NCBI GenBank assembly: GCA_019915135.1 | Contig: JAHLMK010000001.1 | Coordinates: forward strand, 6,262,001 to 6,326,000 | Direction: 5' to 3' | DNA: 64,000 bases | DNA from: Strobilurus pachycystidiatus | Lineage: Eukaryota > Basidiomycota > Agaricomycetes > Agaricales > Physalacriaceae | Shown: positions 1 to 64,000 of the stretch, one piece after another | Layout of the letters: the number at the start of each line of letters is the position of its first letter | Numbering within the stretch: position 1 is the stretch's first letter | Program-made: the position numbers and the translations under genes | The notes under the pieces: model-generated | The model's input: only the letters and a program-made list of their open reading frames with translations | Told to the model about the DNA's origin: nothing | Databases searched by the model: none

Positions 1-1663
1 GTGCCAGCCATCTTCGGCGTCGCTCATTGTTTTATAGGCGGTATCGAGATGGAATTACCCAGCCTCGTTCGAATCGTTCGACGCGACCTTCTACTATTCC
101 TGCTTTCCTGCGGCCGCCTTCTCTCAAAGTGCAGTGCAAGAAGGCATCAGATGGGGTGTGATTGAGCAAAGCAGTCGTAGATAGAATAGGTGTAATGCAC
201 ATATCTCGATATATCAAATCGGAGGCTTTTCCAAATCACATGTGGGCCCACTCGTTGCGCCTATAAGTTCGTTAATCATCTGGTGGTGATGTCTGGTTCC
301 TCTATGAGTGAATTGTGGTTCGACTGGGTAAGCACCTCGCATCTGTGCACTGTTGACCTCACCTCAACGCATCGAACGTCAGAGCCGGTCAGACCTCTAC
401 TTCGCACTGGCCCCAAACTTGCCGGTTGTGGAAAGTGGGCACAATCAATCAATCAATAAATACACGGCACGGACCCTGCAGGATCGCCGGACGCAGCGTA
501 GAGTACAGATATGTGCGTAAGTATCCTTAACCTACCTGCTACCCCCACTACCGATACGCTATAGAACGAACCGACGCTCGATGCCCCCGTCTTGCATAGC
601 GACTCACATTCTACAACACGGCATGAGGCAGAGAGGGGATATCATTTCCCAACTGACTCCCTCCATCACATACTTATAAAGTCAAATATAAGCAGTGCGT
701 CGGAGAAGATACCTGGCAGCATGAAGCAATCTGCAGCGGGTGGAAATTCTCACGCATGGCTCTACATGGCCCCATAGTGGATAGAGTGTTGATGGGAAGG
801 ATTCCAATCTCCGTGTTGAGAGCACTACTATCAATATACAAGAGTTGAACGTTGGAACGTTGATACTTAGATCGATATTGTGACATGCACTGCCCGGAAC
901 GCCGCCGTAGCTATGCTCGGCATCTGGCGTCGGCTAAGCACACACGGCGGAACAAATGGCACGGCGGAAAAATGGCACGAGGTAGTTCAGTCGGAGCTTG
1001 AACCTTAAAAAAGGCGATGGACGCAGGGTCGCTCACAGAGTCTGAGGGCGCAGGACGGCGCAAAACGTTGTCGAGAGGTCAAGGGCAGCCGTTCAAATGA
1101 GCTGTGTGTACAAGACATCATCGGAAAACAGTGCAAGGTATTTTTTACACCCAAAAGGTGTCGTATTATGACCTCGACAGGCTGGTAGATACGTATTGTA
1201 ACCTCGGCAGGCTGGTTTGGCCCGTGAGGGTTGGTTGTTGAGATATAAAGAATAATTACCCGCACGCTGTTCAAAGAGCACCGAGCATGGCCAGCAGCGA
1301 GGGAACAGGCCCTAGGCAGCAGCGTCGAGATTCCATGTTCACAGAAACGTCATCGTCGAGATTTATGTACGACGTCGGCCATCGCTTGTACGTCTTGGTG
1401 ATCGGACGTTGCCGAGCTTGTACTGTCTGTTGCCGAGCTCGTATACTGCTTGTTATGTAATCAATTCTGCATCGCTCTTTCCCACCGTCATGATCAGCGC
1501 CTTTGTGGGTCCCATAGAACACATAGAGCTCCCTTGATCAGCGCCTATGTGGGCACTCGGCCCCAGGAAGCGTTTTTTCCGCCGGCCTATATAAACCTAG
1601 GGGGTCCATCATGTATTCCTTACCCACCTTCCCAGATTCTGCCCGCCCAATCCAAATTCTGTC
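1..1663. other. No gene recognised
   Basis: I see no open frame with protein-like composition or a convincing intron chain here. The last few hundred bases precede the start of the DUF6534-like gene and probably hold its promoter; a TATATAAA-like box lies near 1588. Confidence 0.4.
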
Positions 1664-3454
1664 ATGCCTGAAAGCTTCGGCGACACGTTTGGTTGCTTGC
1701 TCATTGCGCTCGTGGTAGATCTCATGTGAGCTAACTTCTATTTGTATCCCTGCGATTGCCAACTAGATTCCTCTTCCAGCTGCTTCGGTGCCGGTCTCGT
1801 CAGTCATGAGCCGTTGCTCAGGGTTCCTTGCACTGATCTTTGCTTCAGGTCGTCGTCCTGCAATACTTCCGTAGTCCCTTGCTCAATTCGGACTCCACGG
1901 GTGTCCGCTTCATGGTCGGACTGCTGTGGTATGTCTTCTTGATGTTCGCACAATAGCTCATGTGTTTCAGCTTCCTTGCATGCGTACACGTCGCAACTTT
2001 CGTAGCCGCCACCTACCAGGTGCTTATCATTGAGTTTGGTCGGTTTGAGAAACTGGATGTCATCCCGAGGTAAGCGCCTGTTCTGATGTCCTGAGCAGTC
2101 CTAACGTCTTTGATAGAACTGCATTAGTACGTGTTCCTGTTGCTGATGCCAAAATGCTGGACCGAACTGGCGTATTAGGCCCAACTCTTGGCGGTTGTGA
2201 GCTCCTCTCCATGTCTATACTCGTCAAATGTGAACTGATGCTGGGAAACGTGAAGTATCTCGTTTCGTTTGTCTCACAGTGGTCAGTGCCTCAGGTTGGG
2301 TGCGTTTGCTTATTCTGACTCGGCTCGCCCTAGCTTCTTTGTGTCGCAGGTCTGGTACCGTCAGTCTTTGCTACTTCGTCGCATGTCTTTCAACCAACGA
2401 CATTCTTCAGTGACAGACAATATATATATCTCTATGCCCATTGTACGAGCCTATAACTTTATTCGTCTCCCTTCTTGACCTAGATCTTAGGCGCTACTCG
2501 CCATGCTTAACATCTTTGAGTCACCAAACTCATCCCCGGCAACTTCTTGCTAACCACAAAATCAGCTGCTGGCATCGGTACGTCAAATCAAAGTGAGCCT
2601 GAAGATTGACAGCGTGATTGAAATTGCTCCCGCTTCCTCCAGCGCAGACCACCCTCGCGTAAGTGACACAAAAGCACACATCACCGTATTTCATTGTCTG
2701 ATCTGTCAGTGGAACTGGGGCCACGTTTACCCAATTGATACACACCGAGGTTTGTTGGCTGTGCACGAAGCAGCCAGTCTCTGAATCTTCTCAGATTGTC
2801 ACAAGCATTCAAGCAGGTGCGACAGCGGCGTGTGATCTCGCCATCACCGCTGTTCTCTGCTGGACTCTCAATCGCAAGCGAACGGGAATCAAATTGTATG
2901 TCACAAGTCAATTGACATACTCGCGTTCATTGTCTCAACAGAACTGATACGCTGCTCGATAAACTGATTGTGCTCGCCATCAACCGAGGTGCGATTACCA
3001 GTCTTGCGGCGCTGTTGAACCTCATCCTAGTAAGTGCACCGTCTCTGTCGGTTATACATCGAGAAGCTCACTTGGCCATAGTTCGTCTGGAGGCCAGCTG
3101 CCATGATATTGTAAGTTCAGTTCATACTGCCGGTCGCGCTGATTAGTAACGTATGATTCCTCTGCTTCCTAGCTGTCAATGTAGGTAGCGCTCAACGTTG
3201 TAAGACACGCATTGCTCATTCATCGACTCGGAGTCTATGTTGTCTCCGTTGTTGGAAGGTGGGCTCTCGTCGACTCCTCCCAACGCATTTCACTGAACGC
3301 TCTCAGTCTCAATTCGCGCGCTCGCATGAGAAAGGAAGCATCCACGGACGTCATTTCACTTTCCATGGGACCACTTAGCGAATCTCAGACTTGCGAAGAT
3401 GCTGGTATACGGGCCGTCAGTTTCCTTCCTAGTTTTTGTTTTGCGCGCATCTGA
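1664..3454 (+). CDS. DUF6534-like multi-span membrane protein (multi-exon)
   Basis: Probable integral membrane protein of the fungal DUF6534 type, whose molecular function is unknown. The best evidence is the C-terminal half. The exon near 2800-2895 encodes an ATAACDLAITAVLCWTL-like helix followed by NRKRTGIK. After an intron ending near 2942 comes TDTLLDKLIVLAINRGAITS, then another intron at about 3031. The region ends with NSRARMRKEAST, the usual DUF6534 tail. Upstream exons give a SFFVSQVWYRQ segment (near 2340), similar to the FFxxRVW helix of the family, and a start at MPESFGDTFG (1664). Several exon joints are uncertain, and one or two frames look damaged, so this could be a decaying copy. 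The stop at 3452-3454 follows the SLSMGPLSESQ tail. Family assignment is from pattern memory, not a search. Confidence 0.5.
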
Positions 3455-3752
3455 TAAGTTGCAACTTGATAGACGACTAGCATGGTCACCTGGGGTGATG
3501 ACAACACCGGCGATGGCAACGTTAGTACTCTGTGACGCACGTTCGGACAGGGGCTCATGACCGTTGCAGAAGGAACTCAAGTTCAATGTGTGACCATCGA
3601 ACGTTGAATCATATGTCACCGAATCTTGTCTTGTCTAATAGTACCAATAGTACCAATACTGCTTGTTTCGTGTGTGTATGCCCCTGTCTGCCCCTGGTTC
3701 GCGAGAGAGATTGCCTCTGTCATCAACCTCTTAGAACCCTCGGATAATTGCA

Positions 3753-5107
3753 TTAATATACGTCTCGGGATCGTCCCAGTGAACCTAGGCATGAATCAGC
3801 GCTAACAAATGTTGCACACTCTGAATGGCGTACGAAATGGTTTCCACCTGGGATCTCGATGAACCTTATCTGGCGGACCTTCCTTCCCGCCTCAGTGTAC
3901 TCATCCAAAAGCCTCTCTGTGTCAAAGAATCCCCATGCGCACATCCAAGATGTCGCAGTACAGAATTGGAATATAATTTCAAGGTCAGGGAATGCCCGAT
4001 GTATGACGGTCTCATTCCAAAGCGCGAGCTCGGTCTGCGTGTGAATCGTCGCCTGCATTGGAGGTGCGAACCTGAAGGCATGCGGATGGTCAGTAGAATA
4101 GATTTATTCCTTGGCTGACAGCATAGACGAACAAAGGAATTTCGCAGCGTAGAGCGGCGCTTTGGTCCATGTTGACAGCCATGTCCTGCGGTGTCATGTT
4201 CTCTAGCGAATTACGATTGCCAAGCCTTCTGTTGTCCAGTCCCTCAGAAGATCGAGATGCGAAGTCGGGGTGTTCGAAGTAGCACGATAACCAGATGCAG
4301 AAGTGAGTGAAAGTCTCTTCCGGAGACTTACACTCTTGGTCGAAGAATACGTTGTAAAGGTCGGGAATGGTTTGGGACCCAAAGGCAACGGCGCCGGGGT
4401 CTACAACACTTTAGCCTACTAGTAGCTGACCGGAATCCCAGGAGGGCACCTTTGTCTAACTCACCGTATAGAATCATCTGCTTGAACTGTGGCTCAAGGG
4501 ACTCGTACAGATATCTGGGTATTGCTTCCGGGTACGCGAGCATTGCTAGTGCTCTTCATCGTTTTAGTATACCGCAGAGATGGCTCAGAGGGTACTACGC
4601 ACGTGGTTGTCCCCATACTCCATCCTATAACGACGATCCCGCCAGTGCTGCGATCCTCACTCAACCGAGGGATGTCGTTAGTCTTGACGAACCAATCGAT
4701 GAAATGGAGGGCATCCAGCCCTAATCCCTGTAGGAAGTCACGCTTGCCTTCCCTCAGAGACTCCAACTCGGCATCGGTGTACTTCGTCGATCCTGGATAG
4801 TCTCGACGGTTGGGGATGACGAGACGAAGGTCATTGGCCGCGGCCAGTGGTAGCAGGCGTTGAAAGGTATCTGCACAAAGATCTGCGCTAAATTGCCACG
4901 GATAAGATGCTACCCAAGCTCACTTCCGGTGAATATGCTTCCGTGAAAGACGAAGACTGTCTTGTATGTCGTAGAGTTCGGGACCACGCCGCTATCTGTA
5001 TAGAATAGGCGGGCGTCGGTGTCGCCAATGGGCGCATAGCCAGTCTCAATGGGTGCCATGCTGGTGGATGGAAAGGCGTACGTCAATTCTTCATCGCAAG
5101 CTGACAT
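3753..5107 (-). CDS. Alpha/beta hydrolase (multi-exon)
   Basis: Predicted serine hydrolase of the alpha/beta fold; substrate unknown. The N-terminal exon (5107 leftwards) encodes TVFVFHGSIFTG, the HG oxyanion-loop motif after strand beta-3. After a short intron comes NTFQRLLPLAAANDLRLVIPN, then a nucleophile elbow G-W-S-M-G near 4615. Later exons encode a MLAYPEAIPRYLYESLEPQF lid-like segment, then DPGAVAFGSQTIPDLYNVFF. The last exon has IEIPGGNHFVR, where the His fits the catalytic histidine. Introns are predicted near 4862-4914, 4575-4620, 4399-4465 and 4055-4120. The last needs an acceptor at ATGCAG to keep frame. No signal peptide is evident. It could be an esterase, epoxide hydrolase-like or polyketide-type hydrolase; the sequence does not discriminate. 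Confidence 0.7.
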
Positions 5108-5731
5108 TATTCTTCGTACATGCCGTTAGTGGGAACAGACGTCACTTAGGCGGCTTCCTGAAATCCTTCCGGTCTCACGAGCGTCACAGCCTAGTAAGAA
5201 AACTTGATGTACAAAGCTCAAGCCTGCTAAGGCGCCTTCACAAGAAGTGATTCAGGCTACATGTGTAGGACTTGTGGTTCTAGCGGAATCATATCAGTGG
5301 AAAGAGGGTCGCACGAAGGCTACGTTGATGCGATTCTTCAATCAGAATATCAGAATATCAGATGTATCAAATGATGAGTTGATATGATAGCCCGCCACCC
5401 ACACTTTGACAGGACATTGGTCTGATCGTCACGGTATCTCATCGCCGACAGCCGCCACGTTAACATAAGGTCCACTACATCAAACCCGCCAGAGACTAGC
5501 AGAAGAGAGTTTACGTTGCAGACCCAAGTAGCCGGAGCACTTCACCTCACCTTCTTCCCACGAAGTTCGACGGGAAGTGAGCGTTACGTGTCGAACAAGA
5601 GAAACGTTTGCATTGTCCTGTCATCATGACTTGGCGCACCGCCAGCTCACATTTGTGGAGATCTTCGAACGTCTCCTGCTCAATTATCCTCTCCAAAATT
5701 ACATGTGCGCCACATGACTAGTAAAGGGTTG
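5108..5731. other. Intergenic, no gene seen
   Basis: This stretch lies between the start of the hydrolase gene and the stop of the homeodomain gene, both on the minus strand. It contains a short tandem ATATCAGA repeat near 5341-5360. I see no coding signal. Confidence 0.5.
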
Positions 5732-6244
5732 TCACAAAAGATAGGACGCGAACCGCTTTGGATCCTTAGCCTCTAACTTCTTCCTCTGCCAGCAAAACCA
5801 CGAGGAGACTTGACTCCGATTCAATCCCGTGACCCGTACGAGACGATAAGTCTCCTCATCTTTGGGGTATACGTGTTCGTCGAAAGACGCCTCGAGGATG
5901 GCTAGCTGCTCGGGAGTCTTGTGCTGTAAGCGAGGTCGTCCTGCCAAGTCGTGCGCACGATTCGAAAACCATCTTACGGGGGGACAATTAGCAGCAAGTT
6001 AGTAGAGAAGGAGAATTTTTGGCGTACCGTCCGACGTCTTGAACTGTGAACTGGGGACCCATCTTCGAGGTAATGAGAGCAGTAGTGAGACATAGCCTCT
6101 TTGGAGGCCTTTCCACCCTGGAGGGAGACGGAGTCAGCACAAGAGAGAGATTGCAAGGGCAGCATACCCCTTGGCGCGCCATCTCTCCATCTGTCGCTCC
6201 AAGTATGCCAGTTGCTTCTCGTTTAGAAGATCGGCGCGAGTCAT
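5732..6244 (-). CDS. Small protein with two tandem homeodomains
   Basis: Predicted DNA-binding protein of 135 aa from three exons (6244-6168, 6117-6028, 5972-5732) joined by two short introns; the frame is consistent across both. Residues about 3-64 form one homeodomain-like unit whose recognition helix reads VQDVGRWFSNRAH (W57, F58, N60, R61 at the WFxNR positions). Residues about 68-123 form a second unit with an LE..F core (L82, E83, F86), the YP of loop 1 (Y91, P92) and a recognition helix TGLNRSQVSSWFCWQRKK (W114, F115, R119, K120, K121). There is almost nothing outside these two units. Fungal homeodomain proteins include the HD1/HD2 mating-type factors, but those are much longer and carry one homeodomain each. 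No HD partner gene or MIP-like neighbour is visible, so I do not call it a mating-type gene. Confidence 0.65.
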
Positions 6245-7384
6245 AGTAGTGGATATGGAGCCTCGATGAGCACGCGCCGCGAGCTTTTAAAGTAGGCACT
6301 CGGGCGACTCAGTGCTTTGATCGGGTAGTCGAGGACCATCGGCAATGAGAGTGTTGGACAAAGCACAGGATCAATGTGGGCAAAGCGCAAAGCGACATGA
6401 GACCGCATGACTGGGGGAATGGTCGCAGACAAAGTGTAGTATCGTTTCGAGGATCCTAAGAGGATACGTTTGCAGCTATCGCGGTCAAAAGCCAAGAAGA
6501 AATGAAACACGTGGCAGAGAATTGATGATGACGTCATGTGCGTTCCTCTCTTTCGAACGGTCTTCACCGAGCATGCAGTGGTGACTTTGTAGCCTATGCT
6601 CACTCAAACCAGACATCTAGCTAATACTATAGCCACGGATTGCTCATTGTCCCATCGTGGCACGCACTTCGTACGACATGACCGTGCTTTGGTCTCAGGC
6701 TGTGCTGCTAAGTAAGTACTTGGCTCACAATGCTCGTCACCTCCCGTAATGCCAATCCCAGAGGCTGTCTGACTTTGTGTTGGCCGTCTGTTTCCCTGTA
6801 TCTTGAACTCATCTTTTTGCGGTGTTCCCTCAACCAGTCACCCAGAACTAAACACGATTACTTTTTATTTGTTTTGTTGTAGTAAATGTCACTGAGTATC
6901 TTATTGGAACAGATGCCGACTGCGTTCATTGGTTTGGTATGCCGCAGCGGTGCTCCCTCACCTGAAGCTGGAGAGAACGACGCGACGTTGACATATTCTC
7001 GCGTAGACGTCCGGAGTCACGGCACCATGTGAAGCAAGAGGCGACCGAGTACTACTTGAGACTATGACACGAGCGAGAAGCGAGCCGAGTCTGATGGCAG
7101 TGCGGACAGGTAACCGAGACGGACGCGTTCTCATCGTGACAATCCGGTCGCAGCCTGCAGGTCGCTTTTACGTGAATGTGACACTTGTAACTACATCGTC
7201 GCATCATAAAAGCTGGCTGATGATTGAAAGGCGGATTGGGTTGGTTTTGAGGCCCTCGAAATCGAGATACAGTGAAGTGGTCGCTGGGCAATTTGGACAC
7301 AACCGGTTACTGAAGCTTGGAAAATTATGGCGCCACACAACAGCATGTTTCTCCGATGGAAAAAAGGACACTTCACGTGCACCG
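6245..7384. other. Intergenic, no gene seen
   Basis: The start of the homeodomain gene lies at the left edge, so its promoter is expected just to the right of 6244. The rest has no convincing coding frame. A T-run (minus strand) near 7359-7366 is the likely Pol III terminator of the tRNA that follows. Confidence 0.45.
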
Positions 7385-7479
7385 TTCCCGCTAGCCGGAT
7401 TGAACGACTGACCTCACCATGACACCGCCAAGAAACAAGGGTATACGAGTGGTGCGCTCTACCACTGAGCTAAGAGGGA
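7385..7479 (-). tRNA. tRNA-Thr(CGT) with intron
   Basis: Reading the minus strand, the acceptor strands TCCCTCT and AGCGGGA pair except at one position. The D arm is GCTC..GAGC, and the anticodon stem CACCA/TGGTG closes a loop with anticodon CGT. An intron of about 23 nt sits just 3' of the anticodon, at the usual eukaryotic position. The T arm has the TTCAATC loop. Box A (TAGCTCAGTGG) and box B (GTTCAATCC) are good, and a T6 run follows about 20 bases downstream. The isotype rests on the anticodon alone. The single acceptor mismatch could mean a mildly divergent or inactive copy. Confidence 0.8.
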
Positions 7480-7769
7480 TGCTTGCACGCGCCATGGCGC
7501 ATATGTGGCGCTGGACGTAGCTTGACAAACTTGTAAAGAATTTGTCTCCACACGAAAAGAGACGAGACTTCTGAGTTCGCGAACACTGCACATTGGTATC
7601 ATCGTATATACATACGCAACAAGTAGACAAGAGTAAGGAATAAACGAATGGAGAGTACAACGAAAGAAGAGCGAGGATTAAAGGTACACAGAAGCCTAAA
7701 ATAAACACCAAACGCGAAGAGAGATGAAGATACCCATATATATGATATAAGAAACAAAGTCAACAAACC

Positions 7770-8744
7770 CTAGGAACGACCGTTCTCCGAATAATAAGCC
7801 CCGCTGCCATAGCCTGAGGGATACCATTGGTTTTGAAAGTCATACGGCGCATACTGCTGGTTGGGCGAGGGGATCGCATAGTCGTAGGTGGTCGGTTCCT
7901 GTTTCGGCTGGTGTGGCGGAGGCCCGCCGCTGTTACCGTTCCCACTACTGCCATACGCCCCAAACTCGCCTGCACCCGCCCCATGCCCGTACGTCGGCAC
8001 AAAATCATAGTCTCCCATCTCAATGTAACGCATAGGGTGCTGCTGCTGCTGAGGCGGCGGCGGAGGCTGTGGACGAAAACCATTACTGCTGTTGTGAGAG
8101 TGCGGAGGCGGCGGCGGCCCCTGCCAGTATTGAGCTTGCGGCGGATGGTAGATCTGGGCGGGTGTCATTGCAGAGCTCCAGGACTGAGAGACGTCGCGAG
8201 GCGGGCCTGCTCTCTGGGCCGGGATCTCCTGGCCCGGCGGCGGACTCTCCGTCTTGACCGTTGGAGGGGACGTGGAAGGAAAACGGGCTCTCGTCGCCGA
8301 GGAAGGCGGCGGATGGAACCATTGCGGCGCTGTTTGGTCCTGCGCCGGCGGTGGACGGTCGTGGGAAGAGCGAGAGGGTAGGTGGCGCGCCGGCGGTGTG
8401 TGGCCGTCGAAATAGAAGGCCGGGCTGCGGGAGGGGGAGGAGGGACGCGAGCGACGGGAGACGCTCTCCATTGCCGGTCCCGGGCCGGGACCCGGTTGGG
8501 GCGGGGAGGTTGAGCGCGCCGTTGCTGTGGTTGGGGTGGCCGTGTGCGGCGTTGCTGCCGGGTCCGGTGCCGGGCAGGGCGGACTGGGAATATGTGGCGT
8601 GTGCGCCTGCGTAAGCGGCGGAGTCACGAAAGGACTGGCCGGCTGCGGCTGGGACTGGAAAGGACTGACTGGGGTGCGCTGGAAAGGACTGGGAGGATGC
8701 CTGGGTGTCACGAAAGGACCGAAAGGAATGCGGGCCCGCCCCAC
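7770..8744 (-). other. Alternative Pro/Gln-rich frame overlapping the zinc-finger gene
   Basis: A long open minus-strand frame overlaps the 3' half of the zinc-finger gene in another frame. It ends in a region that looks like a real activation-domain tail: poly-Pro/Gln, then MRYIEMGDYDFVP and a Gly/Tyr/Ser-rich end. The zinc-finger frame stops at 8083, in the middle of this one. Either an unrecognised intron or a frameshift passes the reading from one frame to the other, or this is GC-rich shadow coding. I cannot decide by eye. Confidence 0.35.
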
Positions 8745-9291
8745 CCGTGTCCGGGCCGGCGGAGGTGGCGCTCGTCGGGGTCTGGATCTGCCATTCCCCG
8801 CCCTCGTAGCCCGTCGACGTGCCTGGCCGCACGTCCACGGCCTTGGGCTGCGCGGGCCGGCGCGACGAGCGCGACTTGGACGCCGCCGCCATCGAAGCGT
8901 GCAGCGTCGACAGATCCCGCATCATCTTCTCGTTGTCCTCCTGTTTGTCGGCGTGCACCGTCTGCGCGTGTTGCCGGAGGTTGTCGAGGCGCGAGAACTG
9001 CTTGCCACAGTGGCAGGTGAACGGACGCTCGCCGGTATGTTTTCTGCATCGCGGTCAGCGGGCGTCGGCCGAGCGTGACAAAAGTACGCACCGGATATGC
9101 CGCGCCAGATGCTCGCTGCGGCTGAACACCATCCTGCACTCGCCGTAGCCGCGACACTGGAAGGTCTTGGATGGCGCGGGACGATAGCGCTTGGTGACGG
9201 CTGCGGTCGGCGGGGGGACAACCATGGTGGCCATGTCTTGCTGCTGCTGGTGCTGCTTCACGTCGTCGTCGTGCAGGCGTCCTATGAGCAT
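8083..9291 (-). CDS. C2H2 zinc-finger transcription factor (Adr1/Usv1-like fingers)
   Basis: Nuclear DNA-binding regulator. Exon 1 (9291-9092) encodes a Gln/Asp-rich start and finger 1: C46, C52, H65, H69, with core [15 protein letters not shown] 48-bp intron (9044-9091) splits the Arg codon just before KHTGERPF. Exon 2 continues with finger 2 (C77, C79, H92, H97; [15 protein letters not shown]). This finger pair, with [16 protein letters not shown] as linker, is the arrangement of fungal Adr1/Usv1/Msn2-type factors, which control carbon and stress responses; the regulon here is unknown. The rest (386 aa in total) is Ser/Pro/Gly-rich, with a short ordered-looking motif [15 protein letters not shown]. 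The stop at 8083 may not be the true end, because another frame continues to 7770. A CT-rich region upstream (to about 10.3 kb) may be a long 5' leader. Confidence 0.75.
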
Positions 9292-12200
9292 GCGAGCACG
9301 TCGTCAGCGGCGATGAGCAAGGCGGAGTGGCGACGCGCACCGTTCAGACTTTTTTCAGGGGGACCAGTGCCAGGGGAGAGGGACATGAATGAAGGGGAAA
9401 GGAACGCACCACAGCCCATCATTTTATCGCCACCGTGCCTGATTAGCACCCTGGCGGAGTTTGAACCGTTTGTTCCCACCCCTGTCACCTTCGCACTTTG
9501 TGGCCTTCGATTCTCACACCTCTGCGTCGATGTGAGCTGTCTGCCTGTCCAGTCCTCCTGCTGTCTTTGCCATCTTCTCTGCTACATTTCTCCTCTTCGC
9601 GCGCTTTGCCTGCAGCTCCCATTTATGGCCTCATCGTCCACGTTTGTCGTCCCAGAGCGATAGGCGTCCCGCGTGCTCCGGTATCATCGCTGCCACGTGC
9701 CTCTGATCTTCCCATCAGAAATCTCACCCAACCTGACGTGCCTGCCGTACCGCCACCGCGCGTTCGTTCCTCTCCCGGTGTCCCAACCACGCATGCGCAG
9801 ACTCTGTTGCCCACCGTGGATCAGGCCCCAATCCACCCCGCAGCTAGCTCCCTCCGCCCGCGTCCCCGAAATGGATTCTCATCATCGTCTCCTCTCCGTC
9901 TCGTTATCGTAATGTGGCGGAGAAACATCGCATGGCCATGTGCACACGTGGACTCGTCCCGGCCGAGACGATGCGAATCCATTTCCGAAATCGTATGCCT
10001 TGCCCCGGATCAATCTCGTTTCTTCCAGGACCACTGTCCACCTCTCTCACAGGTCTCGGTGGGGAGAGAGACGAGAGCGCGTTCTGATCCCCACAGTCGC
10101 ATTCCATTCCGGTCTCGCCACGCTCCGAGCATCATGCACTCATTCATTTAGGCTTCGACTGATCCCTTCAAGCCCCGTCGTATCCCTTCCTCGGTTCCCT
10201 CCTTCCTTCTCCTTCTTCCTCTGCCTTTGTCTTTCCACATGGTCCCTACCCACGTCAAGATTAACGTCTTGAACGTTCTGATTCATCCATGGAACACAAC
10301 GTCAGTGATTAATGGCGTCTGACCATCGAGGGTAGGTTTGATTAATGCCTTTTGTTCTTTTGGCAGATCTGATTCGTCCATGTATTGTGGGAGGGTGATG
10401 CGGCGCCCATACTCTGTTCCCGAGCCAGGGTATGTTTCGCGTTTGTATTGCTTTGATCCCTACCTCGACGGTCCTCAGATTTTCGTCATTGTCATTCCAC
10501 ATCATTCTGACAGCCGACATGGCAGATGGATTCCTCCAGTAGAAAAGATCTCGCTCGCCCGTGCTGTCCGCGATTCCTATTAGTGTACGTACTGCACTTA
10601 CTTCCACGCCAATCAGGTCCTCAGCTCGCTCCCCTACCCTATACCCTACTTGCGTCTTTATCGCGTCTTTCCCTCATCAGTTCTCACTGATCTAATCGCC
10701 CGACAGACACGTGTCACTCCCGCCGGGCAATTATGCCAGGGCGCGATCCGGGGAAAGAGGCGCGAAGACGTCGCCTGAACTTGCATCTCCGGTGCCTCGT
10801 CAAGGTCCGAGTCTATTGACTTGTGAGGAAAGAACGACTTGCGCGTATCGGCGAGGGTCAGACTAGCGTTCTCGTAGTCGCCATCTGTCACAGTAAGTGG
10901 TACCCTCGAGTTTCGTTGTGATGCGGCCACTGATCGTAATCGCCAGCACTTTGAGAGTCTCTATAACTCCCTCACGTTTCATAGCCGCCCATCGTCCGAG
11001 TGTATGAGCGGACTGTGTACGCCTCGAACGAAATCAGACGCCTCCGCACCACCCGGTGATTGACATTTCGTTTTATGCATTCAGACGTTCTCATACTTGC
11101 CGCCTTGTGGAAATTTGCTTGCAGTGGAAAGTCTCTCGAACATCGCAAACGGAAAGGTCCGTTTGTCCATCTTTCTCCCTGTTAGTATCACAGCAATGGA
11201 GATGAAGCGGGCACGCGAGTCTTTCCTCCCTCCGGGAAGATAACGGTGTACGCGTCTCGCTCCCACCTCACCTATTGCAAATTACTGACGGCCGTCAAAG
11301 ACTTGGTACCCCACAAACGCCCACAGGCGACCATTCAGGCCCAGGAACTCCCGTTAGGTGTATGGACTACTGACTCGACTCGAGGTACGCGAAGAGTCTA
11401 TCAGTCCGGGATCGACTCGGCTACTCAAGAGGAGCTGACATGGACAGGCCTCGTGAGCTACTGCGGGAATGAGTAGACATAGGAAGACTTCGCCAAAGCG
11501 CTCCTTGTAAAGTCTTTGACAGACGGATACAATGTTGAACGCGTTTATTCTTGGTTTTGTCTACTGATGAGTCGTCAGACTCCAGACTTCCGCCTCGATA
11601 CACTGCACTCTTCCGACCGATATCACGTTCATGACTCAGGGTAGGCGCTTTCATGTACACATTCACTCGTTTGGTGACCGCCGCTTGACAGACGTGCGTA
11701 CACCCGACGCCGTTAGTCTTTTAAGCATCCCACCCAGGCCCAGGAACTCCCACTCCAGCAGGTACGCGCCATCACCCCACAATCCGACTCCGCATCGGCT
11801 ATTCAAGAGCTACTCAGGCACTTCGGTGTTCATTCATGAAAGTGGCTGTACATCGCATACGTTTTCCTCTTCAAATTCAACGGGCGCGTCATGTCAGATG
11901 CGATATGGAATCCCGCCGTTGTTGGTCGGTACCGGGTTCAGGATCAGTACTCATCTGCTTTTGGCAACGTCGGTGACGTCTCAATTCTCGAATGAACTGG
12001 ATTCCAGGCGCCCCGGCCTGATACTAATCAGTACGCTTGATCCCGTCGATATAGTATATGCGGCAGTGTCTCCTACGCGAGATTTACGCTGGACGTGCCA
12101 ATCAGGCCCAGGTATCTTCATGTCATAACTAGAGTCATACAGTAGTGGCTGCGCAAACATACTGAATGACTTCAATGAGATGTTCTTAGACTTGATCAGA

Positions 12201-12700
12201 CGGTCAGTCACATGAACATCAGAATGATACTTGGATATTCCTATTGACGCGAGCATGTGGACGAAATGCTTCTGCGATGGAAGATGTCTGTCTGTGTTGA
12301 ACCCGCCTGATGGGGCAGTTTGATTGTGTGCTCGGAGTTTAGGACGTGACATGATGAGATTGCCGCGGATGTTGCGGGAACTGCTTGGTTCCGGTTCACG
12401 GAACCAAAGGAATGGAATACAGACCAATCATCGCGACCCTCCGCTCTGGTCTTTGCACCAGCGCCACGTAGGCGCGTGAACAAATGATCTCACCTTCACA
12501 CTTCCATAGATGGTATGACTACAATTGGAGCCAGATGGCCCGCTGCAGGTCTGTGTCTACCAACTCTTTGTTCTAGTGGTAACTCGACCAATGAAAAGAC
12601 CATGGTCGCCATCTATGGCTGGACCATCCATGACATTATAAAAGAGTGCCTGCTTTCCCCCCAATCCATTCTGTCGCGGCAGCCGCTGACTTTCATAGGG
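9292..12700. other. Long region without a supported gene
   Basis: The part next to the zinc-finger gene (9292-10300) is CT-rich on the plus strand and probably promoter plus leader. Open frames here (for example 9498-10151) have Ser/Pro/Arg composition typical of GC-rich shadow frames. Further right I see only short fragments, including a short repeated piece (CAGGCCCAGGAACTCCC near 11336 and again near 11731). Nothing looks like a conserved domain. Confidence 0.4.
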
Positions 12701-13390
12701 ATGACCAACCGTCATCCCGTAGATCCGCCACCGCCGTATGAGCGATACTCTACTTCCCAGCAAGGACCTGTGACGCAGTCGAGTGCACGACCTCCCTCTC
12801 GCGTCTTACGACGTACCGCACCGTTCTACCACCGAATTCCCAGGCTTCCGTCATACACAACCAGCAACCTCCGGGACGCAGAACCACCACGCCCGAGGAC
12901 CGTACTGTCCGCCGGTCCATGGCAGGGAACTACTACTGTGCCACCGGATCCTTGTGCTTCAGGAGTGTGTGCTGAATGTCACGCGCATCTTCCAATGGAT
13001 AACTACGAGATAGAGCTCGAACAATGGGAGGCGGTGAATACGCCGCTTCCGCTTGTTTTTCGTACCTGCGATTATGTCGCAAAGCGAGACTGGCGCTTAG
13101 GACCAGAGCGGCCGATACTAGATGCTCAAGGCCAAGAGCTCCCTCCAGCTGAAGCATTCGAGAGGTACCTGTCCGACATTGGCCATCCTGGGGCACCACC
13201 AAACTTGTCTGGAGAATCCCGATCGCGGTGGTATGCGGACAGACAAGGAATAGAGATGCAGCGTGCCCTAGAGCTCAGGGCCAGCGAGGTGGAGAGCGAG
13301 AGGCCCAGGCCCCTAGTCCCTCGGATGGAGGAAGGTCCTCGTCGAAATAACACACTCAAAGGCAGCAGGAAAGCGAAAGGCAGAGGGTAG
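12701..13390 (+). CDS. Hypothetical protein, proline-rich N-terminus
   Basis: A 229-aa open frame without a recognised domain. I chose the ATG at 12701, which opens a PPPPYERY proline-rich segment; the same frame is open further upstream to 12515. The middle holds a CASGVCAECHAHLP segment (three Cys and one His close together) and an acidic helix YEIELEQWEAV. The C-terminal third is charged (ELRASEVESERPR) and ends in a basic KGSRKAKGRG tail, suggesting nuclear or nucleic-acid contact. There may be an unrecognised short intron. The composition is more protein-like than neighbouring shadows, but without a homology search this is a tentative gene. Confidence 0.45.
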   Translation: MTNRHPVDPPPPYERYSTSQQGPVTQSSARPPSRVLRRTAPFYHRIPRLPSYTTSNLRDAEPPRPRTVLSAGPWQGTTTVPPDPCASGVCAECHAHLPMDNYEIELEQWEAVNTPLPLVFRTCDYVAKRDWRLGPERPILDAQGQELPPAEAFERYLSDIGHPGAPPNLSGESRSRWYADRQGIEMQRALELRASEVESERPRPLVPRMEEGPRRNNTLKGSRKAKGRG

Positions 13391-14450
13391 GTAGGTAAGT
13401 CGAGAAGTCAGGTGGTTCTAAGCGGACATCCAGATCGGGTAGGCCGCCAATCATGTAATCTATGCTATGCGCCATACGCTGCCAAGTACTGAGCAAGTTA
13501 GTGCCTAATGACATCGTAACGAAGCGGTAGAAGACTGTGAAGTCCTTAAACTTGCCTTTCGGTGAAAAACTCACGTTCATCCCGCATTACCGCGACTTTC
13601 TCCGCTTGGAGCTGGACTAGAAGCCAAATCAGACCATGCTCAATCCATTGTACTTAGGCGTCTGAAAGAATTGAAGTATGCGGCCGTACATTAACATAAT
13701 GCGTAACGGGTAGATGAGATGGGAGTGATGATACGTAGGGACCTAATCTGTAACGACGATGAGTGCGTGACTAGTGTATTTGGACAAATCCTAGCAATTG
13801 CTTTGATTTCAAAGCTTAGGCGTTTGCCCAGTTGGTGACTGCGCCTCGATAGCGCCAGTACGCAGTCCAATCCGAGCCAACTCCTGGCTATATGACACGT
13901 TGAGAGAATTGCTTCCTGTGAGACAGAGATGATACACTCACTTCTCGACGCGCAACACTGGTGTCTAGAAACATGAAGAATCAGTTCCAGCTTGCACTGG
14001 CGTGGTGAAACCACTCACGACCAAGGATACATTCGTACTCATAGAGACGCCACTGCCTGGCTCCGTTCTCTGTCCTATATCTAACTGCAACGCATCTGGA
14101 AAGATGCTCCTGTCCCGCCTTCCATTCTTGCCCGGGGGCCCAAGCCTTGGCAGACGTGGAATCGGAAATCATCGAGAGTCAGTACCGAATGTATGAGGTG
14201 CGATGGGGTGTGTGGGGAGATGGGGCCTGATAGACAAGAGCAATGGGCCATTTATACATTTTTACAGCACCGCGGAACTGCCTTCACATCGCTCTAAAGG
14301 GCAGCGAAATGATTCGAATGTATGACCCTGTTGTTTGTCGAGCACAATACGATCAGCGTGATCAGCGAGCATCCCAATCAGGCTTCCCTATCTCTACAGC
14401 TTTCAACCACGTCCAGACCACGTTTTTCTCATAGTCCAGAGCGATCGTCA
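13391..14450. other. Region with weak minus-strand coding fragments
   Basis: A minus-strand fragment at 13981-14172 (EHLSRCVAVRYRTENGARQWRLYEYECILG) looks protein-like and is followed by plausible intron borders, but I could not extend it into a gene. It may be a relic. Confidence 0.3.
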
Positions 14451-14535
14451 AAAACATTCCCCCTTCAAATCTCAACATGTCTGGCACGGATGAACTACTT
14501 CTGCGGCGAAGATTGTCACAGAAACTGAACGATCA

Positions 14536-15815
14536 ATGCATTCGGTGGACGCCGCATCGTCAAGGGAAGCCATATTCACCACGGCGCCGTTGATTCATGC
14601 TGATGGATTTCTGTACAGGATCAAACAACGAGGTATGTGGCGTCTCATCGTTGTATATCTATCCCATAATGATAGGGTCAAGACATACATTGCGGATATG
14701 ACAGTGCACGGACGCGTCCTTGTACGTGTCAGCTCGTGGTCTTCTGCTAGATACCGCAATGAGAGATACGTGAACACGCCCAACAAGATGATCTCCGAGG
14801 TGAGAATCCTTTCAGAGCCCTGTCACCATGTTTATTTGTGGGCCAGATTGCGACTATGCGCTACGTGAAGGCATACACTTCTATTCCGGTCCCTCACATC
14901 CTTACATTCGACGAGGACTTGGATGAGATGATTGGAGGTCCGTGGATGGTTTTAGAGTTTGTGCGTCGTGTCTCCCGTCCACACTGATGTCTGACCCAGT
15001 CGAAGGTGGATGGTATCAATCTGTGGAGCGCCTGGCCGCGGCTCGAGCGGCAGCAGCGAAAGCGGGTCGCCATCGATGTTGCTAACATATATGTTCAACT
15101 TTTGGGATTGCGGTTTGACAAGATCGGCAGCATATATAAGCGCGCGGGCGGTGAATTCTACGTGGGACCAATGACGACGACATACTTCGGCGTCGAAGGT
15201 CAGGCTCCACCGGATCCTTCAAAATGTGGCCCATTTGCATCCGTAGAGGAATGGCTCGTTGCCATATGTCGGGACGACATGAACTTCAACTGGGGAAAGC
15301 CGCCCAGTGAGGATGAACGGATGGCGTCAGAACGAACTGCGGAGAGGATTCGCGAAGCACGACCCGACAGTGGCCATACACCCGCATCAATGATTGTTCT
15401 TGATCATATTGACTTCGCACTCCAGAACGTCCTTGTTTCTACCCAGGATCCCACGAAGATTCTCGCCGTCATCGATTGGGAAGGAGCGCGGACGGTGCCG
15501 ATGTGGGCCTCCGATCCCTTCTTGCGCTTTCCCTTCTTTTGCAATCCTCGACAATCCGCGCGCACCCAGCTGCAGATGAAGCAACATATCCTCGATCGGG
15601 TTCCTATTTGGGGAAAGGCTATTGGTGACGGTAGCCGGATCATGCGTTCATTAATGCGTCTAGCAGAATCAAAAGGGAGGGATGCAGAGTATCTGACCTC
15701 TCCTCCGATACATGGCTGGATGCAGATCGACACCTCCGTTCGTATTCATGTTCAGTCGACGCCAGATTGGGAAGCGTTGAAGAAGGAATGGGAGGCAGAG
15801 GATCAATCGGATTAG
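14536..15815 (+). CDS. APH-like (aminoglycoside phosphotransferase fold) kinase
   Basis: Member of the fungal phosphotransferase-enzyme (APH/choline-kinase-like) family, cytosolic and of unknown substrate. Exons join as ..NKMISE / IATMRYVKAYTSIPVPHILTFD / SKVDGINLWSAW.., with introns at about 14799-14847 and 14960-14999. The conserved pieces appear in order: an N-lobe strand (VLVRVSSWSSARY), the ..ATMRYV...TSIPVP signature, a PWMVLEF hinge, the catalytic-loop equivalent LDHIDFALQNVLV (normally HGDxxxxN; here His-Ile-Asp with Asn six residues after the Asp), and the metal-binding VIDWEGA in place of DFG. The C-lobe continues to QSD and a stop at 15815. The 5' end is uncertain: an ATG near 14477 and one at 14536 are in different frames, and a further intron around 14633 is possible. 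Confidence 0.65.
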
Positions 15816-18329
15816 ATGCATACTCATGCAACTACATGACCGTTGTGTACATAGCAATTGGCACTCCAAACGGCAAGTCGCTTACCGATCATTGGAGTCT
15901 CAAAGACGAGCGAGCTCCTGCGAGATGGATAGGAAAAAAATAAGTAGGGCACGGAGTACCCGAAGATCGTAACAGACGCCCCGAGAACAGGTCGACACCT
16001 CTGACGGTGTTACGGCTTTGGCCAAGCGACTGAGGTGAAGAGGCAAGAAGATTTGTACGCACTGCATACATAACGACGAGTCGCATATCGCGTTGACCTA
16101 CAGAAGCGCGTGGGATATGGGAGGGAAGGACAGCTTCGTACAAAGCTCCATGTTCTGTGGGCGGTCTCATCCACGTATAACAGCCACGCAACGCCATGAG
16201 AAACGACCAATGGGAGAGACATCACTCAGTCGCAGGTCGCAGAAAGACGCAATTCTGGCCGGAAGAGATGAATAGCAGACGAAGTCATTTATTCACGACG
16301 TGACCACGTTACCTGAGCCAGGAGACATAGACCAGAAAAAGTAAGACAATGAAAGCACGAATCCAAGAGGATGAGCGCATTAGACAAGGAGGCAGCTCAC
16401 GAGGATTGGACTGTCGTGACAAGTAATGGACGAAATCCGCGGCGTAGACGATGTCGGGTCAAAACGTGTAGCCAATATCGTGTCGCGAAGGGCACACAAC
16501 GGTATCCTGCCGCCAGTAAGAATGCATACAGATTGATTAAAACAGCCGTTCGATTGAGGTCGGGGAGTAATGCTGCGTAATACTAGGTCCGAGCTACGAA
16601 GGTCGTCAAGTGTTCTGCATACGATGGGCGAACCACGACTCGTCGTGACGGTCTGCGTCTGCGCCCTTCTCCCCCTGAAGGGTAGCTACTCCCGGAATTG
16701 AGAAGTGGCAATCAATCCAGCATCTGATGCAAGGAGGGAATGACGCAAGAAAGGGCGGGTCGTAGAGGGGAGTGCGACGGGAGCCGGTTTCTCTGCGAGT
16801 GGAGGTGGGAAAGGAGGAGCTGAATGGTACACAATTAGCAGAGGTGGATGGAGCGAGACTTTAGGGAACGGGAGGCGAAGAGATAAAAGGGCTGAGATAA
16901 AATGAGACAGGGGGTGGAAGAACGGCATGAGGAGTAGTTAGATTCCAGCCGTGTGTGAGAGTGTTATGTTACGACCATGGCGCGTCCTTTGGCGTGCGCG
17001 TGTGCATGTTGAGCGGGAAAGAAAGCGCTGAAGCCGACGACACACCTTGTACACATTTCTCTCTCTCATGCTCTCACAGGGTGACGTTTGCCGTGTCAGC
17101 TGCGGCAGACCAAGTCTGGGTATTGCGGCAAACTACCAACCGAATATGTCTTGGCGAGTCGTATTCGGAAGGGAGCGAAGATGGGCATGATCTAAATTTT
17201 CCGTGCTGGTCCCCTTCGGCTGGCCTCGTCAGGGAGACGGGTGGTGCACGATCAGGAAGTGGAGCCGGCCGTGTAAATGTACGTTTCCAGTGGATGGCGG
17301 CGGTGTGTGAAGGGGTGCGTCGGATTGTTGCTGGTGGTCGAGCAGAAGAGGGAGCGAGTACGGTGACATCATCACCGTCCAACCCAGATTAGGTTGCCCG
17401 GGCCGGTCTGCTGCTCTTGCTCGCTGACCACCACGACGACAGACGACCCGCTAGATTTCGTCGGTGCGACTCTCTCTGTGTTTTGCCCGCCCCCACGTAC
17501 CCGCGTCGTCGCGAACTCCATGCTGCTGACGCGTCCTGTTGCACTTTCGCCTCCTCCTCCTCCTCGCTTACTGGCGAGCCAACCTAGATTCCATGATAGG
17601 CCTCTCCCAACATAAAGATTTCCCTTAACAGTGGACTCGGGCGTGCCTCCCAGCTTACACATTCCGTTGGCCGTCGTGTGCGGCATCTATTAGTCCTAGT
17701 GCATAAATCTTTCTTTTACTTCTTTACTTTGACAATGCCGACGCGCTTCATACTATAGCTTCCGCGGTGACCCGCATTTTTCCTCGATGGATATCACAAC
17801 ATGTCCCCTTCGGTTACCAGAGCCAGACACTCGCTTGGCACTGCCGTGCTTTCGCGTTGCTTCAACTTGCGAGTACCCGTTCTCCCGCCTCTTTTCTGCT
17901 TCACGTAGGGCTACTCTTGTAGCCGTTGCATCGTTTTACTTACCATCCGGCTGCCGCCGCATCACTCTTCATCCCGTCGATGTCGGTGGATCCACTATTC
18001 TCGCAAGCCGACCCTCCCTAGGTGAATGTTTCATCTTTTTTGGCTCGTTCTCCTTCACTTCGTCCGCTACACTCAACCTTTCACTGGCTCTCTCAATTGG
18101 TGTTCCACCGCACTGTTTCCTTCAGTCGTCTGACCTCCCATCTCTTAGGCGTCGTGTCGACGTTCTTTCGGGACTCTTTCAATTGGGCTGCTCGTGGAGG
18201 ACACAAGTTACATGCTGAAACGTGATACAAGAGCAGTACAAAAACAATGCGACTTTCGCAAGATGAGCTTTACGTTTGATATGTCTCCTACTACATCGGC
18301 CCGCCGAGTCAATTTTTACCTCCCAGTAT
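15816..18329. other. Long region without a supported gene
   Basis: No conserved coding signal was found. A segment ending near 17399 (GACATCATCACCGTCCAACC) resembles one ending near 21410 and may be part of a dispersed, decayed repeat. The stretch 17700-18180 is CT-rich. Confidence 0.4.
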
Positions 18330-20203
18330 CTATTTTCGAATTCGTCCACGTAGTAGATCAACCTCTGAAGATTTTCCCAGTTTCAGTCGGTGTAATGGCA
18401 AAGTCTAAGCAACTTACCAGTCGGGCTGTATTCAGAACCAAACTTGGATGTATATCGTTCACTGGGAGGCTCGCGTTGATTAAATCCATACCCTACCTCT
18501 GCCAAATCCATGTTGAGGTCTACGTGAACGGCGCATTTGTTGGCTGTCGGCCAATATGAGCTTATATGCACTGACACAGGCAATACAAAAAGGCATATCT
18601 CACCTTGAGGCCGCCTTTTTACTACGACACTGATCACGGTCATTGTGAGTCCCCAAGCCGCCAGAAACATGGACAGAGTCGCCGAAATGACACTTATGAA
18701 CAAGCTTCCACCTGATTTGCGCCGTAGAGTGTTACATGTATACTGCATGCGAATAACGGCCTCGGGAGTCGGCGTATCAGGTGCGGGAACAGGAACGTTG
18801 GCGTAGAGCATGCCCTTGGTGTTGGCAATCTCTCTGAATGCGGGAACCATCGTGCTGCTCTCGCGGGGCTGAGTCGAGACGTAGTCTGATATTGACTGGT
18901 TAAACGCGGTAGTGTTTGTGAAGATCTATATGTGCCAGGTCGGATAAGCTTGAGAACAAGTGTCAGTAGGAGAAACGTACATTGTCGTCTGTCCAGTGTC
19001 CCAAGTCAATCAAGACGGCGTTGTAGAACAGTTCCAAGAGATTATAGAGCGTGTCAATGTTTATGTCCGTGGATGTTTCGACCGTGCTGGACGAGTCGGC
19101 CAGAATCTGTAGGTTGGTTTGCCCAATTCCATTGACGAAGGTCACATTGACGTGGGGGCGATAACAGTTGCCTACGAGGCCAGTACAGCTCGTATCAGCT
19201 TGGATGACGAGGTTGCGAATGTACTGTAAGTAACCCGAAGTGGTGATATATCCGCCTTGAAAGATCCCTTCGTATGCTTCTGCTATCTCAAGACTTTAGG
19301 CTGAGCGTAGTGATCATTTACTCTGTTTAACGCACATCCAAACAATGTTATAGCATTCAAAAGAGCACGGGGGACACTGTCACTTGGGAACGAGTCCAAC
19401 GTGATGGCTCCGATGGGCTCATGATTCGAAAGCGACCACGTAGTGCTGGCCTCAAAACTGAGTGGCGCAGGACATGACACCAGAGCCTACCAATCAAGAG
19501 TCATTTCAAGTCCACGAATAAATCAAAATCACATGATCGCGCACCACGATGCTAAAGGATCGGTCCCCGGGCGAGACCTGGATGGATTGGCTAGTGATCT
19601 CGCACGCGTCTAGATAGCTATTCGAATAATCGAAACCACTCATCATGCCAGAGTCGCTGACGATGTTCGAGACCGTGTAAGGAAACGTCGAGACATTGGT
19701 CCTGAAGAGGTCCCCGAGGTGGAAAGTATGCGGCTGGCATTGCGTGTTGGATCTCCACTTCATAAGCCACGGAAGGTCGTCTGTGCTATTGAAGTCCGCC
19801 TTGTTGATGGCAACGACATCGTAGCCTAGCGGTGGTTAGTCCAAAATTAGCGCCTGACGAGTCACGAAGCATTCGATTTTGCCACTGACCTACGAGATAT
19901 GTGTTCAGCGTCGTGAATATCGCAAAACAGCCGATTCCAAAGAGCAGTAATATGTTGTCCGCATGACGCCAGTGATCGCTTAGCGGTCGATCGATGGGAT
20001 ATGTCTGAAGAGGATAGCGTATGAACAACAAGCACGAGGACAGCTGCAGTGAACGTACAAATCGCAGAATCTTGAAGTTTCTTCCTCTCATCGTGGGTGG
20101 GGGCAGGAGGGAAGGAAAATCCCAATTGGTAGTGGACAATTGTTTTCAAGAGCACTTCTGAGAAGAGAATCCAGGAAGACGGGAGACACGGTACAAGTGC
20201 CAT
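18330..20203 (-). CDS. Fungal membrane protein of unknown function (multi-exon)
   Basis: Likely single- or double-pass membrane protein with a large extracellular part. The start MALVPCLPSSWILFSEV (20203) is followed by an intron, then TYPIDRPLSDHWRHADNIL next to a hydrophobic helix LLLFGIGCFAIFTTLNTYLV. The next exon (YDVVAINKADFNSTDDLPWLMKW) and those that follow contain many N-x-S/T sites (FNST, VNVTF, NTTAFNQS), as expected for a secretory-pathway ectodomain. A second strong membrane helix lies near the end (SLFISVISATLSMFLAAWGLTMTVISVVV, about 18625-18710). The last exon ends in EVDLLRGRIRK at 18330. Introns are predicted near 19960-20060, 19830-19895, 19510-19555, 18910-18980, 18540-18600 and 18370-18420. 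Proteins of this layout are common in Agaricomycetes, but I know no function. Confidence 0.6.
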
Positions 20204-20279
20204 GGGAGTCACGATATATAAGCGATCCGCCAGATCACAAGTAAGATGATCTGAACTGTCAGAGTAGAATAGATTGTAG

Positions 20280-20478
20280 TGGTGTACATGTGTACCGATT
20301 CCAATTGTGAATTTGATGTGTACCAATGTACGTTCGATCCATATCAATGTACCTTCTTCATTGAAACTGCCATGAGATTCGCGCACTTTGAGAATAGAAC
20401 AGATTTGAGTGCTGTACATGTGTACAATTCCACATTGTCCATTCAATGTGTACCAGTGCAGATTCTTCATTGCATGTC
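20280..20478. repeat. Diverged direct repeat with TGTACATGTGTAC motifs
   Basis: Two related blocks begin at about 20282 and 20414. Each starts TGTACATGTGTAC and runs through an ATGTGTACCA piece to CTTCATTG. The TGTACA cores are themselves palindromic. The block lies just upstream of the membrane-protein gene start and could be regulatory or a relic repeat. Confidence 0.5.
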
Positions 20479-21720
20479 GTGCCTCTGGGAATTACGTGCT
20501 GCAATCTCTCCCTCTCTACGGTCACCCTGATGGGCCAGCATCATTCGCGCCTCGCATGCAACCGTATCAATCCTACGGCAACTCGTCTCAAGCAACCATC
20601 CAGCCGAAGCACAAGGACTAGCGCCACGAACGATGCTCTCCATCACCGCCATCTTTGTGTCGTACACCGGATTCAAGCTTTGATCAATCTTCGTCACGCC
20701 CTCGGTGGCTCGAAGAAAGCCTGGACGACGAACGCCCTTGCCTATGACCTGCAGCCTGCAGGGTTGAGGTCTGAGCGCTAATCAGTGCTGATGCGATCTG
20801 CTCAAAAATCCTGCCACGCCCTCGGCGGTTCGGAGGAGGCACGGATGACGAATGCCCTGCTCAAATCCCCGGCTGATATCACGTCACGGTGCCTGTGCTT
20901 GTAGAATCCCGGGCTCACCAGCGCGAACTTTGACTTCATGAACCACGTTGCGGAATATGGCGAGGGAGCTGTGGTCGTGCTGTAGGTGTTGGTCTGCGCT
21001 AATAGTCTAGCGGATCTGGCAAGGCGGCGCCAGGGGACGGAATCAGTCTTGATGTGAAACGACTTGGAAGCACTGATTTACGCACCTTGGAGATGCGGTG
21101 TCTCGGGACACGCATATGCGTGGGCTACTGCCTTCAAAAGCTCGCATGTTACGCCTATGCTGCGCCAGATGCCAACCCACCTGTCAGTTTCGCCTCCGAG
21201 CCCGTTTCACGAGTGCATTAGGGCCTGGCGGGCAAAAAAGAGGCGTACTTGCAAGTCAGAATGCAAGAAGCCATTTAGCAGCCCAACTAGAAGTGTGTGA
21301 AAGATTGATGAGGCTTTCGAGGCCAGCGGCAACGGCGGATGGGTGTGCGGTGTTGGGGGGAAGCAAAGATAATTGCGTGACGTCATCGCCGTCGCCCGGC
21401 TGAACCCAAATCACCTAACTTACCCTCAGCGACCATGTTATGCGTTGTCAGTGTGCGGGATCAGACACCATACATGACCTTGTGCACCGTTCATCAAATT
21501 CCGGTGCAAAAGCCTGCAGTCGTCCGGACTTGCTGTACTACATATAGCGGTTTGGCGTATTCTCGGCATTCGCCGATCGACCGATTCCTTGATGGGTGCG
21601 TTGTCAGCACTTGCCATTTGACCATGATTTGCTTGAGGCGAGGCGCGCGTCCCTACGCCGCCGCGGTGCGTTACCGACAATGGAGCGTCAATTGGCCGAA
21701 CGACAACCAATTCTAGCAGG

Positions 21721-21896
21721 ACGCGTAAGCCCCACCAACGTAGGCAGCGCGTAGCCCAAGCCGGTCTTAGTGCTGCAGGACGACCACGACGGCCACAGCA
21801 CTAGGTGTCAACCAGGACTGCGCAGCGCTTTACGGCCTCACGGTTGGGTGACATGTGAGCTGGGTTTCCTGACATGTGTCGGGCGCGCCGTCTGGG
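21721..21896 (+). repeat. Dispersed repeat, copy 1 of 3
   Basis: Begins ACGCGTAAGCCCC, contains AGCCCAAGCCGGTCTT, and ends at GGGCGCGCCGTCTGGGG. The same order of blocks is found at 22533 and 55536. Confidence 0.55.
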
Positions 21897-22532
21897 GCGG
21901 GCGCTTGATAAAGGTGCGTGCTTCGTTCTATTTTCTGTTCGGATCCCCCAGCTCTGTCTTGGCGTACCCGTTTGCATGGCTTATTTGCTTGTAGATCTGT
22001 ATCTACGCGCGGGGCAAGCCCTCCCATGAGGCACCCATCCACCATCGGTCTCCTACGCGCCGCAGTCGCGTCCTCTGGCCCTCCCTCCTTCGCGCCCCAC
22101 CCTAGGACCGCCGCCGGAATCGCGCCCGCTACCCCTTCCCCGTCATCATTCCGACTCCCCGCCTCTAAAATCCACGCAATTGATAAGGGCACTTATCTAT
22201 TGTGCGGTTTTCAAAGGCGAGCCGTCCAGTCACGACGAGGAGGAGGATACGCGGCTGTCAATGCGGCGCCATTGCACTCCTGCCGGTCCTTGAGAGTGGG
22301 CTGGGTGTGTGTTGTGACGCGTCAGACTTTGCTCGGCGGAACCCATCGCTAGGATCTGGACATATAATCCTCGTCGTCGTCGCGTCTCTCCCTTCCACCC
22401 GCCCCGCCCGCACCTCAACTCTGTCCCGCGCCGCCGTCATGGACGCTGCTTGCGTCGCGCTCCTCTGCTTTGCCTTGCTTCCACTCCCACTGGCCCAGCA
22501 GCCAACCCGCACTGGATGCCACAACTTTGACA

Positions 22533-22685
22533 ACGCGTAAGCCCCATCAACTTGCGCAGCGAGAAGTGTCAGCAAGTCCTGAAGCTGCAAGACGAGCGCA
22601 CCATCCAACGACAGATGGATTTCCGCTCGCTGAAGGATGGGATGCAGGCTCGTCAATATTCTACGAGCGCGCCGACCGGGGGCGG
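22533..22685 (+). repeat. Dispersed repeat, copy 2 of 3
   Basis: The most diverged copy. It begins ACGCGTAAGCCCC and ends at GAGCGCGCCGACCGGGGG. The interior reads as a charged protein-like frame (QDERTIQRQMDFRSLKDGMQ), so the repeat may derive from a coding exon. Confidence 0.5.
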
Positions 22686-23983
22686 GCGCTCGTTTAAGGT
22701 GTGTGACCCCCTATCTCTTGTGTCATACGCTGCCTCTGAGCTGGCATACTCTTTTTAGTAGTAGTACTGATGCGAGTGTAGGTCCAAATCTACGCGCGGG
22801 GTAAGCCCTCCAATGAGGCACCCACCCATATTTCGTCTCGTGTTGACCGCACCCCTCGACCGCTGCTGCATTTGCACTTTCATCGGCGCTGTCCGTACTT
22901 TCTACCCACTCCCTGTCGTCGCTCCGACCCCGCCGCCCAAAAACATCATTCATCAGATCAGGTTCCTTACTTGTTGTACGGTTTTTGAAGGCGAACAGTC
23001 CTAAGTCTTCTGCTCGCTGACCACGACGACGACCACCTGTTCATCATCGTTCTCGGCGCGTTTTTCCCTTTCTCCCTTTGGGTCTCATACGCGCTATCTT
23101 CAGCCGTCTTGGACGCTGCCTACGCGTCGCGAACCTCGCGTCTCCTTCTCTACCAATGGCGCAGGAGCCACCCCACCATCGAAGGCAGAACTTGGCGACG
23201 CTTTGTCCTCAACAACATTGGATATGGGCAGACTGAGCAGCCTATGCCGGCTTTGGATCTGCAGCATGAGGACGATGACCTGACATGGGACGACGATAAC
23301 AGACCAAGGTCGGCTCCGTTGGTATCAGCCCCGCGCAACGGCTGGCGACGGGCGCCCATCTATGGTGCGTCTCTCGTTGTTTTCGTCAGGTAAGCCAGTG
23401 TACCCCGCGCATCCTTTTACTTTGCTACTAGCGTCCGTAGATTCAGATCTGCCCGAGACGTAAGCCGTCACCGCCGCCGCCCCCCTTCTCGTCTGCTCAA
23501 TGCGCCATCGGCGGCGCAGGAGCAGGACATGTATGACACCACGACGCATAGGCTTCACGAACGGGCAGCACGCATCCCGAGCCGCCCTTGGGGCTACAGC
23601 AGGACGACGAAGGTCTGGACAACGACCTGGACGACACTCGCGACACTCGCGACACTCGCGACAACACCTCGACGCATCGCCCCGCCATTGGATCGGAAAC
23701 GGGCGGGGTCCATCGGCATGAGCACGACACCGTTTGGAGGCGCGCACTCATTTCAGGTGTGCTTCTATACCTATAAGCGGGCGTAATCTGCAGCACATTA
23801 CGCTTTGCGTCACCGATTTCCTCCATGCCACTTAGGCGGGAGGGTCTTAGGGTCAGGATTCATGTCCCGAAAAAGCTAAGCCGCCCGAGGCCCGTGCGGC
23901 CCGCCCGAGCGCCATCTTTACCGCGCCCGGATCGGGCCGCCAGATCCAGCTCCTCAGCCAGGTGGCCCCGGGGCCTGAAACTT

Positions 23984-24414
23984 TTTAGGCGCATTCCCCT
24001 AGGGTGGGCAAGACTGTAGGGGAAGGTTTCGTGGTCATCGGGTCACCGGTCGCCGTACACGAGCGCCATCTGTGATTACGCTCAGACCGCGGTCGCTCGG
24101 GCGGGAGCAGTGCACGTCCTCGGGACTCGACCTGTATGGGAAAGATGTTTCTAATGGCCATATGAAGGTCCTCAGGTGGCACGAGCCCGGCCCCAACACC
24201 GTACGGCTTGCGGCCGCTGTGCGACGAGGAGCACATGGGCCAACTCGGCACCTAGACACACTCGGGACCTGATTTTGGTTAGGCGCATCCTAGTATGATA
24301 GGGAAGAGTAGGGAGAAAGATTTCGTGGTCATTGGGTCCCCGGTCGCCGTACACGAGCGCCATCTGTGATTACGCTCAGACCGCGGTCGCTCGGGCGGGA
24401 GCAGTGCACGTCCT
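23984..24414. repeat. Pair of about 136-bp direct repeats
   Basis: Two arms, about 23984-24120 and 24279-24414, share TTAGGCGCAT at their left ends and an almost identical right half from TTTCGTGGTCAT through GTGCACGTCCT. The 158 bp between them holds no gene. This could be a small tandem duplication or the paired ends of a deleted element. I see no TG..CA ends or flanking duplication, so I do not call LTRs. Confidence 0.65.
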
Positions 24415-24432
24415 AACTATCTAATAGCTTTG

Positions 24433-24560
24433 TTGTTGCGTCAACAAAATTTCCTTTTATGGACAAGAAACCATCAACAAAATGTCACAAAACTGTCAAC
24501 AAAGTGTGACAGAACTGTCAACAAAATGTGACCAGACAGCTAACAAACAGTACAAAGTCA
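24433..24560 (+). repeat. Short tandem repeat, CAACAAA-rich
   Basis: Four to five imperfect units of about 21 bp built on TCAACAAAATGTGAC(A)GAACTG. It is AT-rich compared with its GC-rich left neighbour, marking a sharp composition change at about 24415. Confidence 0.6.
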
Positions 24561-25585
24561 ACTTACAATGACTTTGAACTCAGTTTCTTCATGTGTCTTT
24601 CAGTCTATAATGCGTATGCGGAACTAATGTATTGGGCCGTAACGAGGAAACGAGATTAGGTAGACAGTTGATACTTCTGAATCAGTGAAGAGCATGAGGA
24701 TACGCATCCAATGATGCATAATATTCATTCGAAAACAGCTGTCTTGCGCTTGCGGACGGTTAGAGGTTGGTAACGCAGATCGAGGGATTCAGCCTAACGT
24801 AAAAAGCCCACCCGGCCTCGGATGTGTCTTTGGAAGGCCTATCCTTTCACTTTTAGTAGGTTAGGAGGTGAGGGCACATAGGCGACGTGCCACAAGAAGT
24901 TCAAACTCAGTTCAAGAAAGGGCGCGCGTACGAGGCCTCTGTCTCGGTGCGTATCGCAGTTCAAAGTAAGATGTGTATCACTAGACGAGTTCAAAGATGT
25001 CCTGAGTTGCTTTTGAACCGTTTACATTTTTTCTAACTTGTCAGATATGGCCTGTTAATGCGTCGTTTATTCGGAAGACTAGTCGGTCAAAGGAAGCAAT
25101 CTATTCGCTCGTGCTCGGTTGTTCAAACTGTTATAGATCTGAGCACATGTGACATATGAAGGGCAGAGTCAAGTCAGGTCTGACGGCGAGTGCCGCAGGA
25201 GCCGTAAACAACACACGTTCATGCTAAATACCGGGAATGGTCGCAGTCAAGTTCAGAAATGTCGTAGTCAGTCAAAGATGGGCAATTCAGAATCGTATTG
25301 ACATTTCGAGCGTGATGATGGCCCACACGGGCTGTGCGACTTGCATTTTGACTATGGCCTCTTGTTTGCCTGTGGAAATAATGTCTACAGGCGTATGAGC
25401 GCCCGCCCAAAGGGGCTTTGGGCAATGGAAAAAAAAAGGGGGGGGGATATGAAAATTTTATAAAGGTTAGATGGTTTAAGCATTGGGAAAGTGAAAAAAA
25501 AACCTCAAGGCAGGACCGCGGGGGTTCCAGCTACGCTCCGCACCATGGGGCATGATGTTACATGGCGTACAAGCATTTATTTTGC
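24561..25585. other. AT-richer region without a gene
   Basis: No supported coding frame. It contains an A9 followed by a G-run (about 25429-25446) and a second A-run near 25493. It lies 3' of the interrupted host gene. Confidence 0.45.
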
Positions 25586-25833
25586 TATTTTCGGCAAAAG
25601 TTCCGCCCAACTTTCTACGCTGAGGCATTTTCGGCACTTTGTCCTGCCCAAATTTCTACGCTGAGTCATTTTCGGCAATCTCTGTCGCCCGATTTTCTAC
25701 GCTGAGGCATTTTCGGCAATCTGTGTCGCCCGATTTTCTACGCTGAAGGATTTTCGGCAATCTGTGTCGCCCGATTTTATACGCTGAAGGATTTTTGGCA
25801 CTCTGTGTCGCCCGATTTTATAGGCTGAGAGAT
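25586..25833. repeat. 41-bp minisatellite, six units
   Basis: Six head-to-tail units of about 41 bp, each of the form CATTTTCGGCA - TGTCGCCCGATTTT - CTACGCTGAGG, with the right-hand units drifting (GATTTTTGGCA.., TATAGGCTGAGA). The array ends about 75 bp beyond the stop codon of the interrupted host gene, in its 3' flank. Confidence 0.85.
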
Positions 25834-25909
25834 TTGTCGCAATTGAATCACACAGTATTCAATCATCCACATTTTAACATTCAAACACTTCACCAACTGT
25901 AATACACCT

Positions 25910-27003
25910 CTAGCTTACTTCCTCCATATCGTCATCTTCCTCGTCATCATCATCTTCCTCCGCTTCATCATCAATCAACTCGCGACCTGCCTTCTTGTCG
26001 CCTTCCTCATCTTCCTCTTCCTCGTCGTCACTTCCATCCTCGTCATCATCTTCCTCGTCGTCATCTGTGGCCTCCATGCCTCCACCTTCCTTGTCCTCGT
26101 CAACCTCATACTCTGATGTATCCTGCTCGCCTTCACCTACTTGACCGCGTTCCAAATCGGCGCTCTGAAGTACAATTAGAAATAGTATCAAGTCTCAAAA
26201 AAGGAATACTCACAACTTCACGACTCAAAGTGCTCCGTTCAACGTTTGCAACCATCTGAAAGATATTAAGCATGTATATCAATGTTTAAAGCCAAAATGT
26301 ACTGTTTCCGATGAGGACTGACTCGCTTCAATACTTGGTACGGCGCGTGCCCTCTCCGTACGAACTCTTTCTGCAAAACTGTTAAAGTACGCCGTTGCGT
26401 CAGAGGGCAGGGCGGAGGTGCGTTGAAGTACAGCAACGTCAAGATGTTGTTCCGCCCACGCCAGGTCGTAGTTCATGACATCTGTATCCGGATTGCGTAA
26501 AAGTCCGCACCGCCGTGCAAAGGTCAGATAAATTGCCTGAGTACAATGTGTCAGATAGCGGAGCAGACGTTGACAACCAGCATGTACCTTTACCAACTGC
26601 GCACGAGCGCCAGTAATTTCCTCGGGCAAGACGTTGTTCGGAGGAATTTGCAGAGTTGGCGCATTAAGAAGACGGTCTATACCGCTGATGAAACCTGAGA
26701 ACTCGGTACGTTCCCTACGCTCTTCCCCTTGCTGACGAGCCTCGGCTTCGGTAATGGAGAGGAACTCGGCGGCCGGCTGGTACGTGAAGCCATCCCACGC
26801 CGCAGCATAGGTGGTATCGTACTCCGTCTCGTCAGGTGAGCACGCAAGGAGGATGCGCTGACAGAGCTCTGATATGAGCGGCTGAGTACGGACACGACGG
26901 AGGAATGGAAGCCAAGCCATAACGGAAAGGATCTCCTCGACACAAGTGTCCTCCTGGCGTGAGCGAGGTGTGGAAGAGTGGGATGCAAAGAGATACCACT
27001 GTG
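25910..27003 (-). pseudogene. Interrupted host gene, 3' segment (acidic C-terminus)
   Basis: C-terminal part of one large minus-strand gene cut by two transposon copies. It begins at the left target-site duplication of copy 1 (26996-27003) and reads YLFASHSSTPRSRQED.. directly in the frame left open at 35550. The main exon runs to about 26303. It includes MAWLPFLRRVRTQPLISELC and either contains or reads through a 51-bp intron near 26540-26590. A 14-codon exon (MVANVERSTLSREV) and a last exon with a long Asp/Glu tract follow, ending at the stop 25910-25912. Acidic tails of this kind occur in chromatin and histone-binding proteins, but no domain is recognised. Cut off from its promoter by 8.5 kb of transposon, it should not be expressed normally. 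Confidence 0.7.
26996..27003. repeat. Target site duplication of hAT copy 1, left
   Basis: CCACTGTG, repeated exactly at 35550-35557. Eight bases is the diagnostic TSD length for hAT elements. Confidence 0.95.
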
Positions 27004-27240
27004 TAGGGTTTCAAGGTTCAGTCTGGGTAGACCGGTAAAACCGGTGGACTGAACCGGACTGAACCGATCACATGACCAGTCTCATGTGGACCGGTCTGAC
27101 CGGTTCAACCGGTCCCGGTCCTAGGTCCCGGCCATTTCCAAAATTTGTAAGGACTGCCCGAGACCGGTCAGGACCGGTCAGGACCGAGCCGGTCTAAACC
27201 GGTTCTAGACCGGTTCGAACTGCCCTGGAAGTAGCTCAGA
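27004..27240 (+). repeat. Left terminal inverted repeat and ACCGGT subterminal cluster
   Basis: After the TAGGGTTTCAAG tip, about nine ACCGGT hexamers occur in both orientations (the motif is palindromic) within 240 bp, often extended as GACCGGTC or AACCGGTT. hAT transposases bind repeated subterminal motifs (AAACGG in maize Ac), so these are the likely binding sites. Every ACCGGT carries a CpG. The same block is at 37182-37418. Confidence 0.8.
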
Positions 27241-27246
27241 TAAAAT

Positions 27247-27327
27247 GACCCCCGAGGGAATTGATCCCGAGGGTCCTGACCGGCCTCATGTATCACAAGG
27301 CAGGCTTTTCCACTAGGCCAGACGGTC
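27247..27327 (-). other. tRNA-like sequence in left subterminal region
   Basis: On the minus strand, acceptor-like GACCGTC pairs with GGGGGTC. A box A-like TGGCCTAGTGG and a box B-like GGGATCAATTCCC are spaced as in a tRNA. The anticodon arm has a 9-nt or self-pairing loop (around TTGTGATACAT), so a functional tRNA is unlikely. It is repeated at 37425-37505. Confidence 0.45.
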
Positions 27328-27657
27328 TTGCAGACCACAGATTTTCAGGTGTCTTGAGGTTAGGCTTTGCGCAACGATGCAAGACATATCAACATTGTCA
27401 AATTTGGTAAGTTTACCATAATATTTACACAAAGTCTCAGACAAGGGTGTATTTAATTTTTTGAAGCTCATCACTTATTTCTATGTAGGCTATTCTGTAG
27501 CTATCTGTGGAGCTCATTCATTACTCGAGGACATAAATCAAGTTCAGGTTGGCAGAAGGGAATGGTAAACTTATCCATGCTCTAGCCAAACAAATTGGTC
27601 AGTACTCGTTTCAAAAGAGGGCAAAGTCGTCCCATCAACCCGACACTCACCTTCCTA
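27328..27657 (+). promoter_or_regulatory. Transposase upstream region with two recurrent 14-bp motifs
   Basis: AT-rich 330 bp before the transposase ATG. It contains GGTAAGTTTACCAT at 27406-27419 and the inverse ATGGTAAACTTATCC at 27562-27576. It probably holds the transposase promoter and leader, possibly with a leader intron. Confidence 0.45.
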
Positions 27658-30600
27658 ATGGCTCAATCCGTCGGCATTGCTGCAAAAGCATCAAAGACCT
27701 CTCAGAATAAAAGTTCCGGCAAAGGGAAAAAGCGGCAGCGCTCTCCTGTCCTGGAGTCTGACAGCAGTGGAGAAGGAGAATCCGACGAAGGGGAGTCCTC
27801 GGAGTCAGAATCCGAACCCGAACCCGCACCCGAACCCGAACCGCCAAAACGGAAAAGACGCAAGACACAGAAGGCGGCGCAGGCGGAGGCGACGGCGGCA
27901 TCAGCAAAAGGGAAGACTAAGGCAGTTAAACGGGCGACAAAAAAGAAGGCCACTGCCCCTTTGCAGGTATCGATCACAGCTGAAGGTGATGTGGTGAGTT
28001 GTAATACTCCATGGTAAACTTACCACTGACGGAGAGGCAGGATGTTGGCCATACGGCCGCCATTAGCAACATGGTGGTCGTCAAGGAGGTTGCTGATGAC
28101 CTTGACCTATTCTTTGGGCCCAAGGGATCACATGCATTTGGTGCAGGAGCTCCGGAACGCGGTCGATTTTGCCTGACCTGCCAGTAAGCGGAATAGTTGA
28201 ACCCCACAAGCCGCGTACTCACCAAGTCTAGTAATGACGCTGCCTATATAGCTCGCAATGGCGAGCGGAGTTGCTTTCACGTAGGGTCCAACACCTCGCT
28301 TCGCCACCACATGCGTCAACACTGGGACCACTACAAGAAAACGTGCGAGCAAAAGGGTGTGGTGCCACGGGATGCGGCCATGCCCACGAAGCTTTTGGCG
28401 GAGAAGACGGCCGCCGCCGCCGCCGTTGTAGCAGGAATTGATCCAAATGCGGGGAAGTTGACATCAATGGGCTTTGAACCTGCGGCTCATCCAAGAGAGT
28501 TTTCCGTCGAAGGAGCTCTTGAGCATATATCAAAGTATATTGTTTGCACTGATCAGGTATGTTCTGAGTTGAATGGTAGAGTGACGCACCTCACGCCCAA
28601 CCCAGTCTTTTGCAACGGCAGAAAACATCCACTTCCGCAACCAGTTCGTCATCTTCCGGCCCAAGACCCGCTTAAACGAGCTTCCCACCGCACACAAGAT
28701 CAAGAACTTTGTCCACAATTTCTATGTTGAGACCTTGGAGGAGCTGGTGGCGGAGTACGAGGTAAGTTTGCCATATTCACGCCGAACCACAAAATAAGGA
28801 CTCACCGATTGTCAGCGCGCCATTGGGTCGATCTCTACCGTTGGCGATGGATGGTCTGCGAAGCACAATAAACAGGGCTTCTTGGGAGTGAATGGATTTC
28901 ATGTGCGTGTCGTGAAGAAGAAAGGGAGGCCCGCCCGGTGGTCTCTTGAGCATGCCGTGATCGGGTTTCGTCGAATCCATGGGGCCCACGATGGCGAAAA
29001 TCTTGGGCGGCTTTTCATGAGTACAGTCATGCGATGCGGGATTGTCAACATTGACCGCAAGATTTCCAAGGTGAGGGGAGGAGGGTAACCTGTTGATGTT
29101 TGGCTTCGTTGACTAAATATGCCGTAGCTTGGTCCCATCACCATGGACAATGCTGCTCCCAACAACACGCTGTGCGAGACTATAGAGGAGCTGCATAACT
29201 TGCTGAATCTCAATAAGTGGGATGCCGCCGAAAATCAGTTAATGTATGTTGTTCAGGCTGGATGGTAAACTTACTTACATCTCTGATAGGTGCCTTGCAC
29301 ATGTTTTGAACCTCGCAGTGGGTGACTTTATGTCTGCCATCACCAAAACAGCGGCGATGGAAACGACCACCGCTATCTGGGAATATGATCCTGAGGATGC
29401 CAATAATCGTGTGCTTGGAGGATCTGTGGATGTCATTGCGGCCTTGCGCACGCTTGGAGTTAAGGTAAGTTTACCATTCCATCTTGTAGCCTGCCCATTA
29501 AAGGATTTCTAGATTCAGGCATCCGACCAGAGGATTCAGTACTTCCATTCACTGCAGCGAGAGATTGGCTTTGTCAAACCCCTTTCCATCATTCTCCACG
29601 GCAATACACGATGGGGAACAGCGCATGGGATGGCCAACCGTGGGCACCAGCTTCGCCAGCCTATCAACCGGTTTGTTGCCAGCGCCGACGAGCGGTTTGG
29701 TCCCATTACTGTCATTCGCGTCAACGGTAAGATCAGCAAGAAAATTCGATGGAGCGCCTTCCAACTGAATGAGGAGGAGTGGGCACGGGTCCTCGACTGC
29801 AAGACGATACTTGAGGACATCAAGAAGATACAACAGCTTTTTTCCTCGCAGAAGGAAGCAACGATGTACCACGTCATTCCTGCCATCGAGGAATTGCTCA
29901 CCCTCTGGGAGGCAAAGCTCGAGGATCCTGCCTTTGCCCTTTATCACGACGCCATTCGCGACGGCATTACCAAGCTCAGAAAATACTATGTCAAGTTTGA
30001 CAAGAAGCCTGCCTACATTGTTGGTCTCTGTAAGTGTTTCTTTGTACATGATTGAAGTAAGTTTACCATCTTTTTCAGTTATACATCCATACTTCAAGCT
30101 TGATTGGATTGAAGAGCACTGGGGTGGCGAGGAGGAGCAGCAGGAAGAGATTCGGAAGGGTAATCTTCGTGCCAAAAATTGGCTCAGAGAGGCAGAAAGA
30201 ATTGTTGAAACAGCGGTAAGTTTGCCATTTTGATATCATTTATGGGCAGCTGAAAGATTGTTACATAGATGGAGAAATATTGGGAGGATCGACTGGTCTT
30301 TCCTCCCTCTAAGCACCCCAAACCCGCCCCCGACGTGCATGACGACGATCTCGAGGATGATCGCCAGTACACTGTTCGGACCCTCCCTCCTTCGGTGGAT
30401 TCAACACGGTCAACACCAGCAGCGGATACCTCACCGGCAGACGGCACTACTCCAACAACCTCCAGCCTCCGCTCCGACTTCCAACGCAAACGTGAGGAGC
30501 GTCTTCGTGCACAGCAGGCTGCTCAGGCTGCAACAACCGGTCATAGTGGCTGGCGTGCGGAGCTAGGAGCTTACCGACAAACCGTGGAGAAGGATGTCAC

Positions 30601-30943
30601 CAATCATACCGACCTATGTGAGTGGTGGCAGGATAATGCCCATCTCTATCCAACGGTCGCGCGCATTGCCATCGACTATATCCCGGCCCAGGCTTCCTCC
30701 GTTTCCGCTGAGTTCCTCTTCTCGGGTAGTTCTCAGACAGCCGACGACCAGCGCGCCCGCCTCAGTGCCCAGATTTTTGAGGAGCTGCAGATTTCTAAGG
30801 ACCAGTGGAAGCGTGACGTTGTGGATTATGCAAAGCAGAATGAGAGCCAGGTCGAAGAGCATCCGGAGATGACTGCATTTCAGGATCTTGTAGCGGAGGA
30901 TGAGCGGGAGGCCGAATTAGACAAATGCCTTGGACTATTATAA
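27658..30943 (+). CDS. hAT-family transposase, copy 1 (10 exons)
   Basis: Catalyses cut-and-paste transposition in the nucleus. Ten exons (27658-27993, 28041-28183, 28232-28556, 28606-28761, 28816-29070, 29128-29243, 29290-29464, 29513-30029, 30079-30215, 30269-30943) give 944 aa in one consistent frame. A Lys/Glu-rich N-terminus is followed by a BED-type zinc finger (C156, C159, H185/H186, H190). The RNase H-like core has D331 in GDGWS, D412 in TMDNAAPNN and the insertion signature CLAH (C445, H448). The C-terminal hAT dimerisation region is at about 834-900 (LCEWWQDNAHLYPTVARIA ... SAEFLFSGSS). I chose the ATG at 27658 because the frame upstream opens only with non-ATG codons. Introns carry the element's GTAAGTTTACCAT motif in direct or inverse orientation. 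No disabling change is seen. Confidence 0.92.
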
Positions 30944-31623
30944 TTCTATAGTGTATATCTGCAATGATATACCCCTTATGCTCCCACTGGCCCGTTTGAA
31001 CCTGCAAAGAATTTTGGAAAGTTTACCATGTTTCTTCAGAGACAGAAGGAATCCCTTCTACAGCTATGTGAGACTCGAATGAGCCTTGGTCCCATGAATG
31101 ATGAGGATCTCAATGAGGTTCCTTGCATAAATACATCGGTAGAACGAGATGAAATCACCGTAAGTTCATGTGTCTGTATATGTGCATTGATCAATGTTCA
31201 TAAACCACTCCCAGTCTTTCACCTTCTTGATGCAGATAGGCATCCTCAATTTATGTGTCAATCAGGCAGTTACATTGCTCATTATGATTATACGCTATCC
31301 TCCGACAGCTAGACAAAATTGTGGTATAGATGGAAATAGACTGATTTAAGATGGCAAACTTACCAGACTGAACAAAATGATGCCTGTCTTTTGCTCCGAA
31401 TGGTTCGGTCATGCTGCCCCTGCTTGCTATCCCAGTAGTAGGCCTAATTGATCCCCTTCACACTCCAGCAAGTGCCCACCCTTTGACTCTTACGGATGTT
31501 GGAGTAGAAGGATGTTCGAACAACATGGTAAACTTACTCGGCTCGCGGACCGATCTTATGTAACGTTTGATGTAAGCAATTTATCCAGTCCATGCATGTT
31601 TCCTTTGCACTCTCACTGACACT
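30944..31623 (+). other. Spacer between transposase and RGG-protein genes
   Basis: No supported gene; a short frame at 31028-31312 is possible but has no features. It contains the recurrent motif three times: GGAAAGTTTACCAT (31016), ATGGCAAACTTACC (31351) and ATGGTAAACTTACT (31525). It likely holds the transposase 3' end and the promoter of the next gene. Confidence 0.45.
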
Positions 31624-32990
31624 ATGAGCTTGCACTGCCGCGGATTCATACCCCCCGCCCCGCCTCCACGCGCCCGTCGCGGTACATTGCCTGCCCGCGC
31701 AACCGACGTGCCGCCGGAGACTCATTCATCCCCTGCCGCCCCGGAACTCAGGCGTTCACCGGAACACATTCACGCGCACGCGCCCGCCGCATCGGCGTTA
31801 CCTGCATCGACGCCCTCGCCGTCTACGTCGTGCCCGCGTCTTCCATCCATGGCGCCGCCTTCTCCACGCCCTGCCGCACGTCAACCATTTGACGACCTTC
31901 CACCCCATCTGCAATTCTCCCCACCGCCTGCGCCCGGGTTGCGTAGCTACCGCTCTTCGTCCTCGCTGTCCGACATGTCGCTATCCCCGGAGCCAGAACC
32001 TGCCCCCTGCGCCCCGGAACCCACGCGCAAAAGACCGCGACCCGTCTCTGAATCGCCCTTTCCATCACCATACCGCCCCACTCGTCCCGTTATGGTCGAT
32101 TCGCCATCGTCGCCCAGTCACAACAGTCCTTCTCCTGCGCAATCCCTCCCGGCCGGTCCACCCCCACCTTTGGCACGCGCGCCGTCTCCTCATATCCCTG
32201 CTCGTGGGCGGCCCACTGTTCGTGCACGCGCTATTGTTCGCGGACGCGGACGTGGATTACCGGGGCGCGCATCCCAGGCTAGGGCACGGTCGCCATCTCC
32301 TCCGCCGCCACCTCCTGTTACACGTGGGCGTGGAGGCGGAGGACGCAGTCGTGGACGTGGGCACGCGCAGGGCAGGAGCAGTGGTCCAGGAGGTAGGCGT
32401 GGTCGGTTGTCCACACCGGCACTACCCCGCGCTTGGTCTTCCCGCCGCATGGTGGAGGAGTCCGCTGAAGAAGAAGAATCCGCGGAGTCCTCTGATGGCG
32501 AGGATGAATTGGAGGAGTCGTCCGATGCCGCTGATGATGAGGAGGGGGTCCGCATCGAAGCACCGCTCCCTAGTCTTGACGAGTTGCTGGCCAAGACTGT
32601 GCCCTCCACCACAGCGTCCGGTCGCCCTCTTACCGCCAAGGAAACTCGCCTGTGGACGCGATCACATCTGCAGGAGATCCGGGCAGCAAAGGCGGAATTT
32701 GTGAAGCGGACGGGAAAGCGGGAGAAAGCGCGTGAGGCGGAGAAAAGATATGCGGGAAGTCACCATGACGAGCGCAACGCAAAGCAGCGGGAGTACGCTA
32801 CCAGGTAAGTTTTACTTTTCTCACCCTCTAGATGCTAATTGTTTCCAGACGACGTGCCGCAATAAAATCATTACCTGCAGCACAACAAGCGGCCATTCGT
32901 GCTTCCAACTCTGCGGCCGTTCAACGTTCCAAGGCGCGCAAGAAAGCCAAGGGGCGGGGCGAGAATCTGGATGATGAGGAGAGTTCTTAA
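31624..32990 (+). CDS. Cargo protein: proline-rich, RGG-box and acidic, copy 1
   Basis: A 440-aa protein of unknown function from two exons (31624-32804, 32849-32990) joined by a 44-bp intron. The first 200 residues are Pro/Ser/Arg-rich and presumably disordered. Residues about 200-270 are an Arg/Gly repeat region (RGRGRG, GRGGGGRSRGRG), as in RNA- or G-quadruplex-binding RGG boxes. An acidic tract follows (EESAEEEESAESSDGEDELEESSDAADDEEG region). The C-terminal 100 residues are a strongly basic, helix-prone stretch (LTAKETRLWTRSHLQEIRAAKAEF; later KARKKAKGRG) that could bind DNA or RNA. I know no family for it. Its presence between transposase and dioxygenase in both copies marks it as a regular part of the element. 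Confidence 0.75.
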
Positions 32991-33558
32991 TTTACTTTCC
33001 TTTGATGATTGTGATATCTTGCTATGTTTTTGGGTGCTTTGTACACACTTACATTTATCTTTCTCTCTGGGTGCTTTGTAGTTTCTTCGTGTAATCTTGA
33101 ACATGGCAAATTTATTAGCATGCATGGCTATGATGGCAAACTTACCGCACGTGAGGCGTCCAAATATTTGGACATAGTTGGTTGACCGTTGAAGGCATAA
33201 ATTGCTTTGTCCCATTTTGACACCAACCCTCATCACCTGGCTCTCCATCCGACAACAGTTGGAGCCACTCTCGCCTCCAAGTAAGCCCTCATCTTTTTAT
33301 TTGCTACTCTTGTTTGTCTTTCTTCTTCCCGGCTATCACTCTCCTGTGTGCAAGCACGACGACTCGGCACTTGGGACGCGACTGCTTAGTGCACGGGAGA
33401 GTCAGGCCGTTTCTTTTTTTCTTCTCATTTCATTGCGTGGTTGGCACGTAGAGGCCCGCCGACCCGGCTTTGGGACGCGACCGCCTCCCCTCTGCCGGCT
33501 ATGATTATTTTTGGCCATTCTCTTGCCGGTAAGCTCATGCTAACTTTTGCTGCTAGAG
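32991..33558 (+). promoter_or_regulatory. Spacer and probable leader of the dioxygenase gene
   Basis: Two weaker copies of the 14-bp motif lie at 33103 and 33133. A TTGGGACGCGAC sequence occurs at 33368 and 33471. A likely leader intron runs from about 33530 (CCG|GTAAGC) to TGCTAG at 33556, just before the ATG. Confidence 0.4.
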
Positions 33559-35125
33559 ATGGCCCGCACGACACGCTCCGGCCGCGTCTACACGCCCTTT
33601 GAACTTGGGGAGCCCGTTGTTATCGACGTTGATGTGTCGGAGCTCCTCAAGCTTCGTTTTGCGGAGTTGGACGCGACGGGCGCCGATGGAAGTGACGAAG
33701 AGGATGAATTGGAGTGCCCCAATGGTGAGGGTGTCGCGGACGACGCGTTGTCGCACGTAGTGCGTGTCCAATTCTTCTCCACCCTGGTAAACTTACCTAG
33801 TACAGGTTCCCCCGCTTCATCACTCCGCCCTCCAACCCATGTGCGCCCCACCATCCCCCGCCGTGCACCCTTCCTCCTCAGAACCTTCTTCCTCCCGCCC
33901 CATCCCTCCCGCCGTCGTCAACCATTCACGCCGCAGTTCCAAGAAACGTCGTGCTGCCTCCCGCTTAGCCCGTCAAGATGCCACCGGCGACTACGCCAAG
34001 GGTATCTCACGCAAGCATCGCCGGCTGGCTGCGGACAATGCTGTTGAGCTTGACTTTGACGCCGCTGATTTGCCGGTCAACTCTTCGGGCTTTGGGGGCT
34101 GTCGCCGTCAACCTCATTTCGCCAATGCCGATCCCGAAATTCTTCAGCGGGAGCATGGGTTCCGTTATCTTGCTCATTCGGGGAAGTACAGTGTACCCGT
34201 TGTGGATCGTCACCGCCGGATGATGATTTTGGTGGGCACCAAGCCCGCTAATGGCCAGGAATGGGAGGAAGTAGTCGAAGCTGAGATTGTGGAGGCCATT
34301 GAAGAGGGTGCGTCGCAAGTTTGCTTCTCCGCCAAGGAGACCATCCATAAGCGCGGGCCTTTTGGAGCCTTGGCTATTGGAGTCTCTTATGGGGGAGGAG
34401 AAATGGTAAGTTTACCATTCTAATGCGTGGATCATCCTGATATGATTCAACAGCGGCCGGGAAATCGCAGGCTCTCTCCTTCGGGACGCCAATTCATGGA
34501 GCACCTCATTCAGACGCGTGCAATGCGGCGCCTATCGGGCTATATGAACTGTAAGTTTACCATTTCATTGTAGTTTCATTCTCTTATATTCTGTTCATGC
34601 TCAGCCCTCTTTGCCACCCACAATCCGATCATGTATGAAGAGTATAAGGAGCATCAGGTTACACTCCATGCCTCCGATGCACGCCTTCGCCGAAACTTTG
34701 ACAATAGTGTATTTTCTTGCACTACGGTCAATACCGGCCCTCAGACCGTCTCTCTTCCCCATGCCGATAGTGCCAATAAGCCCGATGGCTGGTGTGGGAT
34801 TGTCTGCTTTGGGCCTTTTGACCATCGACGCGGCGGCCAACTCATCTGTTGGGATCTTAAACTCATCATTGAGTTTCCTCCCGGCTGCCCCGTATACATC
34901 CCTTCGGCGCTCGTCGTGCATTCTAATTGCCCCATCCAGCCGGGAGAGAAGCGTTACTCAATCACCCAGTACACAGCGGGCGGGCTTTTTCGGTGGGTGG
35001 CCAACAAGTTCAAGACGGAAGAGCACTTCCTGAGGAACGCGAGTGAGGAGGAATTGGAGCAGTGGTGGAAGGATCGGGAAACGCGTTGGCAGCGGGGCCT
35101 CCGCCTTTTTCCTTTGGTACCATAA
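33559..35125 (+). CDS. TET/JBP-type 2OG-Fe(II) dioxygenase, copy 1
   Basis: Predicted nuclear dioxygenase oxidising methylated bases in DNA (5-methylcytosine to 5-hydroxymethylcytosine is the family reaction; not proven here). Four exons (33559-33759, 33806-34405, 34454-34550, 34605-35125) give 472 aa. The N-terminus has TRSGRVY, an acidic linker and a Ser/Pro/Arg-rich segment. The double-stranded beta-helix core occupies about residues 300-440. The iron ligands H352 and D354 (PHAD) and H405 (VVHSN) are present, and R416 (KRYSITQY) is placed to bind 2-oxoglutarate. The surrounding pattern (GGQLICWDLKLIIEFPPG ... YTAGGLFRWV) is that of the fungal TET/JBP branch. In Agaricomycetes such genes are known to travel with KDZ transposases; here the carrier is hAT. 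Introns 2 and 3 start with GTAAGTTTACCAT, and intron 1 contains the inverse motif. Confidence 0.85.
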
Positions 35126-35239
35126 TCTTATGTATTTTTTCAATCAATGGTAAACTTACCTTATCTACGATGTTTTTTTTTGTTGTGTTGGTGGTCTGTA
35201 TGTACCCCATGTCGAGTCCCACAACAACATTTCAGAAAT

Positions 35240-35311
35240 GCTCAATGACGCAGTGGGTAAGTGTCCACTTGAGTAGTCTTGCAGGCTGAGTTCAAGTCCT
35301 GCTACTGGCAC
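35240..35311 (+). other. tRNA-like sequence in right subterminal region
   Basis: Box A-like TGACGCAGTGGG, box B-like GAGTTCAAGTCC and a GCAGG/CCTGC stem occur in tRNA order and spacing. Acceptor pairing is poor, so this is a tRNA relic or a Pol III promoter rather than a working tRNA. It is repeated at 45418-45489. Confidence 0.4.
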
Positions 35312-35325
35312 TAATTTTACTGGCT

Positions 35326-35549
35326 GATACCGGTCCTAACCGGTCTCGAGACCGGTTCAAACCGGTTTTGACGGGACCGGTCCTAACCGGTCTCGAGACT
35401 GGTTCAAAGACCGTACCCTGCACGGTTCACAATCAGGACCGGTCCAGGTCCTCAGTTCCGCCAAATGTGGGATTTTGGCAGACCGGTCCAGTTCCAGTTC
35501 AGGACTCCGAGGGGTCAAAAACCGGACTGGACCGGACTTTCAAACCCTA
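35326..35549 (-). repeat. Right terminal inverted repeat and ACCGGT subterminal cluster
   Basis: About eight ACCGGT hexamers, including an internal tandem duplication (ACCGGTCCTAACCGGTCTCGAGA.. twice near 35331 and 35378). The block ends in CTTTCAAACCCTA. The same block is at 45504-45727. Confidence 0.8.
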
Positions 35550-35557
35550 CCACTGTG
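35550..35557. repeat. Target site duplication of hAT copy 1, right
   Basis: CCACTGTG, identical to 26996-27003. Confidence 0.95.
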
Positions 35558-37173
35558 AGCCAGAAGACTCCAGCATGGCGCGGATGTCGATGTAAAGGTC
35601 ATAGGCAGCCTCGCAGTCCAGAGTCCGGCGGATAGCGTCAAAGTCATCCACAAGGAGTTCAAAGTCGTGAGTGGCGTTATAATGCGCCTCAACGAACGGC
35701 ACCATGTGCAAGTGCACGAGTCTTTTGACGGCGTCCAGAAGTTTCTGAAAGACGTCATGGGAAAAGTTGTAGAGCGCAGGAATGTGCTGAGGCATAGGAT
35801 AGTCGGTATCCTTGGCCAATAGTTCGGTCAACTCGGCCCATCCGCGCTGCTGGGACTCAATATAGATTGTGGCCAACTGGGCGCGCAGCTGCGCCCTATT
35901 GGTACCAGGATTTTGCAGACACACAGTATTCATGGCGAGCGTCCATTCTGGTCCTGAACGTTTCGTCAGGGCCTTGAACTCAACCAGACTCGGAAGCTGA
36001 ACAAATAAGTAAGACGGTGAAGTTGACAAGAAAATAAGAGAAAACTTACAATCTTATTGGCCAGTCTCCAGACGGCAGCACCCTTCTTACAACCTGCCGG
36101 CCCAAACAGACCAACGAGCGTTCCCATGAAACCCTCTGTCATAGGAAAAACGGGTGTCCCAAGTTGGAGAATGTTGGAAGTCTTGGAACGAGTGACGAGG
36201 GGAGTTTTGTAGGCATAGAATATCGTCTTGGGAAGGTCGGCAATGAATGATGAGATGGGGACAACGTCAGGCTTCTTCTTCTGTAGTTGGGTCTCCAACG
36301 CCTGCATCATATCATCAAACGCAGTGATGAGGCGGGCTGACCAATCGGCTGCCGTGGACGAGCCATGCTTGGCGCCAAACTCCAGGGAGAAGTGGGGCAG
36401 GAGGTTCGTGGTGAAGACTTTATCAAGCGCAGCAAGAACGGGAGTGGGAGGAATGGGACTCGATGATTGGAACAAGAATTCAGACCAAAGGTCGTCAACA
36501 AGATGGTGGCGCTCCTGATTTGTCATAGCGTGATAGTCCTTGATGGATGGTGCGCCTCGCAGAACCTCAGAGGCTAGAAGCTGCGCATAGGTCAATGATG
36601 TGATGATGACCGGCGCCAACAGCTATAAAAAAGTGTATGAGTCTCGACGTATGTGATGAAGAGGAAGACCATCCATACCTCGCCCGTATGGAGTGCCGTT
36701 TGTTCCATTGCCTTCTCCGCAGACCATTTGGATCGGCCTTGTTTCCCACTGAAGAGGGGATAGCGCGCCAAGGGAGCGAGTGCGTAGATTAGGGGAGGAT
36801 TGTTGTAGATATTGCGAGCCATAGATCCCGCTGTATTGCCAATCATTTGGGAGAACGCAACATTGAGCTGACTGCACAAGGCGGGGGTGGGGCCATCACC
36901 AATCGCAACGGCCTGTACGGCGGAAAGAACGTGGCGCATTTTATCGCTATGGGTCTCGTTGATGGTGAGCAAACGACGGTTTGAGGCGGCAGTGGCAAAA
37001 ATCTCGGGTCCCATCCCAGAGGCTCGTACAGCGCCTAAGGCCAACAAGTGATTAGGGGGGGAATAATTCACAAGTGGGTTTACAACGCACCATAGTCAAT
37101 AAATCGGACCACCCAAGTCGACTTGTCATCCAACTCCTGCCGATAGAAATCGCGCTGCTCTATGAGCTTCGTA

Positions 37174-37181
37174 TGCGACGG
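37174..37181. repeat. Target site duplication of hAT copy 2, left
   Basis: TGCGACGG, repeated exactly at 45728-45735 and different from the TSD of copy 1. Confidence 0.95.
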
Positions 37182-37418
37182 TAGGGTTTCAAGGTTCAGT
37201 CTGGGTAGACCGGTAAAACCGGTGGACTGAACCGGACTGAACCGATCACATGACCAGTCTCATGTGGACCGGTCTGACCGGTTCAACCGGTCCCGGTCCT
37301 AGGTCCCGGCCATTTCCAAAATTTGTAAGGACTGCCCGAGACCGGTCAGGACCGGTCAGGACCGAGCCGGTCTAAACCGGTTCTAGACCGGTTCGAACTG
37401 CCCTGGAAGTAGCTCAGA
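37182..37418 (+). repeat. Left TIR and ACCGGT cluster, copy 2
   Basis: Identical by eye to 27004-27240. The tRNA-like sequence follows at 37425-37505 on the minus strand. Confidence 0.8.
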
Positions 37419-37835
37419 TAAAATGACCCCCGAGGGAATTGATCCCGAGGGTCCTGACCGGCCTCATGTATCACAAGGCAGGCTTTTCCACTAGGCCAGA
37501 CGGTCTTGCAGACCACAGATTTTCAGGTGTCTTGAGGTTAGGCTTTGCGCAACGATGCAAGACATATCAACATTGTCAAATTTGGTAAGTTTACCATAAT
37601 ATTTACACAAAGTCTCAGACAAGGGTGTATTTAATTTTTTGAAGCTCATCACTTATTTCTATGTAGGCTATTCTGTAGCTATCTGTGGAGCTCATTCATT
37701 ACTCGAGGACATAAATCAAGTTCAGGTTGGCAGAAGGGAATGGTAAACTTATCCATGCTCTAGCCAAACAAATTGGTCAGTACTCGTTTCAAAAGAGGGC
37801 AAAGTCGTCCCATCAACCCGACACTCACCTTCCTA

Positions 37836-40800
37836 ATGGCTCAATCCGTCGGCATTGCTGCAAAAGCATCAAAGACCTCTCAGAATAAAAGTTCCGGCAA
37901 AGGGAAAAAGCGGCAGCGCTCTCCTGTCCTGGAGTCTGACAGCAGTGGAGAAGGAGAATCCGACGAAGGGGAGTCCTCGGAGTCAGAATCCGAACCCGAA
38001 CCCGCACCCGAACCCGAACCGCCAAAACGGAAAAGACGCAAGACACAGAAGGCGGCGCAGGCGGAGGCGACGGCGGCATCAGCAAAAGGGAAGACTAAGG
38101 CAGTTAAACGGGCGACAAAAAAGAAGGCCACTGCCCCTTTGCAGGTATCGATCACAGCTGAAGGTGATGTGGTGAGTTGTAATACTCCATGGTAAACTTA
38201 CCACTGACGGAGAGGCAGGATGTTGGCCATACGGCCGCCATTAGCAACATGGTGGTCGTCAAGGAGGTTGCTGATGACCTTGACCTATTCTTTGGGCCCA
38301 AGGGATCACATGCATTTGGTGCAGGAGCTCCGGAACGCGGTCGATTTTGCCTGACCTGCCAGTAAGCGGAATAGTTGAACCCCACAAGCCGCGTACTCAC
38401 CAAGTCTAGTAATGACGCTGCCTATATAGCTCGCAATGGCGAGCGGAGTTGCTTTCACGTAGGGTCCAACACCTCGCTTCGCCACCACATGCGTCAACAC
38501 TGGGACCACTACAAGAAAACGTGCGAGCAAAAGGGTGTGGTGCCACGGGATGCGGCCATGCCCACGAAGCTTTTGGCGGAGAAGACGGCCGCCGCCGCCG
38601 CCGTTGTAGCAGGAATTGATCCAAATGCGGGGAAGTTGACATCAATGGGCTTTGAACCTGCGGCTCATCCAAGAGAGTTTTCCGTCGAAGGAGCTCTTGA
38701 GCATATATCAAAGTATATTGTTTGCACTGATCAGGTATGTTCTGAGTTGAATGGTAGAGTGACGCACCTCACGCCCAACCCAGTCTTTTGCAACGGCAGA
38801 AAACATCCACTTCCGCAACCAGTTCGTCATCTTCCGGCCCAAGACCCGCTTAAACGAGCTTCCCACCGCACACAAGATCAAGAACTTTGTCCACAATTTC
38901 TATGTTGAGACCTTGGAGGAGCTGGTGGCGGAGTACGAGGTAAGTTTGCCATATTCACGCCGAACCACAAAATAAGGACTCACCGATTGTCAGCGCGCCA
39001 TTGGGTCGATCTCTACCGTTGGCGATGGATGGTCTGCGAAGCACAATAAACAGGGCTTCTTGGGAGTGAATGGATTTCATGTGCGTGTCGTGAAGAAGAA
39101 AGGGAGGCCCGCCCGGTGGTCTCTTGAGCATGCCGTGATCGGGTTTCGTCGAATCCATGGGGCCCACGATGGCGAAAATCTTGGGCGGCTTTTCATGAGT
39201 ACAGTCATGCGATGCGGGATTGTCAACATTGACCGCAAGATTTCCAAGGTGAGGGGAGGAGGGTAACCTGTTGATGTTTGGCTTCGTTGACTAAATATGC
39301 CGTAGCTTGGTCCCATCACCATGGACAATGCTGCTCCCAACAACACGCTGTGCGAGACTATAGAGGAGCTGCATAACTTGCTGAATCTCAATAAGTGGGA
39401 TGCCGCCGAAAATCAGTTAATGTATGTTGTTCAGGCTGGATGGTAAACTTACTTACATCTCTGATAGGTGCCTTGCACATGTTTTGAACCTCGCAGTGGG
39501 TGACTTTATGTCTGCCATCACCAAAACAGCGGCGATGGAAACGACCACCGCTATCTGGGAATATGATCCTGAGGATGCCAATAATCGTGTGCTTGGAGGA
39601 TCTGTGGATGTCATTGCGGCCTTGCGCACGCTTGGAGTTAAGGTAAGTTTACCATTCCATCTTGTAGCCTGCCCATTAAAGGATTTCTAGATTCAGGCAT
39701 CCGACCAGAGGATTCAGTACTTCCATTCACTGCAGCGAGAGATTGGCTTTGTCAAACCCCTTTCCATCATTCTCCACGGCAATACACGATGGGGAACAGC
39801 GCATGGGATGGCCAACCGTGGGCACCAGCTTCGCCAGCCTATCAACCGGTTTGTTGCCAGCGCCGACGAGCGGTTTGGTCCCATTACTGTCATTCGCGTC
39901 AACGGTAAGATCAGCAAGAAAATTCGATGGAGCGCCTTCCAACTGAATGAGGAGGAGTGGGCACGGGTCCTCGACTGCAAGACGATACTTGAGGACATCA
40001 AGAAGATACAACAGCTTTTTTCCTCGCAGAAGGAAGCAACGATGTACCACGTCATTCCTGCCATCGAGGAATTGCTCACCCTCTGGGAGGCAAAGCTCGA
40101 GGATCCTGCCTTTGCCCTTTATCACGACGCCATTCGCGACGGCATTACCAAGCTCAGAAAATACTATGTCAAGTTTGACAAGAAGCCTGCCTACATTGTT
40201 GGTCTCTGTAAGTGTTTCTTTGTACATGATTGAAGTAAGTTTACCATCTTTTTCAGTTATACATCCATACTTCAAGCTTGATTGGATTGAAGAGCACTGG
40301 GGTGGCGAGGAGGAGCAGCAGGAAGAGATTCGGAAGGGTAATCTTCGTGCCAAAAATTGGCTCAGAGAGGCAGAAAGAATTGTTGAAACAGCGGTAAGTT
40401 TGCCATTTTGATATCATTTATGGGCAGCTGAAAGATTGTTACATAGATGGAGAAATATTGGGAGGATCGACTGGTCTTTCCTCCCTCTAAGCACCCCAAA
40501 CCCGCCCCCGACGTGCATGACGACGATCTCGAGGATGATCGCCAGTACACTGTTCGGACCCTCCCTCCTTCGGTGGATTCAACACGGTCAACACCAGCAG
40601 CGGATACCTCACCGGCAGACGGCACTACTCCAACAACCTCCAGCCTCCGCTCCGACTTCCAACGCAAACGTGAGGAGCGTCTTCGTGCACAGCAGGCTGC
40701 TCAGGCTGCAACAACCGGTCATAGTGGCTGGCGTGCGGAGCTAGGAGCTTACCGACAAACCGTGGAGAAGGATGTCACCAATCATACCGACCTATGTGAG

Positions 40801-41121
40801 TGGTGGCAGGATAATGCCCATCTCTATCCAACGGTCGCGCGCATTGCCATCGACTATATCCCGGCCCAGGCTTCCTCCGTTTCCGCTGAGTTCCTCTTCT
40901 CGGGTAGTTCTCAGACAGCCGACGACCAGCGCGCCCGCCTCAGTGCCCAGATTTTTGAGGAGCTGCAGATTTCTAAGGACCAGTGGAAGCGTGACGTTGT
41001 GGATTATGCAAAGCAGAATGAGAGCCAGGTCGAAGAGCATCCGGAGATGACTGCATTTCAGGATCTTGTAGCGGAGGATGAGCGGGAGGCCGAATTAGAC
41101 AAATGCCTTGGACTATTATAA
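37836..41121 (+). CDS. hAT-family transposase, copy 2 (10 exons)
   Basis: Same 944-aa product and exon plan as copy 1, shifted by 10,178 bp (first exon 37836-38171, last exon 40447-41121). The BED finger, the catalytic Asp residues (D331, D412), CLAH and the dimerisation region are all unchanged. With two intact source genes in the window, either copy could mobilise both. Confidence 0.92.
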
Positions 41122-41801
41122 TTCTATAGTGTATATCTGCAATGATATACCCCTTATGCTCCCACTGGCCCGTTTGAACCTGCAAAGAATTTTGGAAAGT
41201 TTACCATGTTTCTTCAGAGACAGAAGGAATCCCTTCTACAGCTATGTGAGACTCGAATGAGCCTTGGTCCCATGAATGATGAGGATCTCAATGAGGTTCC
41301 TTGCATAAATACATCGGTAGAACGAGATGAAATCACCGTAAGTTCATGTGTCTGTATATGTGCATTGATCAATGTTCATAAACCACTCCCAGTCTTTCAC
41401 CTTCTTGATGCAGATAGGCATCCTCAATTTATGTGTCAATCAGGCAGTTACATTGCTCATTATGATTATACGCTATCCTCCGACAGCTAGACAAAGTTGT
41501 GGTATAGATGGAAATAGACTGATTTAAGATGGCAAACTTACCAGACTGAACAAAATGATGCCTGTCTTTTGCTCCGAATGGTTCGGTCATGCTGCCCCTG
41601 CTTGCTATCCCAGTAGTAGGCCTAATTGATCCCCTTCACACTCCAGCAAGTGCCCACCCTTTGACTCTTACGGATGTTGGAGTAGAAGGATGTTCGAACA
41701 ACATGGTAAACTTACTCGGCTCGCGGACCGATCTTATGTAACGTTTGATGTAAGCAATTTATCCAGTCCATGCATGTTTCCTTTGCACTCTCACTGACAC
41801 T

Positions 41802-43168
41802 ATGAGCTTGCACTGCCGCGGATTCATACCCCCCGCCCCGCCTCCACGCGCCCGTCGCGGTACATTGCCTGCCCGCGCAACCGACGTGCCGCCGGAGACT
41901 CATTCATCCCCTGCCGCCCCGGAACTCAGGCGTTCACCGGAACACATTCACGCGCACGCGCCCGCCGCATCGGCGTTACCTGCATCGACGCCCTCGCCGT
42001 CTACGTCGTGCCCGCGTCTTCCATCCATGGCGCCGCCTTCTCCACGCCCTGCCGCACGTCAACCATTTGACGACCTTCCACCCCATCTGCAATTCTCCCC
42101 ACCGCCTGCGCCCGGGTTGCGTAGCTACCGCTCTTCGTCCTCGCTGTCCGACATGTCGCTATCCCCGGAGCCAGAACCTGCCCCCTGCGCCCCGGAACCC
42201 ACGCGCAAAAGACCGCGACCCGTCTCTGAATCGCCCTTTCCATCACCATACCGCCCCACTCGTCCCGTTATGGTCGATTCGCCATCGTCGCCCAGTCACA
42301 ACAGTCCTTCTCCTGCGCAATCCCTCCCGGCCGGTCCACCCCCACCTTTGGCACGCGCGCCGTCTCCTCATATCCCTGCTCGTGGGCGGCCCACTGTTCG
42401 TGCACGCGCTATTGTTCGCGGACGCGGACGTGGATTACCGGGGCGCGCATCCCAGGCTAGGGCACGGTCGCCATCTCCTCCGCCGCCACCTCCTGTTACA
42501 CGTGGGCGTGGAGGCGGAGGACGCAGTCGTGGACGTGGGCACGCGCAGGGCAGGAGCAGTGGTCCAGGAGGTAGGCGTGGTCGGTTGTCCACACCGGCAC
42601 TACCCCGCGCTTGGTCTTCCCGCCGCATGGTGGAGGAGTCCGCTGAAGAAGAAGAATCCGCGGAGTCCTCTGATGGCGAGGATGAATTGGAGGAGTCGTC
42701 CGATGCCGCTGATGATGAGGAGGGGGTCCGCATCGAAGCACCGCTCCCTAGTCTTGACGAGTTGCTGGCCAAGACTGTGCCCTCCACCACAGCGTCCGGT
42801 CGCCCTCTTACCGCCAAGGAAACTCGCCTGTGGACGCGATCACATCTGCAGGAGATCCGGGCAGCAAAGGCGGAATTTGTGAAGCGGACGGGAAAGCGGG
42901 AGAAAGCGCGTGAGGCGGAGAAAAGATATGCGGGAAGTCACCATGACGAGCGCAACGCAAAGCAGCGGGAGTACGCTACCAGGTAAGTTTTACTTTTCTC
43001 ACCCTCTAGATGCTAATTGTTTCCAGACGACGTGCCGCAATAAAATCATTACCTGCAGCACAACAAGCGGCCATTCGTGCTTCCAACTCTGCGGCCGTTC
43101 AACGTTCCAAGGCGCGCAAGAAAGCCAAGGGGCGGGGCGAGAATCTGGATGATGAGGAGAGTTCTTAA
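41802..43168 (+). CDS. Cargo protein: proline-rich, RGG-box and acidic, copy 2
   Basis: Same 440-aa product as copy 1 (exons 41802-42982 and 43027-43168). No difference was noticed. No function is known. Confidence 0.75.
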
Positions 43169-43736
43169 TTTACTTTCCTTTGATGATTGTGATATCTTGC
43201 TATGTTTTTGGGTGCTTTGTACACACTTACATTTATCTTTCTCTCTGGGTGCTTTGTAGTTTCTTCGTGTAATCTTGAACATGGCAAATTTATTAGCATG
43301 CATGGCTATGATGGCAAACTTACCGCACGTGAGGCGTCCAAATATTTGGACATAGTTGGTTGACCGTTGAAGGCATAAATTGCTTTGTCCCATTTTGACA
43401 CCAACCCTCATCACCTGGCTCTCCATCCGACAACAGTTGGAGCCACTCTCGCCTCCAAGTAAGCCCTCATCTTTTTATTTGCTACTCTTGTTTGTCTTTC
43501 TTCTTCCCGGCTATCACTCTCCTGTGTGCAAGCACGACGACTCGGCACTTGGGACGCGACTGCTTAGTGCACGGGAGAGTCAGGCCGTTTCTTTTTTTCT
43601 TCTCATTTCATTGCGTGGTTGGCACGTAGAGGCCCGCCGACCCGGCTTTGGGACGCGACCGCCTCCCCTCTGCCGGCTATGATTATTTTTGGCCATTCTC
43701 TTGCCGGTAAGCTCATGCTAACTTTTGCTGCTAGAG

Positions 43737-45303
43737 ATGGCCCGCACGACACGCTCCGGCCGCGTCTACACGCCCTTTGAACTTGGGGAGCCCGTTGTTA
43801 TCGACGTTGATGTGTCGGAGCTCCTCAAGCTTCGTTTTGCGGAGTTGGACGCGACGGGCGCCGATGGAAGTGACGAAGAGGATGAATTGGAGTGCCCCAA
43901 TGGTGAGGGTGTCGCGGACGACGCGTTGTCGCACGTAGTGCGTGTCCAATTCTTCTCCACCCTGGTAAACTTACCTAGTACAGGTTCCCCCGCTTCATCA
44001 CTCCGCCCTCCAACCCATGTGCGCCCCACCATCCCCCGCCGTGCACCCTTCCTCCTCAGAACCTTCTTCCTCCCGCCCCATCCCTCCCGCCGTCGTCAAC
44101 CATTCACGCCGCAGTTCCAAGAAACGTCGTGCTGCCTCCCGCTTAGCCCGTCAAGATGCCACCGGCGACTACGCCAAGGGTATCTCACGCAAGCATCGCC
44201 GGCTGGCTGCGGACAATGCTGTTGAGCTTGACTTTGACGCCGCTGATTTGCCGGTCAACTCTTCGGGCTTTGGGGGCTGTCGCCGTCAACCTCATTTCGC
44301 CAATGCCGATCCCGAAATTCTTCAGCGGGAGCATGGGTTCCGTTATCTTGCTCATTCGGGGAAGTACAGTGTACCCGTTGTGGATCGTCACCGCCGGATG
44401 ATGATTTTGGTGGGCACCAAGCCCGCTAATGGCCAGGAATGGGAGGAAGTAGTCGAAGCTGAGATTGTGGAGGCCATTGAAGAGGGTGCGTCGCAAGTTT
44501 GCTTCTCCGCCAAGGAGACCATCCATAAGCGCGGGCCTTTTGGAGCCTTGGCTATTGGAGTCTCTTATGGGGGAGGAGAAATGGTAAGTTTACCATTCTA
44601 ATGCGTGGATCATCCTGATATGATTCAACAGCGGCCGGGAAATCGCAGGCTCTCTCCTTCGGGACGCCAATTCATGGAGCACCTCATTCAGACGCGTGCA
44701 ATGCGGCGCCTATCGGGCTATATGAACTGTAAGTTTACCATTTCATTGTAGTTTCATTCTCTTATATTCTGTTCATGCTCAGCCCTCTTTGCCACCCACA
44801 ATCCGATCATGTATGAAGAGTATAAGGAGCATCAGGTTACACTCCATGCCTCCGATGCACGCCTTCGCCGAAACTTTGACAATAGTGTATTTTCTTGCAC
44901 TACGGTCAATACCGGCCCTCAGACCGTCTCTCTTCCCCATGCCGATAGTGCCAATAAGCCCGATGGCTGGTGTGGGATTGTCTGCTTTGGGCCTTTTGAC
45001 CATCGACGCGGCGGCCAACTCATCTGTTGGGATCTTAAACTCATCATTGAGTTTCCTCCCGGCTGCCCCGTATACATCCCTTCGGCGCTCGTCGTGCATT
45101 CTAATTGCCCCATCCAGCCGGGAGAGAAGCGTTACTCAATCACCCAGTACACAGCGGGCGGGCTTTTTCGGTGGGTGGCCAACAAGTTCAAGACGGAAGA
45201 GCACTTCCTGAGGAACGCGAGTGAGGAGGAATTGGAGCAGTGGTGGAAGGATCGGGAAACGCGTTGGCAGCGGGGCCTCCGCCTTTTTCCTTTGGTACCA
45301 TAA
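43737..45303 (+). CDS. TET/JBP-type 2OG-Fe(II) dioxygenase, copy 2
   Basis: Same 472-aa product as copy 1 (exons 43737-43937, 43984-44583, 44632-44728, 44783-45303). The ligands H352, D354, H405 and R416 are conserved. Confidence 0.85.
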
Positions 45304-45503
45304 TCTTATGTATTTTTTCAATCAATGGTAAACTTACCTTATCTACGATGTTTTTTTTTGTTGTGTTGGTGGTCTGTATGTACCCCATGTCGAGTCCCAC
45401 AACAACATTTCAGAAATGCTCAATGACGCAGTGGGTAAGTGTCCACTTGAGTAGTCTTGCAGGCTGAGTTCAAGTCCTGCTACTGGCACTAATTTTACTG
45501 GCT

Positions 45504-45727
45504 GATACCGGTCCTAACCGGTCTCGAGACCGGTTCAAACCGGTTTTGACGGGACCGGTCCTAACCGGTCTCGAGACTGGTTCAAAGACCGTACCCTGCA
45601 CGGTTCACAATCAGGACCGGTCCAGGTCCTCAGTTCCGCCAAATGTGGGATTTTGGCAGACCGGTCCAGTTCCAGTTCAGGACTCCGAGGGGTCAAAAAC
45701 CGGACTGGACCGGACTTTCAAACCCTA
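45504..45727 (-). repeat. Right TIR and ACCGGT cluster, copy 2
   Basis: Identical by eye to 35326-35549. The tRNA-like sequence precedes it at 45418-45489. Confidence 0.8.
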
Positions 45728-45735
45728 TGCGACGG
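45728..45735. repeat. Target site duplication of hAT copy 2, right
   Basis: TGCGACGG, identical to 37174-37181. Confidence 0.95.
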
Positions 45736-47944
45736 CGTGTTCCAGTCACTCGTCTTGAGCAGCTCTTGGATGTCGGCGAGCTTTTTCTTGAGATCCGGAA
45801 TGACTCGCTCACGTGTGAGGGCATAGCGATGAAGACCGTTGAGAAGGATCATCTTGATGCGCTCGAATAAGTCGGTGGGAGTACGGAATCCGGCTTTCTG
45901 GAGCTTCCCATTCATCACGGTCGTAAGGGTAGAAAGATCGATGTCGCCGCGCTGGATGGCCGCCGTCACGGCGTTCTCGAGATAATGATTGAAAATATTT
46001 GCCCCGTGGTTCGTGTTGTCCCACATAAGGTCTCGGTTCGTGTTCTGTACACCGCGACTGTTGTACTTCTTGATGACCCAGTATACCTGAGTGTTCTCGA
46101 TGGGCTCGGAGGGATCGTTCCCCATGTGAACCAGAGCGTAGCCAAGCGTATACTTGTTGAGCTCGTCGGAGTAAAGTTTCCACTTGGATTCAGGCTGGTT
46201 CGCCAGGAGCTCTTGCTTGGCGCTGAGCATCTCCATCTACGAAGGGTCAGATTGTGCTCTATAGAATCGATTCGACAAGCTTACAGCGTCCTCAAACTCC
46301 ATATCTGCAATCTTGATAGTCTTCTCAACTTTCGCTTCCAACGTCTAGATTTCAAACACCAAGTTGTCAATATCAGCAAGCGTGTCGTGCAAAGCGCTCG
46401 TACCCTTTTCTTGCCACTTGGCCTTTGGGTGTCCTCAGTCTTGGCATTAGCGCTAACAGAGCCGCGAGGGTTCACGGCCTATGACGGCCATAGTCGTATA
46501 TAAGTGCCATATTAAAAACATATACTCGTGTGGCGTACCGGTTGCTTTGCTTTTTTGAGAAGAGACGGGTTGGCGGGGGTCTCGTCCTTGTGAGAGTCAG
46601 AGGAGAGAAGAGAATCAGACACAGACGACGACGTACCTCATCCGTAGAAGGCTCCGCGGCAACAGACGTCTTGCCAGTGCGCTCAGTCTCCTTGTCGGCT
46701 TGTTTTTTCTTCTTTGGGGGCGGCGCCTTGGTCGTAGCATCATCGTCATCGGTTTCCTTTGATCACATAGCTCAGCGTGAGACAGTCGTCATTGATAGAT
46801 CACATACGTCTTCGGAAGATGGGTTGGGCGCTGCACGTTTCTTTCCATCGGCTTTCTTGTTACCCGTCTGTGGATTGACAATAACGAATAGAGCACTTTG
46901 ACAAGGCGTCGATACTCACCTTTTCAGAGACGTCCTGACGCTGTTTGGCCTTTGTACTCTGCCAATATGTCAGTGTGAATACATCCATGCCATACTCACA
47001 CACCTTTTTCCTGGGCTCTGGTGCACGCGTGGGCGTCGAAGTCGTCTCAGCAGGATTCTTGGCCGCCTTTTTCACCGGCGCAGCAGGCAGTCCCGAGGCC
47101 GCAATTGTGGCGGGGGTCTTGGGCTGCACGTTTGTTTTATGCGTCGCCTGAATGGCGATACATAAGGGTCTTGTGACAATATGCAAAGTCAAAGCTCACT
47201 CCTCGGTTCTCTCTGGTTGCAATGGGTCGCAATCCACTACCGTTCACAGCCTCGTCGTTGGATGAGATTTCCATCTCGAGCCGATCGGTAGGTTTCTGCT
47301 TACAGTCAGTCAAAGTCGCAAGAACTGTGTGACTACACACCTTTGGGGGCGCTGAACGTGTATCCTCTCCCGACTCATCCTCGTTGCTCTGAAAGGTAGC
47401 TATCAGATCAAGCGTCCAGGAATATTATCTTGAAGACACACCTTTCGCTTGTGGATACGACGCTTGTTAGCTGTCGGCTCAACTTCTTCGTCCGAGTTTT
47501 GGGCGACCTAGAAAATTGTCAGATTTCGGCCGCCTAGTGGGCAAAGTCAGACTGTGACCTTGCTCTTCCTCCGCTTTGGCACCGGCTCATTGTCATCGCT
47601 ATCGTTGACAGTAGACTTGGACTTGATCGACTTTTTGGACGTAGCCCGGGATGGATTCCCAGCCTACGCTCTTGTTAGACATCGACCACTCGGTGGGTGG
47701 AATCGGACCCACCTGAGGCTGAACTGTCGGCTCAACATCCGAGTCCTCATTTCCCTTGCACGGCGTCAGTAGGAAGATGATTTTCCATTGATACACGGAC
47801 GTACTCGTACGCGTCTTCTTCCACGCATGCTTGTGGTGTTGTGTTCGTTCGACGGTTTCTAGATGAAAATCAGATTTGGTGAACCTAGAGGTCAAAATCC
47901 AAATGTACCTCGTTGTCGCCCGGTTTCTTCGAACGAGAACTCAT
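45728..47944 (-). pseudogene. Interrupted host gene, 5' segment (micro-exon N-terminus)
   Basis: Start of the host gene: ATG at 47944 (MSSRSKKPGDNE). It is followed by about 13 more very short exons (13-48 codons) separated by introns of about 45-60 bp. All 14 of these introns fall between codons (phase 0). These exons encode alternating acidic clusters and basic, NLS-like clusters (PVPKRRKSK, NKRRIHKRK, PPPKKKKQADK), so the protein is probably nuclear and its N-terminal 330 residues disordered. The last, long exon here (from about 46231) begins MEMLSAKQELLANQPESKWKL and contains YWVIKKYNSRGVQNTNRDL. It is broken at 45728 by transposon copy 2. Together with the segments at 35550-37181 and 25910-26995, the intact allele would encode about 1,300 aa. 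No family is recognised. Confidence 0.7.
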
Positions 47945-48213
47945 AGCAGAACGACGAGGGAGGAATGGGTACTTGCCATGGCCAGAGGGTTCCTTATATA
48001 CCTTTTTTTGCGACGCTATCTCGGTTAAACAAAACGATTGTAATTCGAAATACATCTCTTATCTACATGTCCGCGGCCGACACTACCTATCATCACATTG
48101 TCATTATACAATCGCCAAGTCAGCGCACTTAATATTATCCTATCGCATCCTCCTTGGCGCTTCAGGATCTGTGTGGCGTATCAGCATGAAACAGGGGAAA
48201 GACAAGTAATGAC

Positions 48214-51200
48214 CTACAAATCGGTCTCCTCAAACGCTCGCCATGTAGTGACCGAGTCCTCCACCGCCTCAAACCACACATCCGATAATAACTTCCAGGG
48301 ATTTTCTTCTCGATACTCGAACCACCGCTTAATCTTGCATAGTGCGTTCTCCGTAGTATAGGATCGATACTTTAGACGAGCCCAAATCGCATCTGACACC
48401 GTCTGACGCAGTGCCGATTCAAAGAATCTGTGGACGATCAGAAAGGCATGTTTGACGTCGGCCGGTGTCTTGACGAAGAATCCCAAGAGTCGTAATCCGG
48501 TTATAGCGCCCTTTCCGAGTTCGGTAATATGAGCGCCCATTTCGTCTGGTGTCAGGGGATCAAACAGTCCTTCGATGATGAACGTGTTCATCGTCTGTAG
48601 CCGCGTCAGAGTGGCTCCACTGTAGAGGTAGCAGATATTCCGTGCAGTGGCGCCCTTCCCCATCATAACCTCGTTCTTGAAAAAGTCATCAAAGTTTTTG
48701 ACGGATGGGCGCACACCCGTATAGGTCGAAAGATCGACGTCGAGGAGGTGATACTTGTTCAAGAATGCCTCCCATCCATCCAGAAGCTTTGGCTGCCAAA
48801 ACTCGGCCAACTTCTCCTCCAAACTCTTCGTTCCGACTGCTTCCTCGTGATCCAGCTGTTTACACGGCTGACCCCAGCACTGCTTATCAGAGATTGTCTT
48901 ATTCTTGTGCTTCTTGAACTCAGCTACGACCGTATCCTCATGAAAAGGACGGGTCATAGCCTTGAACGCATCCTGCGTCTTGAAGCCGTTTCCAAATCCA
49001 TGAAATGTCATGGCATTGGCAAGGCCACGCCGAGAAGTGAGCAGGGTTGACGTCGTGAAGGATTCATTGAAGAGTTTTGTCGTGACATTGAAGATGCGGA
49101 AAGGGTTACGATGATCAGGATTGCCATCGCTGTCGAAGAGTCCATCTCTCATCCTCTTGCCCTCGAAGAAGCGTTGGTGTTCGGTGACCACACAGCTCTT
49201 CTGCTCCTCCAGTCGAATAGCCTCCAACATTAGGATCCCCACGCGAGAAAGCCTCTTCTTGACTTCTGCGAGTGGGACAGCCAAGGCGGGATGCAACGAA
49301 TCACGAGTCTGCGCCATCTTCGCCGCCTTTTCAGCCTTCTTTTCCTCTGATGAAAGCTTAGGCCTGGCGTTCACCCGAGCGCGCTTGGCTGGTGGTCGTG
49401 GCTCATATTCGGCATCATCGTCTCCCTCCTCCTCATCACTATTTTCTGCAGCCTCTCCATGACGTGACCCACCAGCGAGCGAAGCTAGAGGTTCTACGCG
49501 TCTGCGCTTGGAAGGATTGGAGGAAACAGATGGTACGCCTGCGATTTGGTCCAAAGCTACCGCAAGTCGCTGACGGACCTCTTCGGCTCGAGTAACTTGT
49601 GAAGACGCTGGGGGACGGAATAGCGAAGGGAGCTTTTCGGCAAGAATGACCGCCTTCAAGGAGTCAAGCCTTGAACCACGGATGAACGATGTTGAATGAT
49701 CAAGGCAGAAGGTCTGAATGTGAGGAAGGTAGCGTGCGCTCTGGCCGCCAAAGAGCTCGGTGAGTTGTGCAATAAGAGCACCTTGAACGATGACGCGAGT
49801 CTTCACATCATCATGCGTCTGCGCTCCAAATAGCGATTTGAGTCGTGGAAAGAAGATGACTTTGTCCAGGATGTCAATGAGAATGTCGACGACTGTTCTA
49901 GGCACGGCTGAGGCAACGATGGAGGCAGTGGGATAAAAGGGACATTTCCGAAGATCGTAAGCGCTCGACTTTGGAGAGAGACCATAGAGCGTCTTTGGAA
50001 GGATGTGGAAATCTGTCACCAGCTTGCGATCACGGATGAACCTCTTCCACAAACGTAAATTTGTTGGCTGAAGTTCTCCGTTCCCCCTTCTTGTCCAGGC
50101 GTGAACAGCAAGCCAAATATGCCAAGTGAGACAGGTACCCGGTGCGGCGTTGGGCGGTGGAATGTCAGACTCAAACGTCTCGAGCTGTTGGACCACATAG
50201 GGCTCCAGGTCGTGCTTTCGACCCGTTGTCCACCACGTCGCCAGAAGATGCAAGCCTTCGAGACGATGTGCCCGGAAAATGATGGAGAGGATCTGGGTAT
50301 GATTTTCGGAGCGTAGATCGGCTTCCAACACGGCTGCCGTCGATGTAACGAGCTCCAACGTCCATTGGCCAAATCCTGCAAACTTCCGGTTACGCTGCTT
50401 CTCCCAGTACTCTCGCATCAACTTGTCCTCCTTGCCCAACTGCTCCGCACTAGCTCCCATCGCAGCCGTAGAGCTCTGTCTACGCCTCTCCTCAAACTGC
50501 GAGACCAAAGTGCTCAAGTGGCGAAGACTTTCCTCAACGCTAGCCACTGCCGTAACCTCAGCCAAAATCTCGTCGTTGCACCCAAGCCGTTGTGGAAGAA
50601 TGAACGACGCCGGAATGTGACTGTTCATCTTACGGGCATATTCTGTTGCGGCACTGACAAGATGGCTCAATCTACAGTACCCATCAGCCGCCGTGCGTAA
50701 AGATATCACATTGAAAACTTACCTTATGTCGTCTGGGGACATCCATTGAACGTCCTTTGACAACATTCCCGCCGGTAGGAAGCCAAACTGTTGCTTCGTA
50801 TTCTGTACAATGACATGAGCACGGAAATAGAGATCAAGATGCGTAAGTTAGCCTACCTCCCAGCGTATGGCAGTGAACGCTCCAACTTGCCTTGCCGTCT
50901 CCTCCTGTCCCTCCAAATTGGGTACAACCGTGGCTACATGCTGAGACGAACCAATGAGAGGAAGCGCCTGTGGTGCTTTGACATTATTAGCTGTCAAAGC
51001 GTTCTGCTGAGCGAACAGCGTATCCTTCATCTTCCACATGCCATCCGTCGTGACTGCATATATCCGCTGTTCAGCCAACTGCGTCATCCACGCAAAGACT
51101 GCACGGTGACGCGTCAAGTTCTCGAATGACAGGTCGGCAACAGATGGGTAGTAGCTTCGTCGTCCGCCATATCTAACATGAACGGCAGCAACCTGGTCCT

Positions 51201-54131
51201 TGACGTATGTCTCGGACTGAGGAAGGCCATAACGCACGTTGAGATTATACGAGTGGCAGGCAGCCTCTGTCACAACACGTAGATCTCGGTCGTACCGATC
51301 ACCCAGTATATGTTCGCCGGGAGCTGTAGGTGCACCATTCTTGTCAGTCCCGATGAAGGGCCGAATGTAGTCGAGACGAGGCTGCTGTGTTCCGGCCGTG
51401 CCAAAGAAGGTGTTCTCCGAGATCTTCACAGGTGCCGAGCGGTTGAACGCCTTGGTTCCAGAATACATCACAAACGCACACCGGTTGGCCTCCCCGGCCT
51501 TGCCAGCCTCATTCCACAATCTCGAGATCAACTGCGTACTCTCGTCTGCCTCGAGCATGGCAGTGATGTTTTCGATAGAGGCAGGTGATTCGCCCGAGTG
51601 TGGGGATGCGCGACCGTTGAGAACAGCCCATGAAAAGACAACATTGAGCTGAGGTACGTAGAGACCTTCGTACGGAGTGAGAAAGCCTCCCGGGACGACA
51701 GACTTGAACTGTTCCTTTGTCAGACGCATGGCAAACTCGATGAGGGACACCCAAGTCCTCGCATCCCCCTTGTCAAGATGCAGCATGCCCTGGATGCCTA
51801 TTGCTTGACGAAGTGCAGACTGCATGATTGCTCCCATATCACGAAGAGCCTGCCATTTGGCCGACGTGTTTGAGCGATTCTCTTGCACTGACGTGGCCCC
51901 AACACCTCCAAATCCTCCCATCGCAAAACAGTTTACGTCCTGCTCAGTCATCGCCGCGTTGGTCCATTCGAAGCGTGAAACGCACAGAGGCATGATGATG
52001 TTGTAAACATAATTGCTGAGGATTTGGAACTCCCAGTTCAAGGCGCGGAAGTAAGGAGAAGGATTCTGCACGCCGACATGTACCCAGCCAGGACCTTCGC
52101 CATTGACATCGGTAGGGCCCAAGGTCGCAGAGACATTCCCTCGAGACATCTTGCCCTTCCCTTTCAAGAGATCCGCCTCCTTCAACTGAACACCCGCCGT
52201 CTCATCATCCTCATCATCCCAATCAAACTCGTCATCGTCATCGTCCTCTTCATCTTCAACTTCTATGAGTGGCGGCATCGTCTCCTCGTCGGCTGGCAAA
52301 GGCTGATCAACAGTTGGCTCCTCGCCCTCAGGCTGCCTTGCCAGCCGAACTTGTCGCTGAGCCTGTTTTTTGCTCTGGCGCTCATCGCGCTTGCCACGAT
52401 AGTTGGGCATCAGGGGAATCTGCGCCAAACCCTCCTCGAAAACCTCTTTGGTCTCGCCATTCTCATCGGTCTCGAGAACTCGCTTCCCCCAGATCAGCTC
52501 GCTCTTCCGATGAACGTAGTTGACCAAGTCGGTATATGTGTCCTTGGGCAGTGCGTACATCAAGGATTGCAACGTGTGGACCGCAAAGATGGTCATCGGG
52601 TATCCACGATATTCGTCGGTGTCTATTTCGCGAGCATAAACCACACCCAGACGTATAGGAATGAGACCGTCAGACGCCTCCCGAACCAAAGTGCCATCGA
52701 CGACGCGGAAGCCTTTGTGAACAGGCATGATCATGTTCCGTATATTTTCGGCGTCTTGTTTTGGGTCGGGTACGTATGAGTTGATATAAACGTTGCCCAG
52801 TAGGTAGCGTGGGTCATGATCTTTGAAATGAAAGACGCCTGCATGAGGGACATAGAAAGGGGGCTGTGCTGGGGGCGCCTTGACTTCCAACCGAGGTGGA
52901 AAATCGGAGGTGTCGTAGCAATCGTGGCGCAAAAGCTCCTGCGGCCAGTTCAGCTGTACGCCCGCCTCGGCGGGATGCACGGCGTCAACAGGCTCAATTC
53001 GACCATAGAGCGTATGTGTCTGTGGTGCTATATACACATATCAGATGTATACTCCGGCTAGATGCCTTTGCACGTACGAGTCCACTGATACGGGCGTTGG
53101 TTTTCGTCTAGTTTGATATTTCCATTACGGTCTCGAGCTTCGCCAAACTCTAAACGGGACATCTGAGTCCAGCCTCAATCCGAGCCAATGACACTTACCG
53201 AACGGAATCATGTAGCTTAGATCTCGTGGGCGAACTCCCACATACTCCTCTATATACTCATCAGGTGAAGTAATTAGATCGGCGACCAAAGTACTCACTG
53301 ACGTCGGCCCATTTGAGGTTTACGCGAAGGTTTGTGCTCTTGGCGTAGAGAGCCTCCAATTCTGTTGACGTCCACTCTGTCCACGGGCTTAGACTCCGTA
53401 CAAGATAGAGATACAACGGCACTTACCAGCGGCACGCAAACCGCGCTTTGGTTCGATATTAACAGTCCGTGTCACCGCTGTCAGATATGAGTAACTCGTC
53501 AAAAAGAGGTTACGGCGTCGCTTACGGTCATGCACTGTGGCATAGGTATCCTCGTCAGGAATCTGTTCCTCATCTATATCCATCGGCGTTCCTCTATTTG
53601 ACGGCTCTGAGCCTACTCAGATGGATCAACACGGAAGAGCCATGATCAGCAGAGCCGGGTCTTACCTGTACTTGCGTCGCGCGCACCATCACCGGTACCT
53701 TGCCCGCCTTGGTCATCGTCTATTTGCTAGTGTCAGTACGGATGAGAACCCACTACATGTGTCCATACCTTGGGAAATAGTCTGGTACAAGTCCATATAC
53801 CCAAACGGCTGGACGAGAGTGTCTAATCAAAACGCTGAGTCAGCATGACACGCTGTCGAGGATAAGCCTTACCTTCGAACTGCTCTCTTGTCCACTCTCC
53901 TTCATCGCGGCCGTCCATCAGCGGCGGTAGCAGCTGTCCGGGTCCTCGTGGATGCCCCAGTGAAACGGGGTGCATGATATCGGCCACTCGGTGCCCCAAG
54001 TCATCGTCCGCGTTGTCGTCGTCCGAATCGTCGCTCGCCTGAGCTTGACTCAAGAATATATCTGGATTCAAAACAGTCAGTGCACACACCCCCACAGAGC
54101 CTATTTCCAACGGACTGGTGTTGTGGGGCAT
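48214..54131 (-). CDS. Large orphan protein, 1,820 aa (10 exons)
   Basis: Unknown function. I spliced ten exons (54131-53873, 53822-53769, 53719-53666, 53612-53427, 53376-53299, 53249-53199, 53149-53078, 53027-50857, 50802-50723, 50671-48214) into a single frame of 1,821 codons. The first seven introns all interrupt a codon after its first base (phase 1). The N-terminus has an Asp-rich patch (DDSDDDNADDD). The 53027-50857 exon contains an ordered domain (GVVYAREIDTDEYRGYPMTI), then an acidic block (VEDEEDDDDDEFDWDDEDDE) and a second ordered domain. The last exon has NLS-like SKRRRVEP and PPAKRARV segments next to an acidic tract, and a C-terminal region with MMGKGATARNICYLYSG. Probably nuclear. 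It is 270 bp from, and parallel to, the interrupted host gene; the two may be functionally linked. No catalytic motif is recognised. Confidence 0.7.
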
Positions 54132-55203
54132 TGAATTTGCGTCCGCGGGTGGTGATGGTCCTGGGCAGAGGGCAAGACACAGCCACGGTCTGAAAACCCC
54201 GTAAATTGCTGGCACTCGTGCCAGCCATTTGCGGGCAAAGGAGACACGGTCCGAACTCCGAGTGCGCACAGTCCTGCGCGGTGTTGCGAGCTCACCCCAC
54301 CTCGCCAGCCGACCCAACTTTCTAGCTCAACTATGCACAGCAAGCAGCCCACGTCAATGGACGTGAGCCGCATACGCGTTGCATAAGGATTCGTTCGAAA
54401 GTTACGGGTCGGCGCGTAGTGGGGGAGCGGTTACGATGGTGAGAGGGGCGGGTATTTCGTTGAGGGCGATGGATGTCCGAGAGGGTCGTCCAGGCAGTCC
54501 GCGAGAGCCTGTAATTCAACTTAGTGTGTGCTAAATTGACGAGGATATCAGCAACGAGGCGCACCAAACATCGGGCCCATTCCCGCCGCTGTGCGCACGC
54601 CAGCGCCCCATGCGCGCCTGTGCGCCCTCGGAACATCCCACACTCTCCACCCCATCAAATTCCGGCGTCCGAATCCGTCGTGGTCCCGCACTCGTCGTCG
54701 TCGTTGGCGGCATTTGGCGAGCAGCGCGGCGCGGCGGGGTCCTGCGCCATCAACAACGGCAGCGCCGTCCTGCTGCATGGATTCCGCGAGTACTCCGTCG
54801 GGTGGGGCTGCTGGTTAGTACTCGGCGGCTCGCACTGTCAATGGAGGGGGAGCTTGGTATGCCAAGTACGCACCTGCGGCCCATTCCCGCTCTGCAGTGC
54901 GCACCCACACCCCACCCATCCTCCTGCACCCTCTCCCAGCCTCCCACTCCCCATCCCGAGCCATTCCGGCGTCCAGAAATCGTCGTCGTCCGCGGCCGTG
55001 GTTGTTGGTTGGCGGGATCCCGGGAGCAGCGGCGGATGCGGCGGCGTAGCTGCAACGGCGCGGTGCGTGGCGGCGTGCAGAGGCGCCGTCCTCGTCGTCG
55101 TCGTCCGGCGTCGTCCTGTGTTGTCCGGCGTCGCGGGTGGCGGTGGGTGATGGTACGCGAGCAAGGCAGGTGCGTGCCTTGATGACGCACCAACCAACTT
55201 GTG
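54132..55203. repeat. GC-rich region with diverged direct duplication
   Basis: Two blocks, about 54568-54760 and 54866-55060, share CGGCCCATTCCCGC, a CCGGCGTCC piece and CGTCGTCGTC runs in the same order at about 300-bp spacing. Open frames across this GC-rich stretch are low-complexity and not supported as genes. The right end of the large orphan gene's promoter is expected near 54132-54400. Confidence 0.45.
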
Positions 55204-55533
55204 ACATCCCAGATTATCTGGGATGTTCGGCGTCTGCCGAAGGAGATGTCTTCAGACATCTCCTCACGTGTACCGTGGCGCACACCGCCTCTGGCGCTGG
55301 CGTTCACCAGCTACGCCAGGACGCGTAGTGTGTGCCGGGTTTGGTTGCCGACTGCCGGACTTGGCAACCAACTGCCAAATCCGGCAGTTGGTGGCTCTTG
55401 CTCTCGACCACGACCTGCTCTATGCAGGTCGTGTGTCTCTCGTCTCTTGCACGCCGGCGTCGCGTGCCGGGCGCAGCGCTAACGCCAGCGCTGCGCTGTT
55501 GGGTGTTGGTTGCCTTAGCAACCAACCCCAACA
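55204..55533. repeat. Array of about nine unrelated short hairpins
   Basis: Perfect or near-perfect inverted repeats follow one another almost without gaps: 55204-55226 (11-bp arms, one spacer base), 55226-55241 (TTCGGC/GCCGAA), 55242-55263 (GGAGATGTCT/AGACATCTCC), 55297-55319 (CTGGCGT/ACGCCAG, inside a GGCGCACAC/GTGTGTGCC pair), 55341-55371 (TTGGTTGCC/GGCAACCAA), 55368-55391 (CCAACTGCC/GGCAGTTGG), 55409-55433 (CACGACCTGC/GCAGGTCGTG), 55471-55496 (GCGCAGCGCT/AGCGCTGCGC) and 55498-55533 (TGTTGGG plus GTTGGTTGC arms). The stems are mostly different in sequence, so this is not a tandem repeat. The array abuts a dispersed repeat. Confidence 0.85.
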
Positions 55534-55535
55534 CG

Positions 55536-55715
55536 ACGCGTAAGCCCCTCGGCAGCAGGGCAGCATGCAGCCCAAGCCGGTCTTGGGTCTGCCGGACGAC
55601 GTCCACGCCCACGACGGGCTCGGGATTATGGTGCCGACCGCGGAATCGATGCCCCGCCGCGTGAAGGAAGGGAGCGTGCGGGGTCCGCGCGGATCAGCTG
55701 GGCGCGCCGTCTGGG
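55536..55715 (+). repeat. Dispersed repeat, copy 3 of 3
   Basis: ACGCGTAAGCCCC ... CAGCCCAAGCCGGTCTT ... GGGCGCGCCGTCTGGG, the same block order as at 21721 and 22533. It begins directly after the hairpin array. Confidence 0.6.
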
Positions 55716-56531
55716 AGCCATAGTGGTAGTTATTTGAAAAATAGTCCTTGATAGTTATCATACAATACTACTTTCATCTGCTTGATAGTTGTCGAGACCT
55801 CTGAGCCCGAGTAACACCCGGGGTAGCTCCCTCGGCACCGTCGCTCCGCTTATATAAACCGCGCCCGTCCTCGCTGCTGACAGGGTCGGAATGCTGGCGG
55901 CGCTGTCCCGGCCCCTCCCGCCTCCCGCCCTCCATTATTTTTGGGGATAATAATAAATATAATCGGACCTTGAATTGCGGGTGCCATCCCGGCAGCATCG
56001 TCCTGCTTGCACGGCTCCGCTCCCCCATTGGGGGGGCTCCATGCAGGGTCTCCCCAATCCGGGGAGCAGCAGGTAGCATGCGGGGTGCGCCACACTACGG
56101 GCCCACGCCAGGTCAATCCCCCCGCTCCCACATATCGGTTCCCGCCTTAATTGTCAATTTTTATCTATTTTATTAGTGTAATACCTACAGCACGGTCAAA
56201 GCAATTTTTTGCACGGAAATGTGTGGCGCCACCCACTCTTATGACCCTAATTCCATCCCCCAAGCATGGAATTACACGTTCTGGGGCCCGTCATCTGCGA
56301 TGCGCCTCTGTTTTCGTCCTGCTCACAGCAGCCCGCGTCGGCCGCGTAACCTTCCACGTGGAATACGAACCAAGTACACGTGATCGGGGAGTTGTCATTT
56401 TTGAACCCCCATCCACCTGCGGCGGGCGCCACATATTCTCTGCGGTCATCATCCGATCGCCATCACACACTCTTTCTTTCACCCACGATCGTTTAGCGTT
56501 CTAATGTAACGTCTTACGCCGCTCCATCATC
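55716..56531. other. Intergenic, no gene seen
   Basis: 3' flank of the 912-aa gene. The stretch 55930-56180 is mixed AT/GC with a CCGGGGAGCAGC-like palindromic patch (about 56050-56075). No supported frame. Confidence 0.4.
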
Positions 56532-59434
56532 TTACGCCGCTCCATCAGCTCCCAACAATTCAGATCGCCGCAAATCCGCCAAGAGTCCTGTCATCGCCCA
56601 CTCAACATCCAACATCGCCTCTCTCAACTCCTCTTCAACTTTGTCATCCCCCCATTTGACCACATACGATTTCCACCACGACAGCAACGCGACGACACTC
56701 AGCAAACCGTTTTGTCCAGGCACTCTCAGTTTATCAAAACTTCCACCATACGCCGATCTTTCCCAGCGTCCCTCATCGTTTCGACGGCGCCACGTTCCCT
56801 GCAAGACCGCCCACCATACCGCCCATGCCTTTACAAACCCCGGCACATCGCTATCCGCCAATACCACCCGTTTATTCGTACCCCGCGCCCGGCCGTTCTT
56901 GATCCAATTTGCGAGCGCTGCAGGACGCAAACGCGCTCCACCGAGGTTTGACGTCTTCCCCTCCTCCACAGACACCCATCCATACTGACACTCGATCTCT
57001 AACAGCAGACCAATCACCGTCGTCATCGCCTCTCCGCCCTCAGCGTCTAGGAATTCCATCAATGGCTCCGCCAACCAAGGTGGTGCCTCCGACAGCAATT
57101 TCATGACCCGCTCTCGTCTCTCTACAATTGTTCCAGGGACTTGGTCCGTCGACACTCGATCTGCTTGGGGTGAAGCGCCTGGTGCAGCCACGTTTGGAAT
57201 TGGTGCGGGAGGGCGGGCTGATGACTCCGCCGGCGGCGCAGACGTACCAGTGTGCTGATCGCCCGTTGGAGGAGTTCCAGAAGAAATCACGGTTTGAGCT
57301 CCTTCGACTGACGCCGGAACAGGCGGAGCAGATGCCCGTCCACCCGCCGCTCGCCTCGCTGGACCGGTACGCCTGATTTTAGTCGGGCGTAATGCCTCTC
57401 TGTCCTCCGCGTTTGACATCCTCCTCACACTTCCCGCCCTCCCGCGTCCTTTCCTCCTTTCATTCGCAGTACTGGCGCCTCCCGACTCGACAGCCCCATC
57501 TTCCCTAGACATCTTTCCGTCCACGGCATTCTCCATCTCCACGTCATCATCCGAGTCGACTGTCATCCTTGCCCGAGGACGTTTATTATTAGGTTTCCTA
57601 ACGGGTTGAGCATCTTTGCCATCCGTCTCTGATTCTTCGGAGTCGTCTGAGGAGTCGTCGGACGCATCCGATTCTGACGAAGACTCCTCGGATAAGTTTG
57701 CGAGTACGTCTGATTTAGGTCCATGCTTGTACAGGGTTCTATGACGAGCATCCTGCAATGCGTCTAATTTGTCGGTCTCCGCGTCTAATTTGTCGGTCTC
57801 CGACATCAACCAATTATCGAGCGATTGAACCGGCTTGGAACGAGATTGACCAGCTTCGTCCGAAGGCGCAGCTTGAGCAAGGGGCTCGGGAGGCGTGGAC
57901 GAATCGCGAACAATCGCCGGTAGATCGGGAGGCGTGGAACAATCGGGTACATTCGCAGGTGGATCGGGCGGCGTGGAAGAATTGGGTACATTCGCAGGTG
58001 GACCGGACGGCGCAAGTTGAGAAGAGGCATGGGAAGGTGAGGACGACATAGGTACGAGAGGGGATTCATTCGCCTGAGAAGCAGGTTCGGCCGGTTTTTT
58101 CGCAGCGATGGGGGCGGCAGGCGACGACAAGTCTGGCGTATAGTCGGGCGGCAGGCTGATCAGCGGCCCTCCCGCCCCTTCCATGGAGCCAAATAGCGGA
58201 ATCTCTTGCTGCGAAGCACCGCCGCCTCCCTTGCATACTACCGAAGCCCTTTCAGTCTTGGAGTACGAAAGGTCGAGCCATTCCTGATACGCATCCGTGA
58301 GTTCCTTCATTCGTTTCGGGCCCATCCACTCAGGGAAACTCAAAGGAACCACAGCAGAATTCTTCGAAGTCGTCACACTGGAACGGAACTCGCGGTCAAC
58401 TCCTGCTCTGTCGCAGCATAGATTATCTCACTTTACAGTCCCAATTGCGCCCCCATGAACGTTCATCGGCCCACCCATCAGCGTGAAGATCCGGCAGAAT
58501 GTCCGCTCCTCGATCCCTCGGTTTATCTCGCCAATGAAGCTTTCCGCCATCGAGACCGCTCTGTCGTTCGAAGTCAGCTAGAGTTAATGTCATTGAGAGA
58601 GACGATACTAACAATGCTCGCGCCTCAGGTTCTTTGGACGGAGGACTCTTCAACAATTCCAGATATTCCGCCTTCGCCTTGTCGCCCTGCTCCTTCGCCT
58701 GCGCCGTCCACTTTGCCTTCTCCTCAGCCGGAAGTGCATCGTATGCTTTGCGCACCACCGCCGTCGAGAAGTTCACGGGGCGCTTGGAGAGTGACCTGTT
58801 CTCTCGGTCGTCCCACGACTTCACGACCTTCGACTTCAAGTTATCCCCCTCTTCCCAATTTGCTTGCGCCCAAACGTGGACAGCTTGTGGCTGTCGGGGC
58901 GGCTTACTGATGCCAGCCAACCTCGCCATCAAGACCTGGAACGTATCATCGGGGTCCCGCTTTGTCAGGCGCATAACGCGCTTCCTCAGCTTCCGCGCGC
59001 GATAGTGGAACCAGCGGCGCAAACGCTAATCAGAGTTCCCCGTGAGTTCACTCTCTGACCGAATATTACGCCTGACAACTCACATTGTTGTACAGCGCCA
59101 CATGTGCGCGCTTGGCAGCCAGTTCCTCGTCGGTGAGGTCCGACTCGTTTGCTCGTGGCGGGCGGGTTGCGTCGTACGCTTCGAGCTCGTCGGGCTCCTC
59201 TGCATCCCCCATAGGATACGGAAAATGGAAATGATACATATTCTGCAGCGTCTTTAGGTGGTCCTCCAAAGCCTGCCAGCCTTTGTCGGCAGCCTCCGCA
59301 AACGACGGAACCAATGGCAGAAACACGTCCTGTCGCTTTCCTTCCATCCAACCCTTCGCATTGCGGCGGTCGCTTTTATTCTTCTTCTTGTATTTTCGGC
59401 TTCGAGCTTGTTTTGTCGTTGGCGCACCCACCAT
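56532..59434 (-). CDS. HMG-like orphan family protein, 912 aa (4 exons)
   Basis: Member of a very common but uncharacterised Agaricomycete family (recognised from memory, not searched). Exons 59434-59084, 59025-58613, 58560-58432 and 58377-56532 join into one 912-aa frame; introns are 52-58 bp. The N-terminus is basic (RSRKYKKKNKSDRRNAKGW), followed by an HMG-like helical region (WFHYRARKLRKR ... VHVWAQANWEE ... AYDALPAEEKAKWTAQAKEQ). Next comes a short conserved-looking segment (ESFIGEINRGIEERTFCRIF). The middle is long, Pro/Ser-rich and acidic, with degenerate PP-NVPDSSTPP-like repeats. The C-terminal domain (LLLEIECQYGWVS ... NWIKNGRARG ... AWAVWWAVLQGTWR ... NGLLSVVALLSWWKS) matches the Trp-rich end of the family. 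Likely nuclear and possibly DNA-binding. Such genes often sit near mobile elements. Confidence 0.7.
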
Positions 59435-59771
59435 GGTGGTTTGTGGGCCTTGGGCGAGTTGCGAGACGGTGGAATGCAATGGAGTTTTCCAGGGATGGTA
59501 TTTCCAATCGCGGTGGGTTTCCCGACACCTTGGTATTCTAGGGAAAACGCCGCTGATCGATCTAGGGAAATTATATCTCCATATCGCCTCATGCATGGTC
59601 CTACAGTTCGATGCAAATGCGCCCTGCCTGTCATGGTCATTAGAGCAGTCGTAAGCGTGTCCTGCCCTGTTAGTAACCCGTTCCTCATGCAAGTCTAGGC
59701 AATTTGTCAAACGCGACGCTTGACGCTTTAGGCTAGGCCAGGTGATCTAGGGAATATTTGGGGTTCACATC
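59435..59771. other. Upstream region of the 912-aa gene
   Basis: Likely promoter of the minus-strand gene. No gene is seen. Confidence 0.4.
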
Positions 59772-60168
59772 CCGAGTAGACACGATCACGAGTATTCTCG
59801 GATGTTTCACCTTTTGTTGAATAGCCGCTGAAATTCTGGTCAGAATGATACCAAACATGAAGCAATTTGGTGGAGAATTGGGTGAGTTATGTGAAAAACA
59901 AGATTTCAACACTCTCTGATCATTCTACCTGGTTCCAGGGGCATAACAAGCGAGATATCCGAATATATCCGTCCTAAATCAGTATTTTAGCTCTGGGCCC
60001 CGGTAGAATGATCAGATCGCAATGAAAACTTGATTTCCACATAACTCACTCAATTCTCCACCAAATTGCTTCATGTTTGGTATCATTCTGATCAGAATTG
60101 CAGTGGCTATGCGCCGATTTATACAGATAGGGGCTGATACTCGTGCTCATGTCTAATCCCGAGACCTC
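59772..60168. repeat. Long imperfect inverted repeat (MITE-like foldback)
   Basis: Left arm about 59772-59945, right arm about 59995-60168, with an AT-rich 50-bp centre. The best-matched core reads AGAATGATACCAAACATGAAG on the left and its complement on the right, extending over ATTTGGTGGAGAATTG and TGATCATTCTACC. The outer parts (ACGAGTAT) match more weakly. No clear target site duplication is found. It lies about 40 bp upstream of the first RNase H1-like gene, so a transcript through it would fold into a long hairpin. Confidence 0.75.
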
Positions 60169-60206
60169 AAAGGTGCGCCTAGTTTGGATTCTTCATTACT
60201 CCCCTC

Positions 60207-60924
60207 ATGTCCACGCCTACTCAGAAGTCCTCCTCTGTTGACCAGGATGCCGCTGGTGTGTTACCGGCGACGTCCGCGGCCAACGAGCCGACCACGGGTT
60301 AGTAAACCCTCCACATATCTTCGCTGACGCTGACCTCACAATTTTCAGAGTTTGCAAACGCGCAGGAAGGGACGAGTCCTCCCCCCTATCGCGCGCCAAA
60401 TGTCATCTCGCCCCCAGAGTGGTTCCCGACCAACTGCGTCTACGACCCCAACTTAGACGTCTCCGACTACGCGACCGATGAATCTTGCCCTCGTACCGGG
60501 GTCATGTATGAGACCGTCCCGACGACTCCCCTCCGTGCAGCCTACGTCCCCAAGAACCCGGATGATTCAAAGACGTTCTTTTATTGCGTCACCGTTGGGC
60601 AAAAAGTCGGAATCGTCACGGACTCGTAAGTTTTTTGAGAACTAAACCTCTGTTGCTGGATGCTGACTATCGTCCCTACCAAGTGCCCTCGCCGCGTCGT
60701 ACACCAATGGTGTCTCCGGAGGGATTGCCCCCAAGCGTGGCAGTCAGAGTGTCGCCTTGAAGCACTTCAATGACGACCTTGCCGGAGGCAAAGTCGTCGT
60801 TCGTGGGCTCCGTGAGCCTGGTCGCAATCAGTAAGTCACCCTCGCGGTTGTCTCCTTTGTATCTATCCCCTGAGACACTCCCAGACTCTGCGGCGTCTTC
60901 TGCGGCGCTTGTGTCGTCATGTGA
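60207..60924 (+). CDS. RNase H1 N-terminal (viroplasmin)-like domain protein, 184 aa
   Basis: Four exons (60207-60297, 60349-60625, 60684-60830, 60885-60924) give 184 aa. The C-terminal half has the layout of the small RNase H1 N-terminal/caulimovirus viroplasmin fold: aromatic strand TFFYCVTVGQKVGIVTDS, then a Trp-less turn with YTNGVSGG, and a helix ALKHFNDDLAGGK. That fold binds RNA:DNA hybrids or dsRNA. There is no RNase H catalytic domain. The N-terminal 95 residues are Pro/Asp-rich without a motif. The end reads LCGVFCGACVVM. Neighbouring gene 60994-62055 has the same kind of domain. Confidence 0.6.
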
Positions 60925-60993
60925 ATCTAGGGAAATTGTGAGATATCAGATGGTGATCTCTTTTTGTACCGAAATTAGGTCGTTATCATATAA

Positions 60994-62055
60994 ATGCCCT
61001 GTACATCTCTCAATCCCATCCTTGTCCGTTCTCCTTCCGTCGACTGCAAAATGGTACCCGCCCGCGATATTCCCCGTTCTCGTACCCTCATAGTTCTCCA
61101 TTCTGATTCTGAGGACGATGAGGAGTCCACCCTCCCCCCATCGCCGGCATTGTCAACAGGCTCCACGCATCCCTCCGCCGCCCCACCGACGCCTTCATCG
61201 CCGACTGCGCATTCCGTCATCAGGCGCTCCTCGAACGGCGATCTCGACGCTCTGTCCTCCGCCTTTGAAGACATCAACCTGACGCCCGGGCGCAACCGCG
61301 CCATTTACGCCATCAGAAACGACCACAACACGCGGTACACAGATCGCTGGTAACTTCTGATTTTGATAGACCCTGATTTCTACTTATTGCGAGCTTGTAT
61401 CACTAGGTCGGAGGCGGGAACAGCGCAGCATGCTGAAGGTGCCCAGGTGCAGCGTCTCACTCCACAGCGTCCCCGCCTCAGGACGAAGTGCAGGGCTTAC
61501 GTTGTATTCGTCGGTCGATCGCCGGCCGTCTACTATTCGTGGTAAGTTCAAAATGCCAAGTGATCTGATTGACTGACTGACATTCCTCACGTTGTCAGGG
61601 AGGAATCTCAGGCCCAGACCGACGGGTATAGTTGTGCCATTCACCAAGGCTACTCCTTCGAAGCCAACGCCCGCGCCGCTTTCGAATACGCCCTCCGCAA
61701 TGGCTTTGTGCGCACCCCAGGAGAAGTCTCCCGCGAGCAGTACCGCCGCATCACCCTCACCCAGAGACGCTTGATGGTTTGGGCTCCCAACACGCCCCTG
61801 AGCATCGGTTTGCGCCGCAAGGCCTGGTTCGTGGTCTTTGTGGGTACGCAGCCCGGCTTGTATCAGAGCCAGTAAGATTTCCTCCCTCACATATCATCTC
61901 GTGTTTGCTCATATTGGCATAGTATCGAGGCCGCGGTTCACTACGTCGGTTTGCCGGGGTCCCTCCACAAAGCCTACCCGACATACGCTCAGGCCAGTGA
62001 GGAGTATCTTGAAGCCATTGCTGCGGGGGAAGTCGTAAAGTTAAAGCGTATATGA
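60994..62055 (+). CDS. Protein with two RNase H1 N-terminal-like domains, 298 aa
   Basis: Four exons (60994-61349, 61407-61541, 61599-61871, 61923-62055), all frames consistent. A second possible start is the Met at 61051. The N-terminus is acidic and Ser/Pro-rich (HSDSEDDEESTLPPSPAL). Two copies of the viroplasmin-like fold follow: one around AYVVFVGRSPAVYYSWEE with GYSFEANARAAFEYAL, the other around WFVVFVGTQPGLYQS with YPTYAQASEEYLEAI. The FVGRxPxxY..W and G.s...A... pattern is that of the RNase H1 N-terminal family, which holds RNA:DNA hybrids. No nuclease domain is present, so these may be hybrid-binding adaptors. It ends in a basic KLKRI tail. Confidence 0.7.
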
Positions 62056-62085
62056 TAACGTCGTCGCAATGTACATGCATGGGTA

Positions 62086-62586
62086 TCAATCAGATTTAAA
62101 GCTGTACGCACTATCTTTCGCATGAGTAACGCAATACAAAGTCCCGCTAGCGTGACTGGCGTGAAGTGTTCCTAGGCAAGACTCCAAACTTATGTCGCAT
62201 ATCGATCGTACGGCGTAATCAAGGATGCGAGCATGTTCATCGGCCAGTTGCGTGTAGTTGTGATCCTCGCCCAACACCTCGCAAGCCCTCGTTTGCAGTG
62301 CTCTCGCCTCGTCCAGGAGCTTTGTCGGCATTGCGCACTGCTCAACCAACTTGTCGGCCACCATCTCTTTAGTATTGGACTTTTCTAATGCAAACCAACG
62401 CCATTGCTGCACCCAAGTATACACGTCGCCAGCACTCCAATCCTCGATGCGGCCGGCCAATTTCGCGAGCTTTCGCGAGATTTTGCGCCGCTCGTTTAGA
62501 GGAGGGACGGCGGGGCTAGGGAAAGAATTAGATAGATGTAATTTAGAGGCTTAGGCTGTGCACGGCACGCACGGAGATTCCCCCAT
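62086..62586 (-). CDS. Small hypothetical protein, 147 aa
   Basis: The long frame (62515-62086) has no ATG at its open end. It becomes a complete 148-codon gene if a tiny first exon (MGESP, 62586-62573) is joined by a 57-bp GT..AG intron. It starts with basic NERRKISRKLAKLAGRIEDW and has a helix-rich middle (WVQQWRWFALEKSNTKEMVADKLVEQC). Nothing is recognised. It converges tail to tail with the gene ending at 62055, 30 bp away. Confidence 0.5.
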
Positions 62587-63186
62587 TTCCAAGAATTTCA
62601 GTGCTCGTCCCGCCCTCGTCCGCCGGTCAATGAATGTGGTATCCTTCGTTGCGTGATATTTTTGACGTGCGAGCGCATTCTGCGATCCTTTATTGCTGCT
62701 GAAGCGCGTCAAACATGGTTTACCTAGTCCGAATTGTCGTCAACGTACCGATGCCACCAATCGCTCTTGGCTTTGTTGCGAGCGGCTTGACGGTCCGCCT
62801 CGCTCAAATACAGTGGTCGGCCAGTCATTCAGAGTGAAGTGCAAGAGGCAATGGGTCGATGTGTTGAATCTGATGATGATGGTGCACCAGAAGGGAACGA
62901 TATGTTGTGATCGAACACTCAAAACTCAATATGGCACGCGTTTCCCTAGACAGAAACGATGTGCGCGTCTCCACACACACACACTCCTCTCTATTTTTAC
63001 AATGGATGTCTTTAGTTCAGATTCATCATGAATGTCCCATAAAATTTAGGTATTCAGGATCACTCCATTATATAGATATTGAAAATATGGCATCCAGATT
63101 TTCCCTAGACGAGATCATACTGGCGGGGCGCCGCGTCCGCCCTAACGTTAGTACGCATCAAAAATTGGTAAATGCGAATAAATATC
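62587..63186. other. Intergenic, no gene seen
   Basis: No supported coding frame. The right half is AT-richer. Confidence 0.45.
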
Positions 63187-63259
63187 GACCGCGGTGGTGT
63201 AGTGGCTAAGCATACCCGACTTTCGAGGAGACCTGGGTTCGAATCCCAGCTTGTGGTCA
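63187..63259 (+). tRNA. tRNA-like gene with defective anticodon arm (Glu-like)
   Basis: Acceptor GACCGCG pairs with TGTGGTC. Box A TGGTGTAGTGG and box B GGGTTCGAATCCC are excellent, and a T7 Pol III terminator starts within two bases of the 3' end. The D arm and box A match eukaryotic tRNA-Glu. The anticodon region (CCCGACTTTCGAGGAG) is about 3 nt short and does not form a 5-bp stem. By position the anticodon would be TTC. It is either a tRNA pseudogene, a SINE head, or a Pol III unit of another kind. Confidence 0.55.
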
Positions 63260-63751
63260 TTTTTTTATTCTTGCTTTTTTGAGCAGTGCCTGGATCACGG
63301 TCCGTGGCCCGTGATTACTGGTCAAGATTTTAGTATGTTCTTGTCTCCCGGCCATCACTGAGATCACTCAATCCCTGCAAGTCATGCTGGTAGGTCGCTC
63401 CCACTCTTTTGTCACGCATACGCGACCTTTTCCCTCTGAACATGCCTGTAGAGCGAACCGTTTCTTCCCGCAACGAAGACGCATCCTTCGTCTTCTCGCC
63501 ACTGCGCCTCTCCCTTGCAACGCCGGCTCGCCTAACCAGGTCCGTCATCACGCCCGTCTATCTCTGTGCTGGCGCTCAATGACATGACGTGTCTTAGGGC
63601 AGCTGAGACAGCCATACAAGCCGCCCTCGTTCCGCGTTCTCTGCGAATTTTGACCACACCGACGCCGTTAGTGATCTCTCCCACACATATTTCTCTTTGC
63701 TTAGAAAACGTTTTGCAGTGCGCGCCTGGCCGTCCACTTGCGCACCGCGCA
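63260..63751. other. Possible upstream exons of the gene at the right edge
   Basis: An ATG at about 63441 (MPVERTVSSRNEDASFVFSP) and GT..AG borders at about 63539-63597 and 63670-63704 could belong to the partial gene that follows, but I could not find a phase-consistent join. Confidence 0.3.
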
Positions 63752-64000
63752 CATGGAGATTCAGACCCGATATACCGCGATGCACTTTCATACGCAGAGC
63801 TGCGACCCGGTTGAATACGCCACCGTAATGGTGAGGAAGGCCTTGTCCAAGCATACCTGGGCGAGAGCCATTCTCCACGCCGCTTTTGATCTGCTCGGGT
63901 TCTATGCGCGCCAGTGTGCTTCGCCTATTAGAGAGCTCAGGAAGTGGGCTCCGGGCTCGTCTGAATTTGAGGGGCTCTTGCAGGAAGCCGAGCGCCTCTA
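63752..64000 (+). CDS. Partial hypothetical protein, runs off the window
   Basis: Open from ATG 63752 (MEIQTRYTAMHFHTQSC) to the window end. The composition is protein-like (ATVMVRKALSKHTWARAI, FDLLGFYARQ, IRELRKWAPGSSEFEGLL). No domain is recognised, and the real start may be further upstream through spliced exons. Confidence 0.4.

Follow-up and report, generated by a model that had tools for sequence, protein, structure and literature searches.

Transposons of fungi are known to carry TET genes, whose products may be active only on the transposon that encodes them or across the whole genome. A hAT element of Strobilurus pachycystidiatus carries a gene for a TET/JBP-type dioxygenase within its terminal repeats. 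A sequence scan of the window, the whole stretch of 64,000 nucleotides analysed, places copy 1 of this element on the plus strand at positions 27004–35549 (8546 bp), with the TIR TAGGGTTTC...CAAACCCTA and an 8-bp TSD, CCACTGTG, at 26996–27003 on the left and 35550–35557 on the right. The borders, TIRs and 8-bp TSD given in a preliminary description of this DNA are exact in their coordinates. The inverted repeat 27003–27023/35530–35550 is 81% complementary, and when the element and one TSD are removed, two minus-strand ORFs are joined into one open frame of 406 aa. The 5' terminal region (27004–27220) consists of the TIR and subterminal ACCGGT-type repeats of the GAGACCGGTC and AGACCGGTCC families, and the 3' terminal region (35326–35549) of subterminal ACCGGT-type repeats followed by the TIR, the inner limits of both being approximate. 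Copy 2, on the plus strand at 37182–45727, has its own TSD, TGCGACGG, and differs from copy 1 at one of 8546 bases; it is young, and the cargo is present in both copies, as described earlier. A tandem duplicate arising as an assembly artefact is unlikely, since the TSDs of the two copies differ and their flanks are unrelated. TSDs of 8 bp were found at both copies in the window and at all three MITEs inspected. A third near-identical 5' end (C12, L027) was considered as a full copy and rejected, as matches to the transposase, RGG protein and TET are absent from the 9.9 kb there. The element is apparently autonomous.

The transposase (27658–30943, plus strand, 10 exons) is an open frame of 942 aa, intact as previously claimed, with a Dimer_Tnp_hAT domain (PF05699) at residues 827–896 that scores 43.7 bits (E=2.4e-11) against a Pfam cut-off of 21.4. 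Among candidates for the catalytic acidic residues and the RW motif of hAT transposases, D331, W333 and W534 are invariant in 13 of 13 sequences and R533 is conserved in at least 90%; the second D and the E were not identified among the conserved columns listed. A BED-like finger would be formed by C156/C159/H186/H190, where H190 is invariant and the other three residues are conserved in at least 90% of the alignment, with no Pfam zf-BED match at E<=1. The RGG/acidic protein (31624–32991, plus strand, 2 exons) has the 440 aa assigned to it before, and its residues 300–440 have no homologues outside the host genome at E<=0.001.

The dioxygenase gene (33559–35125, plus strand, 4 exons) is real, but the length of 472 aa first given to its product becomes 462 aa in the new model, which has a different intron 1. 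The residues described as H352, D354, H405 and R416 are H342, D344, H395 and R406 in this model, and in 28 aligned sequences they give the pattern of an HxD...H iron triad with a 2-oxoglutarate arginine, H, D and H being invariant in 28/28 and R406 conserved in at least 90%; the roles are assigned by analogy. The fold prediction had been set against a profile search, in which the full window protein has no Pfam match even at E<=1, while 11 of 45 homologues match Tet_JBP at E<=0.01. The Tet_JBP profile run against the genome gave 13 matches, none above the cut-off, and a homologue profile run against the PDB sequences found no TET at E<=1; its lone match, with E=0.03, was to TATA-binding protein and fell within a Gln/basic stretch. 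With the direct profile search having failed, the TET assignment was settled by a fold search that used an AlphaFold2 model of the homologue P0004 (53% identical across 60% of the query), whose best solved structural matches are NgTET1, CcTet and TET2. The dioxygenase is thus, as modelled on its homologue, a protein of the TET/JBP fold. The sequence reads HAD and not HxE, with the D invariant in 28/28, and by this signature the enzyme is not of Kojima's PE type. By ungapped counting from H342, the positions of G331 and D337 of CcTET (PMC12730594) read N and C here, Cys353 being invariant in the alignment, and the enzyme is probably not of the AG type either. CcTET of Coprinopsis cinerea, which according to the text of PMC12730594 is a relative of TETs borne by Kyakuja and not by hAT elements, is 12–16% identical to the P0004 model. 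The TET might be kept not for demethylation but for another base modification, with oxidised 6mA or hypermodified cytosine serving to mark or shield the element: 6mA is a further substrate of CcTET and glyceryl-5mC the product of CMD1 (PMC12730594), the P0004 model matches CMD1 too, and the CcTET residues discussed in that paper are absent here by the ungapped count. The best structural matches of the model, however, are the 5mC oxidases NgTET1 and CcTet, and we consider this explanation unlikely.

The cargo is resident in the element. The host genome contains four diverged relatives (L019, L020, L021 and L030) that match the transposase, the RGG protein and TET, the RGG match in L021 being only 27 aa, and the more distant lineages B, C and E match the transposase and TET. 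This rules out one chance capture, and the concern that other copies of the family might lack the cargo did not materialize. In the exon comparisons, transposase and TET both show the signature of purifying selection, with dN/dS of 0.03–0.09 in the 9 of 20 where it was computable, synonymous sites being saturated in the other 11. Some TET loci have no transposase in reach, and at these the sites of the A-type motif described below (at most one mismatch) number four in L022, two in L023, one in L025 and none in L024 and L026. At three further TET loci (L043–L045) no transposase matched at E<=1, nor was a clear motif seen.

A 12-letter motif, GGTAAGTTTACC, occurs in 16 copies with at most one mismatch in the introns, UTRs and spacers of the element, in both orientations. 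It is an inverted repeat, TGGTAA-GT-TTACCA, and contains no CpG. Two copies lie in the 5' leader (27406–27417, plus; 27564–27575, minus) and six in transposase introns, those in introns 1 (28013–28024) and 6 (29264–29275) on the minus strand, that within intron 8 (30056–30067) on the plus strand, and those at introns 4 (28761–28772), 7 (29464–29475) and 9 (30215–30226) on the plus strand and overlapping the splice donor. The spacer 3' of the transposase holds one plus-strand copy (31016–31027), followed by minus-strand copies in the spacer (31353–31364), 5' of the RGG gene (31527–31538) and between the RGG and TET genes (33135–33146). In the TET gene there is a minus-strand copy in intron 1 (33786–33797) and plus-strand copies overlapping the donors of introns 2 (34405–34416) and 3 (34550–34561), and the last copy lies 3' of TET (35149–35160, minus). 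The window holds 47 match rows against 2.5 expected from shuffles, all except one within the two copies. Genome-wide, the exact word GGTAAGTTTACCAT is found 117 times against 0 for the reversed control, and among the 100 places listed 76 adjoin family ends or proteins, and 23 of the 24 others resemble family members by eye. The motif is almost private to this hAT family and its MITEs. The preliminary description had overlooked it; it supplies the idea of an escape from silencing with a specific mechanism.

The motif is conserved in L019, L020 and L021, relatives whose synonymous sites are near saturation: identity in the motif columns is 88, 91 and 80%, respectively, as compared to 54, 53 and 47% in other non-coding and 69, 71 and 65% in coding columns. 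A rival reading takes the sites as transcriptional or splicing elements of the transposon genes, namely promoter or enhancer elements or favoured GTAAGT 5' splice sites. Five of the 16 sites overlap splice donors, nearly all have the GTAAGT core, and there are sites upstream of each gene, as this would predict. On the other hand, eight of the 16 are antisense to the genes, and the 11 non-donor sites are far more conserved than their flanks (88, 89 and 75% identity versus 55, 52 and 43%; for each relative, none of 2000 random placements reached that level). In addition, each of six MITEs without genes has retained three to four copies, and a role confined to gene expression appears distinctly unlikely.

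Some distant lineages of TET-carrying hAT elements have words of their own. Lineage B has a different word, GTGAGTTAGCA, and its sister mostly GTGAGTTAACA. Motif B is present in eight exact copies, whose intronic or flanking position was read off protein matches and not a full gene model; genome-wide the exact word is only mildly enriched (40 versus 26 for the reversed control), and the copies on C10 and C5 are not independent evidence, because the word is kept at matching places. Lineages E and D have one exact B-type word each. The E word is conspicuous when 12 bases are scanned with one mismatch allowed, but at two mismatches it is not above the window background (log10 P -6.2 versus -6.7). 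The words of A, B and E/D are found 0 times in the 46.9 kb of window background and 0 times in two copies of a TET-less hAT family (L046/L047; 99.9% alike over 5477 bases). In lineage C (L039), which has both transposase and TET, there is no dispersed motif at word lengths of 8, 10 and 12. The top words of the TET-less family are acidic-codon repeats only. Their scores reach that of motif B (log10 P -11.9 and -18.8 versus -11.8), so that the enrichment of a word is by itself not enough to tell a motif from a coding repeat.

The main rival to a motif-guided TET is that the motifs are binding sites of the transposase, bound by its BED finger as additional recognition or enhancer sites in transposition, with TET as an untargeted passenger oxidising methylated DNA generally. 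The BED fingers of the Hermes hAT transposase bind short subterminal repeats, palindromic pairs among them (PMC10368747), the present motif is an inverted repeat, and it is retained by MITEs, which need only transposase sites. But separate ACCGGT-type subterminal repeats are already present at both ends of the element, lineage C likewise having only the subterminal CAACCGGTTG, the motif is spread over introns and spacers across most of the 8.5-kb length, and the one TET-less hAT family examined has only acidic-codon repeats as top words. We hold transposase binding to be possible but rather doubtful.

The reading preferred here is a hAT transposon with a resident TET whose anti-silencing activity is guided by docking on the motifs, and we give it a probability of about one half. 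The dioxygenase would oxidise methylated cytosine on the element and thereby counter methylation-based silencing; an escape of this kind is what we infer for the element, and it is also the published reading for other TET-carrying fungal transposons (PMC12730594). The host has seven cytosine-methyltransferase matches, all above the Pfam cut-off. A protein encoded by the element, with the RGG/acidic protein, the TET N-terminus and the BED finger of the transposase as candidates, would dock on the motif, e.g. TGGTAAGTTTACCA, and bring TET to family members, the MITEs among them, and hardly anywhere else in the genome. As the motifs hold no CpG, methylation of CpG sites would leave the docking itself unhindered. 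Each sister family whose motif has diverged would have its own set of proteins to clear it. Against this reading stand the failure to find a dispersed motif in lineage C, the weakness of the E word and the B-type words in E and D, the N and C at the two CcTET positions, and Kojima's speculation that the AG-type TETs of Agaricomycotina work without target specificity (PMC12730594).

A hAT transposase and a TET/JBP gene in one DNA transposon are also found in the TET-carrying hAT7 elements of Puccinia, with anti-silencing proposed (Kojima 2025, PMC12730594). The novelty once claimed for the combination as such is reduced by that paper; what stands is a relative with 8-bp TSDs in an agaricomycete and a TET not of the PE type. 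The hAT7 elements have 7-bp TSDs, a PU-type TET and rust hosts, and in the three named families TET lies upstream of the transposase (PMC12730594), whereas here it lies downstream with the RGG protein in between, and the named homologues of the present element are from Agaricomycetes. In the sections of PMC12730594 consulted, and by a term search, no dispersed motif is reported for hAT7. Agaricomycete DNA transposons with TET/JBP cargo are likewise described there as TET-carrying Kyakuja, Zisupton, Plavaka, EnSpm and Helitron2 of Agaricomycotina, but these belong to other transposase superfamilies and have AG- or PE-type (HxE) enzymes, while the present TET is carried by a hAT element and has HxD and, by ungapped count, no D337 equivalent. 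In searches of the text of open-licence papers, PMC12730594 was the only one found to deal with TET-carrying hAT elements, and no paper on motifs of this kind in fungi came up.

The motif recalls the anti-silencing system of the VANDAL transposons of Arabidopsis and their VANC proteins. A short, family-specific non-coding motif of the VANDAL kind is seen in lineages A and B, is weaker in E and was not seen in C. The present element encodes a TET enzyme, whereas VANC is not known to be a dioxygenase. Short family-specific non-coding motifs that differ between related families, and an accessory gene encoded by the element with a proposed action on family copies, are common to both systems (PMC5735166, PMC10398659), VANC21 and VANC6 differing in the short motif that each binds in non-coding regions of its own VANDALs (PMC5735166). 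The VANDALs are MuDR elements (PMC12730594) and not hATs, and the VANC targets are often tandem repeats (PMC5735166), as compared to mostly single, spread sites in the full-length copy here. Fungal hATs may have evolved a self-restricted anti-silencing independently of VANDALs, by means of a private CpG-free motif and a methyl oxidase, with motif and reader diverging together, a proposal to which we give somewhat less than an even chance. The conserved, family-private motif makes the target range of TET directly testable. If the proposal is true, plants and fungi would have converged on selective anti-silencing, and the element would offer a small, naturally occurring module that directs DNA demethylation by means of a motif.

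hAT copy 1 occupies window positions 27004–35549, with the ends TAGGGTTTC and CAAACCCTA, subterminal repeats of the ACCGGT type at the element ends and the flanking direct repeat CCACTGTG, and copy 2 is located at 37182–45727 with the target-site duplication (TSD) TGCGACGG. Only one of 8546 compared positions distinguishes the copies, namely 31318, which is A or G. Removal of the element and one TSD copy at insertion 1 turns two minus-strand frames (26279–27010 and 35547–36053) into a single open frame of 406 aa; the insertion point of copy 2 lies 1632 bases further on, in identical orientation. Manually predicted gene models, based on reading frames and on splice-site patterns, comprise a transposase (942 aa, 10 exons), an RGG/acidic protein (440 aa, 2 exons) and a TET/JBP-type dioxygenase (TET; 462 aa, 4 exons).

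Among the 14 non-MITE loci surveyed (L019–L032), the transposase is matched in seven (L019, L020, L021, L028, L030, L031 and L032), five of which also match TET (all but L028 and L031). RGG segments are matched in L019, L020 and L030, plus 27 aa only in L021, so that the hAT with both TET and RGG cargo of the preliminary description is found again, with all three genes matched, in these four loci beyond the window copies. Five loci (L022–L026) contain TET and no transposase within the fetched stretch, L027 and L029 match neither in theirs, many of the 14 are partial or contain stops, and the six MITE-sized loci (L033–L038) have no protein matches. The transposase-then-TET order is repeated in the more distant hAT lineages C (L039), B (L040) and E (L042), where matched segments are 31–65% identical for the transposase and 38–76% for TET; the fetched stretch of lineage D (L041) matches the transposase only. 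These comparisons support TET as a resident cargo of the hAT family. Exon 4 of TET shows pN of 0.06–0.21 and pS of 0.57–0.89 against eight relatives, and dN/dS of TET and transposase exons is 0.03–0.09 in the nine unsaturated comparisons out of 20.

The RGG protein of the window family (lineage A) has no match in L040 or L039 at E≤0.01. Between transposase and TET, lineages B (L040:3541–4677, minus) and C (L039:4020–4418, minus) each have a short basic open frame, unlike each other, and the frame in B contains a KRRPGRP stretch that we take to resemble an AT-hook. The TET protein has at least 106 exon-level matches across many contigs of the genome, most of them below 50% identity among the matches listed. 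Loci L043–L045 contain TET with no transposase match within the 9.9 kb fetched, and TET may thus sit there in other carriers or host genes. At L043:9184–9768 an open frame of reverse-transcriptase-like look, by eye perhaps a LINE-type element, adjoins the TET gene.

Copy 1 contains 16 sites at ≤1 mismatch from the 12-base word GGTAAGTTTACC (motif A), and 17 at ≤2 mismatches. The sites are non-coding, five of them reaching a single base into coding sequence where they meet a splice donor, 8 of the 16 are oriented opposite to the genes, and the extended motif forms an inverted repeat, TGGTAA-GT-TTACCA. Across the 64-kb window, matches are confined to the two copies except for one with two mismatches, and genome-wide GGTAAGTTTACCAT occurs 117 times and the reversed pattern 0 times. 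Among the 100 matches listed of these 117, 51 lie ≤700 bp from a family 5' end and a further 25 ≤6 kb from a family protein match; of the remaining 24, 10 are assigned to fetched family loci, 13 show MITE-like spacing (by eye), and the last, C9:1222483, is outside both groups. An exact motif A is found ≤700 bp from at least 34 of 40 family 5' ends among the matches listed, and four of the six ends lacking one fall outside those matches. The gene-less MITEs L033–L038 have three or four copies each, and L033, L036 and L037 have 8-bp TSDs. This MITE family, including further genomic motif places, measures about 600–710 bp with 74–94% mutual identity, and five of the six MITEs have three motif A copies spaced about 30 bp.

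In the MAFFT alignment as computed, motif A columns are 88%, 91% and 80% identical to L019, L020 and L021, which are only partly independent, compared with 54%, 53% and 47% for other non-coding and 69%, 71% and 65% for coding columns. The 11 sites away from splice donors retain 88%, 89% and 75% identity and their 14-base flanks 55%, 52% and 43%, and 0 of 2000 random non-coding placements were as high as the observed identity in each relative. Several sites are lost or unalignable, mostly in L021. Because synonymous sites are near saturation, neutral leftovers would hardly explain this degree of sequence conservation.

Lineage B (L040) has eight exact GTGAGTTAGCA in both orientations, probably intronic or flanking as judged from position against protein matches, and motif A is absent from it. 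Lineage E (L042), a relative of B whose DNA is 66–78% identical to it across the main matched blocks, contains GTGAGTTAACA three times exactly and six times at ≤1 mismatch, and D (L041) two and four times; each also has one exact GTGAGTTAGCA. The A, B and E words are absent at ≤1 mismatch both from 46.9 kb of window background and from L046 and L047, two copies of a TET-less hAT family; the E word is no higher than background in a two-mismatch scan, and scans of the TET-bearing lineage C found no dispersed motif of this kind. The hAT-like L046 and L047 lie in opposite orientation, share 99.9% identity across 5477 bases and match the transposase weakly (28.6%). A second lineage B element (C5:568004–593269) appears to have been broken up by at least one insertion, with ~17 kb added in all, and has B motifs and transposase at 568–571 kb and TET at 592–593 kb.

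According to excerpts of PMC12730594, TET-bearing hAT transposons with 7-bp TSDs are described in Puccinia and TET-bearing elements of other superfamilies in Agaricomycotina. The window family is thus set apart by its 8-bp TSD, by a TET with HxD and, by ungapped count, no equivalent of D337 of CcTET, by the RGG partner and by the motif system. In Arabidopsis, excerpts of PMC5735166 and PMC10398659 describe VANC21 as binding YAGTATTAY and as located in introns and in non-coding sequence of intergenic and terminal regions, and VANC6 as favouring other motifs. The motif pattern of the fungal hAT family is alike to this VANDAL/VANC system, but its setting differs in that the element encodes a TET enzyme, and from these two features we therefore propose a motif-directed TET. 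The main rival is that transposase binding accounts for the dispersed motifs, as Hermes BED fingers bind short repeats, some palindromic, concentrated towards the tips (excerpts of PMC10368747); lineages A and C, however, have separate subterminal repeats, and motif A is instead spread through the interior. The comparisons show the motif's anatomy, conservation and specificity. With a motif-directed TET, docking at the motif would direct the enzyme to the family's own copies, where the putative binding and oxidation may lead to a gain in expression or mobility. Untargeted action has been speculated for AG-type TETs (excerpts of PMC12730594), and the motif argues instead for a TET action that would be targeted in the window family.
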